DNA of 64,000 nt, taken from Candidatus Endomicrobiellum devescovinae. GTDB lineage: Bacteria; Elusimicrobiota; Endomicrobiia; Endomicrobiales; Endomicrobiaceae. The stretch is taken from positions 186,001 to 250,000 of the forward strand of contig JAIRYK010000022.1 of assembly GCA_031267795.1 (NCBI GenBank), read 5' to 3'. Both the position numbers and the translations under genes were made by a program. Numbering within the stretch: position 1 is the first letter of the stretch; the number at the start of each line of letters is the position of its first letter. Under the pieces are notes generated by a model that saw only the letters and a list, made by a program, of their open reading frames with translations, had not been told where the DNA came from and ran no database searches. Of the stretch, positions 1 to 64,000 are shown piece by piece.

Positions 1-502
1 CAAGCTCGCCTAAATTTGAAATGACTTGAACTATTTCTCCATCTATAGGGGAAGTAATGGTAAGTTCAGAATAGTACGCCATAACTTCGTCTCTTTGCCC
101 TTTTACAGCTTGAAATTTTTGCTGGGCTGCTTTATATTTATATTCAATTTCGTCATACTGCTGCTTTGATATTACATTATTATTGTATAGATTTTTCATT
201 CTACTGTAAGTATTCTTTGCCAATACAAATTGATCATTTGCTTCTTTCATAGCAGCATTTACTGTTTTAAGTTTAGCGTCAAGCTCTTTGCCTTCAAGCC
301 TTCCAAGAACTTGCCCTTTTTTAACGGTTTCACCTTCGCTTACAAAAATCTCAGCAATTCTCCCGGGAACTTTTACACCTACATCTATCTCAGAAGCGTC
401 TATTTCGCCGACTATAACTTTTTTATTTCCTGAACACGCAAATAATATTGTTGTTAACGCTATCCACAGCGTAACAATAAAAAACTTTTTGGTAAATATC
501 AT
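1..502 (-). CDS. HlyD/RND-type membrane fusion lipoprotein (3' part cut by window edge)
   Basis: About 167 N-terminal residues are visible; the rest lies beyond the window edge. A hydrophobic leader ends in a lipobox (LFAC, Cys at about residue 23), so this is predicted to be a lipoprotein in the periplasm. It is followed by the typical fusion-protein core: a biotinyl-lipoyl half (VKVPGRIAEIFVSEGETVKKGQ), an alpha-helical hairpin, and the second lipoyl half beginning ITSPIDGEI. Such adaptors bridge an inner-membrane pump to a TolC channel. The ATG overlaps the stop of the upstream TolC gene (ATGA), so the two are translationally coupled. The inner-membrane transporter (RND or ABC) should lie just outside the window. 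The family call is firm; the substrate is unknown. Confidence 0.88.
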   Translation of the reverse strand, partial: MIFTKKFFIVTLWIALTTILFACSGNKKVIVGEIDASEIDVGVKVPGRIAEIFVSEGETVKKGQVLGRLEGKELDAKLKTVNAAMKEANDQFVLAKNTYSRMKNLYNNNVISKQQYDEIEYKYKAAQQKFQAVKGQRDEVMAYYSELTITSPIDGEIVQVISNLGEL

Positions 503-1899
503 TGCGAGAACTCCTCTTCTTGCAGAATTGAACAAATATTCAACAAATTAGCATAAGCGCTATTATAGTCAAAAATAGCTTTTGCTTGATCTACTTTTAT
601 CTTTGTAAAAGCAAGTTCTGCATCTAAAACTTCTAAAGAAGTGGCAAGACCTTCCTTAAAAGATGTCTGATAAAGTTTTAAATTTTCTTTGGCAAGTTCT
701 TCGCTACTTTGCAAAGCTTCATAATCATTCTTTGCAGCCTCGCATTTATGGTAAAAGTTTTTAATTCCTGTTCGGACAATATTTTTTACATCTAAGCTCT
801 GAGAATCTATTGCATTGATTTGGGCTTTTACAGCTTTAATCTCGTTAATGTCAGAAGCTCCGCCAAAAATGTTCAAAGAAGCGGTAGCCCCAACAACCCA
901 TTTGGGTTCAACAATAGATAAGTCATTCTGAAGTATTTGGTACTCTCCTGCTAAAGAAATATTTGGAAGAAGATTCCCGACTGATACTTTATGCTTTTGT
1001 TTTAACATTTGTTTTCTGCTGTCCAAAAGTTTAAGGGAACCGTTGTTTGCCTCCACCTTTGACTCGTAGTAATCTACACTTTTTAAAGTTTGAAGCATTG
1101 CCATATCGGAAGACAAAACCATATCTTTTATATCGCGTCCTATATTGTTGCTTAACAAAATTAAGATTAAATCTTTATCTGCCAAAGCTTGCTTGTAGTC
1201 TCTTTGAGCTTCAGAAAGAGCAATCTCTGCTCTCAAATAATTTGCTTTTGATATTACACCACTTGAGTAAAGTCTTTTTGCATTATCAACATGTTTTTCT
1301 ATATCTTCAAGGTAGTCTTTTCGTATTTGCACAACCTGCTCAATAAGCTTTACTCTATAGTAATCTTCTATTATAGAAGATATAACAGAATTCTTTGTCA
1401 ATTGAAGATTGATTTCGGCAACCTCTTTTTCCAGCTTTTTTACCGAAGCGTTTGCCGAAACTTTAAACCCTGTAAATACAGGCTGTATAAATGTAGCCAT
1501 TACCCTGACAAAAGTATCGTTTAAAACTTTTTTCTCAAAAGATGGTATGTTTTTATTAAGCGCTTGTTTCAGTGAATCAGGAGTTGTCCCACTCAAGAGT
1601 GTATAGGTGGCTACATCTGCAGAAATTATCGCCGTACGTATATCGTTGAAATTCAAACTAATCGGCTTATCTATTTTATTTGCTAATCCAACAACATCTA
1701 TCCTCGGCAAATATCTGCCCTTAGCTGCAGATGCATTATGAGAACAACTTTCAAGTACTTGGTTGGCAGCTTTTATGCCAGGGTTGTTATTTATACCTAT
1801 AGATATTGCTTCTTTCAAAGTTAAAGAATTGTTTTGAGCATGAACTACAACATTTATAGAAAATGAAACAAAAATAAATAAAACTATTTGTTTTTTCAT
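499..1899 (-). CDS. TolC-family outer membrane efflux protein
   Basis: The 466-residue protein has an N-terminal signal peptide (MKKQIVLFIFVSFSINVVVHA) and then two long alpha-helical repeats, as in the OEP/TolC family, which forms a trimeric outer-membrane channel and periplasmic tunnel. The start 'LTLKEAISIGINNNPGIKAA' and the second-half start 'VGNLLPNISLAGEY' are typical of the two repeats. Length is normal for the family (420-490). It is the first gene of an efflux operon and overlaps the downstream HlyD lipoprotein gene by 4 bases. The exported substrate cannot be read from this sequence. Confidence 0.92.
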   Translation of the reverse strand: MKKQIVLFIFVSFSINVVVHAQNNSLTLKEAISIGINNNPGIKAANQVLESCSHNASAAKGRYLPRIDVVGLANKIDKPISLNFNDIRTAIISADVATYTLLSGTTPDSLKQALNKNIPSFEKKVLNDTFVRVMATFIQPVFTGFKVSANASVKKLEKEVAEINLQLTKNSVISSIIEDYYRVKLIEQVVQIRKDYLEDIEKHVDNAKRLYSSGVISKANYLRAEIALSEAQRDYKQALADKDLILILLSNNIGRDIKDMVLSSDMAMLQTLKSVDYYESKVEANNGSLKLLDSRKQMLKQKHKVSVGNLLPNISLAGEYQILQNDLSIVEPKWVVGATASLNIFGGASDINEIKAVKAQINAIDSQSLDVKNIVRTGIKNFYHKCEAAKNDYEALQSSEELAKENLKLYQTSFKEGLATSLEVLDAELAFTKIKVDQAKAIFDYNSAYANLLNICSILQEEEFSQ

Positions 1900-2142
1900 C
1901 GTGATTTAAGGTACAAAATATTCAGAAAACTTGTCAACGAATATATTTACAGCAAACAAAGAAATATTGTCTAAGAATATTTAAGAAATTTATTGATATT
2001 TTATAGGCTAAGTTTATCAAGTAGATAACGTTAGTGATTTTAGGCTTTTTTCTTTTTCAATCTTGTCAAAAACATCACAGTAAAACTTTTTTCCAATGAC
2101 TCTATTCAAAGAGTCGGAGCAACAATTCTTCTATTATAAAAA

Positions 2143-2171
2143 TTGACAATAAAACTAAAAAATTTTATATT
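2143..2171 (+). promoter_or_regulatory. Sigma-70 promoter of the DtxR-like gene
   Basis: TTGACA at 2143-2148 and TATATT at 2166-2171 are separated by exactly 17 bases. Transcription should start about 2178, giving a leader of roughly 20-25 bases with a GAGGG Shine-Dalgarno before the ATG at 2201. The same hexamer pair and spacing recur at 25328-25356. Confidence 0.7.
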
Positions 2172-2178
2172 AGTCTAA
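2170..2178. promoter_or_regulatory. Candidate metalloregulator half-site overlapping the transcription start
   Basis: TTAGTCTAA is a perfect palindrome around a central T and overlaps the -10 and start site of the DtxR-like gene. The core of the actinobacterial DtxR/IdeR box is TTAGSCTAA, so this differs at one central position. Autoregulation by the gene product is an inference from position. Confidence 0.35.
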
Positions 2179-2200
2179 CATTTGGAACTACGAGGGTTAA

Positions 2201-2667
2201 ATGGCAAAGCTTAAGAAAAGAGAACCGCTTAACACTTTAAGCGCCTCGCTTGAAAATTATCTTGAAACAATTGCTATGCTCAAAAGAGAGAAAAAGTACG
2301 CAAGAATAGGAGACATAGCAAAATCTTTAAATGTTAAAAGCTCCAGCGTTAATACGGCTATAAAATTTTTAGCTGAAAATAATCTTGTAATTCATGAAAA
2401 ATATGGATATGTAGATTTAACATATCAAGGAGAAACTCTTGCATTAGAAGTACAAAAAAACATGACATCTTATATGATTTTCTAAACAAATTATTATTTG
2501 TAAACGATAAAGTTGCAGATCAAGAAGCCTGCGATATAGAACACTCTATAGGACTTGAAACCGTACATAAAATAGAAAGATTGCATTTACTTCTAAAAAA
2601 ATATTTTCTTAAAAATGAAGAAGATATATTAAGTTTAAAGAATTACTTAGAAGAGTGGAATAAGTAA
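2201..2667 (+). pseudogene. DtxR/MntR-family metal-dependent repressor with an internal -1 frameshift
   Basis: The first frame (94 residues, stop at 2485) is a DtxR-type winged helix: SASLENYLETIAMLKRE, then the recognition helix region VKSSSVNTAIKFLAENNLV. It ends too early. In the -1 frame the protein continues as HDILYDFLNKLLF and ends EEWNK at 2667, which is the metal-binding and dimerisation domain of the family (DQEACDIEHSI contains the usual Glu/Cys/His ligands). The total of about 155 residues is normal. The shift lies at CAA AAA AAC (2453-2461), which is a slippery heptamer A AAA AAC; a -1 slip there restores the full protein exactly. It may be a true one-base deletion, a sequencing error, or functional frameshifting. 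The gene precedes feoAB, so iron regulation is the likely role. Confidence 0.75.
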
Positions 2668-2704
2668 GACTAAAAATATCTTTGGTGGTTGTATTGCAAT
2701 ATTG

Positions 2705-2722
2705 TTTTAGTTTAAACTAAAA
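2705..2722. promoter_or_regulatory. 18-bp perfect palindrome in the feoA promoter (operator candidate)
   Basis: TTTTAGTTTAAACTAAAA is a perfect inverted repeat between a possible -35 (TTGTTT, 2702-2707) and an AT-rich -10 (about 2725-2732), about 30 bases before the feoA start. Its position over the promoter is where a repressor would bind. The TTAG...CTAA arms resemble the TTAGTCTAA site at the regulator's own promoter. Binding by the DtxR-like protein is inferred. Confidence 0.5.
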
Positions 2723-2750
2723 TTTTTATATAAAACTATAAAGAGGATGT

Positions 2751-3089
2751 ATGAATTTTATTAAATCAATAACAAAACAAATTTACGAGTACTTACATAA
2801 ACATTGGTTTAAAGCTCATTTCCAAAAGTTTAAATCTTTTAATAAGTGTCTATCTTATAATGGCATGGTCAAACTGAGCGATGTTGTCCCTGGAGCATAT
2901 AAATTTTCTGCTACTTATTGCGATGATAAGCTTGCTCACAAATTGCTTGAGATGGGGTTTATCCCAAATGAAGAAGTAGTTGTAATAGAAAAGAGAGGTA
3001 AGAAAGGCAGTGTGATGGTAAAGGTCAAAGGTTCAAAAATAGCTTTAAATCACAGAGTTGCTGACAAAATACTCTTGAAAAGGAAATAA
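2751..3089 (+). CDS. feoA: FeoA ferrous iron transport protein with N-terminal extension
   Basis: The C-terminal ~75 residues are a FeoA SH3-like domain (MVKLSDVVPGAYKFSA..., LAHKLLEMGFIPNEEVVVI..., KIALNHRVADKIL). FeoA assists FeoB, the ferrous iron permease, at the cytoplasmic face of the membrane. About 35 extra basic and aromatic residues precede the domain; FeoA is usually 75-85 residues. The upstream start has a good Shine-Dalgarno (AGAGGA), but the Met at the NGMVKLSD junction could be an alternative start. feoB follows after 2 bases, so the two are co-transcribed. Confidence 0.9.
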   Translation: MNFIKSITKQIYEYLHKHWFKAHFQKFKSFNKCLSYNGMVKLSDVVPGAYKFSATYCDDKLAHKLLEMGFIPNEEVVVIEKRGKKGSVMVKVKGSKIALNHRVADKILLKRK

Positions 3090-3091
3090 TT

Positions 3092-5176
3092 ATGGCAACC
3101 ACAAAGATTATCCAAGTTGCTATAGCCGGTAATCCAAATATAGGAAAATCCACAATTTTTAACGATTTAACTGGATATAGTCAAGATGTTGGAAATTATC
3201 CAGGCGTAACTGTTGAAAAAAAAGAAGGCTTGAGAAAATACAAAGATATTGAAATAAATTTTATTGATTTGCCGGGTGTTTATAGCCTTTCAGCATTTTC
3301 TGAAGATGAAGTTGTTGCAAGGAACTTTCTGATTGAAAATAAACCAGATGTTATAATAAACGTTGTAGATGCATCAAATATGGAACGTAACCTGTATTTG
3401 TTTACTCAAATAACAGAATTAAATATTCCTATAATTGTAGTTTTAAACATGTCTGACATTTTAAAATCTCAAGGGAAAATTGCAGATACAAAAGAGATGG
3501 AAGCTCTATTAGGCGTTCCCGTATTTAATACTGTCGCAAACAAATCAATAGGAATAGACAAAATTTTAGACTGTTTAGTTAGCTATTATAAAAATGGCAA
3601 ACTTAAAAATCAGACAAGAGCTAAGGTTGATTATGGCAAAGATATTAAAACAGAAATAGACAAACTTGACGCTCTTGTTTTAAAAAGTAAAGACTTATCA
3701 AAATTTCCTTCAGGATGGCTTTCCATAAAACTTCTGGATAATGATTCATTAGCTTTGCAGATTCTTTCCAAAGCAGACAACGGAACTGATATTTTAAAAC
3801 AATTGAAACAAAGCCAAGCTCATCTAAAAGAACATTTTGGAAAAAAACTAGAAACGGAGCTTACAAACAGACGCTACGGATTTGCAAATTCTGTAGTAAA
3901 AACAGTCATTAAAAAAGTATATACTCAAAAAGTAGATATTAGCGAGATTATAGATACGTTTGCTTTAAATAAATATTTAGGTATTCCTATTTTTGCTTTG
4001 GTTATGTATATAATTTTTAAATTTACGTTTTCTTTTTCAATACCGTTTATAAAAATCTTTGGATTATTTTTCAACAAATTTGGGCAACTCACAGCAGCGA
4101 TAATTCCTCAAGGTCCTATAGAATCTTTAATTGTTGACGGAATTATTGGCGGTGTTGGCGGAGTGTTCGGATTTTTTCCTCTTGTATTATTTATGTTTCT
4201 TGCTATTGCTTTTTTTGAAGATTCAGGCTATATGGCAAGAGCGGCTTTTGTAATGGATAAAATTATGAGCAAGTTTGGACTTCATGGAAAATCTTTCCTA
4301 CCTTTAATGCTTTCCACGAACGGTTGTGCTGTTCCTGGGATACTAGCTACAAGAACGCTGGACTCAAAAAGAGACAGGCTTATAACAATGTTTGTAGTTC
4401 CTTTTATGGTATGCGGAGCAAAACTTCCTGTGTTTGCCTTAATTATTGGAGCATTCTTTTCTGTAAAATATCAAACGGGAATAATGTTTATAATGTATCT
4501 ATTAAGCATAGCTATTGCACTTATCGTAGCTAAGCTTTTAAGCAAAACTATCCTAAACGGAGAAGCATCTCACTTTGTTATGGAACTTCCTCCATATCAT
4601 CTTCCAACTTTGAAAGGATTGTTCCTAAAAATGTGGGAAAGAGGATGGTTGTATGTCCGTAAAGCAGGAACCGTAATACTCCTCATATCCATAGTTGTAT
4701 GGTTTGTATTTGAATACCCTAAAGCTCCAGTAAATGAGAACCTATCTCAAAGCGAGCAAGCTGCAATACAGCTTAAACATAGTTTTGCTGGAAGGGCTGG
4801 AAAATACCTTGAACCTGTATTCAAACCAATAGGCATGGATGGAAACAGAGCAATAGCTTTATTAGCAGGCTTGGCAGCCAAAGAAGTTATAGTAAGTACG
4901 CTTGGGACAATTTACGCTATAGGAGACAATGACAACCATCAACCTCTAAAAGAAAAAATAGCCTCTGACAAAGACTGGTCTCCTCTTAAAGGTATAACTT
5001 TCCTTATTTTTTGTTTAATATACCTGCCTTGCATTGTTTCAGTTTCTGTGTTCTTTAAAGAAACAGATTCAAGTTTTAAGTGGCTTACGCTGCTTGTTAT
5101 AGGCAACACTATTTTCGCTTGGATAGCATCTTTCATTGTATTTCAGTTAGGAACATTTTTAAATCTTGGCGTATAG
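3092..5176 (+). CDS. feoB: Ferrous iron transporter FeoB
   Basis: The 694-residue membrane protein has an N-terminal G domain: G1 GNPNIGKST (about residues 14-22), G3 DLPGVYSL, G4 NMSD. A helical GDI-like linker follows, then a C-terminal permease with two Gate motifs (for example FFEDSGYMARAAFVMD and the Cys-containing STNGCAVPGI). It imports Fe(II) across the inner membrane. It is the second gene of feoA-feoB-small Cys-rich protein. G4 is NMSD, a common FeoB variant of NKxD. The length is within the usual range and no defects are seen. Confidence 0.97.
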   Translation: MATTKIIQVAIAGNPNIGKSTIFNDLTGYSQDVGNYPGVTVEKKEGLRKYKDIEINFIDLPGVYSLSAFSEDEVVARNFLIENKPDVIINVVDASNMERNLYLFTQITELNIPIIVVLNMSDILKSQGKIADTKEMEALLGVPVFNTVANKSIGIDKILDCLVSYYKNGKLKNQTRAKVDYGKDIKTEIDKLDALVLKSKDLSKFPSGWLSIKLLDNDSLALQILSKADNGTDILKQLKQSQAHLKEHFGKKLETELTNRRYGFANSVVKTVIKKVYTQKVDISEIIDTFALNKYLGIPIFALVMYIIFKFTFSFSIPFIKIFGLFFNKFGQLTAAIIPQGPIESLIVDGIIGGVGGVFGFFPLVLFMFLAIAFFEDSGYMARAAFVMDKIMSKFGLHGKSFLPLMLSTNGCAVPGILATRTLDSKRDRLITMFVVPFMVCGAKLPVFALIIGAFFSVKYQTGIMFIMYLLSIAIALIVAKLLSKTILNGEASHFVMELPPYHLPTLKGLFLKMWERGWLYVRKAGTVILLISIVVWFVFEYPKAPVNENLSQSEQAAIQLKHSFAGRAGKYLEPVFKPIGMDGNRAIALLAGLAAKEVIVSTLGTIYAIGDNDNHQPLKEKIASDKDWSPLKGITFLIFCLIYLPCIVSVSVFFKETDSSFKWLTLLVIGNTIFAWIASFIVFQLGTFLNLGV

Positions 5177-5194
5177 AAACAAAAGGAGATTAAT

Positions 5195-5335
5195 ATGTTA
5201 CAGACTGCGGCAATAGCAATTATTGTGGCAATTGCTTTTATCTTTTTAATAAAACGTCTATTAAAAAGCAAATGTAATTGTAACTGTTGTAAAAAAGATT
5301 CTTACTGTAAAGATAAAAAAAGATCCGATAAATAA
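5195..5335 (+). CDS. FeoB-associated Cys-rich small membrane protein
   Basis: This 46-residue ORF has a strong Shine-Dalgarno (AAAGGAG) 18 bases after feoB. It has one N-terminal membrane helix (about residues 4-19), then a short basic Cys-rich tail: CNCNCC at residues 27-32 and one more Cys at 38. The layout matches the small FeoB-associated Cys-rich proteins commonly found after feoB, which may pass or sense iron at the membrane. Function is inferred from family and position only. Confidence 0.75.
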   Translation: MLQTAAIAIIVAIAFIFLIKRLLKSKCNCNCCKKDSYCKDKKRSDK

Positions 5336-5343
5336 TTTTAATA

Positions 5344-5352
5344 TGTTATAAT
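5344..5352 (+). promoter_or_regulatory. Extended -10 promoter of cca, leaderless geometry
   Basis: TGTTATAAT matches the extended -10 consensus (TGnTATAAT), with TATAAT at 5347-5352. The ATG of cca begins 10 bases after the hexamer, so the predicted start of transcription is only a few bases before the ATG. No Shine-Dalgarno fits in between. Confidence 0.6.
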
Positions 5353-5362
5353 ATCGACGTAT

Positions 5363-6748
5363 ATGAAAAGTATAGTTTTGCCGGAAAGATACCTATCAAT
5401 AATAAGTAAGATTGTTCTTTCCGCAAAAGAAAATAATTTTGAAGCCTACATTGTAGGTGGATTTGTAAGAGATTTGTTCTTAGACAGAGAACCTAAAGAT
5501 TTAGACATTATGGTCTGCTCTAAAAACGAGATTGCCGATAGACAATTTTCAGGTATAAATTTTTCAAAGATTCTTGCAAAAAAATACAGTTTGCACAACC
5601 CTGTTGTTTTTGAAAGGTTTGGAACTTCAAAGTTATTTATAGACAGCGAAGAAGTAGAATTTGTAATGCCAAGAAAAGAGTATTATGAATTTGACTCCAG
5701 AAACCCAGATACTACTCTTGGCAGTTTGGAAGAAGACGCTCTAAGACGGGATTTTACAATTAACGCTTTGTTTTTAAGACTAAGCGATATGACAATTCTT
5801 GATTTCACTTCTAAAGGCATAAAAGACATAAAAAACAAAACGATAAGAGTGACAGATCCCAAAAATGCAGAGATAATTTTTAGACAAGATCCTTTAAGGA
5901 TTTTGCGGGCAGTAAGGCAAAGTTTGCAATTGGGTTTTAGTATAGAGACTATAACTTATGACGCCATGAAAACTTCGGCAAAACGTATAGATATAGTTTC
6001 ACCTGAACGCATAAGAGATGAGTTAAATAAAATAATTATTGAACATACTCCTTCAAAAGCTTTTTTAATGATGGACGATATAAATTTATTGCAAGAAATT
6101 CTTCCAGAACTTGCAAGACTAAAAAATTTGGAGCAACCGACAAAGTATCACTTTGATGATGTTTTTACACACACTTTAAAAATATTGGACAGAACAAGAA
6201 ATGATGTTACTTTAAGAATGTCGGCGCTGCTTCATGATATAGGGAAATTCAAAACATATAAAAAAACAGGAAATAAAATATCGTTTTTAGGACATGAATC
6301 TGAAAGCGCTAAAGAATCTGAAGATATTTTAAAAAGACTTAAATACCCGAAAGATTTTATAGTAAGAGTATCATCTATCATAAAAAACCATATGTACCCC
6401 AAAATGTATACTAACGACTGGTCGGACAGCGCAATAAGAAAATTTTTTAAAAGATGTGGAAACGAGTTTGATTTAATAATGGAAATCTCAAAAGCCGATT
6501 ATGGCAAAATAAACGATGAAAATAAACTTTCAGAGTTGAATGCAAGAATTGAAGATTTAAAACTAAAAAATATGTTGTATCCTAAAGGCGAGATGTTTTC
6601 AGGCAAAGAGTTGATGGAAATATTTGATAAGCCTGCAGGCAAATGGATAAAAATTGCAAAAAATAAAATAGAAGAATTGCAAATAGAAAATCCGAAGATT
6701 ACAAAAGACAGAGCTATTAAGGCTATCAAAGAGTTGAATATTCTTTAA
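5363..6748 (+). CDS. cca: CCA-adding tRNA nucleotidyltransferase / poly(A) polymerase family with HD domain
   Basis: The 461-residue protein has the class II nucleotidyltransferase head: GGFVRDLFLDREPKDLDIMV carries the GG motif and the DxD metal-binding pair, followed by RRDFTINALF. An HD domain follows (HDIGKF at about residue 292). It adds or repairs CCA at tRNA 3' ends. This matters here because neither tRNA gene in the window encodes CCA. Family members with HD domains are usually 420-480 residues. A poly(A) polymerase role cannot be excluded by sequence alone. Confidence 0.9.
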   Translation: MKSIVLPERYLSIISKIVLSAKENNFEAYIVGGFVRDLFLDREPKDLDIMVCSKNEIADRQFSGINFSKILAKKYSLHNPVVFERFGTSKLFIDSEEVEFVMPRKEYYEFDSRNPDTTLGSLEEDALRRDFTINALFLRLSDMTILDFTSKGIKDIKNKTIRVTDPKNAEIIFRQDPLRILRAVRQSLQLGFSIETITYDAMKTSAKRIDIVSPERIRDELNKIIIEHTPSKAFLMMDDINLLQEILPELARLKNLEQPTKYHFDDVFTHTLKILDRTRNDVTLRMSALLHDIGKFKTYKKTGNKISFLGHESESAKESEDILKRLKYPKDFIVRVSSIIKNHMYPKMYTNDWSDSAIRKFFKRCGNEFDLIMEISKADYGKINDENKLSELNARIEDLKLKNMLYPKGEMFSGKELMEIFDKPAGKWIKIAKNKIEELQIENPKITKDRAIKAIKELNIL

Positions 6749-6766
6749 TACGCCTGAGGAGAGCAA

Positions 6767-7027
6767 ATGTCGGAAGAAAAACAACATGTAGACAACCCTC
6801 AAATTAAAAAAGAAGAACCCGGAGCCGAGATTGAAAAAGAGAATATCGGCAACATAGAAAAAGAAGAAAACATAGAAAAAACATACGATATAGAAGGGCT
6901 TGTTATAGGTGGGGCAATAGGGCTTGCCGTAGGAATATTAATTTCTTTTAATGCTATTTTTGCTATGCAAATAGGAATGTTTCTAGGATTGATAATTGGA
7001 ACTAGAAAGAAAAAGAAGAAAAAATAA
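6767..7027 (+). CDS. Small glycine-zipper membrane protein, unknown function
   Basis: The 86-residue protein starts with a Glu/Lys-rich cytoplasmic-like segment (about 40 residues), then two hydrophobic stretches with glycine-zipper spacing (GLVIGGAIGLAVGILIS and IGMFLGLIIGT), and ends in a run of lysines. A TGAGGAGAG Shine-Dalgarno precedes the ATG. It lies 18 bases after cca and 23 before the TPR gene, so all three may be co-transcribed. No family is recognised. Confidence 0.7.
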   Translation: MSEEKQHVDNPQIKKEEPGAEIEKENIGNIEKEENIEKTYDIEGLVIGGAIGLAVGILISFNAIFAMQIGMFLGLIIGTRKKKKKK

Positions 7028-7050
7028 TATTATCTTGCCAAGGAGGCGTT

Positions 7051-9856
7051 ATGCCGGATTTGGAAAAGCCTGATAACCAAAATAATTCTGCCCAAAGCGG
7101 CAGCAATCAGGAACAGAAAGTATTAGAGATGCCTGAACATGCGTCTCAACCAGAAAGCACCCCCACTCCACAACAACAAACATCTGAACAAAATAAAGAA
7201 ACTATTTCTTACGAAAAACGCTTACAGAAAAATGAATCATTTAGAGACCCAAACGTCCATGAAAAAAATTCTTTACTAGACGACTTAAAAAATAAATTAA
7301 ATAATATAGACGCTATAATAAAAAAAGCAAACTTAGACAAAGCCGCAGCAACAAAAGAAAACAAACAAGAAACTTCTAATACAGAACTAAACACTCCTAA
7401 TGCTCAAGAAGATACTCATTCTGCTCCTCAACAACTCTTAGAACAAAAGCATAAAGATGAAGCTGTAAGTCCTGAAAATAGTAAAACTGCTCAAAATAAC
7501 CAAATTCCAGATGGAACTAAAAATACTCAGGCTATTCCTCAACAAGTACCGGAAGAAAAACTTAAAGATGAACCAAAACAAACTGAAAATAACAAGTCTG
7601 TAGCAAATAGCGCAACGCTTTCTAAAGAAACTGAAGAAAAACAAAATGATCAGGCTGAACAAACTGCAACACCCCAGGTTGAATCAAAACCTGAAGAAAT
7701 TAAACAAACTCATCCTCAGGACACTGACCAAAAACCTGAAAATATTAAGTCTGAAACACAGGAAATGCCTCAAAGTGCTTCCTCTGCTGCGCCAAAAGAT
7801 TATTCTAACATTACTACCTTTGGAGAAGCAGATGAAGCCATAAAAGCTGAACCTGAAAACTATAAACGTTATGTAGCAAGGGCTGAACTATACATAAAAA
7901 AACAAGATTATAAAAATGCCGAAACAGATTATAAAAAAGCTCAAGAATTAACACAATCAAAAGATATTGCAAATCCTTACAGGTCTTGCAAAAGTTTATG
8001 ATTTATCAGGACAGTCTGCCATCGCATTGACTATATATTCGCAAGCATTGGAATTAAATCCGTCAAATATAGAAATACTAAACAAGCGCGCTCAATGTTA
8101 CGAAACTTTAGGACAAGAGGAAAATTTCTTTAAAGATATTGAAAAAGCGATTGAAATTGATCCCGACAATGCACAGAATTATATATTAAGAGCTGAGCAT
8201 TACATGGCAAAAAATAATTTTCAAAAATCTCTTGAAGATGTAAACAAAATTATAGATTTAAAACCAGATAATGCAAGCGCAAGGTATTTTAGAGGCGTTC
8301 TTAATTATAATCTTCAAAATTATCAAGACTGCTTTACCGACATGCAAAAATCCCTTGAACTTAAAACTAATGAAAATGGAGTATATAGATACTTGGGAAT
8401 ATGCAGTTATAAATCAAACAATTTGTCTGAGTCAATAAATTTCCTAAAAAAAGCGATTGAATTTGGATTTGACGATGGCGATATATATTATTACAAAGCC
8501 TACGCAGAATTTAAATCCGGAGATTTTGACACATCTTTACAAGATACAAACAAAGCCATAGAAAAAGATTCAAAAAAATATGAATACTATCTTCTAAGAG
8601 CAAAAATTTATAATGAAAAAAATATTTTTGATAAAGCTGAAAAAGATTATGATAAAACATTAAAGCTAGATGCTTCTTTCAACAATTTTATTGAAAGAGG
8701 CGGCTTCTTTGCTAAATATGAAAAATATAAAGATTCTATAAAAGACTATACAGCTGCTATAGCTTTGAATAATCAAAATGCAAAAATCTACAAACAGCGC
8801 GGATACATGTATCAAAAATTAAAAAAAGATAAAGAGGCTGAAGCCGACTTTGAGCAAGCTCTTAAACTTAATCCATCTGCAGACGTCCCTCTTGAAAAAA
8901 AGATTATAGTCCAACAGGAAGAACAACAAACAAAAGATCAACAGCCCTCTCAACAAGAAACTCCTTTAAATTCTGAAAATATCAAAGGGCAAGATAATTC
9001 CAACCCAACTGTGCAAACAAATACAGAACCTATTAAAAATGAATCCCAAGAGACAACTGTACAAACTGAAAAACCAAAGTCACCTGAACAACAAACGCAA
9101 CCCATTAAAAAACAGGAACAAAATATTGAAACAGCTACAAGTACACCCATTGCAGCACCTTCCGAAAATGTTCAGCCTCAACAGGAAGCGGAAGCACCTA
9201 AAGCACCTCAGGCAACAATCTTAACACCTACAGAAGAAAATAATAAAGAAAAACCAAAAAAGGCAGGATTTTTTTCTAGACTATTTAAAAAAAGCAAAAA
9301 AGAAGACTCAGCTGACAACGATAAACATAGCACTAATGTTACTTCAGCACAGCCAAGTGAGCCTAACAATAGTGTTCCTTCATTACATCCAAGCGATGTT
9401 GAAACAGAATATAATAGAGCAAATATAAATTATAAAAACAAAAAATATGATGCAGCTTTAGACGATTTGTCAAAAATATTTTCAAAAGACCCTAATTATG
9501 TTAAAGGATATTTACTTAGAGCAAACATATACTCTGATTCTGGGGATAACAATAAGGCATTAGAAGATTTGAATAAAACAATAGAACTTTCGCCTTCATC
9601 TTTTTTAGCTTATTTTAAGAGAGCAGAAATTTATTCTTTACAAAATAATGACGATGCGGCTTTTGCAGATTTTGGAAAAACAATTGAGCTAAACCAAAAA
9701 TTCGGCGCAGGATATGCAGGAATAGCGAAAATATATGCAAAACGTAAAGACAAAGAAAAAGCCATTGAAAACTACAATCTTGCTAAGAAATATGACTTAA
9801 AATATTCAAAGATTGCAGACGCTGAAATAAAATCTCTTTCAACGTCTTCTTCTTAA
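7051..9856 (+). pseudogene. Large TPR-repeat protein split by a frameshift
   Basis: The first frame (7051-8001) is a Gln/Glu/Pro/Thr-rich low-complexity segment of ~260 residues ending in one TPR unit. The second frame (from about 7967 to 9856) continues at once with TPR units (GLAKVYDLSGQSAIALTIYS...), about eight in a row. A second low-complexity linker rich in QQ/EK follows, with a basic patch (KKAGFFSRLFKKSKKED), then three more TPRs. The frames meet near 7963-7975, inside a TPR, so a +1 shift (one extra or two lost bases) has divided one ~930-residue gene. The downstream part has no normal start (only TTG, no Shine-Dalgarno). No signal peptide is seen. TPR proteins act as scaffolds; the partner is unknown. 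Confidence 0.7.
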
Positions 9857-9866
9857 CCTATATTTA

Positions 9867-11135
9867 CTAATACCTATAAGAAATAAATCCAAAAATATTA
9901 GTACTCGTACTGTTTTTGTTGATATTGATAAACGTTTCATCAATGTTTACTATATTACCTGTTATATGTCTTTGCCCTTGTAAGCTGCTAAAGTGATAAT
10001 ATTCGCAACCTATACCTGCAGAAAAATATGATGATAGTGGAATTGTAACAGAAGCTTCTAAATCCACCCACAATCCAAAAGTAGCAGTACACTTGTAGCT
10101 TATAGGAAGTTGCATATCTATACCGATTGAATATTCAGTTGCAGCTTCCCTACCAAACACGCTTTCAAAACCAAAAAGCAATCTAGTGTCTTCATTAACT
10201 TCGTACCCACTTACCACTTTATAGGACATACCTCTAGTTGTTATATAAGGATAAACGTCAGGCACTCTAAATCCAAAAAAACTATAGGTTTCCCTATAAG
10301 TATAGAATAGGTTGTAGCACTTAGAAACGTTGAAATTGTTCCAGCGGTTTTAATTGTTCCCTTTTTAAAGTCTTCTCTACCTTTTGCGTTAAAAGCCGTG
10401 ATAATTCTCGTTGAATCATACCTGACATCATCATCTTTGTTAGCTGCTATATCATAAGAAGCTCCAGATATCCTCTCTTTCAAATAAATAGCCCATGAAA
10501 TACTATCTACATTATTCCTAGCAAAATATCATAACCTATGCTTTCAGATAAAAGCATCTCATTATTAAGTCCACCTGCTGAAATAATAATACGGTAATCA
10601 TAGTAACCTGAAAAGGGCACTGTTATTTCCTCGCCATATTTTCCTACTAAACCTTCAGATCCACAAGCCCCTTCCCTATCACATTGGAACGTCATTCTCT
10701 TAAATAATACGAAAAGATGTTTTTCTCCACATCTCCATTGCCTTCACTATCTTTATAAAATGAATAATCTAGCCCAAATGCCTTATATCTCAAAGCATGT
10801 CCAGACTCATGCAGGGCAATATAAGCCTCTTGATTGACAAAAAACAAAAAGAACCAAGAAGAGAAACGTATCAACCACTTTTGAGATAAATTTAATTTGT
10901 CAAACCATTCTCGGTTCTCTAACCACTCTAATGCTCTATCTGAAGCTCTCAAACAATCCATATTAAAGTTAACAAGTTGTTTATTTGTATAATACCCATC
11001 AAAGTAAGCGCTGCTTAATGTAGCGCTGTCTTTTTTCAAATAATTATAAAGGTCAAAGTAATGTTCGGATGCTAATGTGAATTGTACAAATAATATAAGT
11101 GTAAAAAAACTACTTAATAATTTTTTCATATGCAA
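9867..11135 (-). pseudogene. Degraded gene for an exported HESGH-motif protein (metalloprotease-like)
   Basis: Four adjacent minus-strand reading frames read as one gene with three frame changes. Piece 1 (11135-10692) has a signal peptide (MKKLLSSFFTLILFVQFTLA) and the motif ALHESGHALRYKAFG, an HExxH-like zinc site. Piece 2 (10695-10507) overlaps it by ATGA. Piece 3 is open from about 10510 (SISWAIYLKERISGASYD) to 10241, and piece 4 (to 9867) looks like amphipathic beta strands of an outer-membrane barrel ending FISYRY. The composite would be ~420 residues. Three frame breaks in 1.3 kb argue for a pseudogene. No family is recognised beyond the zinc-site motif. Confidence 0.65.
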
Positions 11136-11221
11136 ATATAGTACCTTTAATATAAAAATCTTTATATTATTATTTAGATTTTTGTATTTTTAATATGAAC
11201 AATTGGAAAACATAGAGATAG

Positions 11222-11944
11222 TTATTTAACCTTGTAAACTTTATGCATTTGTACCATAAGATAAATATTTGGATACACTTTTCTAGCTTGACTGTAAAAT
11301 TTATAAAGATCTTGTATATCTGGAATATTTTTGTCAATAGATAGTTGAAGAATTAAAGATATATTTTTTGAGATGCTTTTTATAAGTTCGGCTGACTTTT
11401 TTATTTCTTGCAATTTAGTATTTTTTGTTATAACGCATTTAACAAATACTTTATTTTTGGCAATTTTCAAAAATTTTCTATGCTCTGTCCAAAAAGTTTT
11501 ACCGCATTCCGAAGTAAATTTAAAATCCATTGAAACAACATCACAAAAGGCAATTACTTCTTTTAAATTTTTAGGCAATGTTCCGTTTGTCTCAAGGTAA
11601 ACGCTAAACCCCTTTTCACAAATCTTTGGCAACAATTCTTTCAAAAAATCCACATAAATCAACGGCTCGCCGCCTGTAATTGAAATAGACGGTTTATCAA
11701 TATCTAAACGATTAAAAGTGCTTTTATTTTTAGTATAAACAGAGTAAATTTTTTTTAATATTTCATCAGAGCTCAAATATTTTGCTTTTTTAGAAATTAC
11801 AGTTGAATATGACGTGTCGCAATACCTGCATTTTAGATTGCAGCCTGCAAAGCGTAAAAAAACTTGAGGAAGTCCAGTATATAGCCCTTCTCCTTGGAAT
11901 GAAAAAAATATTTCATATACTGGGGCTTTTGTTACAAGTGACAC
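11222..11944 (-). CDS. queE: 7-carboxy-7-deazaguanine synthase QueE (radical SAM)
   Basis: The 240-residue protein has the radical SAM Cys cluster CNLKCRYC (CxxxCxxC) at about residues 35-42, preceded by the QueE signature FSFQGEGLYTGLPQVFLRFAGC. The glycine-rich SAM motif ITGGEPL follows. It converts 6-carboxytetrahydropterin to 7-carboxy-7-deazaguanine in the preQ0/queuosine pathway. The start is GTG with an AAGGAAG Shine-Dalgarno inside the end of queC; one base separates the genes. queC and queD in the same run support the assignment. Confidence 0.95.
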   Translation of the reverse strand: MSLVTKAPVYEIFFSFQGEGLYTGLPQVFLRFAGCNLKCRYCDTSYSTVISKKAKYLSSDEILKKIYSVYTKNKSTFNRLDIDKPSISITGGEPLIYVDFLKELLPKICEKGFSVYLETNGTLPKNLKEVIAFCDVVSMDFKFTSECGKTFWTEHRKFLKIAKNKVFVKCVITKNTKLQEIKKSAELIKSISKNISLILQLSIDKNIPDIQDLYKFYSQARKVYPNIYLMVQMHKVYKVK

Positions 11945-11945
11945 T

Positions 11946-12602
11946 TCACTTCCTTCCTAACGCAGGATCAAGCAATTTTGCTTCTTTAAAACCTTTTGCT
12001 CTTAACTTACAGGAATCGCATTTCATGCAAGGTTTGCTGTAACCATTGTAACAAGTCCATGTATGCTCATATGGAACATTCAATTTTGTTCCGAGTTTTA
12101 TTATTTGAGATTTATTCATTTTTAAAAGCGGAGTTTGAATCGTTATTTTTGTTTTTAAAGCCTTTAAAACGTTATTGTACGCTTTTATAAAATCCGGCGT
12201 GCAGTCAGGGTAATTTGAAAAATCTATAGCATTAACACCAATAAAAATTGTTTCCGCATTTATTGACTGCGCATAAGAAAGAGCATAAGAAATAAAGAGA
12301 GTGTTTCTACCAGGAACATAAGTAGAAGGAACAGATTTTGGAAGAACTTTATGAATAGGAACTTTTTTATCTTTATTTGTCAAAGCATCATTAGACCAAG
12401 GAAGAGATAGGTTTACAATGGAATGTTCAGCTTTAACAGTCTTTGCAATTTTAAGAGCTGCTTTTATCTCTTTCTTGTGTTTCTGACCATAATCAAATAA
12501 CAAACAACTGCATTTATATTCTCTATTCATAGCGTAATATAAAACTGTTGTGGAATCTAAACCGCCAGAAAATAAAACTATCGCTTTTTTTGCTTTTGCC
12601 AT
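11946..12602 (-). CDS. queC: 7-cyano-7-deazaguanine (preQ0) synthase QueC
   Basis: It begins with the PP-loop ATPase motif LFSGGLDSTT and ends with a zinc-binding Cys set, CYNGYSKPCMKCDSC, as in QueC. It turns 7-carboxy-7-deazaguanine into preQ0 using ATP and ammonia. The ATG at 12602 is preferred over an upstream in-frame TTG because GAGG lies 6 bases before it. The protein is ~218 residues, normal for the family. It follows the histidine kinase gene by 36 bases and precedes queE by one base. Confidence 0.95.
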   Translation of the reverse strand: MAKAKKAIVLFSGGLDSTTVLYYAMNREYKCSCLLFDYGQKHKKEIKAALKIAKTVKAEHSIVNLSLPWSNDALTNKDKKVPIHKVLPKSVPSTYVPGRNTLFISYALSYAQSINAETIFIGVNAIDFSNYPDCTPDFIKAYNNVLKALKTKITIQTPLLKMNKSQIIKLGTKLNVPYEHTWTCYNGYSKPCMKCDSCKLRAKGFKEAKLLDPALGRK

Positions 12603-12638
12603 TATTATCCTCAGTCTCAAACCAATAAACTTAATTTT

Positions 12639-14135
12639 TCAATTATTTGATTCTTGTACTTTTTTAAAACTAACTATAAACTCTGTGCCTACATTCTCTT
12701 TGGACTCTATCTTTAGCAGTCCGTTCATTGCTTTTATCGTACTTATTATCTGCTGCGTCCCTATTCCATGCCCTTCTTTCTTCGTTGTTCCTATTTCTTC
12801 TCCTTTCATTAACTTCTCTGCCATCTCTTTGGGCATTCCTTTCCCATTATCTTTTACTCTTATTTCTACTTCTTCTCTTTTTACTTCATAACTTATTTCT
12901 ATATCTGCTTTCTTTCCTTCTACTGATTCTACCCCGTTGTTTATTATATTTGACATCATTCGCTCAAAATCTCTACTTTCGCCTTTGATAAATACTAATT
13001 TCTCTTTCCCTTCATACTTTATCTCTACATTCTTTTTGCTGTATTCATATTTCTTCCTTTCTATCACTTCTTTCATACTCAAATTCAAGTCTATTTTTTC
13101 TTCCTCTTTCTCTTCACGCTTCTTGGCAGTACTAATCGCTTTAGTATCACCAATGTCTTTTATTTCTTTATATTTTTCCATCATCTTGCCTGCTATATCT
13201 TTTATACTTCTTTTTAGCGAATCTAATATTTCATTTTCTTTTTCTGTTAGCTTTTTACTTACTAGATACTGAAATGCTCCCAATGCTGTTAACGGCGACA
13301 CTATATCATGGGCTACGTCCCTTGCTATTCTATACAGTTCTTCCTGCAATTTCAGTCTTATTTCCAGCTCTTCTTTCTCTTTCCTATCTGTTATATCTAC
13401 TGAAACTCCTATGATCCCTATGACATTACCTTTATCATCGTAAAGTGGAGATTTTTTTGTTAACATTATTAAAACTTTACCATCAGCTAAAGTAGGCTCT
13501 TCTATAATTTCTTCAGGTATTCTAGTTTGCATAATTCTTTCATCTGTTTTCTTCAAAACATTAGCAATTTCTTTCCATGCTAGATCGTAATCTGTTTTAC
13601 CTATAATGTCTTCAAATGAATTTAGCCCTAAAGATTCAATTTCAGCTTGATTACAACCCAAGTAAACTCCATTTATATCTTTCCAATATATGCATCCTGG
13701 CACATATTGCAAAATATTATTAATATACCATTGTCTTTTTAATTCTGTTTCTTTACTTTCTTTTGCTTTACGATCTGTTATATCAATTGAAACGCCTATA
13801 ATCCCGATGACATTACTTTTATCATCGTAAAGTAAAGACTTTTTTGTTAACATTAGCAAAATTTTACCATTAGCTACAGTAACGGCTTCTATAATTTCTT
13901 CAGGCACTCTAGTTTGCATAACTCTTTTGTCTGTCTCTCTCAAGACATCAGCATTATTTTTCCAAACCAGATCATAATCTGTCTTGCCTATAACTTCTTT
14001 AGAAGATTTAAATCCGAGAATTTCTGCTTCAGCTTGATTACAACCCAAGTAAACTCCATTCACATCCTTCCAATAGATGCATCCTGGTACAATTTGTAAA
14101 ATGTCATCGATTTCAATTTGGCTTTTTTTTACCAT
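12639..14135 (-). CDS. PAS-PAS sensor histidine kinase (soluble) downstream of the CDPS
   Basis: This 498-residue protein has no membrane segment. Two PAS domains (about residues 8-125 and 137-254) are near copies: VPGCIYWKD(V/I)NGVYLGCNQ in both, about three quarters identical by eye, with a 129-residue repeat period. A dimerisation/phosphoacceptor helix follows (ARDVAHDIVSPLTAL, His276), then the HATPase domain with N box (MSNIINNGVES), G1 (VKDNGKGMP) and G2 (GHGIGTQQI). It should autophosphorylate in response to a cytoplasmic signal. No response regulator is adjacent, so the partner is elsewhere. It begins 22 bases after the cyclodipeptide synthase. From memory, PAS domains with YWKD-NGVYLGCN occur in kinases of intracellular bacteria such as Legionella and Rickettsiella, which hints at transfer. 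Confidence 0.9.
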   Translation of the reverse strand: MVKKSQIEIDDILQIVPGCIYWKDVNGVYLGCNQAEAEILGFKSSKEVIGKTDYDLVWKNNADVLRETDKRVMQTRVPEEIIEAVTVANGKILLMLTKKSLLYDDKSNVIGIIGVSIDITDRKAKESKETELKRQWYINNILQYVPGCIYWKDINGVYLGCNQAEIESLGLNSFEDIIGKTDYDLAWKEIANVLKKTDERIMQTRIPEEIIEEPTLADGKVLIMLTKKSPLYDDKGNVIGIIGVSVDITDRKEKEELEIRLKLQEELYRIARDVAHDIVSPLTALGAFQYLVSKKLTEKENEILDSLKRSIKDIAGKMMEKYKEIKDIGDTKAISTAKKREEKEEEKIDLNLSMKEVIERKKYEYSKKNVEIKYEGKEKLVFIKGESRDFERMMSNIINNGVESVEGKKADIEISYEVKREEVEIRVKDNGKGMPKEMAEKLMKGEEIGTTKKEGHGIGTQQIISTIKAMNGLLKIESKENVGTEFIVSFKKVQESNN

Positions 14136-14157
14136 ATTATTCCTTCTATTCCTTTCA

Positions 14158-14847
14158 TTATTCGATAAAGTTTACTCCAACGTATCCTTGAAACGGAGAA
14201 GGTAAATGACTAAACAAAGTGTCATTGTACACTCTGCCAATAAATTCTATGACGTCTTTATAAACAAATAAGGCTGACTTCAAATTTAAAATTTCTACCC
14301 CATTCAGTAACACAGGTAACTCATCTAAGAAATACTTAACTGCTATGTGAAGAGATTCTCTATCAATATTGGCAAAGTTCTGCGCGTATCCTAAAGTCTT
14401 CTTTGAAACAGTCAAACATCCTTCCCTAAAATCTTCATCACTTTCATATAAACTGTTATAAATATCGTGAAATTTTGCATATCTTTCATTATTTATGAGA
14501 TCACTGTAAAAAATTATCCTATCTTTTGCTTCTTTTTCTGACAAACCATTTTTAAGCAGAGCTTTTATTGCTTTGTTCCTTAAGTATCTATCTTGACTAT
14601 TTGTTTTCTTCTTGGCTTTCTCTTGAGAATATCCCATTGCATGCAGAGTGTACATAGAAATCCCATCTGGTATAAAAATACTTATTCTTTTAAAAGTTGA
14701 CAGCCCCCATGAAAAAAGCTTTTTTAAATTCTCTTCCGAATAATAACTATTAAACGGGCTTATACCTATTAGAGCGTGTTCCTTTAAAAGAAACAATTCT
14801 TCTGATTCCGAATTCACAAAATTTAATACTGCCTTTTCTTTTTCCAT
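14158..14847 (-). CDS. tRNA-dependent cyclodipeptide synthase (CDPS)
   Basis: The 229-residue protein matches the AlbC-type fold. EHALIGISPFNSYYS (residues 24-37) parallels the AlbC segment around its nucleophile; Ser30 is the predicted acyl-accepting serine. Tyr172 and Glu176 (KYFLDELP) fit the AlbC Tyr178/Glu182 pair, and Tyr196 (LFVYKD) fits Tyr202. Spacings agree to within one residue. These enzymes use two aminoacyl-tRNAs to make a cyclodipeptide (2,5-diketopiperazine) in the cytoplasm. The subfamily signature is Asn33-Tyr196-Lys197, so it is neither clean NYH nor XYP. A TATAAT promoter and AGAGG Shine-Dalgarno precede it. No tailoring oxidase is adjacent; a sensor kinase follows 22 bases downstream. 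Product amino acids cannot be predicted. Confidence 0.92.
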   Translation of the reverse strand: MEKEKAVLNFVNSESEELFLLKEHALIGISPFNSYYSEENLKKLFSWGLSTFKRISIFIPDGISMYTLHAMGYSQEKAKKKTNSQDRYLRNKAIKALLKNGLSEKEAKDRIIFYSDLINNERYAKFHDIYNSLYESDEDFREGCLTVSKKTLGYAQNFANIDRESLHIAVKYFLDELPVLLNGVEILNLKSALFVYKDVIEFIGRVYNDTLFSHLPSPFQGYVGVNFIE

Positions 14848-14881
14848 AATAACCTCTACAATCTAAATGTTAACTGTCAAT

Positions 14882-14887
14882 ATTATA
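14882..14887 (-). promoter_or_regulatory. -10 element upstream of the cyclodipeptide synthase
   Basis: TATAAT on the minus strand lies 34 bases upstream of the CDPS ATG, giving a predicted leader of about 28 bases. No good -35 is visible 16-18 bases upstream. A TTGACA at 14875-14880 lies downstream of the -10 and is not paired with a matching -10. This separates the CDPS-kinase-queC-queE unit from queD. Confidence 0.45.
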
Positions 14888-15033
14888 CTCCTTTATATTA
14901 ATTAGTATATTAAATTATTCTATCTTCTACCCTCTGTTAATTATTATGCACTCTTCAAATTCTTGAGCCTCTTTTTCTCGTTTTGCTAATCATCTTAGAC
15001 GCAATAATAATATTATCAAAATACAGCAGTTAG

Positions 15034-15402
15034 TTACATACTAACAACAGCCGAAGATGACTCGCTTTCCCAAACTTCAACTTCACATACTTTTGCAGTT
15101 TCAGTTTCTATTTTTTTTAGCTGTTCATAAATAAATGCGGCTATATTTTCCGCTGTAGGATTAATTTTATTGAAAGGATCTATTTCATTTAAAAATTTGT
15201 GGTCTAGATAGGAAATAATTTGATCAAGATGTTTCTTTATGTCTGTAAAATCTATAAGCATGCCTGTATTGTCAAGCTTTGAACCTGAAAAAGCTGCTCT
15301 TATCTTCCAGTTATGTCCGTGAAGATTCTCACACCTGCCTTTATACCCTCTAAGACAGTGCGCCGAAGCAAAATTTTTAGTTACTGAAAGTTTATATTTC
15401 AT
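15034..15402 (-). CDS. queD: 6-carboxytetrahydropterin synthase QueD
   Basis: The protein of ~122 residues has the zinc-site pattern of the PTPS/QueD family: FASAHCLRGYKGRCENLHGHNW, with His residues in ASAH and LHGHNW and a catalytic Cys in GRC. It makes 6-carboxy-5,6,7,8-tetrahydropterin from dihydroneopterin triphosphate, the first committed step to preQ0. The ATG at 15402 is chosen over an upstream one (15426) because GAGG sits 5 bases before it. It is separated from queC and queE by the CDPS and kinase genes. Confidence 0.94.
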   Translation of the reverse strand: MKYKLSVTKNFASAHCLRGYKGRCENLHGHNWKIRAAFSGSKLDNTGMLIDFTDIKKHLDQIISYLDHKFLNEIDPFNKINPTAENIAAFIYEQLKKIETETAKVCEVEVWESESSSAVVSM

Positions 15403-15565
15403 TTTTACCTCTATTGCACTAAACATATTTCATATGAGTTTATTATAGCCATCAGCTTATAATAACAAAATAAAAATACGCTGTTATCTCTTGCTTTTTA
15501 AAATTATTTAGACTTTTCAATCCAGTTCGTTAATATATACTGGTGACATATAATCTTCTTTCCTT

Positions 15566-16396
15566 CTAACCTGCCAAATCTATTTTTTTTATAGTCGTTA
15601 TATTTTTTGAGAAAAATCTTCTTCCTATCTTTTTAAATTTCTCAGGGTTATCGCTTACGTAAAACTTTAAATATTTTTTACCGTTCTTTGATGCAAGTAA
15701 AGACTTTTTATCCAAAATCCGTTTTACTTCTAAAGCCGTAGATGTGGCTGAATCTACGAGAATTATATTTTTATCTAAATTTCTCTCTAATGTCTTTCTC
15801 AGAAGAGGATAATGAGTACAGCCTAAAACTAACGTGTCAATCTTTTTAGCAAGTAAAGGTTTTATATATTTTTTAACTGCTCTATCGGTTATTTCCTCAT
15901 CAATCCAACCTTCTTCTACAAGAGGAACAAGCAATGGACACGCTTGTTGATATATTTTAGCTTTTGCAAGTTTATTTATTGCCTTAGGGTAAGATTTACT
16001 TCCTATTGTTCCCTCAGTACCTATAATGCCTATTCTGAAATTTTTTGACGCATCTATAGCTGCCCTAGCTCCGGGAGCTATCACGCCTATAATAGGAACT
16101 TTTAAAGTTTTCTCTAAAACGGGCAGAGCTAAAGCAGACGCAGTATTGCACGCCACAACTATAAGCTTTACTCTATTTTTTATCAGGAACGACGTTATCT
16201 CTTTGGAAAACTTGATTATAGCGTTTTGAGATTTAGTACCGTAAGGAACATGAGCCGTATCTCCGAAATAAATAAGATTTTCCGAAGGAAGAACTTTATT
16301 TATTGCAGACATTACTGTAAGCCCACCAAAACCTGAATCAAAAATTCCTATAGGATTATTGTTACTTAGAATTTTTATCTCTTTCTTTTTTTGCAT
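15566..16396 (-). CDS. murI: Glutamate racemase MurI
   Basis: The 276-residue protein makes D-glutamate for peptidoglycan. Both catalytic cysteines are seen: VACNTASALALPVL and VLGCTHYPLL. The substrate loop FDSGFGGLTV and YFGDTAHVPYGTK are typical. The gene overlaps the end of the amidase gene by 35 bases and is last in the long ilvD-to-murI run. Length is normal. Confidence 0.97.
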   Translation of the reverse strand: MQKKKEIKILSNNNPIGIFDSGFGGLTVMSAINKVLPSENLIYFGDTAHVPYGTKSQNAIIKFSKEITSFLIKNRVKLIVVACNTASALALPVLEKTLKVPIIGVIAPGARAAIDASKNFRIGIIGTEGTIGSKSYPKAINKLAKAKIYQQACPLLVPLVEEGWIDEEITDRAVKKYIKPLLAKKIDTLVLGCTHYPLLRKTLERNLDKNIILVDSATSTALEVKRILDKKSLLASKNGKKYLKFYVSDNPEKFKKIGRRFFSKNITTIKKIDLAG

Positions 16397-18113
16397 AGTA
16401 TCTTATAACACCCTCATATATAGAATCCGCTACAGACACGCGAAAATTTTTAGTGCCAAGTTTAGCTTCTTCACTATAATTGCTTAAAAAAGCGCTTTCA
16501 ACAAGAACCGACGGCATCTGCGTGCCTCTTAGTACGTAAAAACTTGCTTGCTTAACGCCTCTGCTAGGTATCTTTAGCCTTCCGCCTGCCTGAGAAGATA
16601 TGAACGCACTTAATTCTGAAGACTCGTTCATAAATGTGGTCATTGTCATAGACCATAATATCTCTTGAAGACGCACACGCTTTTTACTTGGCTTCCCTTC
16701 TAATTCTAGAACTGAATTCTCAAGGACTGCAGTCGCAGCAGCTTCAGAGTCAGTTGCTTTCTCAGATAAGTAATAAATCTCAAAACCGCTGACATTTCTG
16801 TCAAGATTTGCATTGCAATGTATAGATATAAACAAATCTGCATTATTCTCATTGGCAATATTTGCCCTTTCGGCAAGAGGAATAAACGTATCATCTTTTC
16901 TTGTTAAAATAACTTCAAAATCATCGTCTTTGTCAAAAATTGATTTTAGTTCGTAAGCTATATCCAGATTTAAGTCTTTCTCTTTAGTTCCATTTGCTCC
17001 CACAGCTCCAGAATCTTCTCCACCATGTCCCGCATCAACAACTATAATTTTTTTTCGCTCAAACTTTTTCTTTTTAGTTTCTTTTTTAGGAATGACTCCC
17101 GAAGTAGTATCTGTATCGTCAGCTATTATAAAGCTGTCGTCAATTATATTTCCGCTTTCAAATGTTGTAACAGGCGCACCTTTTAAGTCTTTATTTTCCT
17201 CATCATTTTCGCTTAGATGATCAAATTCGCTTATCTGAGAATGCCCAAACTTTTCTGGAGAAGTTAAATCTAAAGCATTTAAATTCTCGCCGTGCGAGGT
17301 ATGCACTTCTTTAACCTCAGAAACGCTACCATCTTTAGGAGTAATTACTGGAATCTTTCTTGAATGCTCAATTTCCACAACTATTTCGGCAGGATTTGAA
17401 GAACTTGTAGTCTTTATATTTTTTGGAACTTGATCAAGATTTATTGTAACAATCGCCGAACAGCCTAATGTCGCATATTGAATATTTTTAATAACGCCAT
17501 TATTTACGTTTATAGAGTCGTTTTGAACTTTCCCTCTCAAGATTGTCAAAATTATTGCATCTGCATTTTTTGAAACCCTATATTGAAGAGATTCGTCAAG
17601 TTGCACGCGCACCTTAGTGCTTTCTGATTTTGTAAAATATCTTACTGCAGAAATATTTGCATGGTGAGTTACTGTCAAAATTAAAGATGAAGGATTCCAT
17701 GATGTTTCCGCATCGGCAATTTCAGAAAATTCTTTTGAAGTAACAAATTCAGGTGAAACATATATATCATTCTTTATCAACCTTGATGGTAAAGACATCT
17801 TTTTAAACTTCCTGCCAAACACTATTCCAGCACTGTTAGCTTTTATATCTATTTTTCTGTTGTTTAAACGCATTGTTACTTTTGAACTTACCGATTTCCA
17901 GTCAAGCACAGCATTGTATAACTCGGCAAGTTCTTTAACAGAAAAATAATAGGTGTCATCTGAAATTTTATAAACGCTTATTCCGCTAAAAAGACTACCG
18001 TCAAGAACGACATTTACATTCTGTGACAAAAGAGAATTATCAGCAGAAGCATAAGAAAATACTAAAAAAAACAAAACAACCGCCGAAAAAAATAAAGATA
18101 TAATCTTTTTCAT
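16362..18113 (-). CDS. AMIN-domain N-acetylmuramoyl-L-alanine amidase
   Basis: The 583-residue protein has a signal peptide (MKKIISLFFSAVVLFFLVFSYASA), a copper-amine-oxidase-like/AMIN region (about 30-270), an acidic low-complexity linker, and a C-terminal Amidase_3 domain. Zinc ligands are seen in VVDAGHGGEDSGAVG and SIHCNA, with the catalytic Glu in SVLVESAFLSN. It cuts the amide bond between MurNAc and the stem peptide in the periplasm during cell separation. It overlaps rpe by ATGA and murI by 35 bases, so it is co-expressed with other envelope genes. Confidence 0.94.
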   Translation of the reverse strand: MKKIISLFFSAVVLFFLVFSYASADNSLLSQNVNVVLDGSLFSGISVYKISDDTYYFSVKELAELYNAVLDWKSVSSKVTMRLNNRKIDIKANSAGIVFGRKFKKMSLPSRLIKNDIYVSPEFVTSKEFSEIADAETSWNPSSLILTVTHHANISAVRYFTKSESTKVRVQLDESLQYRVSKNADAIILTILRGKVQNDSINVNNGVIKNIQYATLGCSAIVTINLDQVPKNIKTTSSSNPAEIVVEIEHSRKIPVITPKDGSVSEVKEVHTSHGENLNALDLTSPEKFGHSQISEFDHLSENDEENKDLKGAPVTTFESGNIIDDSFIIADDTDTTSGVIPKKETKKKKFERKKIIVVDAGHGGEDSGAVGANGTKEKDLNLDIAYELKSIFDKDDDFEVILTRKDDTFIPLAERANIANENNADLFISIHCNANLDRNVSGFEIYYLSEKATDSEAAATAVLENSVLELEGKPSKKRVRLQEILWSMTMTTFMNESSELSAFISSQAGGRLKIPSRGVKQASFYVLRGTQMPSVLVESAFLSNYSEEAKLGTKNFRVSVADSIYEGVIRYYAKKERDKNSK

Positions 18114-18760
18114 ATAGAAAGCGATTTTATAGCCTCTGTAGGATCTTTAGCGGAAAATATATAGCTGCCGCTTACTAGTACATCTGCACCAGCTTTAACA
18201 CAAATTTTACTTGTTTGGGAATTTATTCCCCCATCAATTTCTATAAGACAATTATATTTTTTTGTATCAATAACTTTTCTTAGACGCTTAATTTTTGGAA
18301 CCATATCTTCCATAAAAGACTGCCCCCCAAACCCAGGCTCAACAGTCATAACCAAAACCAAATCAACGTACGACAACAAGTCTTCTATTTCTTCAACGGA
18401 AGTTTTTGGTTTTATTGATACGCCAGCTTTTACACCTGAATCCTTTATTTCTTTTGCAAGTTTCTTTTTATCAGCCAAAATTTCCTGATGAAACACAATC
18501 AAGCCAGCTCCAGCTTCTTTGAAATCTCTCCAATATTTTTCTGGATTTGTAATCATAAGATGAGCATCAAAAAACAACCTTGTAATTTTCCTTAATGATT
18601 TTACAACTCCAGAACCTATCGTTATATTTGGAACAAAATGCCCATCCATAACATCTATATGAACCCAGTCAGCACCAATTTGTTCTAACATTTTAACATC
18701 GCATGCTAAATTTGAAAAATCTGCAGACAAAATAGATGGTGCTATAATAATTTTCTTCAT
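18110..18760 (-). CDS. rpe: Ribulose-phosphate 3-epimerase
   Basis: The ~216-residue TIM barrel has family signatures APSILSADF, VHIDVMDGHFVPN, VMTVEPGFGGQ and IDGGIN, carrying the metal-binding His/Asp residues. It interconverts ribulose-5-phosphate and xylulose-5-phosphate. The ATG at 18760 is preferred over an upstream TTG because MKKIIIAPS is where the family begins; its Shine-Dalgarno is weak. It sits 13 bases after the PASTA gene and overlaps the amidase start by 4. Confidence 0.96.
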   Translation of the reverse strand: MKKIIIAPSILSADFSNLACDVKMLEQIGADWVHIDVMDGHFVPNITIGSGVVKSLRKITRLFFDAHLMITNPEKYWRDFKEAGAGLIVFHQEILADKKKLAKEIKDSGVKAGVSIKPKTSVEEIEDLLSYVDLVLVMTVEPGFGGQSFMEDMVPKIKRLRKVIDTKKYNCLIEIDGGINSQTSKICVKAGADVLVSGSYIFSAKDPTEAIKSLSI

Positions 18761-18773
18761 CTCTATTTTCCAG

Positions 18774-19496
18774 TTAAGATCTTTCTGCAACCGTTACATT
18801 TACGCTCTTCAAATCTGTTATGTCTCTATCAGGTTCAGGATATTGTCTTATAATAATGCCGGAATCAAACTCAGAGGATTCTTCCTTTGTTATATTTAAA
18901 ACTATACCCATTTGCAACGACCATTCAGTAGCTTCTTGAAGATTTTTGTTAATAAAATCAGGCATAAGAATCATTCCTTCCGGCGGCTGTCCATCGGAAA
19001 CAATAAGATTAACTACAGAATCTTTGTCAACTTTAGTTCCAGCAGCAATGTCTTGAGCGACAATAGTGTCTTTATCGGCAACTACAGAATATCTCTTTGT
19101 AACCTCGCCCATAACCAATGTTGCCGTTCTTAAAGAAATATCAGCAGAACGAATGCTTTGCCCGATTAGGTTTGGAACATAAATAATCTCTCCACCACGG
19201 CTTATTGTAACCTTTATTACTTTACCTTCTCTAACATACATTCCCGCTGGAGGATTTTGTCTTAGAATTGTTCCTGCAGGAACATTTTGATTTGTTTCTT
19301 CACCATCCATCTTTAAACCAAAACCATATTTGGAAACCTCTTCAATAGCATTGTAAAGGTTTTTTTCAACAATGTTTGGCGTGGATATCTCTTTTTTACT
19401 GTGAACTAAAGAAATCATTATCATGTTAAAAGCAAAATAAAACGCAAAACCAATCACAGCTAAAACTATGAAAACTTTTAAAAACTTCTTTGCCAA
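18774..19496 (-). CDS. Membrane-anchored protein with three PASTA domains, no kinase
   Basis: The protein has a short N-terminus, one membrane helix (VFIVLAVIGFAFYFAFNMIM) and three tandem PASTA domains (starts near STPNIVEKNLYNAIE, IYVPNLIGQSIRSAD, LMPDFINKNLQEATE). PASTA domains bind peptidoglycan fragments and usually sit on Ser/Thr kinases or PBPs, but here no catalytic domain is attached. The TTG start at 19496 is preferred because AGGGG lies 8 bases upstream and it removes an overlap with ilvC; an upstream TTG at 19547 is the alternative. Its place ahead of amidase and murI fits an envelope role. Confidence 0.88.
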   Translation of the reverse strand: MAKKFLKVFIVLAVIGFAFYFAFNMIMISLVHSKKEISTPNIVEKNLYNAIEEVSKYGFGLKMDGEETNQNVPAGTILRQNPPAGMYVREGKVIKVTISRGGEIIYVPNLIGQSIRSADISLRTATLVMGEVTKRYSVVADKDTIVAQDIAAGTKVDKDSVVNLIVSDGQPPEGMILMPDFINKNLQEATEWSLQMGIVLNITKEESSEFDSGIIIRQYPEPDRDITDLKSVNVTVAERS

Positions 19497-19531
19497 GAGA
19501 TTTACCCCTAGTTCAAATTCCAAAAAGCTTA

Positions 19532-20530
19532 TTACTTTTTTGCCCAAGACATACGCGAACGAAGTCTTGCGCCTACTTTCTCTATAAGCCTTTCGCTTAC
19601 TTCCTTTCTTTCTTTGTTAAAAAATGGTCTGCCGTCTTTATTTTCTTTAAGCCAATCATTTGCAAACTTTCCAGATTGAATGTCTGACAGAACTCTCTTC
19701 ATTTCAGCTTTGGTTTCATCGGTTATCACTCTCTTTCCAGTTACATATTCGCCATATTCAGCTGTATCAGAAATTGAGTAGTTCATCTTGCTGAATCCAC
19801 CTTCAAAAATCAAATCAACTATAAGTTTCATTTCATGGCAACATTCAAAATATGCAATTTCAGGCTGATACCCTGCAGCTACAAGTGTTTCAAATCCTGA
19901 ATTTATCAACTCAACTACTCCACCGCAAAGAACTGCCTGCTCACCGAACAAATCCGTCTCAGTCTCTTCTTTAAAAGTCGTTTCAAGAACTCCGCCTCTT
20001 GTTCCACCTATACCTTTAGCGTAAGCAAGAGCCAATTCCTTTGCTTTTCCGCTTGCATTTTGTTCAACAGCTATCAAGCAAGGAACACCTTTGCCCTCTT
20101 CGTATTGTCTTCTTACAAGATGACCAGGACCCTTGGGAGCTATCATTATTACATCCAGATCAGCAGTAGGAACTATCTGTTGATAACGTATATTAAATCC
20201 ATGTGAAAAACTCAGAACTGCTCCTTTCTTAATATTGGGCTTTATATCCTCTTCCCAAGCTTTTTTCTGAACTTCGTCAGGCAAAAGAATGTGGATCCAA
20301 TCAGCCTGTTTAACAGCTTCTGCTATACTTAAAGGTTTCCAGCCATCTTCTACAGCTTTTTTATAATTAGCTCCACCTTCTCTTTGAGCAACAACAACGT
20401 TTATCCCTGAGTCTCTAAGGTTGAGTGCATGCGCGTGTCCTTGGCTTCCATATCCTAAAATAGCGATTGTTTTTCCTTTTAACAAACTTAAATCTGCATC
20501 ATTGTCATAATACATTTTTGCTTCTTTCAT
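19532..20530 (-). CDS. ilvC: Ketol-acid reductoisomerase IlvC
   Basis: The 332-residue class I enzyme has the NADPH-binding motif [22 protein letters not shown], and the knotted C-terminal domain with metal-binding residues ([24 protein letters not shown]). It makes 2,3-dihydroxy-isovalerate in valine/leucine synthesis. The start is preceded by GGAGAAAG. It is in the order ilvD-kinase-ilvB-ilvN-ilvC. Confidence 0.98.
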
Positions 20531-20553
20531 CTCTTTCTCCTTAACTTTGCTTC

Positions 20554-21048
20554 TTATTTAACCCTGCCAGAGTTACCACGATATAAAACTGAAACTCCAG
20601 TCTTGCAAGTTTCCTTCACGCCATAAGGCAAAACAGCTTTCATAAAAGCACTCAGTTTACTTTCATCACCACTTATTTCAGCTACTATTGAATCTTGCGA
20701 TATGTCTATTATTTTAGCTCTGAAAACACCGGCAAGCCTGATAATTTCATCGCGCGAAGTCTTATTTACAGCATTTATCTTTATAAGGGCAAGCTCTCTT
20801 TCTATGTACCCAACATCATTAAAGTCATTGACTTTTATAACATCAACAAGTTTATTTAATTGTTTTGTTACCTGCTCCAAAATTGATTCATTGCCTTTTA
20901 CGACAATGGTCATTTTTGAAATTGCAGTATCTTCCGTCTCGCTTACAGAAAGCGAAGCTATGTTAAAACCACGCGCAGCAAAAAGAGCTGAAATTCTTGC
21001 CAAAACGCCAGATTTGTTCTCTACTAAAACCGAAACCGTGTGGCGCAT
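20554..21048 (-). CDS. ilvN: Acetolactate synthase small (regulatory) subunit
   Basis: The ~164-residue protein has an N-terminal ACT domain ([29 protein letters not shown]) and the ALS small-subunit C-terminal domain. It gives valine feedback inhibition to the catalytic subunit. The ATG at 21048 is chosen because GGAGG lies 4-5 bases upstream; a start 18 bases further up lacks one. The gene follows ilvB by 41 bases. Confidence 0.96.
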
Positions 21049-21089
21049 TACGCCTCCATTATACAAAATCTTTTCTTTGAGACATATAT

Positions 21090-22826
21090 TTACCCATTCA
21101 TTCTAGTTATCATTTCATCAAGAGAAGCTCCTGAGGGAACCATTGGGAAAACATTTTCTTCTATCTCAACCCACATGTCAATAACCACAGAGCCTTTTGT
21201 CTCAAGCATTTTTTTTAAAGCTAGCTCAACATCTTTTTTCTCAGTAACTCTTATACCTAAAACGCCATAACTTTCAGCCCATTTCACAAAATCTGGGACA
21301 TAGACAGGACAAGAATGCCTATTTGGCGTATTGCACCATTTAGGGCATTCCTTCCGTTTGGCAAGACAACTGTGAGAATATCTCTTACCATAAAACATCT
21401 CTTGCCACTGTCGGACATTGCCCAAATACTGATTGTTCAATATGACTACTTTTACATCAACTTCATTTAAAACCGCAACAGCCATTTCCTGCATGTTCAT
21501 CTGAAAAGAGCCGTCGCCAGCAACTGCTATGACTTCTTTGTTTGGATTCCCAAACTTTGCTCCGATAGCCGCAGGATACCCAAAACCCATAGTTCCGAGT
21601 CCACCTGAACTTAAAAACAAACGCGAATGCTTGGCTTTATAATATTGGGCAGACCACATTTGATGCTGACCTACTTCTGTAGTTATAATGGCTTCACCTT
21701 TGGTAAGCTCTGAAATTTTTTCTATAACATATTGAGGATGAAGCTTATCATCATTTCTCTCATAAGACAAAGGATGCTCTTCTTTCCATGAATCCACTGT
21801 TTTAATCCAATCTTTTCTATCTTTTTTATCAACTAAACCAATCATCTCTTTTAAAACTGTTTTTGCATCACCCACAACGGGAATATCAACATCAACAATT
21901 TTTGATATTGCAGTGGGGTCTATATCAACGTGGATTATTTTTGCATTTCTTGCAAAATCACAAACTTTGCCAGTGCATCTGTCATCAAACCTTGCGCCTA
22001 CGGCTATAATAACGTCTGCAAATTGCATAGCTTTATTGGCACAATAAGTTCCATGCATGCCAAGCATGCCCAAGCTAAGATTTGTATCGCAAGGATATGC
22101 CCCTATTGCAAGCAAAGTATTGGTTACGGGAATATCCGCTTTTTTTGACAACTCTAAAATTTCGTCTTCAGCATTGGAAATAACTACCCCCGTACCAATG
22201 TAAAAAACTGGATACTTACTTTTATTTATAACTTCAGCAGCTTTCTTTATCTGCCCAATATGTCCGTTGTAATTAGGCTTATAAGAACGTATTTCCACTT
22301 TATCAGGATAAATAAATTCGCAAACTCCTCGCTGAACGTCAACAGGAATATCAACCAAAACAGGTCCTGGTCTTCCCGTAGTTGCAATATAAAACGCTTC
22401 TTTTATAGTTCTTGCCAAATCTTTTACATCTTTAACTAAAAAGTTATGCTTTGTTACTGGTCTTGTTATACCTATAGTGTCAGCTTCTTGAAAAGCGTCC
22501 TGCCCTATAACGCTTGTTGCTACCTGTCCTGAAATAGCAACCATCGGAACAGAATCCATATATGCGTTAGCAAGCCCGGTAACGATATTTGTAGCGCCGG
22601 GTCCAGAAGTAACTATGCACACACCAGGCTTTCCTGTGGAACGAGCATAGCCGTCTGCCATATGAGATGCAGCTTGCTCATGCCTTGCCAAAATAAAATT
22701 AAGTTTAGAACCGTGCATTGCGTCAAATATTGGCAGAGCTTGACCACCGGGAAGTCCAAAAACAACTTCAACGTTTTCTTTTAACAAACTCTCAATTAAA
22801 ATCTGTGCTCCGGTCTTTTTTTCCAT
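21090..22826 (-). CDS. ilvB: Acetolactate synthase large subunit
   Basis: The 578-residue ThDP enzyme has the catalytic Glu in the VEVVFGLPGGQALP region context (HEQAASHMADGYARSTG), the FAD-binding middle domain, and the ThDP motif GDGSFQMNMQEMAVAVLNEVDVKVVILNNQ cut into its usual GDG...NN form. It joins two pyruvates to acetolactate. Near residue 485-505 an insert with four cysteines (CLAKRKECPKWC...SC) sits before PDFVKWAESYG, where E. coli and Bacillus enzymes are shorter. Similar inserts occur in some anaerobes as far as I recall. Confidence 0.97.
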   Translation of the reverse strand: MEKKTGAQILIESLLKENVEVVFGLPGGQALPIFDAMHGSKLNFILARHEQAASHMADGYARSTGKPGVCIVTSGPGATNIVTGLANAYMDSVPMVAISGQVATSVIGQDAFQEADTIGITRPVTKHNFLVKDVKDLARTIKEAFYIATTGRPGPVLVDIPVDVQRGVCEFIYPDKVEIRSYKPNYNGHIGQIKKAAEVINKSKYPVFYIGTGVVISNAEDEILELSKKADIPVTNTLLAIGAYPCDTNLSLGMLGMHGTYCANKAMQFADVIIAVGARFDDRCTGKVCDFARNAKIIHVDIDPTAISKIVDVDIPVVGDAKTVLKEMIGLVDKKDRKDWIKTVDSWKEEHPLSYERNDDKLHPQYVIEKISELTKGEAIITTEVGQHQMWSAQYYKAKHSRLFLSSGGLGTMGFGYPAAIGAKFGNPNKEVIAVAGDGSFQMNMQEMAVAVLNEVDVKVVILNNQYLGNVRQWQEMFYGKRYSHSCLAKRKECPKWCNTPNRHSCPVYVPDFVKWAESYGVLGIRVTEKKDVELALKKMLETKGSVVIDMWVEIEENVFPMVPSGASLDEMITRMNG

Positions 22827-22828
22827 AC

Positions 22829-23341
22829 TTATTTCCTTATTATATTAAGCACATCGTTTAAAACTTCGTCTTTATTTAATTTAGACGTGTCAATTTTAAC
22901 GGTGCTAAGTTTGCAGCAATACTTATTTCTATCCAATGCCCTATTTACAAGCTGGTCTAAATCGTCGGACCTTATGCCAGAATTTGCAGACTTAATTCTC
23001 TTTCTTATTATATGTTCGTCACACATTAAAGAAATATCGTAAAATTTAAAATCTTTGAACTTCAGACTTCTTAATATAAAATCATGCGTTTCTTGAAGAT
23101 GCAAAACCCAACTAAGAACAACATGATCAAAACTATCATTCTTTAAAAAATTATTAAGAACATAGACGATATTATCAACAACCATATCTTTATTCTTCTG
23201 GCTACAATTCCAATGTTTACCTTGATACCAACACCAATCTCCGTCAAGCATAACAGACTTTTCAAGTTTATCAATAAGCATTTTAGCTATAGTAGTCTTC
23301 CCAACTCCAGGAGCACCTCCAATAAAAATCAGTTTTTTCAT
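22829..23341 (-). CDS. Small P-loop kinase-like protein in the ilv operon
   Basis: The 170-residue protein has a Walker A motif GGAPGVGKTTIAKML at its N-terminus and resembles the AAA_33/adenylate-kinase-like NTPases. It has a lid-like basic region (RKRIKSANSGIRSDDLDQLVNRALDRNK). Substrate unknown. Its ATG overlaps the ilvD stop by one base and ilvB starts 2 bases after it, so it is tightly embedded between ilvD and ilvB and must be co-translated. A role in branched-chain synthesis is not implied by the family. Confidence 0.8.
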   Translation of the reverse strand: MKKLIFIGGAPGVGKTTIAKMLIDKLEKSVMLDGDWCWYQGKHWNCSQKNKDMVVDNIVYVLNNFLKNDSFDHVVLSWVLHLQETHDFILRSLKFKDFKFYDISLMCDEHIIRKRIKSANSGIRSDDLDQLVNRALDRNKYCCKLSTVKIDTSKLNKDEVLNDVLNIIRK

Positions 23342-24990
23342 TATTTTAAAATTGCTCCTGTATCTGCCGACTGCACTAATTTTGCATATCTAGCCATGTA
23401 ACCTGTTTTTATCTTCGGCTCAGGTTTAACCACTTTTGCAAGTCTTGCCTTTATTTCATCGTCACTTAATTCAACATTTAACGTTCTTTCTGTTATATTT
23501 ATTTTTATAATATCACCCTCATTAATAGCCGCTATTGCTCCACCTGAGGCAGCTTCAGGAGAAATATGCCCTATACATGGACCTCTGGTTCCTCCAGAAA
23601 AACGTCCGTCAGTAAGAAGAGCTACGGAATCAGCCAACCCCATTCCCTGCAAAGCGCTTGTGGGGCTTAGCATCTCTCTCATACCAGGTCCCCCCGCAGG
23701 ACCCTCGTATCTTATAATAACAACATCGCCGGGAACAATCTTTCTATCAAGTATCGCTTTCATTGCTTCCTCTTCGGAATTAAATACTCTTGCCTTGCCT
23801 GTAAATACTTTCATCTTTTCGCTTACGGCAGCTTGTTTTACAACAGAACCGTTTGGAGCAATATTTCCTCTTAACACCGCAATACCACCTTCAGGCTTGT
23901 AAGGATTCTTTGATCTTATAACGCTATCATCCAAAATTTTTGACGTAGTTGCTATTTCCTTTATGTCCATGCCAGTAACTGTCTTTGAAGCCGCTAACTT
24001 GTCCGTAAGAGCAGACAACACGGCAGGCACTCCACCAGAATTGTCTAAATCTTCCATGTACTGGTCTCCAGCAGGCTCTAAACAACATATTTGAGGAGTT
24101 TTTTTAGAAATTTCATCAAACAATTCTAAAGGAAGTTTTATGCCAGCTTCGTTAGCTATAGCTGGAAGATGCAAAACTGTATTTGTGGAGCCACCTAAAG
24201 CCATATCTACAGTAATTGCATTTTTAAAAGCATCTAAAGTCAAGATATCTCTAGGTTTAATATTTTCTTTTACAAGCTCAACTATTCTTATGCCTGATTC
24301 ATAGGAAATTCTTTTTTTCTTTGCGCTTACAGCCAGAGCAGTCGCACATCCTTGCAAAGACATTCCCATAGTCTCTGTTAAACACGCCATAGTATTTGCC
24401 GTGTACATTCCCTGACAAGCTCCAGCTCCAGGGCATGCAGCCATTTCCAACTCTCCAAGCTGTTGTTCAGTAATTTTGCCAGATTGAAACTGACCTACAG
24501 CTTCAAAAGTATCTCTTACCATTGAACGCCTTTTTTTATCGTACATGCCGGTCATCATAGCACCTGCCGTAACAACTATGGCAGGAATATTAAGTCTTGC
24601 GGCAGCCATTAACATACCTGGTGTAATTTTATCGCAGTTTGAAAGCAGAACAAGACCATCAAGCATATGGGCATTTGCAATGGTTTCAACTAAATCCGCA
24701 ATTATTTCTCTTGAGCCAAGCGAATAATGCATACCGCTGTGTCCCATAGCTATGCCATCGCATACGGCGGGAGCGCCGAAAATAAATGGAACTCCTCCGC
24801 CTGCTGCAATACCTCTTTCTATATATCTTTCCAAGTCCCGCATAGCGACATGTCCGGGGACTAAATCTGTAAAAGACGATGCTATTCCTATAAAAGGTTT
24901 ATTTAAATCTCTAGGGCTTATACCCGTAGAATACAGCAAACATCTATTAGGCACTCTAACAGCACCTTTTTTTATTTGGTCGCTTCTCAT
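23341..24990 (-). CDS. ilvD: Dihydroxy-acid dehydratase IlvD
   Basis: The 549-residue protein shows the Fe-S Cys motifs [12 protein letters not shown] and [17 protein letters not shown] and the C-terminal signature [14 protein letters not shown]. It dehydrates dihydroxy-isovalerate and dihydroxy-methylvalerate in valine/leucine/isoleucine synthesis. It is the first gene of the long minus-strand run. Length is normal. Confidence 0.98.
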
Positions 24991-25026
24991 AAAAACTCCA
25001 ATATTGCCTTATTTTTGCAAATTTGT

Positions 25027-25032
25027 ATTATA
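25027..25032 (-). promoter_or_regulatory. -10 element of the ilvD operon promoter
   Basis: TATAAT on the minus strand, with a TTGTGT -35-like hexamer 18 bases upstream. It lies 36 bases upstream of the ilvD ATG, so the leader is short, which leaves little room for transcription attenuation. Confidence 0.5.
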
Positions 25033-25327
25033 CTAAACTTTATTTTTCACACACAAGTTTTTGCCCGTCGTGAAAAGTCTTCCGCTCAAACCATTTGCAT
25101 TCAGCAATATTGCTATCTGAGTTTATCGGAAAGAAATTATTTAAATACTTTTAACTTATCATAAAGATATAAAGCTACGACTAAACTATTTTTTATACAA
25201 ATTACTTCAGGCAGGAATCGCCTTTTAATTTTCATCATACAATGCTAAAAGCTTAAATACAAAGTATTATGTTGTACTGCAAAATATATAATTGGCAAAC
25301 AAGTGGGGTATCTAGTATATTATTTTA

Positions 25328-25356
25328 TTGACATTTTTAACTATTTATTTTATATT
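25328..25356 (+). promoter_or_regulatory. Sigma-70 promoter of the secreted-protein pocket
   Basis: TTGACA at 25328-25333 and TATATT at 25351-25356 with a 17-base spacer, the same hexamers and spacing as the dtxR promoter. Predicted transcript start near 25363, about 160 bases before the first reading frame at 25520 and 445 before the signal-peptide protein at 25808. Confidence 0.65.
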
Positions 25357-25519
25357 CTAATCGTTTTATGCTCTAATCATCAAGAGAAAGAAAATGGGTA
25401 TAATTATCTCAATTTTTAACTACACAATAAACTCGTGCATTAGAACTTAATAAAGAAATGTTTAAACTAATTAATAATAATTAGTTTATTTTATTCTTTC
25501 CTTTTTCCTTTTATTTACA

Positions 25520-25799
25520 ATGACTTATGTCTATGACAGTCCTCAAGGGTATGCTCTCAAAGAGTCTGAGAAATCAGAAAGTACTAAGGCTGCTTTTGAT
25601 GTGTTTTTATCCAAATGCAGTGATCGCAACACAAACATAAAAGATGTATGCAAATCTCATAAAGAATACAGAAAAGCAGTTAAAATTCTAATAAAGCTAA
25701 GAAACATTTAACAAAGTAATAAAAAATTCAGATGTTTTACGAGAAGATATAAATGTTGCTTCTGAGCTTTATGTTGCTAAAGCGAAAGCTATCAGATAA
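25520..25799 (+). pseudogene. Remnant of a helical secreted-type protein, frameshifted
   Basis: One frame gives 63 residues (MTYVYDSPQGYALKESEK...) to a stop at 25711. The next frame continues without a gap as VIKNSDVLREDINVASELY and ends at 25799, nine bases before the following gene. The ATG has no Shine-Dalgarno and is preceded by an open hydrophobic stretch without a usual start codon, so the 5' end is probably lost too. The charged, alanine-containing helical style resembles the following protein, so it may be a decayed paralogue. No family is recognised. Confidence 0.4.
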
Positions 25800-25807
25800 G
25801 AGGAAAA

Positions 25808-26946
25808 ATGAAAAAGTTAATTTTATCGGTTGTTTTATGTTGTGCTTTCGGCGCTATCAATAGATTGATTTCCAACTGTAGTGCCGATAATATTGATGCG
25901 TCCATTACTCTCAGAATTCTCGTTGAAAATGATACTGAAGATATTAAAAAATCATTCGCGACTGCAGCGCCGAAGCATGCAGAGCTACTGTTAAAGCCGC
26001 AGAAGCCCACTTCAAAGCTAGAGTCAAAGACGCTCAATCATACAAAGTTTACGTTACGAAAGCAGATGTTCTTAAAATGCGTAGTGTTGAAGCAGACAAG
26101 GCTCGTGTTGAAGCAGACAAAGCTTACCGCGAGTTTATAGCAGCTAGGTCTGCTCACGATTCAACAACCAAAGACAAAGATACAAAATCAGCCGCGTCAG
26201 ATATAGCCGATGCCAATGCTGCTAAGACGTATGGAATCTTATGCAAAATTGCAGCAGAAATCACTAAATCCAATATCAACGAAGCAATTAAGCTCTACAA
26301 CATAGCTGCTGAATTCTACGATAAAGCTGCTAGAGCGTATGGGAAGATTGTCGCTGCTTGTTCTATTAATACACCCATTATTAGAACTGCTGAAAAAGCA
26401 AGAAGCACAGGAGATTATACTAAGTATAGATCTGATATTGCTAAAACTTTTGAAGCCTCTTACGAGAAAACAAAAGCTGAATATGAAATTTATATTGCTG
26501 AAAAAGAAAAAGCTACTGAAACTTGGGCTAAGCACGAAGCTTATTTCAAGAAAATGAAAAAAATTGCTGAAGCTTATGCTAAAGCCGCTGCTATCAGCAT
26601 TGAATTGTATGAAGCTGCTGAAAACTATGCCAATGCCGCTGAAGACTATGCCAAAGTTACCAACTCTTATGCTAAAGCAGCCGCGTCCAGCACTGAAGTA
26701 TCTGGGACTGATAAGATCTCCAAGTCAGACACTGCATTTGAATTATTACACGAGGCTCGCAATAAAACCATGAAAGCTTTTGCTACTTATTGCAGAACCA
26801 AGCTCAAACTCGCGGAAGCAAAAGCGCTACTCTGCTCTGAAGAAGCTGAAGAACTTAAACTTAAAACCGAACTTAGCAAAGCTTCAGTTGAACAAAACAT
26901 AAACGATGTACAACGCCAAGCCGCATCATTTTCCGTCTATCAATAA
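25808..26946 (+). pseudogene. Exported alanine-rich helical protein with one frameshift
   Basis: The start has a GAGG Shine-Dalgarno and a signal peptide (MKKLILSVVLCCAFGA...). After ~55 residues the frame changes near 25965-25985: the -1 frame reads AEACRATVKAAEAHFKARVKD and runs on to SFSVYQ at 26946. The composite is ~375 residues, almost all Ala/Lys/Glu/Tyr-rich amphipathic helix with loose repeats such as YAKAAAISIELYEAAENYANAAEDYAKV, so a long coiled-coil or helical rod is expected outside the cytoplasm. The long open second half suggests a recent break or sequence error. A strong hairpin follows. No known family is recognised. Confidence 0.6.
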
Positions 26947-26958
26947 CAGCTAAATACA

Positions 26959-26991
26959 TCAACTGCTACGGATTTTAGCGTAGCAGTTGAT
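26959..26991. terminator. Bidirectional hairpin terminator between convergent secreted-protein genes
   Basis: A perfect 12-bp stem (TCAACTGCTACG / CGTAGCAGTTGA) with an 8-base loop, flanked by AT-rich sequence. It lies 12 bases after the plus-strand gene and 26 before the stop of the minus-strand Cys-rich gene, so it can serve both. The T-run is poor. Confidence 0.65.
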
Positions 26992-27017
26992 ATTTGTATT
27001 AACATATCTTGGGCTTA

Positions 27018-27329
27018 TTAAAGTCCAGGAAATGGTTGTTGCCATTCTTGCCCCTGTTGCCGCCGCAACTCCTGCTCAGCATCCGGTGCAAATACAGGCT
27101 GACGACGACGATTGTCGTCTTCGGTTTCCCAATCACCTTGTGGACAGTCTTCCTTTTTGGCGTCTTTGCAGTATCCACCTCCCATAAATTGACAGGACAT
27201 GTATGCTGAACAACAAGTACTACTTAATCCAGTATTCTTGCACGCCTTACAAAAGTCAGAACACTCGTCTGCATTACTAACTCCAACAAAAGCACAGCAC
27301 AACACTACAGCCAAAAGCAGTCGTTTCAT
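27018..27329 (-). CDS. Secreted Cys-rich small protein, unknown function
   Basis: The 103-residue ORF has an AAGGAG Shine-Dalgarno and a clear signal peptide (MKRLLLAVVLCCAFVGVSNA) predicted to be cut before DEC. The mature part has eight cysteines in ~45 residues (CSDFCKACKNTG, STCCSAYMSC, YC, DC), enough for four disulfides, then an Arg/Gln/Glu-rich tail ending QQPFPGL. The signal peptide closely resembles that of the convergent helical protein (VVLCCAF in both). A hairpin (27358-27372) and a plausible promoter (TTTACA-N17-TAAATT) lie upstream. No family is recognised; a secreted, disulfide-stabilised peptide is what can be seen. Confidence 0.7.
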   Translation of the reverse strand: MKRLLLAVVLCCAFVGVSNADECSDFCKACKNTGLSSTCCSAYMSCQFMGGGYCKDAKKEDCPQGDWETEDDNRRRQPVFAPDAEQELRRQQGQEWQQPFPGL

Positions 27330-27428
27330 TCCAATCTCCTTTCAATTTAAATTTCAGAAGCCAAAAACTTCTGATTAATTTAACTGTAGTATTTTAAGTT
27401 GTAAAACATTTGTAACATCTCTTAATAA

Positions 27429-27460
27429 ATTGGACATTTTAGGATGGAAAAGTGGACACT
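27429..27460. other. Possible insertion-sequence end remnant
   Basis: Two TGGACA copies 22 bases apart (27431-27436 and 27453-27458) in the context TTGGACATTTTAGG...AAAAGTGGACAC. This style of repeated GTGGACA/TTGGACATTTT is what I recall for the ends of IS21-like elements. No transposase gene or matching second end is seen in the window, so this would be a relic. Confidence 0.25.
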
Positions 27461-27493
27461 ACTGATGTCTATACAAGTAACTGCATGTAAATT

Positions 27494-30283
27494 TTATCTG
27501 CATATGTAAAAATATTTGCAAGTTTTGCAGTTAGGTTCGTCTTCTTCGTCAAAAGCAAAGTAATCGCCAGAATTTATCTCATTAAGCAAAAATTTTAATA
27601 TATCTATACACTTTTCGTTTACGTATTGTTGTGTTGGGAAATCTATAATTTCAGATTTCTTTATGTTATATAAACCACACTGCATAACTTTTAACCCTGT
27701 TTCTTTTTCAAAAATATACTTATATAAAGGAAGCTGTAAAGACTTCACGTATTTCTTTATAGTCTGCCTCTTGAACTCTAATTTATCAAAATTACTTGAT
27801 ACTATACTTTTAGGAATATATCCTGTTTTATAATCAAATATCGCATACTCTTTGCCATTAGTATCTATCCTGTCTATTATGCAATTTAATTTATAAGTTT
27901 CTCCGGAATTTATTTGAATGCTTGAATTATATTCTTTTTCACATATATAAATGCTTTTGAAGTCTCTTTGTCTCTCTTTTTCCAAAACTTTTTCCATTCT
28001 GCGCTTAAAAACTTCTTTTATAAGAAACGCGTCTTCTCTAAACTGAAAACGAGCTGAGGAATTAAATTTATTATTAAGTTTTTCAAAAAAATCTTTTTCA
28101 AATTTTTCTGTTTTCAATACTTCAAAATTAAGATTTTCGTGAAAAACTTCTTTTAGAAAATCATGTATAAAATTACCTATATCGCCGCCGGAAACATCGC
28201 TGCCTATTTCAGCTTCGTTATCAAGAGACAATACATATTGAAAATAAAATTTTAATCTGCAAGTTAAATAAGAGTCTATTTTACTGTAAGTGTACGGCAT
28301 AATCTTCAAATATTTTTTAATTTCTTGAGTTTTTTCGTATTTCTGTTTTAAGGTTTTCTTTATTGAGAATTTAGGCAAAACGAACCTATTTACCTTCACA
28401 GCGTTTAAATCTCTACTTTCAAACTGCTTTTCCCATATAATAGATTCTATAAATCTGCTTCGTTCTTCTTTGGCATTGTCTGGGTAAATAAGATTTAACT
28501 TTTTACTTCCAGCAATTAGTCTGCTAAAGTGATATTTTTGTATTTCATACTCTTTATGCGTCATCTCAATACCTAAAGCATACATTATATCTTTAGGAAC
28601 TAAAGAATAATCTTTTTTTATTGCAGGTATTGCAGAGTCTGTCATTCCAACTATAAAAACATTGTCAAATGAAAAATTTCTTGATTCTAAAAGACCTAAT
28701 ACTTGCAATCCTTTTAACGGTGATCCATGAAGAGATATTTTTTTATTTTTTATAAGTTTCTTAAAAACAGCAAATATCTCTTCATATTTAAATTTTACTT
28801 TAGCAACTTCGCCGTATTTCATTTCCTTAGACATGGATAAAAGAATGTCCATAGCCTCTATGTTTAACGGATAATTCCCAATGGCAGACATACTGTACAG
28901 TTTATTTAAAAAGTTAAAAATAACATTAGACAAATCTAAAAAGGTTTCTATTCTTTCCCAAGATGCAAAAAAACATTCAAAAATTTCCTTTAAGATTTTT
29001 ATGATTTTCTCTGGACTTAGATACTCCCACGTTCCAGATATATTTTTTTCTATATCGCCAATCAAATCTTTATCTTCAATTATTTCTTTGAAAGAAACAA
29101 ACATTTTCCCGCTTAAACTTTTATTTGAATCCGGGCTTAAAGCTTCTTCAATTTTATGTGCGACAATCCTTGATATGGCGCTGTCTCCAAAAAATTTCAT
29201 ATTTTTAAAAAGCGGATTCATTAAAACTTTCACAAAATCTTTTGAATGATAATATTCTCCTCTCTTTGAAAGCTGCATTTCTGCAATCTCGTTTACCAGC
29301 AAAAACACGGCTGATTTCTCAGCAGGGTATCCTGCAGACACATTATATTTTCCGGTAACTATTGAAAGCTCAGATACTACAGACTGCAGCATTTTTGGCT
29401 CAGCAACAATAACTACGGTCTTATCCAAATCATTTTCTGAATACGAACTAATCAAATTTTTCAAGCAACTTCCTTGAGACTGATCGTCAACAGTTGAATA
29501 TATATTTAATTCATAGCTGTTTTTTAGCGGTTTTATATTCGGAATTGTTTCCCTAAATTCGCGATACAAAGTCTCAAGAACGTCAAACTCTTTAGGGTTG
29601 CCTTGAACAATTACTGTGAGATTGCCATCGTCATAAAACTTCTTGAAAATTTTAAATTCCGTTTTGTGGAGATAAAAAGGCGTCAGCAATATTATTTCTT
29701 CAAATTCCTTTTTAGTCTCAAAACAATCCAGTTCGGCGGCTTTAAGAAAACTGTAACCTTTAGTAGTTCTGAAAGATCTATCTAGTTTTACATGAAAACT
29801 CTTTCTTATTTTAAAAATGTTTTTTAAAAAATCGTTGATATTTTCAGGCACGTCATAACCGATTTCAGCATTCGCTCTTACGGCTTTAAGTTTTTCTTCG
29901 GAAATATTTTCCAAATCTAGTTGCTCTATAAATGAAAAAATTTCCTGAGACCATTCCATAAATGATGCAAAAGAAGTTTCACCTTTCAAAAGATGAGGTT
30001 CTTCGTCTTTAATGATTTCATAGATTAAATATGCTGCTTCAATGTCTGAAATTTTGGCAAGCCCGAATTTTTCAAAAATAGATTGTTCTACAAATTCATC
30101 ATTGGTATAAAAACTCGGAGAAAAAAAAGCTTTGCCTAGCTCTTGCGCAAGATTCCTCTTTATAAAAAGGAAAGGTCTTTTTCCTCCGCTTATAACGGCA
30201 ATTTTTTTATCAGATTTTGAAATATAATCCGCAACAAAATCAATTATATTCTTATCGCCATCTACGTTTATTATTCTTGACAT
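27494..30283 (-). CDS. addB: AddB-like helicase/nuclease subunit (PD-(D/E)XK family)
   Basis: The 929-residue protein is the partner of the AddA gene upstream. The N-terminal half is an inactive helicase-like region. The C-terminal RecB-type nuclease has YAIFDYKTGY (Asp and Lys of the active site) and QLPLYKYIF. An Fe-S site is likely: a Cys in LTCRLKF at the start of the nuclease and CKTCKYFYIC at the end, as in AddB. AddAB processes double-strand breaks for RecA-mediated repair. It overlaps addA by 13 bases. The N-terminus is divergent, so the label rests on the C-terminal nuclease and the gene pair. Confidence 0.85.
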   Translation of the reverse strand: MSRIINVDGDKNIIDFVADYISKSDKKIAVISGGKRPFLFIKRNLAQELGKAFFSPSFYTNDEFVEQSIFEKFGLAKISDIEAAYLIYEIIKDEEPHLLKGETSFASFMEWSQEIFSFIEQLDLENISEEKLKAVRANAEIGYDVPENINDFLKNIFKIRKSFHVKLDRSFRTTKGYSFLKAAELDCFETKKEFEEIILLTPFYLHKTEFKIFKKFYDDGNLTVIVQGNPKEFDVLETLYREFRETIPNIKPLKNSYELNIYSTVDDQSQGSCLKNLISSYSENDLDKTVVIVAEPKMLQSVVSELSIVTGKYNVSAGYPAEKSAVFLLVNEIAEMQLSKRGEYYHSKDFVKVLMNPLFKNMKFFGDSAISRIVAHKIEEALSPDSNKSLSGKMFVSFKEIIEDKDLIGDIEKNISGTWEYLSPEKIIKILKEIFECFFASWERIETFLDLSNVIFNFLNKLYSMSAIGNYPLNIEAMDILLSMSKEMKYGEVAKVKFKYEEIFAVFKKLIKNKKISLHGSPLKGLQVLGLLESRNFSFDNVFIVGMTDSAIPAIKKDYSLVPKDIMYALGIEMTHKEYEIQKYHFSRLIAGSKKLNLIYPDNAKEERSRFIESIIWEKQFESRDLNAVKVNRFVLPKFSIKKTLKQKYEKTQEIKKYLKIMPYTYSKIDSYLTCRLKFYFQYVLSLDNEAEIGSDVSGGDIGNFIHDFLKEVFHENLNFEVLKTEKFEKDFFEKLNNKFNSSARFQFREDAFLIKEVFKRRMEKVLEKERQRDFKSIYICEKEYNSSIQINSGETYKLNCIIDRIDTNGKEYAIFDYKTGYIPKSIVSSNFDKLEFKRQTIKKYVKSLQLPLYKYIFEKETGLKVMQCGLYNIKKSEIIDFPTQQYVNEKCIDILKFLLNEINSGDYFAFDEEDEPNCKTCKYFYICR

Positions 30284-33200
30284 ACTTTCACCAACAAGTT
30301 TTTATCTATATCTACAATGTAAGCCAAAGCTTTTTTGTATGGATAAATCTCTGAAACCAGAAAAACATAATTTTCAAGTTGTTTTTTATTTTCCTCTTCG
30401 TCATAACTTGAACTCTTAAAGTCAAGTATTATGAACTTATCTCGGCTAACTATAAGTTTGTCTATTCTAAAAGATTCTCCAGAAGAATTGACAATTTCTT
30501 TCTCATTAAAAATTTCATCTTTTTCATAAGAAAACATTTCTAAAATTTCCTTTGAAGAAAATAAATTTTTTAAATTTTCTTTTATAAAACCAACATTTTC
30601 AAAAGGAAACCTTCTTTCGCTAAAAAACATCGCTTCTTTAATAACATCGTTTATGGATTTATCTTTAACCGTTATAATTGTTGACAATGCATAGTGAATT
30701 ATTGTTCCTTTTTTTCTTGCTTCAGTAATGTCAAAAACATCTTTTTTTGGAACTGTAAAATATTTATACATATCTGTGTACCCCGAAGATGAATATGAAT
30801 CCAGTATCAAATTTTCTTCCAGATTATCGCTAATGGCATATTTTTGTTTAGACCCAAGAAGAAAAGTTTCTCCAGTAAACAGCTGTGGTATTAAATTATT
30901 TGATTGTTTGGCTTTTGGAGGAACTATTCCATAGAATTCATATTTGCTTCTTGTCATTGAAACGTATAAAACATTGAGTTCTTCAAGCAGCGAATTTAAT
31001 TTTTCTCTTTCATATATTTCTCTCGCAGTTGGAGAAAAGACAGAAAGACTTTCTGTTATATTTAAAAGTTTTATTTTTTCACCTGAATCGTCAAAATAAG
31101 GATTTCTTACAGACTCAGAAGAAAGTTTGAGATAAGGAACTATAACAACAGGAAACTCTAGTCCTTTAGACTTATGAACAGTCATAACTTTTATTCCGTT
31201 TCCAAAATAAGTTTTTACATAGAGTTCGCTCTTATCATCATCAATCCTCTTAAAATATTCTAAGAAATTTTTGAGTCCATGTTTTTGAGCTTCAAAATCT
31301 TTTATAAGCTCAAGGAAGCTCATTATAAAAACTTTTGTTTCGCAAAAATCTGCGACATTAAATTTTTCAAATATAGAAAGAGTCAATTCGTACGTTGGAA
31401 CAAATCCTGCTTTTACAAAAAATTCTTCAAAATATTCATTCCATAAATCTCTATATTTTTCTCTAAAAACCTTGTAAAGTGTTTTTGCCTTAACTTCTGA
31501 TTTACAGTCAAAAATAAATTTTTCTATTTCTTCACTTGGAATACCTGAAGCTTTAGAAAAAATTTCGCTAAGCAAAAAAGATGAGAACGAAAGATCATCT
31601 ATAGGAGAATCTATAAACATCAATAAGGAAACTATCTGCTTTATAAAGTTGTTATTTCTTATATTTAAAGTCTGAGGAGATTCAACTTCATAATTGTTTT
31701 CTAAAAGCCATAAACTTATTTTGAGTATCTCCTCATTTGATCTGCACAAAACTGCTATATCTCCAGACTTAAATCTCTTAGTAGCTTGAGAAATGCAAGA
31801 TATGAACTTCTGCTTTATATCTTCATCAATATCTTGGCAATCTTTGCCGATTGTATTGATTTCAATATATCCGCCGTCTTTTTGAGCTTCTTGCGTTGAA
31901 AAAGTATAAGGTTCTATCATCTTTGCAAAATCTGATTCAATTTTTTCTTTTTCGCAAAAGTAATTAAAAAATCTTTTAATGTTGTCTGCAGAGAAAATTT
32001 TATTGTTGAAATCAACTATGACTTTTCCTGTTCTGAAATTTTTGTTCAAATATCTTTTTTCTATTTCTGCTGAAGAAAATTCATTTGGAACAGAGCTAAA
32101 CAATTCTGACTTGCCACCTCTAAAAGAATATATCGCCTGTTTTACATCTCCTACAAAAAAGAAACTTCCTCCTCCTGCCAAACTTTCTTCTAAAAATCTT
32201 TTAATTCCCACCCATTGGACAATACTTGTATCTTGAAATTCATCAATCAAAAAATGTTTATACTTCTCAGACAATCTATAGTAAATTTCAGGCATTATAT
32301 TGTCATTACTTCCAAAATACTTAACAGTTTTTTTATTTATTTCGTTTAAATATACAACTCCATCTTTTTTTGACTGCTTATCAAACTCAAGAGCAACTTC
32401 TAAATATATTTGCGAATAAATACCGTAGTAATTTTCAACTTGAAATTTACATAAATCGCAAATATCTTTGCGAATCTCATGGCACAGATTTTCGGCTTCA
32501 TCAGACTTTGGAGAATCCTTTAAATATTCAAGACTCTCATATTTAAATCTTGCAGGAATATTATCTGCTGAAATAAATAATTTCTTGCCTGTTTCCAAAA
32601 CTTTAGCAACTGCTTTGCAATAATAAGCATTTAATTTCAATTTGAGAAGGAACTTTGAAAAATCTTTAACTTTTTTTACTATCGCTTCCGATTCAGAGTT
32701 AACTTCGGTTCTAAAATTTGTCTCGTTGACACAAACTATATCTTTACCAGAATTCCCAGATTTATTAAAAATCTTTAAGATTTCCCCGTATATGTTTTCT
32801 TTAGGAAGCCAACCCGAATCTTTCATAAGATATTGAGAGACGCATTTTAAAGCTATATTTTTTAAGCTAGCAGACTTTTGAGTTTTTTGAAGAAAATTTT
32901 CCAATGCAAACATAAGATTATCCGAATAATCTTGCTCTATTATGAAGTTTGGAGAAATATCAATGCTCATCGCACAGGATTTTAATATACGGTTTTTAAA
33001 ACTGTCTATGGTGCTTATGTTAAAGCTGTCGTAGCAGGATAGAATCATCTTTAAAATAGCCTTGCTTTTTTTCGCAATTTCCTGTTTTGATAACTTCAAA
33101 TCGTCAAAAAAGTCGCCGGAATCTTTTTCCAAAGCGGCTTTTTTAAGATAGTTTATAACTCTGTATTTCATTTCAACAGCCGCTTTATTTGTAAAAGTGA

Positions 33201-33330
33201 CTGCTATAATATTTTTTATATTTATGGTTTCGTCAGAATTGAACAACAGATAAATATATCTTTTTGCAAGATTGTAAGTCTTGCCAGAACCAGCAGAGGC
33301 TTGAACAGAAATTATTTGAGATTTGCTCAT
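30271..33330 (-). CDS. addA: AddA-like UvrD-family helicase/nuclease
   Basis: The 1019-residue protein has a Walker A motif ASAGSGKTYNLA at its N-terminus, Walker B LIDEFQDTS, helicase motif VGDVKQAIYSFRGG, motif V/VI region MTVHKSKGLEFPVV and LYVSMTRSKYE, and a C-terminal RecB-type nuclease with FIILDFKSS. It unwinds and degrades broken DNA ends with AddB. It is shorter than Bacillus AddA (~1230). The order smpB-addA-addB is tight (17-base gap, then overlap). Confidence 0.92.
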   Translation of the reverse strand: MSKSQIISVQASAGSGKTYNLAKRYIYLLFNSDETINIKNIIAVTFTNKAAVEMKYRVINYLKKAALEKDSGDFFDDLKLSKQEIAKKSKAILKMILSCYDSFNISTIDSFKNRILKSCAMSIDISPNFIIEQDYSDNLMFALENFLQKTQKSASLKNIALKCVSQYLMKDSGWLPKENIYGEILKIFNKSGNSGKDIVCVNETNFRTEVNSESEAIVKKVKDFSKFLLKLKLNAYYCKAVAKVLETGKKLFISADNIPARFKYESLEYLKDSPKSDEAENLCHEIRKDICDLCKFQVENYYGIYSQIYLEVALEFDKQSKKDGVVYLNEINKKTVKYFGSNDNIMPEIYYRLSEKYKHFLIDEFQDTSIVQWVGIKRFLEESLAGGGSFFFVGDVKQAIYSFRGGKSELFSSVPNEFSSAEIEKRYLNKNFRTGKVIVDFNNKIFSADNIKRFFNYFCEKEKIESDFAKMIEPYTFSTQEAQKDGGYIEINTIGKDCQDIDEDIKQKFISCISQATKRFKSGDIAVLCRSNEEILKISLWLLENNYEVESPQTLNIRNNNFIKQIVSLLMFIDSPIDDLSFSSFLLSEIFSKASGIPSEEIEKFIFDCKSEVKAKTLYKVFREKYRDLWNEYFEEFFVKAGFVPTYELTLSIFEKFNVADFCETKVFIMSFLELIKDFEAQKHGLKNFLEYFKRIDDDKSELYVKTYFGNGIKVMTVHKSKGLEFPVVIVPYLKLSSESVRNPYFDDSGEKIKLLNITESLSVFSPTAREIYEREKLNSLLEELNVLYVSMTRSKYEFYGIVPPKAKQSNNLIPQLFTGETFLLGSKQKYAISDNLEENLILDSYSSSGYTDMYKYFTVPKKDVFDITEARKKGTIIHYALSTIITVKDKSINDVIKEAMFFSERRFPFENVGFIKENLKNLFSSKEILEMFSYEKDEIFNEKEIVNSSGESFRIDKLIVSRDKFIILDFKSSSYDEEENKKQLENYVFLVSEIYPYKKALAYIVDIDKNLLVKVCQE

Positions 33331-33347
33331 AAGTTTTCAGATACAAC

Positions 33348-33797
33348 TTAATATTCTTTTGCCATTTCTCTAGCGATATCTTTTTTCTTTATAGCTTCTT
33401 TTTTATCGTAAGACTTTTTACCTTTGGCAAGCCCTATTAGAAGTTTTACTTTTCCTTTTCCTCCAATATAAACTTCTAGAGGAATAACAGTAAAACCTTT
33501 TTCTTTAACTTTTGCATGCATTCTATTGATTTCAGATTTGTGCATTAAAAGTTTTCTTTTTCTTTTAGGGTCATAATCTGCAATATGCGAGGATATTTGT
33601 TCATATGGGGCAATAAAAACGTTTTCAACAAAAGCTTCACTGTTTGAAAATCTTACTATGCTGTCAACAAGACTTATATTTGACCGCCTTACCGATTTTA
33701 CTTCGTATCCAGACAAGACAATTCCTGTTTCAAGTTTTTCAAGTATTTCGTAATTATAATAAGCCTTTCTGTTTGATGAAAATATTTTCTTTTCCAT
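33348..33797 (-). CDS. smpB: SsrA-binding protein SmpB
   Basis: The 149-residue protein has the SmpB signatures NRKAYYNYEILEKLETGIVL, GYEVKSVR, and the C-terminal tail KGKKSYDKKEAIKKKDIARE. It brings tmRNA to stalled ribosomes. The tmRNA gene itself is not seen in the window. It leads the smpB-addA-addB run. Confidence 0.97.
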   Translation of the reverse strand: MEKKIFSSNRKAYYNYEILEKLETGIVLSGYEVKSVRRSNISLVDSIVRFSNSEAFVENVFIAPYEQISSHIADYDPKRKRKLLMHKSEINRMHAKVKEKGFTVIPLEVYIGGKGKVKLLIGLAKGKKSYDKKEAIKKKDIAREMAKEY

Positions 33798-33888
33798 TTA
33801 TTATTCCTAAGCTGATTTAGATAATTCTACCATAAACTTTGAATTTTCTTTACACTTTGATGCAACTTTAAACGTCCTAACCGACATT

Positions 33889-34623
33889 TCAATTATTTGT
33901 TTCGTAACTGCTGAAAGGCATGCCAAGAGCTTTAAATTTTGTTGTAAACGGTTGGTAAAAACATTTTTCAAGGTATCTTAATAGATTGTTTGTTTCAAGA
34001 AAAGATAATACAGGGCTGTCAAAATTAATGATTGACACTACTTTTAAATCTAAATCTTTTTCTTTTAATTTTTGGAGAAAATTGTTCAGCTCATCTTCAG
34101 AAGCTGGTTCTACCAGCAATAATCTAAAAGATTCCGGTTCCAAATCAAGGAACTCATCAAATTTTTGGAATACTGAAACATTATAACCTGCTTTCTCTAA
34201 AATCATGACAGAAACTGAATCTCCAGTTATAGCAGCAATCTTTTCTTCTCTAGACTTTTCCGGTGATGCTATTCTTTCAAGGGTTCTCAAAATCTTAGGA
34301 ATATCAAAGGGTTTGTCCACAACTAAAAATGCCTCTTTCTCTGCCTCTTTAATCAAATCTATAAGAGCGTATGCAGTCATTATAATAATAACGATTTTTT
34401 TGTTAAATTTCTTTATTTCTTTGGAAGCTTCAACTCCATTCATTTCAGGCATTTTAATATCAAGAAATACAACATCAAAATTGCCAGTCTTCACAGCTTC
34501 TACAGCTTCTAAACCATTTTCTACCATAGAAACGCTATACCCCTGAACTTGAAGAATGCTTCCTAATGAATATCTTAAAGACGCTTCGTCGTCAGCAATA
34601 AGAATATTCAAATTATTAGCCAC
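33889..34623 (-). CDS. Response regulator: receiver plus degenerate second receiver-like domain
   Basis: The N-terminal receiver (residues ~5-122) is complete: acidic pair IADDE, phosphoacceptor FLDIKMPEMNG, Thr in MTAYA, Lys in DKPFD. The second half (~130-240) has the alternating strand/helix pattern of another receiver (MILEKAGYNVSVFQKFDEF, LLLVEP, LKVVSIINF) but no phosphoacceptor Asp. There is no DNA-binding domain, so output is likely by protein contact. Its start overlaps the kinase stop by 8 bases, making the kinase the natural partner. Confidence 0.88.
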   Translation of the reverse strand: MANNLNILIADDEASLRYSLGSILQVQGYSVSMVENGLEAVEAVKTGNFDVVFLDIKMPEMNGVEASKEIKKFNKKIVIIIMTAYALIDLIKEAEKEAFLVVDKPFDIPKILRTLERIASPEKSREEKIAAITGDSVSVMILEKAGYNVSVFQKFDEFLDLEPESFRLLLVEPASEDELNNFLQKLKEKDLDLKVVSIINFDSPVLSFLETNNLLRYLEKCFYQPFTTKFKALGMPFSSYETNN

Positions 34624-36142
34624 TTGTTTTCTCCTTCAGAGGGATGTTTATAGAAAACTCCGTCCCTTTATTTTCCTCACTTGTTACAGTTATTCTTCCA
34701 AAATGCAATTCTACTATTTTTTTTACTATCGCAAGACCAAGTCCCATAGACCTCAATTTTGTTGTAAAAAGAGGAGTCCAAATATTATTAAGAATGTTAT
34801 CATTAATTCCAGTTCCTGTATCTTTAACTTTTATTTCAACAAAATCCCCATAGCGTTTTACCGATATATATATATTCCCACCGTCCGGCATGGAATCTCT
34901 TGCATTTATAATAAGCTGCTCTAAAGCCTTGCTTAACTTAGAAGAATCAATCTCAGCTTTAACGTGTTCAAAATTTTCTTTAATTTCTATATTTTTTGGC
35001 AAGTTTACTGTAACAGTAGCAGAATGAACAATATTATCAATATATGTATCCATTTTTTGAATGTTTTCCAGAATTGAAAAAGAAAGAAGATCTGAAAGAA
35101 TCTTATTGATTCTGCCAAGCTCAGAAAAAAACATTTCAATCATTTTGACAGATTTTTCATCGCTGAAATCTTTAGTCTGCGAAAAAAAGAACATTATATT
35201 TTGTAAACTTGTCAATGGATTTTTAATCTCATGTGTTAAAGTCGCTGCAAGTCTTCCAATTGTCGCAAATCTTTCTGATTCTATGAGTTCTTTTTTTACT
35301 AGCTCAAGATTATTTTTTGTCTTGATTAGCTCAGACTTCTCATTGGATAAAGACTTCAAGTTTTTATCAAAAAGCTTTTCCATTGAATTAAAAGCTTCAA
35401 CTAAATATTCAATTTCTTTAACTTTTACTAATGGGTCCTTATATGAAAATTTGCCATTTGACATATTTTTGACACTAATAGATAACTTTTCAATAGGATT
35501 TAGAATTATTCTAACTAATAATAACGACAAACCTAAACAAAAAATAATAACTATAATAGAAATTAGCACGACTGTATTTAATGTACTTGCAATTTTCTGA
35601 TCTGTATTTGCAAAAGATAGGACTACCCTAACAGCACCAATTGACTCTTTTAATTTTATAGAATTTATTTCATCATTAGATGCAGGTATTCCAAAAATAT
35701 CTTCTCCTTTTTTAAATATAGGAGTTAGTACTTCAAGAAACCTAGCGTTTCTTTTAGATTTATTAATAACTGCAGTTGTTTCGCTAATACTATTAAAATC
35801 TATTTTGTTATCTGGTATAATTTTATTAATCTCAGCATCTGTTATTTTAGCCTCAATTAGTTCTCCAGAATCTTTATTGTATATCTCTACACTAACAACA
35901 TCATCTTTAAGAATTGCTCTTTCAGCATGGTAATGTAAAGTTTTCTGTTGATTGACAGATAAAGAGTCCAAACAAGAAGCAGCTAAATCTTTGGCAAAAA
36001 TTTTAGCTTTATTTTTTAGATTATCCTCAAGATTTACTTTGTAAGTTTTAATAAAAAAACTCGTTAGAATAATTGAAGCTAAACTAACCACAAATGCTAT
36101 TATAAATAATAACTCTGTTTTTAAACTTATAAACTTTTTCAT
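34616..36142 (-). CDS. Membrane sensor histidine kinase with HAMP domain
   Basis: The 508-residue protein has one N-terminal membrane helix, a periplasmic sensor domain of ~160 residues, a second helix (VVLISIIVIIFCLGLSLLLV), a HAMP domain (LNPIEKLSISVKNMSNG), a HisKA domain with THEIKNPLTSL, and HATPase boxes QLIINARDSMPDGG, VKDTGTGI and MGLGLAIVKKI. The signal is unknown. It forms an operon with the overlapping receiver protein. Confidence 0.94.
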   Translation of the reverse strand: MKKFISLKTELLFIIAFVVSLASIILTSFFIKTYKVNLEDNLKNKAKIFAKDLAASCLDSLSVNQQKTLHYHAERAILKDDVVSVEIYNKDSGELIEAKITDAEINKIIPDNKIDFNSISETTAVINKSKRNARFLEVLTPIFKKGEDIFGIPASNDEINSIKLKESIGAVRVVLSFANTDQKIASTLNTVVLISIIVIIFCLGLSLLLVRIILNPIEKLSISVKNMSNGKFSYKDPLVKVKEIEYLVEAFNSMEKLFDKNLKSLSNEKSELIKTKNNLELVKKELIESERFATIGRLAATLTHEIKNPLTSLQNIMFFFSQTKDFSDEKSVKMIEMFFSELGRINKILSDLLSFSILENIQKMDTYIDNIVHSATVTVNLPKNIEIKENFEHVKAEIDSSKLSKALEQLIINARDSMPDGGNIYISVKRYGDFVEIKVKDTGTGINDNILNNIWTPLFTTKLRSMGLGLAIVKKIVELHFGRITVTSEENKGTEFSINIPLKEKTSG

Positions 36143-36202
36143 TTTGAGTCTACAATCGTAAAGTTAGCAGCTTAGTATGAACTTATAGAAAAATTAAAGG
36201 AA

Positions 36203-36275
36203 AGCCGACGATAGGGCTTGAACCTACGACCTGCGGTTTACAAAACCGCTGCTCTACCAACTGAGCTACGTCGGC
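36203..36275 (-). tRNA. tRNA-Thr (anticodon TGT)
   Basis: A full cloverleaf is readable on the minus strand: acceptor GCCGACG/CGTCGGC, D-arm GCTC...GAGC, anticodon stem GCGGT/ACCGC with loop TTTGTAA (anticodon TGT), T-arm GTAGG-TTCAAGC-CCTAT, discriminator T. CCA is not encoded. Confidence 0.95.
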
Positions 36276-36301
36276 ATAGATAGCGAGATTAATGTTTGGA
36301 A

Positions 36302-36330
36302 ATAATATAAAAATTACAGCCTCTTGTCAA
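36302..36330 (-). promoter_or_regulatory. Promoter of tRNA-Thr, sharing its -35 with tRNA-Asn
   Basis: On the minus strand TTGACA (36325-36330) and TATTAT (36302-36307) are 17 bases apart. The -35 covers the same bases as the -35 of the divergent tRNA-Asn promoter. Confidence 0.7.
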
Positions 36331-36352
36331 ATTAGAAAAAAATAGATATAAT
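36324..36352 (+). promoter_or_regulatory. Promoter of tRNA-Asn, sharing its -35 with tRNA-Thr
   Basis: TTGTCA (36324-36329) and TATAAT (36347-36352) are 17 bases apart. Start expected near 36359, about 24 bases before the tRNA. Confidence 0.75.
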
Positions 36353-36382
36353 ACTTTCACTCATAGTTGAAAGATGTTCAAT

Positions 36383-36454
36383 TCCGACGTAGCTCAATGG
36401 TGGAGCAATCGGCTGTTAACCGATCGGTTGCTGGTTCGAGTCCAGCCGTCGGAG
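36383..36454 (+). tRNA. tRNA-Asn (anticodon GTT)
   Basis: A cloverleaf is readable: acceptor TCCGACG/CGTCGGA, D-arm GCTC...GAGC, anticodon stem ATCGG/CCGAT with loop CTGTTAA (anticodon GTT), T-arm loop TTCGAGT, discriminator G. CCA is not encoded; a T-run follows directly. Confidence 0.95.
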
Positions 36455-36477
36455 CTTTTTTTAAATTAATCATTTAT

Positions 36478-36510
36478 CCTGCTAAACACAGCAGGGGTTT
36501 TTGTTTTTTC
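36478..36510 (+). terminator. Rho-independent terminator after tRNA-Asn
   Basis: Stem CCTGCT/AGCAGG with a 6-base loop, followed by a T-rich stretch (GGTTTTTGTTTTTT). It separates the tRNA from guaB. Confidence 0.8.
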
Positions 36511-36546
36511 TTGTAACGTGCTTATATAATTTGTAGAATACCCTAA

Positions 36547-38025
<1,479 letters not shown>

Positions 38026-38057
38026 TACATATAGACGATTAAAAGTTTTGAGATAAA

Positions 38058-38303
38058 ATGAAAAAGCATTATAATAAAATTGATCTTACAAAAGAGCAAA
38101 AGCTGCAAATTGCAGCAAAATTAAAAAAATATTTAAGAGAAAACTACTATACTGACATTGGAGATCTTAAAGCAGAACTCTTTATAGACTTTATTTCCGA
38201 CACCATTGCTCCTTTTTATTATAATAAAGGTCTTGCTGATTCTATAACTCTGATGAAGGATAGAATTGAAGATCTTTATTCTCTTATGAAGGAAGAAAAA
38301 TAG
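38058..38303 (+). CDS. DUF2164 family protein
   Basis: The 81-residue protein matches the pattern of DUF2164: LTKEQKLQIAAKLKKYL, then DIGDLKAELFIDFISDTIAPFYYNKGLADS. Function is unknown. It lies 32 bases after guaB and 3 bases before the transporter, so it is probably co-transcribed with both. Confidence 0.8.
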   Translation: MKKHYNKIDLTKEQKLQIAAKLKKYLRENYYTDIGDLKAELFIDFISDTIAPFYYNKGLADSITLMKDRIEDLYSLMKEEK

Positions 38304-38306
38304 TTT

Positions 38307-39239
38307 ATGTTTGACAACTTAATAGCATTCTTTTTACTTACAGGGCTTGGAGTATTTTTTAAATGGAAAAAACCTGGAAACATAGATCCCGACCAAGCAA
38401 GACATGTCATAAACACAACAATAATCAAATTTTTCTTGCCAGCACTGTGTTTTAAGGTTATAGCAACCTCGCCGATAGATATAAATACTATATTGGTTCC
38501 CGTCACAGCAGTTTCAACGATAGTAATTTCAATTTTATTATCTTTTATCGTTTACACCATATTTGAGAAGTTTGTATCTCTGCACAAAAAAGAAAAAGGA
38601 GCGCTGATATTAGGCTCATCTTTTGGAAATGTAACATTTCTGGGGCTTTTATTTCTTACTGGGCTTTACGGAGAAAGCGTAGTAAAATATGTTCTTTTGT
38701 ACGACTTTCTCGCCACTACGCCTTTATTGTGGCTTGTCGGTACGACAATAGCATCTTATTATGGAAAAGAGAGTAAACTAAACGTAAGAGAAGGCTTGAA
38801 AATAATAGCAGAAATGCCGCCTATGTGGGCACTTCTGGTAGGGTTCATAGTAAACTTTTCATCTATGTCTCTACCTAGTTTTTTCTTAAAAACTTTAGAA
38901 CTTATGTGTCTTCCAATAGTTCCATTAATGATATTTAGCGTTGGGCTTGCTTTGACTATGCCAAAAATTAAACATGCTGTAATTGCAATGCCTGCAATTA
39001 TAATTAAATTGTGTTTTGTACCTTTGATATCTTTTGCAATAGCTTATTTTTTAGGAATGGATGGACTTGCTTTAAAATCTGTCATTATGGAAGCAGCGAT
39101 GCCAACAATGGTGTTGACTTTAGTTGTATCTTCACATCATAAACTTGACCACACATTGTCAGCTCTTATAATTTTGTTTACAACCGCATCAGCTTTCATT
39201 ACGCTTCCCTTAACATCTTGGTTGATAAGAAATTTTTAG
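38307..39239 (+). CDS. AEC-family membrane transporter
   Basis: The 310-residue protein has about ten membrane segments in two five-helix halves, as in the auxin efflux carrier family: LTGLGVFFKWKKPGNIDPDQARHV, FGNVTFLGLLFL, and a second half LALTMPKIKHAVIAMPAIIIK with MEAAMPTMVLTLVVS. Members export malonate, malate or other organic acids, but the substrate cannot be read here. Confidence 0.88.
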   Translation: MFDNLIAFFLLTGLGVFFKWKKPGNIDPDQARHVINTTIIKFFLPALCFKVIATSPIDINTILVPVTAVSTIVISILLSFIVYTIFEKFVSLHKKEKGALILGSSFGNVTFLGLLFLTGLYGESVVKYVLLYDFLATTPLLWLVGTTIASYYGKESKLNVREGLKIIAEMPPMWALLVGFIVNFSSMSLPSFFLKTLELMCLPIVPLMIFSVGLALTMPKIKHAVIAMPAIIIKLCFVPLISFAIAYFLGMDGLALKSVIMEAAMPTMVLTLVVSSHHKLDHTLSALIILFTTASAFITLPLTSWLIRNF

Positions 39240-39270
39240 GTTTAACCTTTAAAATATAAGTTTTCATAAA

Positions 39271-39304
39271 AAAACATCTGCCTATATAAAAAGGCAGATG
39301 TTTT
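39271..39304. terminator. Bidirectional terminator between the AEC transporter and rpsI
   Basis: AAAACATCTGCCT and its inverted copy flank an 8-base loop; A-runs on one side and T-runs on the other allow function for both converging units. Confidence 0.85.
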
Positions 39305-39325
39305 GAATTTTACAAAAATTAAATA

Positions 39326-39721
39326 TTAACGCTTTGAGAATTGGAAGCGTTTTCTTGCTTTCGGTCTTCCAGGTTTCTTTCTTTCAACCATTCTTGAATC
39401 TCTAGTTAGAAGACCTTCTTTTTTCAAAGCTGCTTTTGATGCTTCGTTAAGCTCCAAAATTGTCCTTGCTATGCTATGGCTTATAGCTCCCGCTTGTCCG
39501 CTTACGCCACCACCGTTTACATTGACAAAAAAATCATAATTCTTTACGCCTTCCCAAATACCTAAAGGCTTTAAAGCTGTTTTTTTCAATCTTTCTAATC
39601 CGCCAAAATATTCATCTACAGTCTTATTATTTATTATAATTTTACCATTGCCATTTGCCACTCTAGTTCTGGCAATTGCATTCTTTCTGCGCCCTGCGCT
39701 TAAATAAGAAACATTGCTCAT
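39326..39721 (-). CDS. rpsI: Ribosomal protein S9
   Basis: The 131-residue protein has the S9 signatures GRRKNAIARTRV, NVNGGGVSGQAGAISHSIARTI and the basic tail RDSRMVERKKPGRPKARKRF followed by QFSKR. It follows rplM by 12 bases, the standard L13-S9 pair. Confidence 0.98.
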   Translation of the reverse strand: MSNVSYLSAGRRKNAIARTRVANGNGKIIINNKTVDEYFGGLERLKKTALKPLGIWEGVKNYDFFVNVNGGGVSGQAGAISHSIARTILELNEASKAALKKEGLLTRDSRMVERKKPGRPKARKRFQFSKR

Positions 39722-39733
39722 TTTTTCTCCTCT

Positions 39734-40162
39734 TTACTTTGCCGACGCTAATTGCGCGCTGTGCGTATGTTTATCTTCTCTAAATACTTTAAGTCTTGTA
39801 ATCTGCCTATCTGCAAGTTTGTTCTTTGGAAGCATGCCTTTTACTGCGGCAAGCAACGCTTTCTCTGGACTCTTTTCCATCAAAACAGAATAAGGTGTTA
39901 ACTTTGCTCCTCCTGGATATCCAGAATATGTAAAATACGTCTTTTGATCAAGTTTTTTACCTGTAAGAACAATCTTGCTTGCATTTACAACAACAACAAA
40001 ATCTCCGCAATCTATATGGTTTGTATAGAAAACCTTATTTTTGCCTCTTAAAAGCTCTGCTATTTCAACAGCAAGCCTCCCTAAAATTTTCCCGCTTGCG
40101 TCTATCAAGTGCCATTTTCTTTCAATCGCGTCTTGTTTTGGTAAATAAGTTTTTTTATTCAT
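39734..40162 (-). CDS. rplM: Ribosomal protein L13
   Basis: The 142-residue protein has KWHLIDASGKILGRLAVEIA, the GDFVVVVNASKIVLTGKK core and AVKGMLPKNKLADRQITRLK. First gene of the L13-S9 operon; a leader with a possible hairpin precedes it. Confidence 0.98.
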   Translation of the reverse strand: MNKKTYLPKQDAIERKWHLIDASGKILGRLAVEIAELLRGKNKVFYTNHIDCGDFVVVVNASKIVLTGKKLDQKTYFTYSGYPGGAKLTPYSVLMEKSPEKALLAAVKGMLPKNKLADRQITRLKVFREDKHTHSAQLASAK

Positions 40163-40330
40163 CTCTAAAACCCTGTCCTATAAAATTATACTGCCTTTAA
40201 AATAACAAAACCCGCTGGCATTATAAACTCTAAAATATAATCGCCAACAATGAGATGTCTATTTATAAGCTGTTAAATCTTAGTGGGGCAACCAAGCTTT
40301 TAACATCTTTATCCAGCTATTTTATTGTAC
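40163..40330 (-). promoter_or_regulatory. rplM promoter region and candidate structured leader
   Basis: An extended -10 (TGGTACAAT) lies at about 40325-40333 on the minus strand, giving a ~155-base leader. Within it GTTAAA...TTTAAC and GCTT...AAG arms (about 40264-40297) can form a hairpin. A second -10 (TATAAT) nearer the gene at about 40185-40190 could give a short leader instead. A ribosomal-protein regulatory leader is possible but unproven. Confidence 0.35.
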
Positions 40331-40379
40331 CATAATTTAACTGCAAAAAACAAACCTTAATAAAATGAAATTTCAATCG

Positions 40380-41213
40380 TCAAAATGTAATGCCTACCTT
40401 AACACCATATTCAACTGTATTATTCTTTGGTTCTAGGTATCCATTAACGATATCTGAATTTGCTATATCCCAGTATTTTACAAACGGTTCAAGAAATACT
40501 GCAAATTCATCTCCTATTTTTTTAGAAACTCTGGATGAAACTCTAAAACCATATCCTCTATGTTGAGCATTTTTTATAGGCTTCCTACTTCCGTTCGTGT
40601 CTATGCCTGAAGTCTGCTGACCTAACAAAAACAAATCAAATTCAGGATTTAAACTAAACAACCAGTCATTAGCTAGCTCAGCCCTCAATATTATGCCTAA
40701 CGGTATATATAAATACAGTGAATATCTGTCATACCCCACAATTTTGGCAGGTTTTCCATCTTTAATATAATCGTAATCATTTATTCTATTAAACAATCCT
40801 CTAAAAGCAAATCCTAAATAGGGCATTACTACAGATGCATTATCATTGAAAGGCAACGCCAAACCGTATAATAATCTATGTTCTTGATACCAATCCGTAC
40901 GGCAATTTACTTTGAATTTTATCTTCCCATCTTGAGAAGCTCCGTCATAAATAAGGTCTCCATAAGAAAGATCTACTTGATATGACCAAAATGAAGATTT
41001 CTCAGTACTTTTACGTGATAAATATTCGTAAGATAATCCATACCTTTCCCCTTCAATAGACATGAATTTCTCGCCATCATAAACTTCTTGATACTTATAT
41101 CCGCTTATTTCAAAGCCAATAGAATGTTCTTTATTTCCTGTTGCAGCCAAAGGCTTTATCGCAGTTAAACAAATAAGAAAAAATAATAAGAGTAAATTTT
41201 TATAGCAAAACAT
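40380..41213 (-). CDS. Predicted outer-membrane beta-barrel protein, unknown function
   Basis: The ~277-residue protein has a signal peptide (LLLLFFLICLTAIKPLAA) and then alternating polar/aromatic beta strands (SIGFEISGYKYQEVY, GLSYEYLSRKS, FWSYQVDLSYGDL) ending EYGVKVGITF, with a C-terminal Phe as in outer-membrane barrels. The ATG at 41213 is preferred over an upstream GTG. Its C-terminal strand style resembles the last piece of the degraded gene at 9.9-10.3 kb, but no family is recognised. Confidence 0.65.
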   Translation of the reverse strand: MFCYKNLLLLFFLICLTAIKPLAATGNKEHSIGFEISGYKYQEVYDGEKFMSIEGERYGLSYEYLSRKSTEKSSFWSYQVDLSYGDLIYDGASQDGKIKFKVNCRTDWYQEHRLLYGLALPFNDNASVVMPYLGFAFRGLFNRINDYDYIKDGKPAKIVGYDRYSLYLYIPLGIILRAELANDWLFSLNPEFDLFLLGQQTSGIDTNGSRKPIKNAQHRGYGFRVSSRVSKKIGDEFAVFLEPFVKYWDIANSDIVNGYLEPKNNTVEYGVKVGITF

Positions 41214-41266
41214 TTCGCTCACTTATTTAATATTAAAAGTTATTTTATTTCATGATTTTACAAAAT

Positions 41267-44200
41267 TTAGTTGATATTTTGGTGGGCAACGCTCATCATG
41301 AGCTTAATTCTGTTAATTTGATTGACTTCACTAAGTCCGGGATCATAATCAATAGCTACTATATTTACATCGTTATAACGATATTTTAATTCTTTCATAA
41401 CGCCTTTGCCTGTTATATGATTTGGCAAACAACCGAATGGCTGAACACATAAAATATTTTTGGTGTCGCTTTCTATAAGTTCAAGCATCTCAGCAGTTAA
41501 AAGCCAACCCTCGCCTGCTTGATTACATACAGAAACAATATCAGACGCTTTCTTTGCCAATTTCTTTGTGGTTTGAGAAGGGCTAAAATTGTTGCTTTTC
41601 TTCAGCGCCTTTCTTATAACTGCCCGCAACGTCTCTATATATTTGCTTGTTATAAGCGATATTATTTTGACTTTAAAACTGCCTTCAAGGTATTTATGTT
41701 GATAAATATTGTCTAATATCATATATAGCATTGTATCCATCAGGTTAGGAACCACAACTTCAGCTCCTTCTTTTTCCAAAGAAGAAACTAAATTATTGTT
41801 TGCAGTCGGGTGAAATTTAACCAAAACTTCTCCTACAATCCCAACACGAGGTTTTTTAACTTTTTTGACGGCTATATTGTCAAAATCTCTTACTATTTCT
41901 TTCACAGTTCTTCTAAAATTAAACCATGTATTCTTGCTTATAATGTCCGAAAGACGCTTAAGCCAAGACTCCGTCAAAGCGTCAGTTTGCCCAATGTAAA
42001 ATTCATAAGGACGCATGCGATTTGAAAGTTTCATAATCAAATCGCCGTAAATAATAACTAAAATAAAATCTCTGATCATTGGAAATGAAAATCCAATAGA
42101 TTTGTTTTGTGATGCTTTTGAAGTGCTTAAAGGAAACACGGATACTTTTTCAAACCCAGCTTTACTAATTGCTTTCCTTAAAAGACAAGAATAATTTGTA
42201 GCTCTGCAAGCGCCACCCGTATGAGAAATTACCAAAGCTGTATTATCCAAATCATACTTACCAGACTTTAAAGCATTAATAAATTGCCCTATGATTATTA
42301 TTGCCGGATAACATGCATCATTGTTTACGTACTTAAGACCTTCTTCAACATCGTTTGCTGAAACTTTTGATAAAACTTCTAATTTTACTCCATATTTACG
42401 AAAAATTGACTCTGCCAAACTAAAATGTATAGGAGACATTTGTGGACATAAAACCGTACAAAAATCCTTTGCGCTTTTTTCTACTTTTGAAGTATTTGTA
42501 TTTTTGGTTTCAGAAATATTTTCATCAAGTTTTAATGATTTATGTTCCTTCATGGACGCAAACAAAGAACGTATTCGTATTTTCACAGCGCCAAGATTAG
42601 ATCCCTCATCTATTTTCAAAATAGTGTAAATTTTTCCATACTTAGAAAAAATCTCTTCAGTTTGTTCCGCACTGATTGCATCCAACCCACACCCGAAAGA
42701 ATTGAGCTGAATCATTTCTAGATTCTCAGTTTCGCAAGCAACTTTTGCCGCACGGTACAATCTTGAATGATATGTCCATTGATCAACAAAAGTGATTTTT
42801 GATAAAACTCCTGCTAAATGAGAAACGGAATCCTCAGTTAGAACAGGAATTCCTTGCGATACTATAAAGTCAGCTATACCATGATTTATGATTGGATCCA
42901 GATGATACGGTCTCCCGCCAAGAATAACAGCGGTGATACCTTTTGTTTTGACTTCATTTACAATAAGCTCTCCCCTTTTTTTAATATTTTTCTTGAATAA
43001 ATTAAGAGCTGCCCTCGCTTTTAAAACTGCCGTTTTTAATTCCTGCCTGCTTATTTTAAAATCCCTAAGTTCATCGGAAAGTCTGCTTATAAGTCTTTTT
43101 ACATTGTTAAAAGGTAAGAAAGGTTGCAAAAAATTTACTCCATTTTCTTTTAACGAATCTATATTTAGACGAATAACTTCAGGATAGCCTGAAACTATAG
43201 GGCAATTATAATTATTGTTCGCCTCTTTAAATTCTTTTATTTCAGAAGGAATACACGGATAGAAAATTGTTTTTAGACCTTTTTTTACAAGATTTTCTAT
43301 ATGTCCGTGAACCATTTTTGCAGGAAAACAAATAGTCTGCGAAGCAATACTATCAATCCCGTCATTAAATACTGTATTTGAAGATTTGTCCGACAATACT
43401 ACTCTAAACCCAAGATTTGTAAAAAAAGTAAACCAAAAAGGATAGTGCTCATACATATTTAAGACGCGAGGTATGCCTATTTCTCCGCGAAAAGCTTTAT
43501 TAGAGTCTAGTGGTTTATAATAATCAAAAAGACGCTTATACTTATAATCGTACATATTAAAAACTGAGTTTTGAGTTTTTCTATTTTGTAATGCATTCTC
43601 GCATCTATTGCCTGAAATAAACGATCTGCCATCGTTAAATCTTGAAATATTTAAAAGACATCTATTTTCGCAGCCTGCACAACGCGCATTTTTTGTCTCG
43701 TAAGAAAACCCCAAGAGTCTCTCTCTGGGGATAAGAGACGTTGAAGAAATTTTATTTTGCAATGCTATCAAAGCAGAGCCAAAAGCCCCCATCAACCCCG
43801 CTATATCAGGACGTATCACCTCTGTTTTTAAAAGTTTCTCAGCAGCCTTTAAGATGCCGTCGTTAAGAAATGTGCCACCCTGAACTACTATTTGTCCTCC
43901 TAACTCTTTAGAATCGCTGATTCTTATAACTTTATACAAAGCATTTTTAATAACCGAATAATCTAATCCCGCAGATATGTCGCCTATACTTGCTCCTTCT
44001 TTCTGAGCCTGTTTTATTTTAGAATTCATAAATACAGTACACCTTGAGCCTAAATCAACTGGACTCTTGGCAAACAAAGCGCACTTTGCAAAATCTTGAG
44101 TGCTACAATTTAATGATTCTGCAAAATTCTGTATAAAAGAACCACAACCTGAAGAACAAGCTTCATTCAAAATTATTTTATCCACCTGACCGTTTTTAAC

Positions 44201-45496
44201 ATATATACATTTCATATCCTGACCGCCGATATCTAAAATAAAAGATACATTTGGATTGAAATGATGAGCAGCTTTATAGTGGGCTATTGTTTCAACTTCT
44301 CCGCAATCAAAATTCAATGCGGCTTTTATTAAAGCTTCTCCATATCCTGTAACGCATGCTCCGTATATTTGTGCAGTTGAAGGAATTTTCGCATAAATAT
44401 CATTTAAAATATCTACGGTTGATTTTAAAGGATTTCCCTGATTGGAACCATAATACGAATATGCTATCGCTTTGTCTTTATTTATTAAAACTGCTTTTGT
44501 CGTAGTAGAACCTGCGTCTATACCTAAAAATAATCCACCTTTAACGTCTTTGAGCTCAATTTTTGGAACAGAGATTTTATTATGTCTAAGCAAAAAATTT
44601 TTATAATCTTCTTCATCTTTAAAAAGAGGCTCTACATTTTCTCTGACAGCATTAAAATGTTCTGTTTTTAACGATTGAAATTTTTCTTGCAATGTGTTAA
44701 AAGTAAATTCCCTTCCTTCACTTAACAAAGCCGCGCCGAATGAAACAAAAAAATGAGCGTTTTCAGGGAAAAATATGTTTTCAGGACTCAACTTTAAAGT
44801 CTCTATAAAACGTTTTCTAAGTTCAGATAAAAAGAAAAGAGGTCCTCCAAGAAAACATACTTTGCCTTTAATGGAACTGCCTCTTGCTAATCCGCCAATA
44901 GTTTGGTTGACAACCGCCTGAAGTATGCTTACTGCAATATCTTCCTTTGCTGCGCCCTCATTTAAAAGAGGCATTATATCTGTCTTTGCAAATACTCCAC
45001 ATCTGGCGGCTATTGGATAAATAGTTTTATAATTTTTAGCAAGTTCATTTATTCCTTCGGCATCAGTTTTAAGAGTTTTAGCCATCTGGTCTATAAATGC
45101 TCCTGTACCGCCAGCACAGGTTTCATTCATTCTTTGGTCTATTGAAGAATTAGAAAAAAATGTAAGCTTGGCGTCTTCGCCGCCAAGCTCTATTGCAACG
45201 TCAATTTTAGGAAGAAATGTTCTTATGGCTTTTGTGCAAGCTATAACTTCTTGTTTAAAATTTATGCCGACTCTTTGCGATAAAGTTATTGCACCAGAAC
45301 CTGCAGCACAGATTGTGACAGGAGTTTCTTTAATATGTTCTGGAATATCATCTAATAAACTAATTATTGTACTGATTAAGTCAAGCTGGTGTCTTTTGTA
45401 ATTGCAATAGATAGGATTATTATTTTGATCAAGAATTGAAAGTTTAACGGTTGTAGAACCTATATCTAATCCAGATTTAAAGATTCTATTTGCCAC
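41267..45496 (-). CDS. Two-headed 2-hydroxyacyl-CoA dehydratase-type activase fused to DUF2229/HgdB-like domains
   Basis: The 1409-residue protein has two ASKHA-fold ATPase domains (BcrAD/BadFG type). The first, at about 8-270, has LDIGSTTVKLSIL, ELGGEDAKLTFF and NETCAGGTGAFIDQM. The second, at about 325-585, has LGIDAGSTTTKAVLI, LDIGGQDMKCIYV and NEACSSGCGSFIQNF. Each carries a Cys for the subunit-bridging Fe-S cluster. A Cys set (CAGCENRCLL) and DUF2229 follow, then a dehydratase-like region (VLCPQMSPIHFSLAE, SHTGGACRATNYSCLL). Such proteins couple ATP hydrolysis to low-potential electron transfer; the substrate of this large type is unknown. The GTG at 45496 with GGAG is preferred over a TTG at 45508. 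Confidence 0.88.
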   Translation of the reverse strand: MANRIFKSGLDIGSTTVKLSILDQNNNPIYCNYKRHQLDLISTIISLLDDIPEHIKETPVTICAAGSGAITLSQRVGINFKQEVIACTKAIRTFLPKIDVAIELGGEDAKLTFFSNSSIDQRMNETCAGGTGAFIDQMAKTLKTDAEGINELAKNYKTIYPIAARCGVFAKTDIMPLLNEGAAKEDIAVSILQAVVNQTIGGLARGSSIKGKVCFLGGPLFFLSELRKRFIETLKLSPENIFFPENAHFFVSFGAALLSEGREFTFNTLQEKFQSLKTEHFNAVRENVEPLFKDEEDYKNFLLRHNKISVPKIELKDVKGGLFLGIDAGSTTTKAVLINKDKAIAYSYYGSNQGNPLKSTVDILNDIYAKIPSTAQIYGACVTGYGEALIKAALNFDCGEVETIAHYKAAHHFNPNVSFILDIGGQDMKCIYVKNGQVDKIILNEACSSGCGSFIQNFAESLNCSTQDFAKCALFAKSPVDLGSRCTVFMNSKIKQAQKEGASIGDISAGLDYSVIKNALYKVIRISDSKELGGQIVVQGGTFLNDGILKAAEKLLKTEVIRPDIAGLMGAFGSALIALQNKISSTSLIPRERLLGFSYETKNARCAGCENRCLLNISRFNDGRSFISGNRCENALQNRKTQNSVFNMYDYKYKRLFDYYKPLDSNKAFRGEIGIPRVLNMYEHYPFWFTFFTNLGFRVVLSDKSSNTVFNDGIDSIASQTICFPAKMVHGHIENLVKKGLKTIFYPCIPSEIKEFKEANNNYNCPIVSGYPEVIRLNIDSLKENGVNFLQPFLPFNNVKRLISRLSDELRDFKISRQELKTAVLKARAALNLFKKNIKKRGELIVNEVKTKGITAVILGGRPYHLDPIINHGIADFIVSQGIPVLTEDSVSHLAGVLSKITFVDQWTYHSRLYRAAKVACETENLEMIQLNSFGCGLDAISAEQTEEIFSKYGKIYTILKIDEGSNLGAVKIRIRSLFASMKEHKSLKLDENISETKNTNTSKVEKSAKDFCTVLCPQMSPIHFSLAESIFRKYGVKLEVLSKVSANDVEEGLKYVNNDACYPAIIIIGQFINALKSGKYDLDNTALVISHTGGACRATNYSCLLRKAISKAGFEKVSVFPLSTSKASQNKSIGFSFPMIRDFILVIIYGDLIMKLSNRMRPYEFYIGQTDALTESWLKRLSDIISKNTWFNFRRTVKEIVRDFDNIAVKKVKKPRVGIVGEVLVKFHPTANNNLVSSLEKEGAEVVVPNLMDTMLYMILDNIYQHKYLEGSFKVKIISLITSKYIETLRAVIRKALKKSNNFSPSQTTKKLAKKASDIVSVCNQAGEGWLLTAEMLELIESDTKNILCVQPFGCLPNHITGKGVMKELKYRYNDVNIVAIDYDPGLSEVNQINRIKLMMSVAHQNIN

Positions 45497-45595
45497 TTTG
45501 CACTCCAATATGAAAATTGGAAGATATTTTTATGCGCAACTGCATCAGAATTTTACAAATTTTTATATTTTAGGTAAAGCTAAAATTTTATAAAA

Positions 45596-46285
45596 TTAAA
45601 TTGTCGGCGCAGACTTTGTAGATTTAAGTCCTACTTTTCTCAAAATACCAGTGCCTTCGGAAAACGATTCAACAAAATGGTTGTCTTTAAGGTATAAATG
45701 AATTATTTTTCTTTCTTTAGCACTCATAGGTTCAAAATGGTATATTTTACCTGTACGATTAACATAATCTACAGCTTTGTCAATCAAAATTTTTAATTTA
45801 TCTTTTTGCTTTCTCCTGTAATTTTCACAATCTAAATTTACTTTTAGTTTGGAATTAAGTTCTTTGTTTACAATTATCTGAGTTAAGTACTCCAAAGCGT
45901 CCAAAGTCTGCCCATTTTTACCTATAATAAAAGGACAGTCGTTTGTAGAAACATTTATATTTATTAAATCATCTTTAAAAGACGTTTCAATACTTGAAAA
46001 TTTGACATTCATTTTATTTAAAAGTCCGGACAGAAAAAACTCTGCTTTTTTGCATACTTTATTTTGATCAACTTCTGTATCTATAGTCGTAGTTTTAATA
46101 TTACATTTTGACTTTTTAACAGATATAAGAACAACCGCCGGTTTCGCCCCCATAAGACCAAAAAGTCCAGTTGAACCTTCGTTAACAATTCTTATTGACA
46201 CATCTTCTTTGTTGCAACCAAGTTTGACTAGTCCAGCGTCTATAGCGTCTTTAACATTTCTGCCTTTAAACTCAATTTCCAACAT
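45596..46285 (-). CDS. jag: Jag/KhpB RNA-binding protein (Jag_N-KH-R3H)
   Basis: The 229-residue protein has an N-terminal Jag domain (EFKGRNVKDAIDAGLVKLGC, GLFGLMGAKPA), a KH domain (CPFIIGKNGQTLDALEYLTQ) and a C-terminal R3H domain (FEPMSAKERKIIHLYL). It binds RNA and is linked to cell-envelope control. It follows yidC, the usual order. Confidence 0.94.
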   Translation of the reverse strand: MLEIEFKGRNVKDAIDAGLVKLGCNKEDVSIRIVNEGSTGLFGLMGAKPAVVLISVKKSKCNIKTTTIDTEVDQNKVCKKAEFFLSGLLNKMNVKFSSIETSFKDDLININVSTNDCPFIIGKNGQTLDALEYLTQIIVNKELNSKLKVNLDCENYRRKQKDKLKILIDKAVDYVNRTGKIYHFEPMSAKERKIIHLYLKDNHFVESFSEGTGILRKVGLKSTKSAPTI

Positions 46286-46321
46286 TATTTGCTCCTGTAA
46301 TTCATTAAATCAGACCAATGC

Positions 46322-47872
46322 CTAAGAATGCTTAACCTTAATTTCGTCTTCTTTTATTATGAAATACTGTTCTATCATTGAAATTATGCTGTTAGTAATC
46401 CAGTATATAACAAGTCCTGACGGGAAAGACCAAAACATAAACGTAAATATAATAGGCATTAAATACATCATTCTCTTCTGCATAGGATCTGAAACTGCCA
46501 TGGTCATTCTCTGCTGGAAAAACATTCCTACACCCATAAGCAACGGAAGAAGATTAATGCTAAAATCTCCCAAGTACATAAATTGATCCGAAGCTGACAG
46601 ATCTTTAACCCATAAAATCCAACCTTCATTTCTAAGCTCATAAGCATTTCTTAGCATTGTAAAGAATGCCCAAAAAATAGGCAGCTGTAAAAGCATAGGC
46701 AGACAGCCGCCTAAAGGATTAACTTTTTTTGTTCTATAAATATTCAACATCTCTGCCTGAAGCCTTTGAGGTTCGTTTTTATACTTTGTTTGAATATCTT
46801 TTATAAGAGGCTGTACACGTTTCATTGCAGCTGCAGATTTTAAACTCTTTAACGTCAAGGGAAGAACTAAAATCTGTATAACAACAGTTATCATAATTAT
46901 AGCCCAGCCATAATTATGCGTAATTTTATAGAAGAACATTAAAACAGCAAAAGCTATCTTTCCTAAAAATCCAAAAACACCAAAATCAACAGTTTTTTCA
47001 AGACCTAAATTATAACTTTTCAAATATGTGTATCCTTTAGGACCCAAATAGAAATTAATAGAGTATTCTTTTCTATCTACGTTTTGAGGGACAGTCGCAG
47101 TCATCGTTACAGAATAAGGATGCTTTTTATCAAGTCTTGAAGGAATAATCTTGTCAAAATCTGACGATTTTTCAGGGATAAAGGCGGCAAGGAAATATCT
47201 GTTGTCTATAGCCATCCATTTGTAAGAAGAAGCGAGTTCAGAATCGGTTTTAAGTTTCTTTAGTTTATACGGCTTGTCTGCTGTGTATGCCAGAGCTCTG
47301 GATAGAGAGACATTTTCCTTCACTTCCTTAGCATCAGTCCCAAGACCGGGTCCCCATTCAATATCTATTTCAGGAACTGAAACTGAAGAGTTTCTATCAA
47401 TAACAATATTTAAATTGTGCATGTATGAGTCAGATAAATTGTATATTTTGGTAATTTTCCAACCTTCTTTAGACACATACTCAAAAACTATTTTACTATC
47501 TGATTTAGAAACAATTTTATAAACAGAGCCCGGAAAATTCCCCATAACAGGAGACGAGCCAGGAAAAACTAAATCTACCCACTCGCCATTTTTTTCTTTA
47601 ACAGACCAATTAAGTACAGCGGCTCCTTTATTTGTCAAAACCGCCTTATATTTTTCTGTTTCAATATTTATCCTTTCTTCGTCAGCAAATTGCGAAATCT
47701 CATCTTGAATTTGATTATTTCTAACAACCATTGAACTTGAATATTCGCTCTTTTCTGTCTGAACTTGAGCTGGAGTTTGATTTACTTGTGTAGATTGTGG
47801 AGCAAGGAAAAAGTACCAGATAAAAATTACTGCTGCTGATAAAACTACAAACAAAATAGAATTCTTCTGCAT
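46322..47872 (-). CDS. yidC: Membrane protein insertase YidC
   Basis: The 516-residue protein has an N-terminal membrane helix, the large periplasmic beta domain of Gram-negative YidC (about 50-310), and the conserved C-terminal core: YGWAIIMITVVIQILVLPLT, then LGGCLPMLLQLPIFWAFF. It inserts and folds inner-membrane proteins. The large periplasmic domain supports an outer-membrane-bearing organism. Confidence 0.97.
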   Translation of the reverse strand: MQKNSILFVVLSAAVIFIWYFFLAPQSTQVNQTPAQVQTEKSEYSSSMVVRNNQIQDEISQFADEERINIETEKYKAVLTNKGAAVLNWSVKEKNGEWVDLVFPGSSPVMGNFPGSVYKIVSKSDSKIVFEYVSKEGWKITKIYNLSDSYMHNLNIVIDRNSSVSVPEIDIEWGPGLGTDAKEVKENVSLSRALAYTADKPYKLKKLKTDSELASSYKWMAIDNRYFLAAFIPEKSSDFDKIIPSRLDKKHPYSVTMTATVPQNVDRKEYSINFYLGPKGYTYLKSYNLGLEKTVDFGVFGFLGKIAFAVLMFFYKITHNYGWAIIMITVVIQILVLPLTLKSLKSAAAMKRVQPLIKDIQTKYKNEPQRLQAEMLNIYRTKKVNPLGGCLPMLLQLPIFWAFFTMLRNAYELRNEGWILWVKDLSASDQFMYLGDFSINLLPLLMGVGMFFQQRMTMAVSDPMQKRMMYLMPIIFTFMFWSFPSGLVIYWITNSIISMIEQYFIIKEDEIKVKHS

Positions 47873-47889
47873 TATGAACTTCCTTTACA

Positions 47890-48114
47890 TTATTTTTTCT
47901 TCTTAATTACAGGAACAGGGTCTAATCCGCCATTGCAAAAAGGATTGCATCGTATAATTCTTTTAAAGGCTAGAAAAGAGCCCTTAAAAAAACCATACAT
48001 TTCTATAGCCTGATAAGCATATGTAGAACAGGTTGGATAAAAGCGACACCTGGCAGGCAGAATTTTTGAAACAAATTTATAATATTTGATAAGAAAAAGA
48101 GCAAAAAACTTCAT
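47890..48114 (-). CDS. yidD: Membrane protein insertion efficiency factor YidD
   Basis: The 74-residue protein has the YidD signature [21 protein letters not shown] then [14 protein letters not shown] and [13 protein letters not shown] with conserved cysteines. The ATG at 48114 has GGAG 7 bases upstream and is preferred over a longer form. It sits between rnpA and yidC. Confidence 0.94.
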
Positions 48115-48118
48115 AATA

Positions 48119-48541
48119 CTACTCCGAAACTGTATAAAGCTTGGCATTTTTTAATAGAACCAAAATAATACCTTCAAGTTTTTTGTAATCAAGCAATACC
48201 GTTTCCGGCTTTAAAATAAAAATCAAATCTAAACTCGGTTCCAACAAATGTTTATTAGTCCTAAAAATTTCTCTAACCCTTCTTTTAGTTCTGTTCCTTA
48301 TAACTGCCGTGCCTACTCTCTTTGGAGTTATAAGCCCTAATCGTCTTACATCTTGTCCATCTTTCCTTATGTAAGCTAAAATTCTTATTGCTTTATTTTC
48401 AAGCCTTAAGCCGTTTTTAAATACTTTATTGAAATCTCTTTGGATGTGAAGACGCTCAAAATACGCAAAAGAAAACTTCTTCTTACCTGATTTATCGTTG
48501 GATAAACCCATTGAAAAAGTTTTCCCTTTTTTAGTCTGCAT
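48119..48541 (-). CDS. rnpA: Ribonuclease P protein component RnpA
   Basis: The 140-residue basic protein has the RNR-type motif [20 protein letters not shown] and the N-terminal [17 protein letters not shown]. It binds RNase P RNA for tRNA 5' maturation. The ~20 residues before the usual start are Lys-rich; Met11 (MGLSNDK) is an alternative start. rpmH stops 6 bases upstream. Confidence 0.95.
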
Positions 48542-48547
48542 AAAGAC

Positions 48548-48682
48548 CTAAGCACAAATCGTTTTGCGTCCTTTTCTTCTGCGGGCACTCAAAACTTTTC
48601 TCCCTCCGGGAGTAGCCATTCTTGCCATAAAGCCTATTTTTTTCTTTCTTCTGTCTTTGTTTGGCTGATACGTTCTTTTCAT
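48548..48682 (-). CDS. rpmH: Ribosomal protein L34
   Basis: The 44-residue ORF reads [17 protein letters not shown], then [21 protein letters not shown], the L34 signature. It starts the rpmH-rnpA-yidD-yidC-jag cluster. dnaA, often upstream of rpmH, is not present here. Confidence 0.97.
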
Positions 48683-48752
48683 TTTAAAATCCTCTTTCTA
48701 CTATTTACACTCAAATTATTATATCTAAAACCCTTTGTGGTGTCAAACAAAA

Positions 48753-48780
48753 AAGGGCTTCGTTTTTTTCCGAAGCCCTT
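48753..48780 (-). terminator. Terminator after the histone-like gene
   Basis: A 10-bp stem (AAGGGCTTCG and its inverted copy) with an AAAAAAA-type loop on the minus strand, followed by a TTTTTT run. It lies 28 bases after the histone-like stop and upstream of rpmH. Confidence 0.85.
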
Positions 48781-48807
48781 AATTAAAAAAAGATGGTACG
48801 TCAAAAT

Positions 48808-49137
48808 TTATTTTCTTTTGCCCTTCTTTACAGACTTCTTAACCGTTTTCTTTTTTGAAACTTTTTTTACGGTTTTCTTTTTAGCGGTTTTTTTAGCTTT
48901 TTTAGCCTTTTTCTTACCGCCTCTGCTCATAACTGATCTTGAGATGTCGCCCTGCTTGTCAATAAAGTAAAGGTAGCCTTTTTCTTTCTTAAGCCCTACT
49001 TTTGTTACTTTTGAAGGTTTTCCACCTTTTTTCCCGCCTCTTGCCATCAAAGCTCTTGAAACATCGCCTTGCTTGTCAATAAAATAAAGGTATCCAGATT
49101 CTCTCTTTACTCCAACTTTCTCTACTTTTTCAGCCAT
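48808..49137 (-). CDS. Lysine-rich histone H1-like protein with duplicated GYLYFIDKQGD motif
   Basis: The 109-residue protein has two ~36-residue repeats, each with GYLYFIDKQGD(V/I)SR followed by MARGGKK or MSRGGKK. A ~40-residue C-terminal tail made almost only of Lys with Ala, Thr, Val and Ser follows (KKAKKTAKKKTVKKVSKKK), like eukaryote-type H1 tails in some bacteria. It probably coats DNA or binds nucleic acid. It has an almost perfect Shine-Dalgarno (AGGAGGTG) and its own terminator, so strong expression is likely. The repeat motif has no assigned role that I know. Confidence 0.8.
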   Translation of the reverse strand: MAEKVEKVGVKRESGYLYFIDKQGDVSRALMARGGKKGGKPSKVTKVGLKKEKGYLYFIDKQGDISRSVMSRGGKKKAKKAKKTAKKKTVKKVSKKKTVKKSVKKGKRK

Positions 49138-49165
49138 TTTACACCTCCTGTAATTGTAAATTGAA

Positions 49166-49417
49166 TTATTTATCTACGCCGGAGTTTACCGGAACGGCAT
49201 TTTGTTGTAAAACACTTTCTTTTTTGGTGATTATTTTATCTCTAAGCCAAGAATCTACTATATCTTTTGAAAATCTGTATTGTCTTCCTATTTTTGAAGC
49301 AGGGATTTTTTTCATTCTTATTAAACTATAAATTTTGGACTTTCCTATTCCCAAATATTCGGAAAGTTCTTTAATATCCATTATTTGCTTATTTGAATTA
49401 TTCTGTGTTTTTTCCAT
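49166..49417 (-). CDS. Small excisionase-like HTH DNA-binding protein
   Basis: The 83-residue protein has a MerR/excisionase-type winged HTH (HTH_17): MDIKELSEYLGIGKSKIYSLI then KIPASKIGRQYRFSKDIVDSWL. Such proteins are phage excisionases or small regulators. No integrase or att site is seen nearby, so a regulatory role is more likely. It lies 28 bases before the histone-like gene and could be co-transcribed. Confidence 0.8.
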   Translation of the reverse strand: MEKTQNNSNKQIMDIKELSEYLGIGKSKIYSLIRMKKIPASKIGRQYRFSKDIVDSWLRDKIITKKESVLQQNAVPVNSGVDK

Positions 49418-49747
49418 TTTTTATTCTTAATTATCGTTAATTATCTTTCTACGTTAAAATTATATATATTTTATTATATTTTGTCAAATATTTATTTTTA
49501 ATATTAAACTTAAGTAGATTGTTCTATATTTTACTATTTATTATCTTTTAATAAATAGCATATCTACTACACGCAATTTTACAGACTTTATTGCGATGTG
49601 AAATAAATTTCACATATATTTTTATCAAATACATATTTTAATATTGCATAATTAACAATGAAAAATTATGCCAGTGGAAAATCTGGCATAATTAATTTTT
49701 ATTAAAATATCAATTAAAGAATTATTTGTGGAAAGGTTTAGATAGAC
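49418..49747. other. AT-rich intergenic stretch
   Basis: About 330 bases with no gene. It holds one strong hairpin (49664-49693). DnaA boxes (TTATCCACA) were looked for because of the nearby rpmH cluster, and none were found. Confidence 0.55.
49664..49693 (-). terminator. Terminator after the amidohydrolase gene
   Basis: An 11-bp perfect stem (AATTATGCCAG / CTGGCATAATT) with an 8-base loop. On the minus strand TTTTT follows, so it terminates the beta-CASP-to-amidohydrolase operon. Confidence 0.75.
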
Positions 49748-51026
49748 TTAAGAGGCTATATATGATTTAATTTTATTGGCTTCCTTATATATTTCTTCTG
49801 GCTTTACACCTATGTCAAATTTACCGTTTTCATAAAGAATTTTACCATTTATCATGGTCAACTTAATGTTTTGTTTGTTGCCTGAATAAACTAAATTTTT
49901 GAGTATATTATTTAAAGGCTGCATATTCGGCTTATGTAAATCAATTACAATTAAATCTGCAAGTTTACCCGGAGATAAAGTATCGCAATCTGTAAGCCCC
50001 ATAACGTTTGCTCCTATTCTTGTGCTCATTTCTAATACTTTTATGGCATCCATCACAGATGCATTGTTATTTATAACCTTTTGCAATGCTGTGGTCAGAT
50101 ACATTTCTCTAAACATATCAAGAGCATTGTTGCTTGCAGGTCCATCTGTACCCAAAGCTACTTTAATTCCAAAATTTACCATTTTCTCTACAGGAGCTAT
50201 ACCGCTTGCGAGTTTACAATTGGAGGCGGGACATGTTACAACAGCAATTTCCTTTTGTTTAAATATTTCAAAGTCTTCTTGGGATAAATACACACAGTGG
50301 AAACACCCTCCACCATGTTCAAATATGCCAAGACTATTTAAATACTGCGTGGGTGTCATTTTAGTTCTTTTTATACAGTCGTCAACCTCGCGCTTGCTTT
50401 CAGAGTTGTGGGTATATACGGACACTTTATATCTCTCTGCAGTTCTCGCTATGGCTTTGATCAACTCTTTGGAAGAGGTGTATTCCGCATGGAAACCAAT
50501 AAGAGCAGAGATTAAATCGTGGTTTTCATTAAAGTGCAGGTAGTTATCTTCCATTTTTTTTACACTGTCTAAATTGTCTCCATTTATACCACTTACTAAC
50601 ACCGAGCGAAAACCGACATCTGTAGATGCTCTTGCCATTTCTTCAGGAAAGAAGTACATATCCATTGCAGAAGTAATTCCACTAGTTAAATATTCTAAAA
50701 TAGCAAGAAGATTTAAATAATATAGATATTCCTTTTTTTAATTTGTTTTCTACAGGAAAAACTCTATAATTTAACCAGTCTAGAAGTGGCAAATCGTCTG
50801 CATATGATCTTAGAAACGTCATGCCCGAGTGAGCGTGGGCATTTTTAAAACCCGGCATAATAAGATTGCCTTTGAGGTCTAGCTCTCTGTCAAATATAAA
50901 ATTAGAGTGCTTATAAGGACCTACATAGGTAATTTTATTGCCTTGAACCCAGACTTCTTCTCCTTCTATAATTTCTGTTCTATCAGCCATCGTACAAATT
51001 AGCCCGTTATAAAATCTTATATTCAT
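49748..51026 (-). pseudogene. MTA/SAH deaminase-type amidohydrolase with a homopolymer frameshift
   Basis: The first frame (51026-50682) has the metal motif NAHAHSGMTF and breaks after VENKLKK. The next frame resumes as EYLYYLNLLAILEYLTSGIT and runs on to 49748. It carries the remaining active-site residues: GFHAEY, the His/Glu region HNSESKREVDD, HGGGCFHCVYL and GTDGPASNNALDMF. The total of ~425 residues is normal for the family that deaminates S-adenosylhomocysteine or methylthioadenosine. The break is at a run of seven A (minus strand, about 50733-50739); six would keep the frame. All catalytic residues survive, so the break is recent, a sequencing error, or bypassed by slippage. Confidence 0.75.
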
Positions 51027-51053
51027 TTTTTCTTTCCTTATATTTTTTACACA

Positions 51054-51650
51054 TCATGTTTGTCTGTATTGATATGATAACGGCTGTATTATGCCTATAC
51101 CCTTTCTGTACATATTGGCAAATAGATACTTAGCAACAGCCTTCATTGTAAAAACATCAGCCATCGCTCTGTGGCTCAGCGCAACTTCTACGCCTATGGC
51201 ATTTGCGATACTAGCAAGCTTGTTAGATTCAAAATTAAAATATTGTCTTGCAAGTTGCAAAGTATCCAAGTAAAAAAATTTTTTTGAAATAATGCCTGCT
51301 TGTGAAAGTTCTTTAGAGACAAAAAGTAAATCAAAAGAAGCATTATGGCACACAACAATTTCGTCCTCTATAAAAGAAATTATATCTTTTGCAATATCTT
51401 TAAAAGACGGAGCCTCTTTAACCATATCGTCGTATATAAAATTTACCTTGGAACAATCTTCAGGTATGGAGCAGCATGGATTTACAAAGCTTTCGTATTT
51501 CTGATCAAGTCCATCTTTTGTTTTAAGCATAGCAATCTCTATTATCTTTGCGCCTTTTTCGGGATCAAGACCAGTAGTTTCAATATCCAAAAAAACTAAA
51601 TTTTCTGGATTCTTTGTAAAAACAAATTTCTCTTCAAAGGCATAGTTCAT
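51054..51650 (-). CDS. DnaQ-family 3'-5' exonuclease
   Basis: The 198-residue DEDDh exonuclease has FLDIETTGLDPEKGAKIIEIA (Exo I Asp/Glu), VVCHNASFDLLF (Exo II Asp) and HRAMADVF (Exo III His and Asp). It resembles the free-standing epsilon-type proofreading or RNase T-like nucleases. No polymerase domain is attached. It lies 16 bases after the small membrane protein gene and 27 before the amidohydrolase. Confidence 0.9.
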   Translation of the reverse strand: MNYAFEEKFVFTKNPENLVFLDIETTGLDPEKGAKIIEIAMLKTKDGLDQKYESFVNPCCSIPEDCSKVNFIYDDMVKEAPSFKDIAKDIISFIEDEIVVCHNASFDLLFVSKELSQAGIISKKFFYLDTLQLARQYFNFESNKLASIANAIGVEVALSHRAMADVFTMKAVAKYLFANMYRKGIGIIQPLSYQYRQT

Positions 51651-51666
51651 TTAATATTCCGTAACC

Positions 51667-51957
51667 TTAATAAAAATAATGAAAATAAACAAACACAGTA
51701 AAAACAGTCCATAAAAAATTTGTTGCAAAATTCTTGGTTTTTAATTTGAATATCCAACTAAAAACTTTAAACGAATATAGCAATATCTGAGCATCAACAA
51801 AACAAAAAATTAATATTACTCCGTAAATTATAACCGAGCCTACAATTAAATTAAGATTTATTCCTGAAAAAGAGAAATAAGTATTGAAGAAAAAACATAA
51901 AATAAGATTCATTAAATAAACAATAATAAAAAACAAATATTTTTTATTATAAAACAT
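51667..51957 (-). CDS. Small hydrophobic membrane protein, unknown function
   Basis: The 96-residue protein is nearly all membrane: about three helices (YLFFIIVYLMNLILCFFF, LIVGSVIIYGVILIFCFV, TNFLWTVFTVFVYFHYFY). Its start overlaps the TPR gene end by 11 bases, and DnaQ follows 16 bases after its stop. No family is recognised. Confidence 0.6.
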   Translation of the reverse strand: MFYNKKYLFFIIVYLMNLILCFFFNTYFSFSGINLNLIVGSVIIYGVILIFCFVDAQILLYSFKVFSWIFKLKTKNFATNFLWTVFTVFVYFHYFY

Positions 51958-52975
51958 TCTGCCTCTTAATTTCTTTTACGGCTTTATCATTTCCATAAAA
52001 TGCTGCTTTCTTTAAATATTCTAAACTTTCTTTCTCTTTGCCGAGCTGTTTATATGACATTCCAAGAATATAATTTGCATTATTATCTTCAGGATTTATT
52101 TTTAAAGCTTTTAAAGCTTCTTTAGCAGATTCTGTAAAATTATTTTTATCGTAATAAAGATTCGCAATTTTTATATATGGAGCTATGAAATTTCCATCAA
52201 GTTCCAAGGCTTTTTGATAATTTTGTACTGCTGATTCATAATTGTCCATTTTCGCAAACATATCTCCAATATTACAAAACGCCACAACAAACGAATTATC
52301 GTGCAGTATTGCTTTTTCGTAATACAATATCGCTTCTTTGTAATTACCTTCTTCATCAAAAGTATTGCCGATTAAATTGTAAAAACCAGATTTGTTAAAT
52401 TTATTAGACATCAAAGCTTTATTGTAAAAATCTCTAGCTTTTTCATAAAGCCCAACTGATCGAAAACATAAACCCGCCAACAAATATAATTTTTCCGAGT
52501 CAGGGTTTAAATCAATGCCTTTCTCAATATATTCCGCAGCTTGTAAGAAAGTATCTTTATCATTCGTCTCTAAAGCTTTGCGGTATAAAGCATCTCCAAG
52601 AAAATAGTAAGAATCTTCATTGTATGAATCAATAGATGAAACAAGTCTAAAATATTTTTCTGCTAGAGAATAGTTACCTAACTTTAAAAGAGAAATACCA
52701 TATCTTTTATAGACATCTGGCTCTGAAACATTTAATTTTATAACCTTAGCAAAATATCTTGCCGCATGAAAATGCTCTTCATTAGAATAATATTCATTCG
52801 CTTTTTGTAACAGATATTCTCTTGAGTAATTTAAATGTCTAATAAAATATACGCAGATACCCGCTGCAATAAAACATAAAGTTATAATAAAACTGTATTT
52901 TAAATTTTTATCTGGTATTTTTCTGGAAAGTATTTTTTTAACATATCTACTGTACTGTTTTTCCAAGTTGCGCAC
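51947..52975 (-). CDS. Membrane-anchored TPR protein
   Basis: The 342-residue protein has one N-terminal membrane helix (FIITLCFIAAGICVYFI) and about seven TPR units (for example AEKYFRLVSSIDSYNEDSYYFLGDALY, AVQNYQKALELDGNFIAPYIKIANLY). It is likely a scaffold on the outer face of the inner membrane. The GTG start has GGAG 6 bases upstream and lies inside the end of the beta-CASP gene (29-base overlap), so the two are coupled. Confidence 0.85.
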   Translation of the reverse strand: MRNLEKQYSRYVKKILSRKIPDKNLKYSFIITLCFIAAGICVYFIRHLNYSREYLLQKANEYYSNEEHFHAARYFAKVIKLNVSEPDVYKRYGISLLKLGNYSLAEKYFRLVSSIDSYNEDSYYFLGDALYRKALETNDKDTFLQAAEYIEKGIDLNPDSEKLYLLAGLCFRSVGLYEKARDFYNKALMSNKFNKSGFYNLIGNTFDEEGNYKEAILYYEKAILHDNSFVVAFCNIGDMFAKMDNYESAVQNYQKALELDGNFIAPYIKIANLYYDKNNFTESAKEALKALKINPEDNNANYILGMSYKQLGKEKESLEYLKKAAFYGNDKAVKEIKRQNVL

Positions 52976-54527
52976 CTTTTACTCCGGACCATCCTTTTTC
53001 CTGTAAAAGACTAACCGTTTGAGCAGTAGTTTGTTTATTTGAATGTATTACATATATTTTTGCATCTTTACTTTGCTTTGACAACCATTTTTGTAGCATT
53101 TCAAAATCTGCATGATCTGAGAACACATTGTATCTCTTTATTTTCGCTGCAAGTTTTTTTAAATCAAAACGCGGTTTTTTATTTCTTAAAAGAAGTCCTG
53201 CCGAACTTTCAGGATCTACATAATTTACTACCATCACAAAAACATTTTTATCATGCAGCAGTATTGGTGCAAGTTGCTTGGATTTACCTTTATCCATATC
53301 GCCGCTTGATGAAAACAAAATCATCTGCATTTCGTAATTTCTTATCATCTGCAGTCTTGTATTTTCTGGAAGAATAGATTTCTTTTGGTAGATAGTCTCT
53401 AAAAACCACTCACTTTTACTATACTCATGATCTTCATCTTCTTTTCTTGAAACCTCTTTTTGATACAAAGCCGTTATTGCGTTTGCAGAAGGCGATACTG
53501 AATAAATTGGGAATTTTGTTGATATATACCCATCATCCTGCATAAGTTTTAATTCATATAAAACTTCCTGCGTTCTGTTTAAAGCAAATGCCGGAATCCA
53601 AACAGTCTTTCCCGACTCTAAAGCATTTTTTAAATCTTTTCTGAATAATTCATATTCTCTGGCAACATTATGGTTAACTTTACCGCCGTAAGTAGCTTCC
53701 ATAAAAATCAAATCAACAGATTCTGGTATTTCAAATTCTCCATTAAATTTGGAATTTCCGCTTCCCAGATCTCCGGAAAAGAGAACCTTTTCTTTATCCG
53801 TGCTAAAAATAATGCTCGCAGAACCTGGAATATGCCCTGCATTTATAAGTTTAACTTTTAAACTGTCTGAAATTTTTATTTCTTCGTTATAGTCTGCGTT
53901 AACAAATTTTTCTGATATTTTTTCAGATTCTCTCTCACAGCAATTTTTGCACAATATAAATTTAACTTTTTCATTTTTCTCTAGATCTTTTAGCAGCATT
54001 TCATCTTTTGAATAGCCTATTGATTTAATATTTTTCTTGCATTCTTCAGTCCAATGTGCAACTACAGTCCCGTTCTTTTCTTCCGCTTTCTCATACTGGC
54101 TTTCCGACCAAAACCATTTTCTTTTTATCAAGTCAAAACCATTCCTTTCTTTAAAAAGAGCAATTGCCAATTCTTTTGTAGCTTTTGTAGAGTAAATTTT
54201 GCCTTTGAAACCTTCATATATAAGAAGAGGAATTCTACCGCTATGATCTAAATGAGCATGTGTTAAAAAAAGAGCTTTTGCATCTATAAGCTCTTTCTGA
54301 ATTTTAAGATTTAGAGATTCTTCTAAATCAAAGGGTTCTATGCCTTGCTCACCACTACTGGACATAAAAAGACCGCAATCAACTATAATTCTTTCAGCTC
54401 CCGTATCTAAAAGAAAACAACTGCCTGAAACTGTTTCTGCGGCACCATAAGGTGTAACAGAAATATCCGCAAAAAGCGGCAATATAAAAAATAATATTAC
54501 ACATACAACTGAAGCTAATTTACACAT
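52947..54527 (-). CDS. Beta-CASP metallo-beta-lactamase-fold protein with an N-terminal signal peptide
   Basis: The ~526-residue protein has the MBL motif THAHLDHSGRIP, further metal ligands (NAGHIPGSASIIF, FSGDLG) and beta-CASP motifs (PAFALNRTQEVLYEL; FSDHADFEMLQKW near the end). This family includes CPSF-like endoribonucleases and exonucleases acting on RNA. Unusually, an N-terminal hydrophobic leader, ASVVCVILFFILPLFA, precedes the first strand (ISVTPYGAAETVSGSC), so export or membrane anchoring is predicted. An atypical Cys cluster (LCKNCCERESEK) sits in the insert. The ATG at 54527 is preferred over a TTG at 54542. It heads the operon with the overlapping TPR gene. Confidence 0.85.
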   Translation of the reverse strand: MCKLASVVCVILFFILPLFADISVTPYGAAETVSGSCFLLDTGAERIIVDCGLFMSSSGEQGIEPFDLEESLNLKIQKELIDAKALFLTHAHLDHSGRIPLLIYEGFKGKIYSTKATKELAIALFKERNGFDLIKRKWFWSESQYEKAEEKNGTVVAHWTEECKKNIKSIGYSKDEMLLKDLEKNEKVKFILCKNCCERESEKISEKFVNADYNEEIKISDSLKVKLINAGHIPGSASIIFSTDKEKVLFSGDLGSGNSKFNGEFEIPESVDLIFMEATYGGKVNHNVAREYELFRKDLKNALESGKTVWIPAFALNRTQEVLYELKLMQDDGYISTKFPIYSVSPSANAITALYQKEVSRKEDEDHEYSKSEWFLETIYQKKSILPENTRLQMIRNYEMQMILFSSSGDMDKGKSKQLAPILLHDKNVFVMVVNYVDPESSAGLLLRNKKPRFDLKKLAAKIKRYNVFSDHADFEMLQKWLSKQSKDAKIYVIHSNKQTTAQTVSLLQEKGWSGVKGAQLGKTVQ

Positions 54528-54644
54528 ATCTCCTCGCAACAAATCTTCCTAAAAATACTAAGGCAGGACAACAACTAACCAATAACTTACCACACAATAT
54601 CATGATATGTTGTGTTTCTTAAGCGATGATAATAAAACTTTATT

Positions 54645-56303
54645 CTACATTTTGTCTGGAGAAGAAATTCCAAGCAAGCCAAGACCTGTCTGAATTATTA
54701 TCATAACACCTTCAATCAATTTAAGCCTTGCAGAAGCAAGAGCAGCGTCGTCTGTCAAAACTCTACACTTTTCATAGAATCTATGATAACTGTCTGCAAG
54801 CTCTATTAGATATACCGTAAAATGGTGCGGACTCATTGTCTTTTCTGATAATGCCAACGTATCGCAAAATGCCGCAAGCTGCTTTATCAAAGCTCTTTCT
54901 TCTTTTGAATTAAGTAAATCAAAATTTACTTTTTCATTATCGCCCGTAAGATCCACCCTGTTTTTACTCTCTTTAAAAATAGATGAGCATCTTGCATTTA
55001 CATATTGAACGTAAAAAACAGGATTTTCGCTTGATTGTTTTTTAGCAAGTTCTAAGTCAAACTCTAATTGGGAATCAGGCGCTCTAAGCAAAAAGAAAAA
55101 TCTGCAAGCGTCTTTACCTACTTCGTCAACAACAGATTTCAATGTGATAAACTCTCCACTTCTTGTTGACATTGCAACAGGCTGACCATCGCGCACAAGC
55201 GACACAAGTTGATATAAAATAATATCTAAATTTTCTTTGCTAAAACCAAGCATCTGAACACACGCTTGAATCCTTGCAACATAACCGTGATGATCCGCTC
55301 CCCAAAGATTTACTAGTTTCTGAAAACCTCTCTCAAATTTATTCTTGTGATATGCAACATCAGAAGCCAAGTAAGTGTATCTGCCGTCACTTCTTTTTAA
55401 AACTCTGTCTTTATCATCACCGAATTTTGTTGAAGCAAGCCACAAAGCATCGTCTTTTTCATAAGCATCACCTTTTTTAAGAAGATATTGACAAGCTTTG
55501 TCAACTTCGCTTTTTCCTTCTTTATCTTTAACCACCGCAATTTTCGTTTCAGAAAACCAATTATCAAACTCAACAGCAAAATCTTTTAAATCTTCTTCTA
55601 TTGTTTTTAGAATATCTTTCACAGCTTCTCTTCTAAAATCTATTTTTTCAAAACTCTTGCCTTCTGCAATAAGCCTCTTGGCAATATTAACTATGTACTC
55701 TCCTTGATAATGATCTGCAGGGAACTCAATTTTTTCACCTTTTAGCTGCTTGTACCGAATTTCAACAGAATTCGCCAAAACAAGCATTTGATTGCCAACA
55801 TCATTTAAATAGTATTCTTTTGAAACGTTATATCCTAAATGCTTTAAAATCCTTGAGATAGAATCGCCTATCGCAGCACCTCTTCCATGTCCTATGTGCA
55901 GAGGTCCAGTCGGATTTGCCGAAACAAATTCCACCAAAATTTTTTCTTTGTTGTTTGCTGCCATGCTTCCATATTTATTTTTTTCTTTAAGAATCGCTTT
56001 TAACTCTGTATATAAAACATTATTTTTAACATGAAGATTTATAAATCCTGCGCCGGCAATCTCAGCTTTTTCTATAAGATTTGGAAGTTTTTTAGATATA
56101 ATGTCTATTATCTCTTGAGCTGCAACTCTAGGATTTGTTTTAACTTTTTTAGCTATAAGCATAGCGGCGTTGGTTGCAAAATCCGCATCAATATTCTTCG
56201 GCGGAACTTCTACCGTAAAATTAACGCTTTCCGTTATACCTTTAGATTCTAAATATTCAGTGATTATACCGTTTAAAGCGGTTATTATTTTTTGTTTTAT
56301 CAT
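54645..56303 (-). CDS. argS: Arginyl-tRNA synthetase
   Basis: The ~552-residue class I synthetase has the HIGH motif as PLHIGHGRGAAIGDS, the N-terminal Add-1 domain, and a C-terminal DALR anticodon-binding domain (YVQYVNARCSSIFKE, HHFTVYLIELADSYHRFYE). The ATG at 56303 has GAGG 7 bases upstream and overlaps the nitroreductase stop (ATGA). Confidence 0.97.
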   Translation of the reverse strand: MIKQKIITALNGIITEYLESKGITESVNFTVEVPPKNIDADFATNAAMLIAKKVKTNPRVAAQEIIDIISKKLPNLIEKAEIAGAGFINLHVKNNVLYTELKAILKEKNKYGSMAANNKEKILVEFVSANPTGPLHIGHGRGAAIGDSISRILKHLGYNVSKEYYLNDVGNQMLVLANSVEIRYKQLKGEKIEFPADHYQGEYIVNIAKRLIAEGKSFEKIDFRREAVKDILKTIEEDLKDFAVEFDNWFSETKIAVVKDKEGKSEVDKACQYLLKKGDAYEKDDALWLASTKFGDDKDRVLKRSDGRYTYLASDVAYHKNKFERGFQKLVNLWGADHHGYVARIQACVQMLGFSKENLDIILYQLVSLVRDGQPVAMSTRSGEFITLKSVVDEVGKDACRFFFLLRAPDSQLEFDLELAKKQSSENPVFYVQYVNARCSSIFKESKNRVDLTGDNEKVNFDLLNSKEERALIKQLAAFCDTLALSEKTMSPHHFTVYLIELADSYHRFYEKCRVLTDDAALASARLKLIEGVMIIIQTGLGLLGISSPDKM

Positions 56304-56800
56304 TTCCAAGCCTCATACTTAATCTTTGCCAGATCCCACTTATCTTTCGGCGGATTATTATCATCAGATTTTCCTATAACAACAAGAGAAAACGCTTTTA
56401 TATTTTCAGGAAGATTCAAAAGTTTTTCTATTGCCTCCGACCTCTCTTTGTTTGAGTATATTCCGCACCAAACAGAGCCGTAGCCTTTTGACGTTGTAGC
56501 TAAAAGAATATTTTCAGTAGCTGCAGCACAATCTTGAGGTAAATAATCTTGAAAAACTAAATTTTTATCGCCAACAACCAAAATAGCCAAAGGCGCTTGT
56601 AAAATCATCTGAGCAGCCTGATGGGCAGCTGCGAGTTTTTTGTGAGTTTCTTTATCTTTTATTACAAGAAAAGATACACATCTTGAATCCCTTGCAGTAG
56701 GGGAAGATAACCCTGCTCTTAAAATATATTCTAAATCCTCTTTTTTAACGTCTTCCTTAGTATATTTGCGAACACTCTTTCTCTCAAGTAAAATATCCAT
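56300..56800 (-). CDS. Nitroreductase-family flavoprotein
   Basis: The 166-residue protein has the FMN-binding start LLERKSVRKYTKEDV, AGLSSPTARDSRCVSFLVI, and the later GYGSVWCGIYSNKERSEAI with LPENIKAFSLVVIGK. These enzymes reduce varied quinone, nitro or flavin substrates with NAD(P)H. It is translationally coupled to argS downstream, a link with no obvious functional meaning. Confidence 0.92.
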   Translation of the reverse strand: MDILLERKSVRKYTKEDVKKEDLEYILRAGLSSPTARDSRCVSFLVIKDKETHKKLAAAHQAAQMILQAPLAILVVGDKNLVFQDYLPQDCAAATENILLATTSKGYGSVWCGIYSNKERSEAIEKLLNLPENIKAFSLVVIGKSDDNNPPKDKWDLAKIKYEAWK

Positions 56801-56873
56801 TTTCTCTCCTATTAATTCAGTTGCTATCCATAAATTCTTTCAGCTCTTTCAACTTTTTTATTTTATCAGCTGT

Positions 56874-57134
56874 TTATACTGGCTTAAGAGAATTTACTTT
56901 GTAGTATTTTGCAATATTATCTCTATACACAAGAGACCCTACATCAGCGCCTTCCTGTTCATATAGCACACAATGTTTATTATACGACACAATACTGGTC
57001 ACTTCAATATTATCTAATACTCCTTTTTCTCTTTGAGAGATAATCCAGTCGGCTCTCTCTTTAAATTTCGTATATACATTAAGTATATCTTTTAAAGCAT
57101 AAATAAAAGATACAGCAAAAATCTTATTAACCAC
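56874..57134 (-). pseudogene. C-terminal remnant of a larger membrane protein (possibly DUF6056-like)
   Basis: This 86-residue frame has only a GTG start without Shine-Dalgarno, and the frame stays open upstream to about 57175 (NKNEFAQKAIQHLVV...), so it looks like the tail of something longer. The pattern RADWIISQREKGVLDNIEV ... IAKYYKVNSLKPV resembles the C-terminal end of DUF6056-type membrane glycosyltransferase-like proteins as I remember them. The rest of such a gene is absent. Confidence 0.35.
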
Positions 57135-57293
57135 CAGATGCTGTATAGCTTTCTGTGCGAATTCATTTTTATTGTAAATTATACTAAAATTCTTATTAAG
57201 CTTTCGCTATGTATATTTACAACAGTAAAATATAAAGTTTTTAAACTTAACGAAATTCTTGCAATACAAATAAAACTTTAAAAGACTCTTTTA

Positions 57294-57302
57294 TGATATA
57301 AT
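57294..57302 (+). promoter_or_regulatory. Extended -10 promoter of pcrA, leaderless geometry
   Basis: TGATATAAT fits TGnTATAAT, with TATAAT at 57297-57302. The pcrA ATG at 57313 begins 10 bases after it, the same spacing as at cca. No Shine-Dalgarno is present. Confidence 0.6.
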
Positions 57303-57312
57303 ACCCCTCATT

Positions 57313-59586
57313 ATGAAAGAAATATTAAACAAAAACTTAAATGCTAACCAACAAGAAGCAGTACTATGCACTGAAGGTCCATTAATAATATTTGCAGGTG
57401 CAGGAACTGGAAAGACTAGAGTGATAACCCACAGAATAGCGCACTTGCTATCTATTGGAGTTGCTCCTTGGTCAATACTGGCTGTTACGTTTACCAACAA
57501 AGCTGCCGCAGAAATGAAACAGAGGGTAATAGAATTATCCACTGAAACGGGCGAAAAAGTATGGATATCAACTTTCCATTCGTTTTGCGCTTATTTTTTA
57601 AGAGTTGAAGCTGTAAAAATAGGACTAAATCCTAACTTTCTTATATATGATTTCGGCGAACAAAAAAACGTAATCAAAGACTGCTTAAAAGATTTGAATC
57701 TTGACGAGAAGAAATTTAAAATATCAAGTATTGCAGATAAAATAAGCCGCTCAAAAGACGATTTAAAAACCCCTTCCGACATGGCGGCTCAAGCTGAAGA
57801 AGACGGCGATTTTATGGGTACTACAATTGCAAAAATATACCAACTCTATCAAAAAAAACTAGAAAGCTCAGCTTCTTTGGATTTTGGAGATCTAATAATG
57901 CGTACGGTTGTTTCATTGGAGCAATACCCTGCGTTGTTAGAGCATTACCAAGAGAAATATAGGTATATAATGATTGATGAGTACCAAGACACAAATCATG
58001 CTCAATATATGTTTGCAAAGCTTCTTGCAGCAAAAAACAAAAATATATGTGTAGTTGGCGATGATGACCAGTCAGTTTACTCATGGAGGGGCGCCGATAT
58101 TAACAATATTTTGGATTTTGAAAATGATTATCCTAACGCCAAAGCAGTAAAGCTGGAACAAAACTACAGATCAACGCCTAAAATACTAGAAACGGCTCAC
58201 AAAGTAGTAAAACATAACGGCGCAAGAGTAAGCAAACACTTGTGGACACAAAACACTGATGATGGAACAGTATCACTACTAAACGCTGAAACAGAAAATG
58301 ACGAAGCAGCAAAAGTCGCTGAGCTAATATCTCTAAAAAGTATGAGCGCCGAATATAACTTATCTGATTTTGCGGTTTTCTACAGAACAAATGCTCAATC
58401 GCGTACTTTTGAAGACGCTTTTAGAAGGGCAGGACTCCCATATGCAATAGTCGGAACTTTAAAATTTTACGACCGCGCTGAAATTAAAGATATCATGGCA
58501 TACTTAAAACTCATACATAATCCCAACGATAATATAAGTTTTAAAAGAATTATAAATATGCCTAAAAGAGGCATTGGAAAAACTTCTGTAGAAGCATTAG
58601 AAAAGTTTTCAATTATTAAAAATATATCTATTTGGCAAGCAATTGACTCCGCTCAAGAAGCAAATTTAAAAAAAGGAGCGGTTGCAGCTCTAAAATCTTT
58701 TTCTCTTCTTATAAAAGGTTTTATTGATTTAAAAAATAATACTTCAATCAAGGAGATGGCTGAAAAAGTTATACTGCATTCTGGATATTTAAAAGAACTT
58801 GAAGCTGAAAACTCTCCTGAATCCAGAACAAAAATAGAAAATATTCAAGAATTGATTTCGGCAATTGACGACTTTGAAAAACGCTCTCCAGACAAATCTC
58901 TTGCAGGATACCTAACGCAAATAGCCTTGATAAGCGACATAGATTCTTTAGACGAATCTAAAGGCAAAGTTACGTTAATGACATTTCATCTAGCCAAAGG
59001 TTTAGAGTTTAAAAATGTTTTTCTTTGTGGACTTGAAGAAGGTTTATTCCCTATAGGAGAATCTGCGTTTAATCCTCAAGAGTTGGAAGAAGAAAGAAGG
59101 CTTATGTACGTCGGTATGACAAGAGCTATAAAAAATCTCTATTTGTGCTGGGCTACAGAGAGAACTGTCTATGGCAAAACTAAATGGAACATGCCTTCAA
59201 GATTTATCACTGAAGCAGGATTTAGGGAAGAAGTTATTGAAAGACAACACAACATTAAAAACTTTAATCAGGGATTTTATATAACAAAATGGAATGCAGC
59301 TTCTAACAGCAAACAGTATAATAATTTTTCCAGAGCAAAAATTTCGTATAGAAGCGAAGATTCATACAAATATAGCGAATTAACTAAAGACGAGCCTCTT
59401 TATACTCCCAGTTCAGATTCAAGTCCTTATAAAATAGGGACCATCGTTTCACATCCCATTTTTGGAAAAGGCAAGATTATTGAAAAAAATGGTATTGGAA
59501 ACGATTTAAAACTTGTTGTTTTGTTTGAAACAGGGCAATGGAAGAAGCTTCTTGCAAGAGTTGCTAATTTGAGCGTTATATCCTGA
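57313..59586 (+). CDS. pcrA: UvrD/PcrA-type ATP-dependent DNA helicase
   Basis: The 757-residue SF1A helicase has Walker A AGAGTGKTRVITHRI, motif Ia FTNKAAAEMKQRV, Walker B MIDEYQDTNHAQ, motif III VGDDDQSVYSWRGA, motif V MTFHLAKGLEFKNVF and motif VI YVGMTRAIKNLYL. The C-terminal Tudor-like segment (IGTIVSHPIFGKGKIIEKNG) is typical of PcrA/UvrD and binds RNA polymerase in that family. It acts in excision repair and replication fork upkeep. Confidence 0.96.
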   Translation: MKEILNKNLNANQQEAVLCTEGPLIIFAGAGTGKTRVITHRIAHLLSIGVAPWSILAVTFTNKAAAEMKQRVIELSTETGEKVWISTFHSFCAYFLRVEAVKIGLNPNFLIYDFGEQKNVIKDCLKDLNLDEKKFKISSIADKISRSKDDLKTPSDMAAQAEEDGDFMGTTIAKIYQLYQKKLESSASLDFGDLIMRTVVSLEQYPALLEHYQEKYRYIMIDEYQDTNHAQYMFAKLLAAKNKNICVVGDDDQSVYSWRGADINNILDFENDYPNAKAVKLEQNYRSTPKILETAHKVVKHNGARVSKHLWTQNTDDGTVSLLNAETENDEAAKVAELISLKSMSAEYNLSDFAVFYRTNAQSRTFEDAFRRAGLPYAIVGTLKFYDRAEIKDIMAYLKLIHNPNDNISFKRIINMPKRGIGKTSVEALEKFSIIKNISIWQAIDSAQEANLKKGAVAALKSFSLLIKGFIDLKNNTSIKEMAEKVILHSGYLKELEAENSPESRTKIENIQELISAIDDFEKRSPDKSLAGYLTQIALISDIDSLDESKGKVTLMTFHLAKGLEFKNVFLCGLEEGLFPIGESAFNPQELEEERRLMYVGMTRAIKNLYLCWATERTVYGKTKWNMPSRFITEAGFREEVIERQHNIKNFNQGFYITKWNAASNSKQYNNFSRAKISYRSEDSYKYSELTKDEPLYTPSSDSSPYKIGTIVSHPIFGKGKIIEKNGIGNDLKLVVLFETGQWKKLLARVANLSVIS

Positions 59587-59654
59587 GCACAATTTATTTA
59601 TAATTTCTTAATTGAAAAAAGATACCTTATGTGACAATTTTTTCTTAACTCTTG

Positions 59655-59831
59655 CTAATTTTCATCTATAATTTGTTCAGATTGAATTTCTTCAGCGTTT
59701 GATTCTACTTCGTTCTGCAGCAAAGCTTTTTCGTTCTTGGTAAGAGGCGTTTTGAGCAAAGTGCTTATTGCCAGTATCACTATTACTATTAAAAGTACCA
59801 GTGCAATTCCTAATTTATGTTTGTCTTTCAT
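59655..59831 (-). CDS. Small single-helix membrane protein, unknown function
   Basis: The 58-residue protein has one N-terminal membrane helix (LGIALVLLIVIVILAIS) and an acidic tail (LQNEVESNAEEIQSEQIIDEN). The ATG at 59831 is chosen because GGAGGAG lies just upstream. It stands alone between convergent and divergent neighbours. No family is recognised. Confidence 0.55.
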   Translation of the reverse strand: MKDKHKLGIALVLLIVIVILAISTLLKTPLTKNEKALLQNEVESNAEEIQSEQIIDEN

Positions 59832-59908
59832 TTCTCCTCCAAACAATATATATTTATACACCTGCCTTTAGTATTCTATGAAATTGAATAATTTTATACA
59901 ATGCTTAC

Positions 59909-60610
59909 ATGGATTTTAAAACATTTTTTGGAATATTTGAAAAAGACATAAAACATAACTGTATTATCTGCCAAAGTTATGATATATCTTTATTTTCAGA
60001 CAAAATTTCCGTCGGTTTATTTGTAAAGTGTGCAAACATCGCAAACGCCACTGTAATAGCTTTAAAAAATAATTTTCTTGCAGGTGACGTAATTCTACAT
60101 CTAAAAAATACAATTTGCGAAAACATACTTTTATTCGGCAGCTGCGGTGGCTGCAATGGAAGAGGTTATGGCGATATAATTATAATTGACAAAGCTTATA
60201 ATCTTGAAAGTTTTTCAACTATGTTGAACTTCAAAGAAGAAACTGAGTATTCTCAATCAACACGACTCTTATTTAATGATTTTTTGGCAAAAAGCGGCAT
60301 AGCTGATATAATAAAAACAAATTCTGCATGCGTAAGCTCTTTGGTTTTAGAGTCAAATTTCTTAAGTTGGTTTAAGAAAAAAGAAGTTTCTGTCGCCGAT
60401 ATGGAATCTTCAATAATTTTTTCAGCGGCAAAACACATAAACAAAAGTGCAATAGGGTTAGCATATGTTACGGATTTTATAGGACAAGCTCCAACGATAC
60501 AGATAGATACCACAAACAAACAAAAAATAGCATCTTCTAGAAAAAAATTAGCGGAATCTCTTGTGAAATTTTGCGATAGAATTGAATATGACAACTTTAA
60601 ATGCGACTAA
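59909..60610 (+). CDS. Nucleoside phosphorylase-superfamily protein (nucleosidase-like)
   Basis: The 233-residue protein shows the PNP/UDP family layout: LLFGSCGGCNGRGYGDIIIID (purine-site glycine motif) and VADMESSIIFSAAKH (the ME-S motif that binds ribose), then a C-terminal Asp (YVTDF). It could hydrolyse a nucleoside such as 5'-methylthioadenosine, S-adenosylhomocysteine or futalosine. It overlaps the following radical SAM gene by 23 bases, so the two are co-translated. It may connect to 5'-deoxyadenosine or SAM by-product removal, an inference from context. Confidence 0.7.
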   Translation: MDFKTFFGIFEKDIKHNCIICQSYDISLFSDKISVGLFVKCANIANATVIALKNNFLAGDVILHLKNTICENILLFGSCGGCNGRGYGDIIIIDKAYNLESFSTMLNFKEETEYSQSTRLLFNDFLAKSGIADIIKTNSACVSSLVLESNFLSWFKKKEVSVADMESSIIFSAAKHINKSAIGLAYVTDFIGQAPTIQIDTTNKQKIASSRKKLAESLVKFCDRIEYDNFKCD

Positions 60611-61910
60611 CCTTATTGCAAGTAGATTCCCTCATTTTGGAATAAATAAATCAAGAGAAATTCTAAGACTCTTGCACGAAATATTAAGTATTGAAAAAAT
60701 TACAATCAGTGATATACTTGCCACATTAACGACAAAAGACTACGAATCAACTAAAAAGCAACTCCTCAAGCGCAGATACCCAAGAACTTTCGGAAAAGTT
60801 CCTTTGAGTTCTTTCTATCTGCCAAAATATGAAGTTGGTACAGCTGCAAAAGCCGAAATAACCGCCGACCAGTTCTATCCAAAAAATATTTATTATGAAC
60901 CTGAAGCAAAAAAGTCCACCTTATTTGAAAATGTAAAAATTTTATTCCCAAACTCTCAATACAATGAAATAGAATCTTTAAAAAACTTTGTTAAAAGCAG
61001 CTCGTTCACATTAAAAGATTACAATAATCGCTCCGACAATTTATTTTTAATAAAAGAAAAATATAATTTTTTAAAAAGATGTCCATGCACATCAGGTGTA
61101 GTAACTTGCGGGTATTCTATTATAAATTTAGGTATGGGCTGTATATACGACTGCAGTTATTGCTTTTTACAGGGTTATCAAAATATCCCCGGAATAGTTA
61201 TCCCTTACAATATAACAGATTACCTTGAAGATGAAAAAATTGGCAGATCAACACAAGTTCTTTTTAACTATACAAGAATTGGCAGCGGAGAGTTTACCGA
61301 CTCTCTAGTTTTTGACCATATTACAGATTTCTCAACTTTTATAGTTAATTACTTTAAAAATAAAAAAGATATATTCTTTGAGTTCAAGACGAAAAGTTCA
61401 AATATACAAAACCTTTTAAACGCAGGTGGGCAAGAAAATATTGTAGCCGCTTGGAGCGTCAACTCTAACGAAATGACAAAAAGCAATGAATTTAAAGCGG
61501 CTCCTATACAAGAAAGATTAGAATCAGCAAAAAAGTGCACACAAGCTGGGTTCAGCACTGCATTCCATTTTGATCCTATAATTTACTACCAAGATTGGAT
61601 GCGGGGATATAAAGAATCTGTAGATATGATTTTTGATATTGTTCCTAATTCAAGCATAAAATGGATTAGCCTTGGGACACTCAGAATGCCTGCCTATCAA
61701 AAAATAATTATTGAAAATCGTTTTCCAGAAACGGAAATTCTTAATGGAGAACTGCTGTTAGGACACGATTATAAATTAAGATATTATGAAAATTTAAGAA
61801 TAGAAATGTATAAATTTATAAACCAAAGAATTCAATCAAAAAAATCTAAAGCAATAGTATATTTGTGTATGGAACCAACGAAGGTATGGGATTCTGTGTT
61901 TAAAGTATAA
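60588..61910 (+). CDS. Spore-photoproduct-lyase-like radical SAM protein
   Basis: The ~440-residue protein has CIYDCSYC (CxxxCxxC) in the setting GMGCIYDCSYCFLQGYQN, typical of the SPL/SplB-like radical SAM family, preceded by the extra-Cys segment RCPCTSGVVTCGYSIIN. The Cys that donates hydrogen in Bacillus SPL is not evident at the expected place (near GSGEFTDSL). The true reaction may therefore differ from thymine-dimer repair. The ATG at 60588 lies inside the upstream nucleosidase gene. Confidence 0.8.
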   Translation: MTTLNATNLIASRFPHFGINKSREILRLLHEILSIEKITISDILATLTTKDYESTKKQLLKRRYPRTFGKVPLSSFYLPKYEVGTAAKAEITADQFYPKNIYYEPEAKKSTLFENVKILFPNSQYNEIESLKNFVKSSSFTLKDYNNRSDNLFLIKEKYNFLKRCPCTSGVVTCGYSIINLGMGCIYDCSYCFLQGYQNIPGIVIPYNITDYLEDEKIGRSTQVLFNYTRIGSGEFTDSLVFDHITDFSTFIVNYFKNKKDIFFEFKTKSSNIQNLLNAGGQENIVAAWSVNSNEMTKSNEFKAAPIQERLESAKKCTQAGFSTAFHFDPIIYYQDWMRGYKESVDMIFDIVPNSSIKWISLGTLRMPAYQKIIIENRFPETEILNGELLLGHDYKLRYYENLRIEMYKFINQRIQSKKSKAIVYLCMEPTKVWDSVFKV

Positions 61911-61954
61911 TCCTCAATGGTTAAAATAGCTTATAAAGAATACAAGAGATTCTA

Positions 61955-63043
61955 TCACAATAAAACCAAATTGTCTCTGTGTATAATTTCGTCTTCTTCA
62001 GTATCTATAATCTTCTTTATATCTATGGTTTTTTTGCCCTTTATTTTTTCAACAACACTGCTATCATAATTAGTTAGCCCTCTGGCAAAGTCCTTTTTGG
62101 TTTCTGCATTAGCTATATTTACTGTATCTCCCCTATGAAAAGTCCCGCTTATTTTGACAATACCTGCAGGGAGCAAACTTTTACCTTTGTTTAATAAAAT
62201 ATCAGCTGCTTTATTGTCAACGAATATAGTTCCTTTAGACTTTTTACTAAAAGCTATCCAAGATTTTTTAGCTTGAAGACATTGTTTTTCTGCTTTGATA
62301 ACAGTTCCTGCTTGACAATCGGAAACAATGTCTTTTAACAAATTAAGCTTTGAACCGTTGGTTATAACAGTCTCTACGCCTGAAGATGCAGCTATCTTTG
62401 CGGCAGTGATTTTTGTTTTCATTCCGCCTGTGCCTTTCCCGCTTGAAGAACCGCTTGTAGCATAGCTTTCTATGTCTTCAGTTATTTTATCAATTTTGGG
62501 TATAAGTTCAGACGTTGCCGGATTTCCTCTGTAAAAACCATCTACGTCTGTAAAAATTATAAGTTTGTCCGCATCTATGGTAGCAGCGACAAGCGCAGCT
62601 AAAGTGTCATTATCGCCAAAATTTATTTCGCTTATAGACACTGTATCATTTTCATTTATTATAGGTATCACTTTATTCTGTATTAAAACATTCAAAGTGT
62701 TCCTAGCATTTATATATTCCGCCCTTTTATCAAAAACTTCTCTAGTTAAAAGAATTTGAGCGACTGTCTTCCCATATTTTATGAATGCATCTGAATATGC
62801 ATTCATAACCAAAGGTTGCCCTACAGCCGCAAAAGCCTGCTTTTCTCTTGTGGTTTTAGGATTAGAGCACATGCCAAGCTTTGCTCTACCCACACCGACT
62901 GCACCCGAGCTTACAATTATAATTTCGTGATTGTCATCTTGAAGTTCAGAAAGACGCTGCGCTAAATTAAATATATATTCTCTGTTTAATAAACCATCTT
63001 TAGATGTAATCGTGCTTGTCCCGACTTTTATTACTAATCTCAT
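61955..63043 (-). CDS. proB: Glutamate 5-kinase with PUA domain
   Basis: The 362-residue protein has an amino-acid kinase domain (VIKVGTSTITSKDGLL, IIVSSGAVGVGRAKLGM, PIINENDTVSISEINFGDND, GTGGMKTKITAAKIA) and a C-terminal PUA domain (GKSLLPAGIVKISGTFHRGD). It phosphorylates glutamate in proline synthesis. proA is not in the window. Confidence 0.97.
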   Translation of the reverse strand: MRLVIKVGTSTITSKDGLLNREYIFNLAQRLSELQDDNHEIIIVSSGAVGVGRAKLGMCSNPKTTREKQAFAAVGQPLVMNAYSDAFIKYGKTVAQILLTREVFDKRAEYINARNTLNVLIQNKVIPIINENDTVSISEINFGDNDTLAALVAATIDADKLIIFTDVDGFYRGNPATSELIPKIDKITEDIESYATSGSSSGKGTGGMKTKITAAKIAASSGVETVITNGSKLNLLKDIVSDCQAGTVIKAEKQCLQAKKSWIAFSKKSKGTIFVDNKAADILLNKGKSLLPAGIVKISGTFHRGDTVNIANAETKKDFARGLTNYDSSVVEKIKGKKTIDIKKIIDTEEDEIIHRDNLVLL

Positions 63044-63156
63044 TTTACCTCTTATAAAAAACTTCTTCTTTTACTCAAAATTCTAACGCTTTAAAGCAAT
63101 CATGTCAAACATGATAAATAAAAATATACTGCAGATTTAAAAGGCTAAAATAACAA

Positions 63157-63186
63157 AAAAGGAGCCGCAAAAAAAGCGACTCCTTT
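63157..63186 (-). terminator. Terminator after gatB
   Basis: A GGAGTCGC-type stem paired with GCGGCTCC (one mismatch or G-T pair) around a T7-A7 loop, with A-run before and TTTTTT after on the minus strand, 20 bases past the gatB stop. Confidence 0.8.
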
Positions 63187-63205
63187 AAAAATCTAAATAT
63201 CGCAT

Positions 63206-64000
63206 TTATGCTTTCAATTTTTCTAAAAGAATTTTATTTACAATCTGAGGATTTGCCTGTCCTTTAGATTTTTTCATGACAAGCCCGACTATTGCTCCGA
63301 TAGCTCTTTCTTTACCTGCCTTAAATTCGGCAACAGCCTTTGGACTCTCGGCAATAGCTTCATCGCAAATCTTCATAATCGCCGACTCATCTGAGATTTG
63401 AGCTAAGCCTTTTTCTTTTACTATAGTTTCAGGGTCTAAAGATTTCTCATACATTTCTTCAAAAACAGTTTTTGCAATCTTACCTGAAATAGCACCGCTT
63501 AAAATAAGAGATACTAGTTTAGCTAAATTTTTGCTTGAAACAGGCGACTCTGAAATATCTATTTTTGAAGCGTTGAGCTTAGCATTTAACTCAGTTGAAA
63601 TCCAGTTTGCAACAGGTTTCGCTGCGGCTTTTTTATCTTGCAAAGCCTCCAAAGTTTCTTCATAATAATCTGCGATCATTCTTGTTGAAGTCAAATAATC
63701 TGCGTCATATTCTGACAAACCATAATCGTTTATAAATCTTTTCTTTTTTACTTTAGGAAGTTCAGGAAGCTGCTTTCTTAAATCTTCAATAAAAGAATCA
63801 GGCAAATCAAAAGGAACCAAGTCAGGCTCAGGGAAATATCTGTAATCTAATGCTCCTTCTTTTGTCCGCATTGACTTTGTTATCCCTTCTTCGGCTTCCC
63901 AAAGCCTTGTTTCTTGTATAAGTTTACCTCCTGATTCAAGAACTTCAGTTTGTCTTTCAACTTCGTAAGCTATTGCATCTCTTACGCCTGATATAGAATT
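63206..64000 (-). CDS. gatB: Aspartyl/glutamyl-tRNA amidotransferase subunit B (5' part cut by window edge)
   Basis: About 264 C-terminal residues are visible and the frame runs off the window edge. It contains [27 protein letters not shown], a GatB catalytic-domain signature, and the YqeY-like C-terminal tail ([19 protein letters not shown]). GatCAB amidates Glu-tRNA(Gln) or Asp-tRNA(Asn). Because tRNA-Asn (GTT) is encoded here, an Asn-directed role is possible. Confidence 0.96.

What the first reader, a model, noticed from the sequence alone, without database searches (positions are those of the whole stretch)
14158..14847. A tRNA-dependent cyclodipeptide synthase in a gut-symbiont-like genome
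The sequence has the AlbC-type nucleophile segment (Ser30 in GISPFNSYYS) and the catalytic Tyr172/Glu176 and Tyr196 with AlbC-like spacing. The residues that divide the family into NYH and XYP groups read Asn33-Tyr196-Lys197, which fits neither cleanly. CDPSs usually sit with cyclodipeptide oxidases, P450s or methyltransferases; none is adjacent here. This suggests an unmodified cyclodipeptide, possibly a signal or host-directed metabolite.
Basis: partly seen in the sequence, partly recalled or inferred. Interest (0 to 1): 0.9.

Follow-up and report, generated by a model that had tools for sequence, protein, structure and literature searches.

The report
Cyclodipeptide synthase paired with sensor kinase
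A termite-gut symbiont's gene for making small cyclic dipeptides from charged tRNAs sits back-to-back with a sensor kinase gene, and related kinases carry a relative of the same enzyme fused to them, suggesting a signalling system rather than ordinary antibiotic-type chemistry.

Summary
The gene is real: window 14158-14847, MINUS strand, 229 aa, Pfam CDPS E 3e-45, TIGR04539 E 1.5e-52. It lies nearest to NYH-class CDPSs, but His203 is Lys: Lys in 6 of 6 full-length genus homologues, His in 7 of 7 outside sequences compared. In the genus (an Elusimicrobiota symbiont lineage) all 6 intact CDPS genes found are followed by this kinase, at three unrelated sites; six sites if decayed pairs count. The same order occurs on a Legionella lytica plasmid, and with an XYP-like CDPS on a sponge-symbiont plasmid. 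Relatives of this kinase in the genus carry N-terminal domains without a curated name. One type is a divergent CDPS domain (profile hits solved CDPSs, best E 1.7e-7); a second type is only tentatively related. So CDPS and this kinase family occur both adjacent and fused. Best reading: a CDPS-histidine kinase signalling module, the kinase reading the cyclodipeptide or the charged-tRNA state. What it senses is untested. No structure was predicted.

The parts
14158..14847 (-). cyclodipeptide synthase (CDPS), 229 aa; S30, N33, Y172, E176, Y196, K197
   Evidence: Pfam PF16715 3e-45; TIGR04539 1.5e-52; PDB CDPS hits; residue columns
12639..14135 (-). PAS-PAS histidine kinase, 498 aa, no membrane-like stretch (max 19-residue hydropathy 1.14); starts 22 bp after the CDPS stop; conserved partner of the CDPS
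   Evidence: PAS_4 5.5e-31 (2 stretches), HATPase_c 1.6e-15; hydropathy; adjacency in 6 of 6 intact genus copies
15034..15426 (-). QueD (queuosine pathway), upstream flank of this copy of the cassette; not part of the module
   Evidence: PTPS 2.9e-41, TIGR03367 1e-30; same flank in G257, G274, G281, G287
11946..12620 (-). QueC, 18 bp after the kinase; downstream flank, possibly co-transcribed (inferred)
   Evidence: QueC 9.1e-75; flank also in G281, where the cassette is decayed
11222..11944 (-). radical SAM enzyme, QueE by position (name inferred); downstream flank
   Evidence: Radical_SAM 2.1e-13

Best explanation
The gene is the enzyme half of a two-gene signalling cassette. Shown: it encodes a CDPS with the four catalytic residues and an unusual Lys at position 203, kept under purifying selection. 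It is directly followed by a soluble PAS-PAS histidine kinase, and this pair stays together at unrelated places in the genus; CDPS-kinase pairs also occur in two other bacteria. The same kinase family also occurs fused to a divergent CDPS domain. Inferred: the CDPS joins two amino acids taken from aminoacyl-tRNAs into a cyclodipeptide that is not further tailored. The kinase's PAS domains read that product, or the working state of the CDPS. The kinase then phosphorylates a response regulator encoded elsewhere; fused relatives carry a receiver-like tail (below Pfam's cut-off). The output would report amino-acid/charged-tRNA supply, or density of symbionts, inside the host. The arrangement is analogous to synthase-plus-sensor pairs such as CqsA-CqsS (recalled).
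For: CDPS identity. Catalytic residues, Lys in 6 of 6 full-length genus sequences. Kinase next to CDPS in 6 of 6 intact genus copies (gaps of at most 22 bases or overlaps of at most 38; in G282 the kinase is cut by the contig end), and kinase pieces downstream in 4 of 7 genomes whose only copies are decayed. Different neighbours (QueD; GH57; BatA-like; LeuA-like; HisRS-like; SecA). L. lytica plasmid pair, 14-base overlap, CDPS 38% and first PAS 41% identical. Sponge-symbiont plasmid: the protein upstream of a PAS kinase is a CDPS (5ocd E 2.3e-52). Fused type B domain: profile hits CDPS structures, best E 1.7e-7. dN/dS 0.12-0.38 for CDPS (14 of 15 pairs, one saturated) and 0.23-0.43 for the kinase (10 of 10 pairs). 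No P450 found in the genome. Small PQ-loop membrane gene beside the cassette at the three intact GH57-site copies and beside one type A kinase, and a PQ-loop domain fused into the sponge-symbiont kinase.
Against: Ligand, product and activity were not measured. This PAS type is common: 325 plasmid records match it, and one kinase without a CDPS beside it (Acaryochloris) matches better than the L. lytica one (48% vs 41%). Some Legionella plasmid kinases with similar PAS domains have other upstream genes. Of the 7 annotated plasmid CDPS loci opened, only L. lytica's has a kinase next to it. H203A strongly impairs AlbC (PMC5935735 passage), so Lys203 may lower activity. The window protein's last third (148-229) is only 45-48% identical to its 5 relatives (they are 51-85% among themselves), against 65-87% in residues 1-82, which could be relaxed constraint rather than a new specificity. 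Many dS values are near or above 1, so the dN/dS figures are rough. 7 of 14 genomes with a CDPS match have only decayed pieces, and 3 of those 7 have no kinase downstream of them.
Confidence: 0.5

Rival explanations
1. Ordinary secondary metabolism under two-component control: the CDPS makes a bioactive or host-directed cyclodipeptide, and the kinase only regulates when it is made, sensing something else (redox, host cue).
For: CDPSs are secondary-metabolite enzymes (PMC5816076, abstract); kinase is adjacent; the kinase's best NCBIfam match is the ArcB model, below that model's cut-off.
Against: A simple regulator does not explain why a CDPS domain is fused to the same kinase family. Among the neighbours scanned, no tailoring enzyme or response regulator travels with the pair.
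Confidence: 0.25
2. Charged-tRNA sensor: the CDPS or CDPS-like domain binds or uses aminoacyl-tRNA and controls the kinase directly, a bacterial counterpart of GCN2 (recalled); any cyclodipeptide is a by-product.
For: Fused type B domains keep the Ser column (10 of 11), Tyr202 (10 of 11) and Pro203 (11 of 11) but have Phe for Tyr178 in 10 of 11, a change that impairs AlbC (PMC5935735 passage): ligand site kept, catalysis doubtful.
Against: The window protein keeps all four catalytic residues and is a separate gene; nothing here shows contact with the kinase.
Confidence: 0.15
3. A spreading or selfish cassette now decaying, without steady benefit to the symbiont.
For: Several sites, several kinase-family copies per genome, many broken; L. 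lytica copy beside a transposase gene.
Against: Intact pairs are under purifying selection, and no transposase or integrase was among the genus neighbours scanned (not every neighbour was scanned).
Confidence: 0.1

Closest known systems
NYH-class CDPSs (AlbC, Rv2275, YvmC, BtCDPS; class as given in a passage of PMC7613923)
   Same: Family by sequence; Ser, Tyr178, Glu182, Tyr202 and Asn40 equivalents
   Different: Lys instead of His203 in all 6 full-length genus proteins; partner is a histidine kinase, not P450, oxidase or methyltransferase
L. lytica plasmid CDPS (WP_252582640) and kinase (WP_252582639)
   Same: CDPS 38% identical, directly followed by a PAS-HisKA-HATPase-REC-Hpt kinase
   Different: His203; kinase has one PAS domain plus REC and Hpt, and is 26% identical over the 371-residue stretch that spans the window kinase's second PAS and core. 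PMC11828895 lists a putative CDPS cluster there (passages)
Ca. Endohaliclona renieramycinifaciens QCC21406/QCC21405
   Same: CDPS gene directly upstream of a PAS-PAS kinase
   Different: CDPS nearest to 5ocd and to Nbra-CDPS structures (the latter XYP, PMC13062777 passage), with Tyr-Pro at 202-203; annotated hypothetical; kinase has an N-terminal PQ-loop membrane domain
Autoinducer synthase-sensor kinase pairs such as CqsA-CqsS and LqsA-LqsS (recalled)
   Same: Signal-synthase gene beside a sensor kinase gene
   Different: Enzyme is tRNA-dependent and unrelated; kinase is soluble; ligand unproved

Membership tests
Cyclodipeptide synthase (PF16715/TIGR04539) | Family profile match over most of the protein | tested here: met
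   PF16715 3e-45, residues 13-224; TIGR04539 1.5e-52
Cyclodipeptide synthase (PF16715/TIGR04539) | Catalytic Ser37, Tyr178, Glu182, Tyr202 (AlbC numbers) | tested here: met
   S30, Y172, E176, Y196
Cyclodipeptide synthase (PF16715/TIGR04539) | Makes a cyclodipeptide from two aminoacyl-tRNAs | not testable with these tools
   Needs expression and mass spectrometry
Cyclodipeptide synthase (PF16715/TIGR04539) | Rossmann-like (HUP) fold in a model | not tested
   Structure machine busy at all 9 attempts
NYH subfamily | Asn40-Tyr202-His203 | tested here: not met
   Asn33-Tyr196-Lys197; Lys in 6 of 6 full-length genus proteins
NYH subfamily | Groups with NYH sequences in a tree | tested here: inconclusive
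   Best PDB hits include the NYH proteins BtCDPS and YvmC; genus clade (100/99) sits by L. lytica at 84/89 support, but the tree held no XYP sequence
XYP subfamily | Pro203 | tested here: not met
   Lys197
Histidine kinase (partner) | HATPase_c domain and a phosphoacceptor helix | tested here: inconclusive
   HATPase_c 1.6e-15; His in 'VAHDIVSP' seen by eye, no HisKA match at E 0.001
Type B domain as CDPS | Significant profile match to CDPS structures and retained active site | tested here: met
   Match: 5ocd 1.7e-7, 9i5m 2.3e-5, 5mlq 2.4e-5. Active site mostly kept: Ser column 10/11, Tyr178 only 1/11 (Phe 10/11), Glu182 9/11, Tyr202 10/11, Pro203 11/11
Type A domain as CDPS | Significant profile match to CDPSs | tested here: inconclusive
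   No PDB CDPS hit; TIGR04539 in 1 of 17 at 0.011, and 4 other families also hit 1 member each; hhalign 27.7 against at most 23.7 in 40 shuffles

The most novel reading that the evidence does not exclude
In this symbiont genus the CDPS fold has become the input module of a family of histidine kinases: up to nine loci in one 1.28-Mb genome (four of them of the tentative type A), enzyme in trans (this window) or CDPS-like domain in cis. They would report aminoacyl-tRNA charging, a bacterial analogue of GCN2, with cyclodipeptides as second messenger or symbiont-to-symbiont signal.
Probability: 0.3. Interest if true: 0.9.

Novelty: new variant of a known kind. Interest (0 to 1): 0.7.

Why it matters
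CDPSs are studied as natural-product enzymes. A recurrent CDPS-histidine kinase pair, found with both CDPS classes, in host-associated bacteria of two phyla and also as a fusion, would give cyclodipeptides a dedicated receptor and link translation substrates to two-component signalling. It also offers a testable route to what controls gene expression in reduced-genome gut symbionts. The fused domains got no family name from Pfam or NCBIfam in the members scanned, so they may have been annotated only as kinases.

Tried and rejected
Rejected: a simple phage or plasmid origin for the genus copies (no viral-contig relatives confirmed; only pieces of 37-54 bases in phages). Link with queuosine: the cassette lies between QueD and QueC here, but elsewhere beside unrelated genes, so the queuosine context looks incidental. 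Shallow hhalign comparisons first showed no CDPS likeness of type A and B domains. Deeper alignments raised it above shuffled and real-protein controls, and PDB profiles settled type B but not type A. In one search adding the sponge-symbiont CDPS raised the A-to-CDPS score to 35.5 (15 shuffled additions, max 27.7), but the B-to-CDPS score only to 28.9 (shuffled additions reached 31.6), so that control does not support B. Global hhalign gave nothing usable. NCBIfam hits of type A and B members are single and weak, with unrelated families scoring as well or better. tblastn of type A, type B and the sponge-symbiont CDPS against plasmids found nothing further. P1/P2 pockets and product were not predicted. 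Structure prediction was never started, as the machine was busy.

The kinase-core tree used 16 rows; 3 of the 19 proteins collected were dropped as too short. Its key fork (window-site kinases with type A/B kinases) has 85/91 support, below the tool's star, and the tool notes that one origin of the CDPS-linked kinases is not ruled out.

Full report
OBSERVATION. It matches the CDPS family (Pfam PF16715 E 3e-45; NCBIfam TIGR04539 E 1.5e-52) and solved CDPSs, with BtCDPS, a cyclo(Leu-Leu) synthase (6ez3) and YvmC first. It is the only copy that the Pfam model finds in the window's own 1.28-Mb, 24-contig, 92.6%-complete genome (1 match).

ACTIVE SITE. Ser30, Asn33, Tyr172, Glu176 and Tyr196 stand in the columns of AlbC Ser37, Asn40, Tyr178, Glu182 and Tyr202; position 203 is Lys197 (numbering from passages of PMC13062777 and PMC5935735). 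In the 6 full-length proteins of the genus the row reads S-N-Y-E-Y-K; in the 7 outside sequences compared it reads S-N-Y-E-Y-H, with T for N in one. PMC5816076 (abstract, two of three parts of the Results, and Results sub-sections 13 and 14) places all 765 CDPSs of June 2017 in NYH or XYP. PMC5935735 (passages) reports that alanine at N40 or H203 strongly impairs AlbC and that the two work as a pair. I therefore call this an NYH-related CDPS with a lineage-fixed His-to-Lys change. It does not meet the strict NYH signature.

WHERE IT OCCURS. The Pfam model finds CDPS in 12 of 340 Elusimicrobiota genomes, all of genus g1. A protein search finds matches in 14 of 41 genomes of the genus: 6 with full-length open copies (G000, G249, G254, G257, G258, G282), 1 cut by a contig end (G274) and 7 with only decayed pieces (G255, G261, G262, G263, G281, G285, G287). 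One named relative is a MAG labelled Endomicrobium sp. Gx485_bin172 (73% identical over 171 residues). Genome size and GC (0.32-0.35 in the window) fit Endomicrobiellum, the flagellate endosymbionts of PMC11257099 (passages); the assignment is inferred. In that paper's main text the terms cyclodipeptide, diketopiperazine and histidine kinase occur 0 times. No held paper has 'cyclodipeptide synthase' with Endomicrobium or with Elusimicrobia.

THE PARTNER. A 498-aa protein with two PAS domains and a HATPase_c domain starts 22 bp after the CDPS stop. It has no hydrophobic stretch of membrane type. In all 6 genomes with an intact CDPS the next gene on the same strand is this kinase (in G282 it is cut by the contig end). 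Gaps are 12-22 bases in three and overlaps 4-38 bases in three. Kinase pieces follow the CDPS pieces in 4 of the 7 genomes with only decayed copies (G262, G281, G285, G287). In G261 a related kinase lies upstream instead, and in G255 and G263 none was seen beside it. The surroundings differ: QueD upstream (window, G257, G274, decayed G281, trace in G287); GH57 upstream and PQ-loop downstream (G249, G254, G258; CDPS trace beside GH57 in G263); BatA-like upstream (G282); and in decayed form LeuA-like (G287), HisRS-like (G285) and SecA (G262) upstream. That makes three sites with intact pairs and six in all. The pair is therefore a cassette that keeps together while its address changes.

SELECTION AND MOSAICISM. 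Nei-Gojobori dN/dS is 0.12-0.38 for 14 of 15 CDPS pairs (one saturated; six genomes, G282 not included) and 0.23-0.43 for 10 kinase pairs; many dS values are near or above 1, so these are rough. The window CDPS is 65-87% identical to its 5 relatives over residues 1-82 but 45-48% over 148-229, where the relatives are 51-85% identical among themselves. Nucleotide identity shows the same drop. This could be recombination of the C-terminal part, or relaxed constraint in this lineage.

OUTSIDE THE GENUS. Among 23 plasmid records with CDPS matches the best is a Legionella lytica plasmid, 38% identical. I opened 8 of the 23 (one without annotation). In L. lytica the CDPS overlaps by 14 bases a PAS-HisKA-HATPase-REC-Hpt kinase, with a DDE transposase gene after it. 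The other 6 annotated loci have P450, transporter or other neighbours. Identity between window and L. lytica kinases is 41% over 115 residues for the first PAS and 26% over a 371-residue stretch with the second PAS and the core. The PAS type itself is widespread (325 plasmid records), so it alone proves nothing. PMC11828895 names a putative CDPS cluster there, and its main text has no 'histidine kinase'. Following the PAS matches I opened four loci. In Ca. Endohaliclona renieramycinifaciens the 'hypothetical protein' just upstream of a PAS-PAS kinase is a CDPS (PDB 5ocd E 2.3e-52; Nbra-CDPS 9i5m 6e-30, an XYP enzyme by a PMC13062777 passage), with Tyr-Pro in the 202-203 place (by eye). The other three (Acaryochloris, by annotation; L. 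antarctica and L. geestiana, also by Pfam) have no recognisable CDPS beside the kinase.

FUSED RELATIVES. The kinase has many relatives in the genus (17 of 41 genomes at E 1e-20; in a thinner search of 294 genomes of the phylum 15 hit at 1e-30, one of them outside the genus). In those scanned, an N-terminal domain of 240-280 aa has no convincing Pfam match. Type B occurs in 16 of 41 genomes of the genus, type A in 17 of 340 of the phylum, all in the genus. A profile of 11 type B domains finds in the PDB 5ocd (1.7e-7), 5mlp (7.6e-7), 9i5m (2.3e-5), 5mlq (2.4e-5) and 9iam (4.1e-5), then nothing better than 0.16. Four of the five are named cyclodipeptide synthase; 5mlp is named 'Uncharacterized protein' (recalled as another XYP CDPS). 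Aligned residues: Ser37-like 10 of 11, Tyr178-like Tyr in 1 and Phe in 10, Glu182-like 9, Tyr202-like 10, Pro203-like 11. Type B is therefore a divergent, XYP-like CDPS domain, of doubtful catalysis, in the same chain as the kinase; examples are G283 (L107, 699 aa) and G254 C29 (open frame 835 codons). Type A is less sure: no PDB CDPS hit, one member of 17 with TIGR04539 at 0.011 among equally weak others. Its profile comparison with CDPSs scores 27.7 against at most 23.7 in 40 column shuffles and at most 22.1 (type A side) or 22.5 (CDPS side) over 36 real window proteins. All 17 keep the Tyr-x-x-x-Glu pair. In the window's own genome searches show one CDPS pair, four type A and four type B loci, several broken or cut by contig ends. 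In a tree of 16 kinase cores the CDPS-linked kinases are not one clade; those at the QueD site fall among type A/B kinases (85/91 support, not starred).

HOW IT MAY WORK. Shown: CDPS with the four catalytic residues; constant kinase neighbour; fusion of a CDPS domain to the same kinase family; no P450 found in the genome. Inferred: the CDPS makes an untailored cyclodipeptide from two aminoacyl-tRNAs; the PAS domains or the kinase as a whole respond to product or to CDPS state; a separate response regulator takes the phosphate. Four receiver domains over cut-off exist in the genome, one of them in the window at 33889-34623, beside its own kinase. A small PQ-loop membrane protein beside the cassette in G249, G254 and G258, beside a type A kinase in G000, and as a domain of the sponge-symbiont kinase may move the ligand; this is a guess. 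The two main alternatives are ordinary regulated secondary metabolism and a charged-tRNA sensor.

NOVELTY. The enzyme is a new variant of a known family. Searches for 'cyclodipeptide synthase' with 'histidine kinase' and 'two-component' (6,816 papers hold two of the three, 15 listed), with 'sensor kinase' (7 papers), and for 'aminoacyl-tRNA', 'histidine kinase', 'sensor domain' and 'cyclodipeptide' together (0 papers) listed no paper whose title or abstract start describes such a pair. Of the papers listed I opened passages of only one (PMC13220807), and the library lacks most subscription journals.

Noticed in passing
G000 C1:1-768, C4:5-916, C10:3-272, C20:85-714 (loci L095, L096, L097, L099): Copies of the kinase family sit at contig ends, so the family probably breaks the assembly as a repeat; those on C4 and C20 carry type A domains.
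   Followed up: partly
G000 C23:139650-140878 (locus L100): The interval between the SecA-like 864-aa gene and the next gene (508 aa, LNT-like by size and start) of the window's own genome holds a broken type A kinase; in G262 a decayed CDPS-kinase pair follows SecA, so one site may have hosted different members.
   Followed up: partly
L096:1790-2125, L019:5085-5372, L021:3833-4120, L022:12997-13308, L171:3698-5488: PQ-loop membrane protein beside, or fused to, CDPS-linked or type A kinases; a possible third component.
   Followed up: partly
L171:2848-3660 (MK748464, QCC21406): Protein annotated hypothetical on the p-ren plasmid of a sponge symbiont is a CDPS (5ocd E 2.3e-52).
   Followed up: yes
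L170:2452-5986 and L169:2196-6013: On L. geestiana and L. antarctica plasmids PAS-HisKA-REC-Hpt kinases follow a methyltransferase gene and an unnamed 440-aa gene: possibly other enzyme-kinase pairs.
   Followed up: no
window 9867-11135: Four consecutive minus-strand ORFs, none with a Pfam match, look like one decayed gene.
   Followed up: partly
window 33889-36142: A response regulator and a histidine kinase (HisKA, HATPase_c, weak HAMP), an ordinary two-component pair about 20 kb from the cassette.
   Followed up: partly
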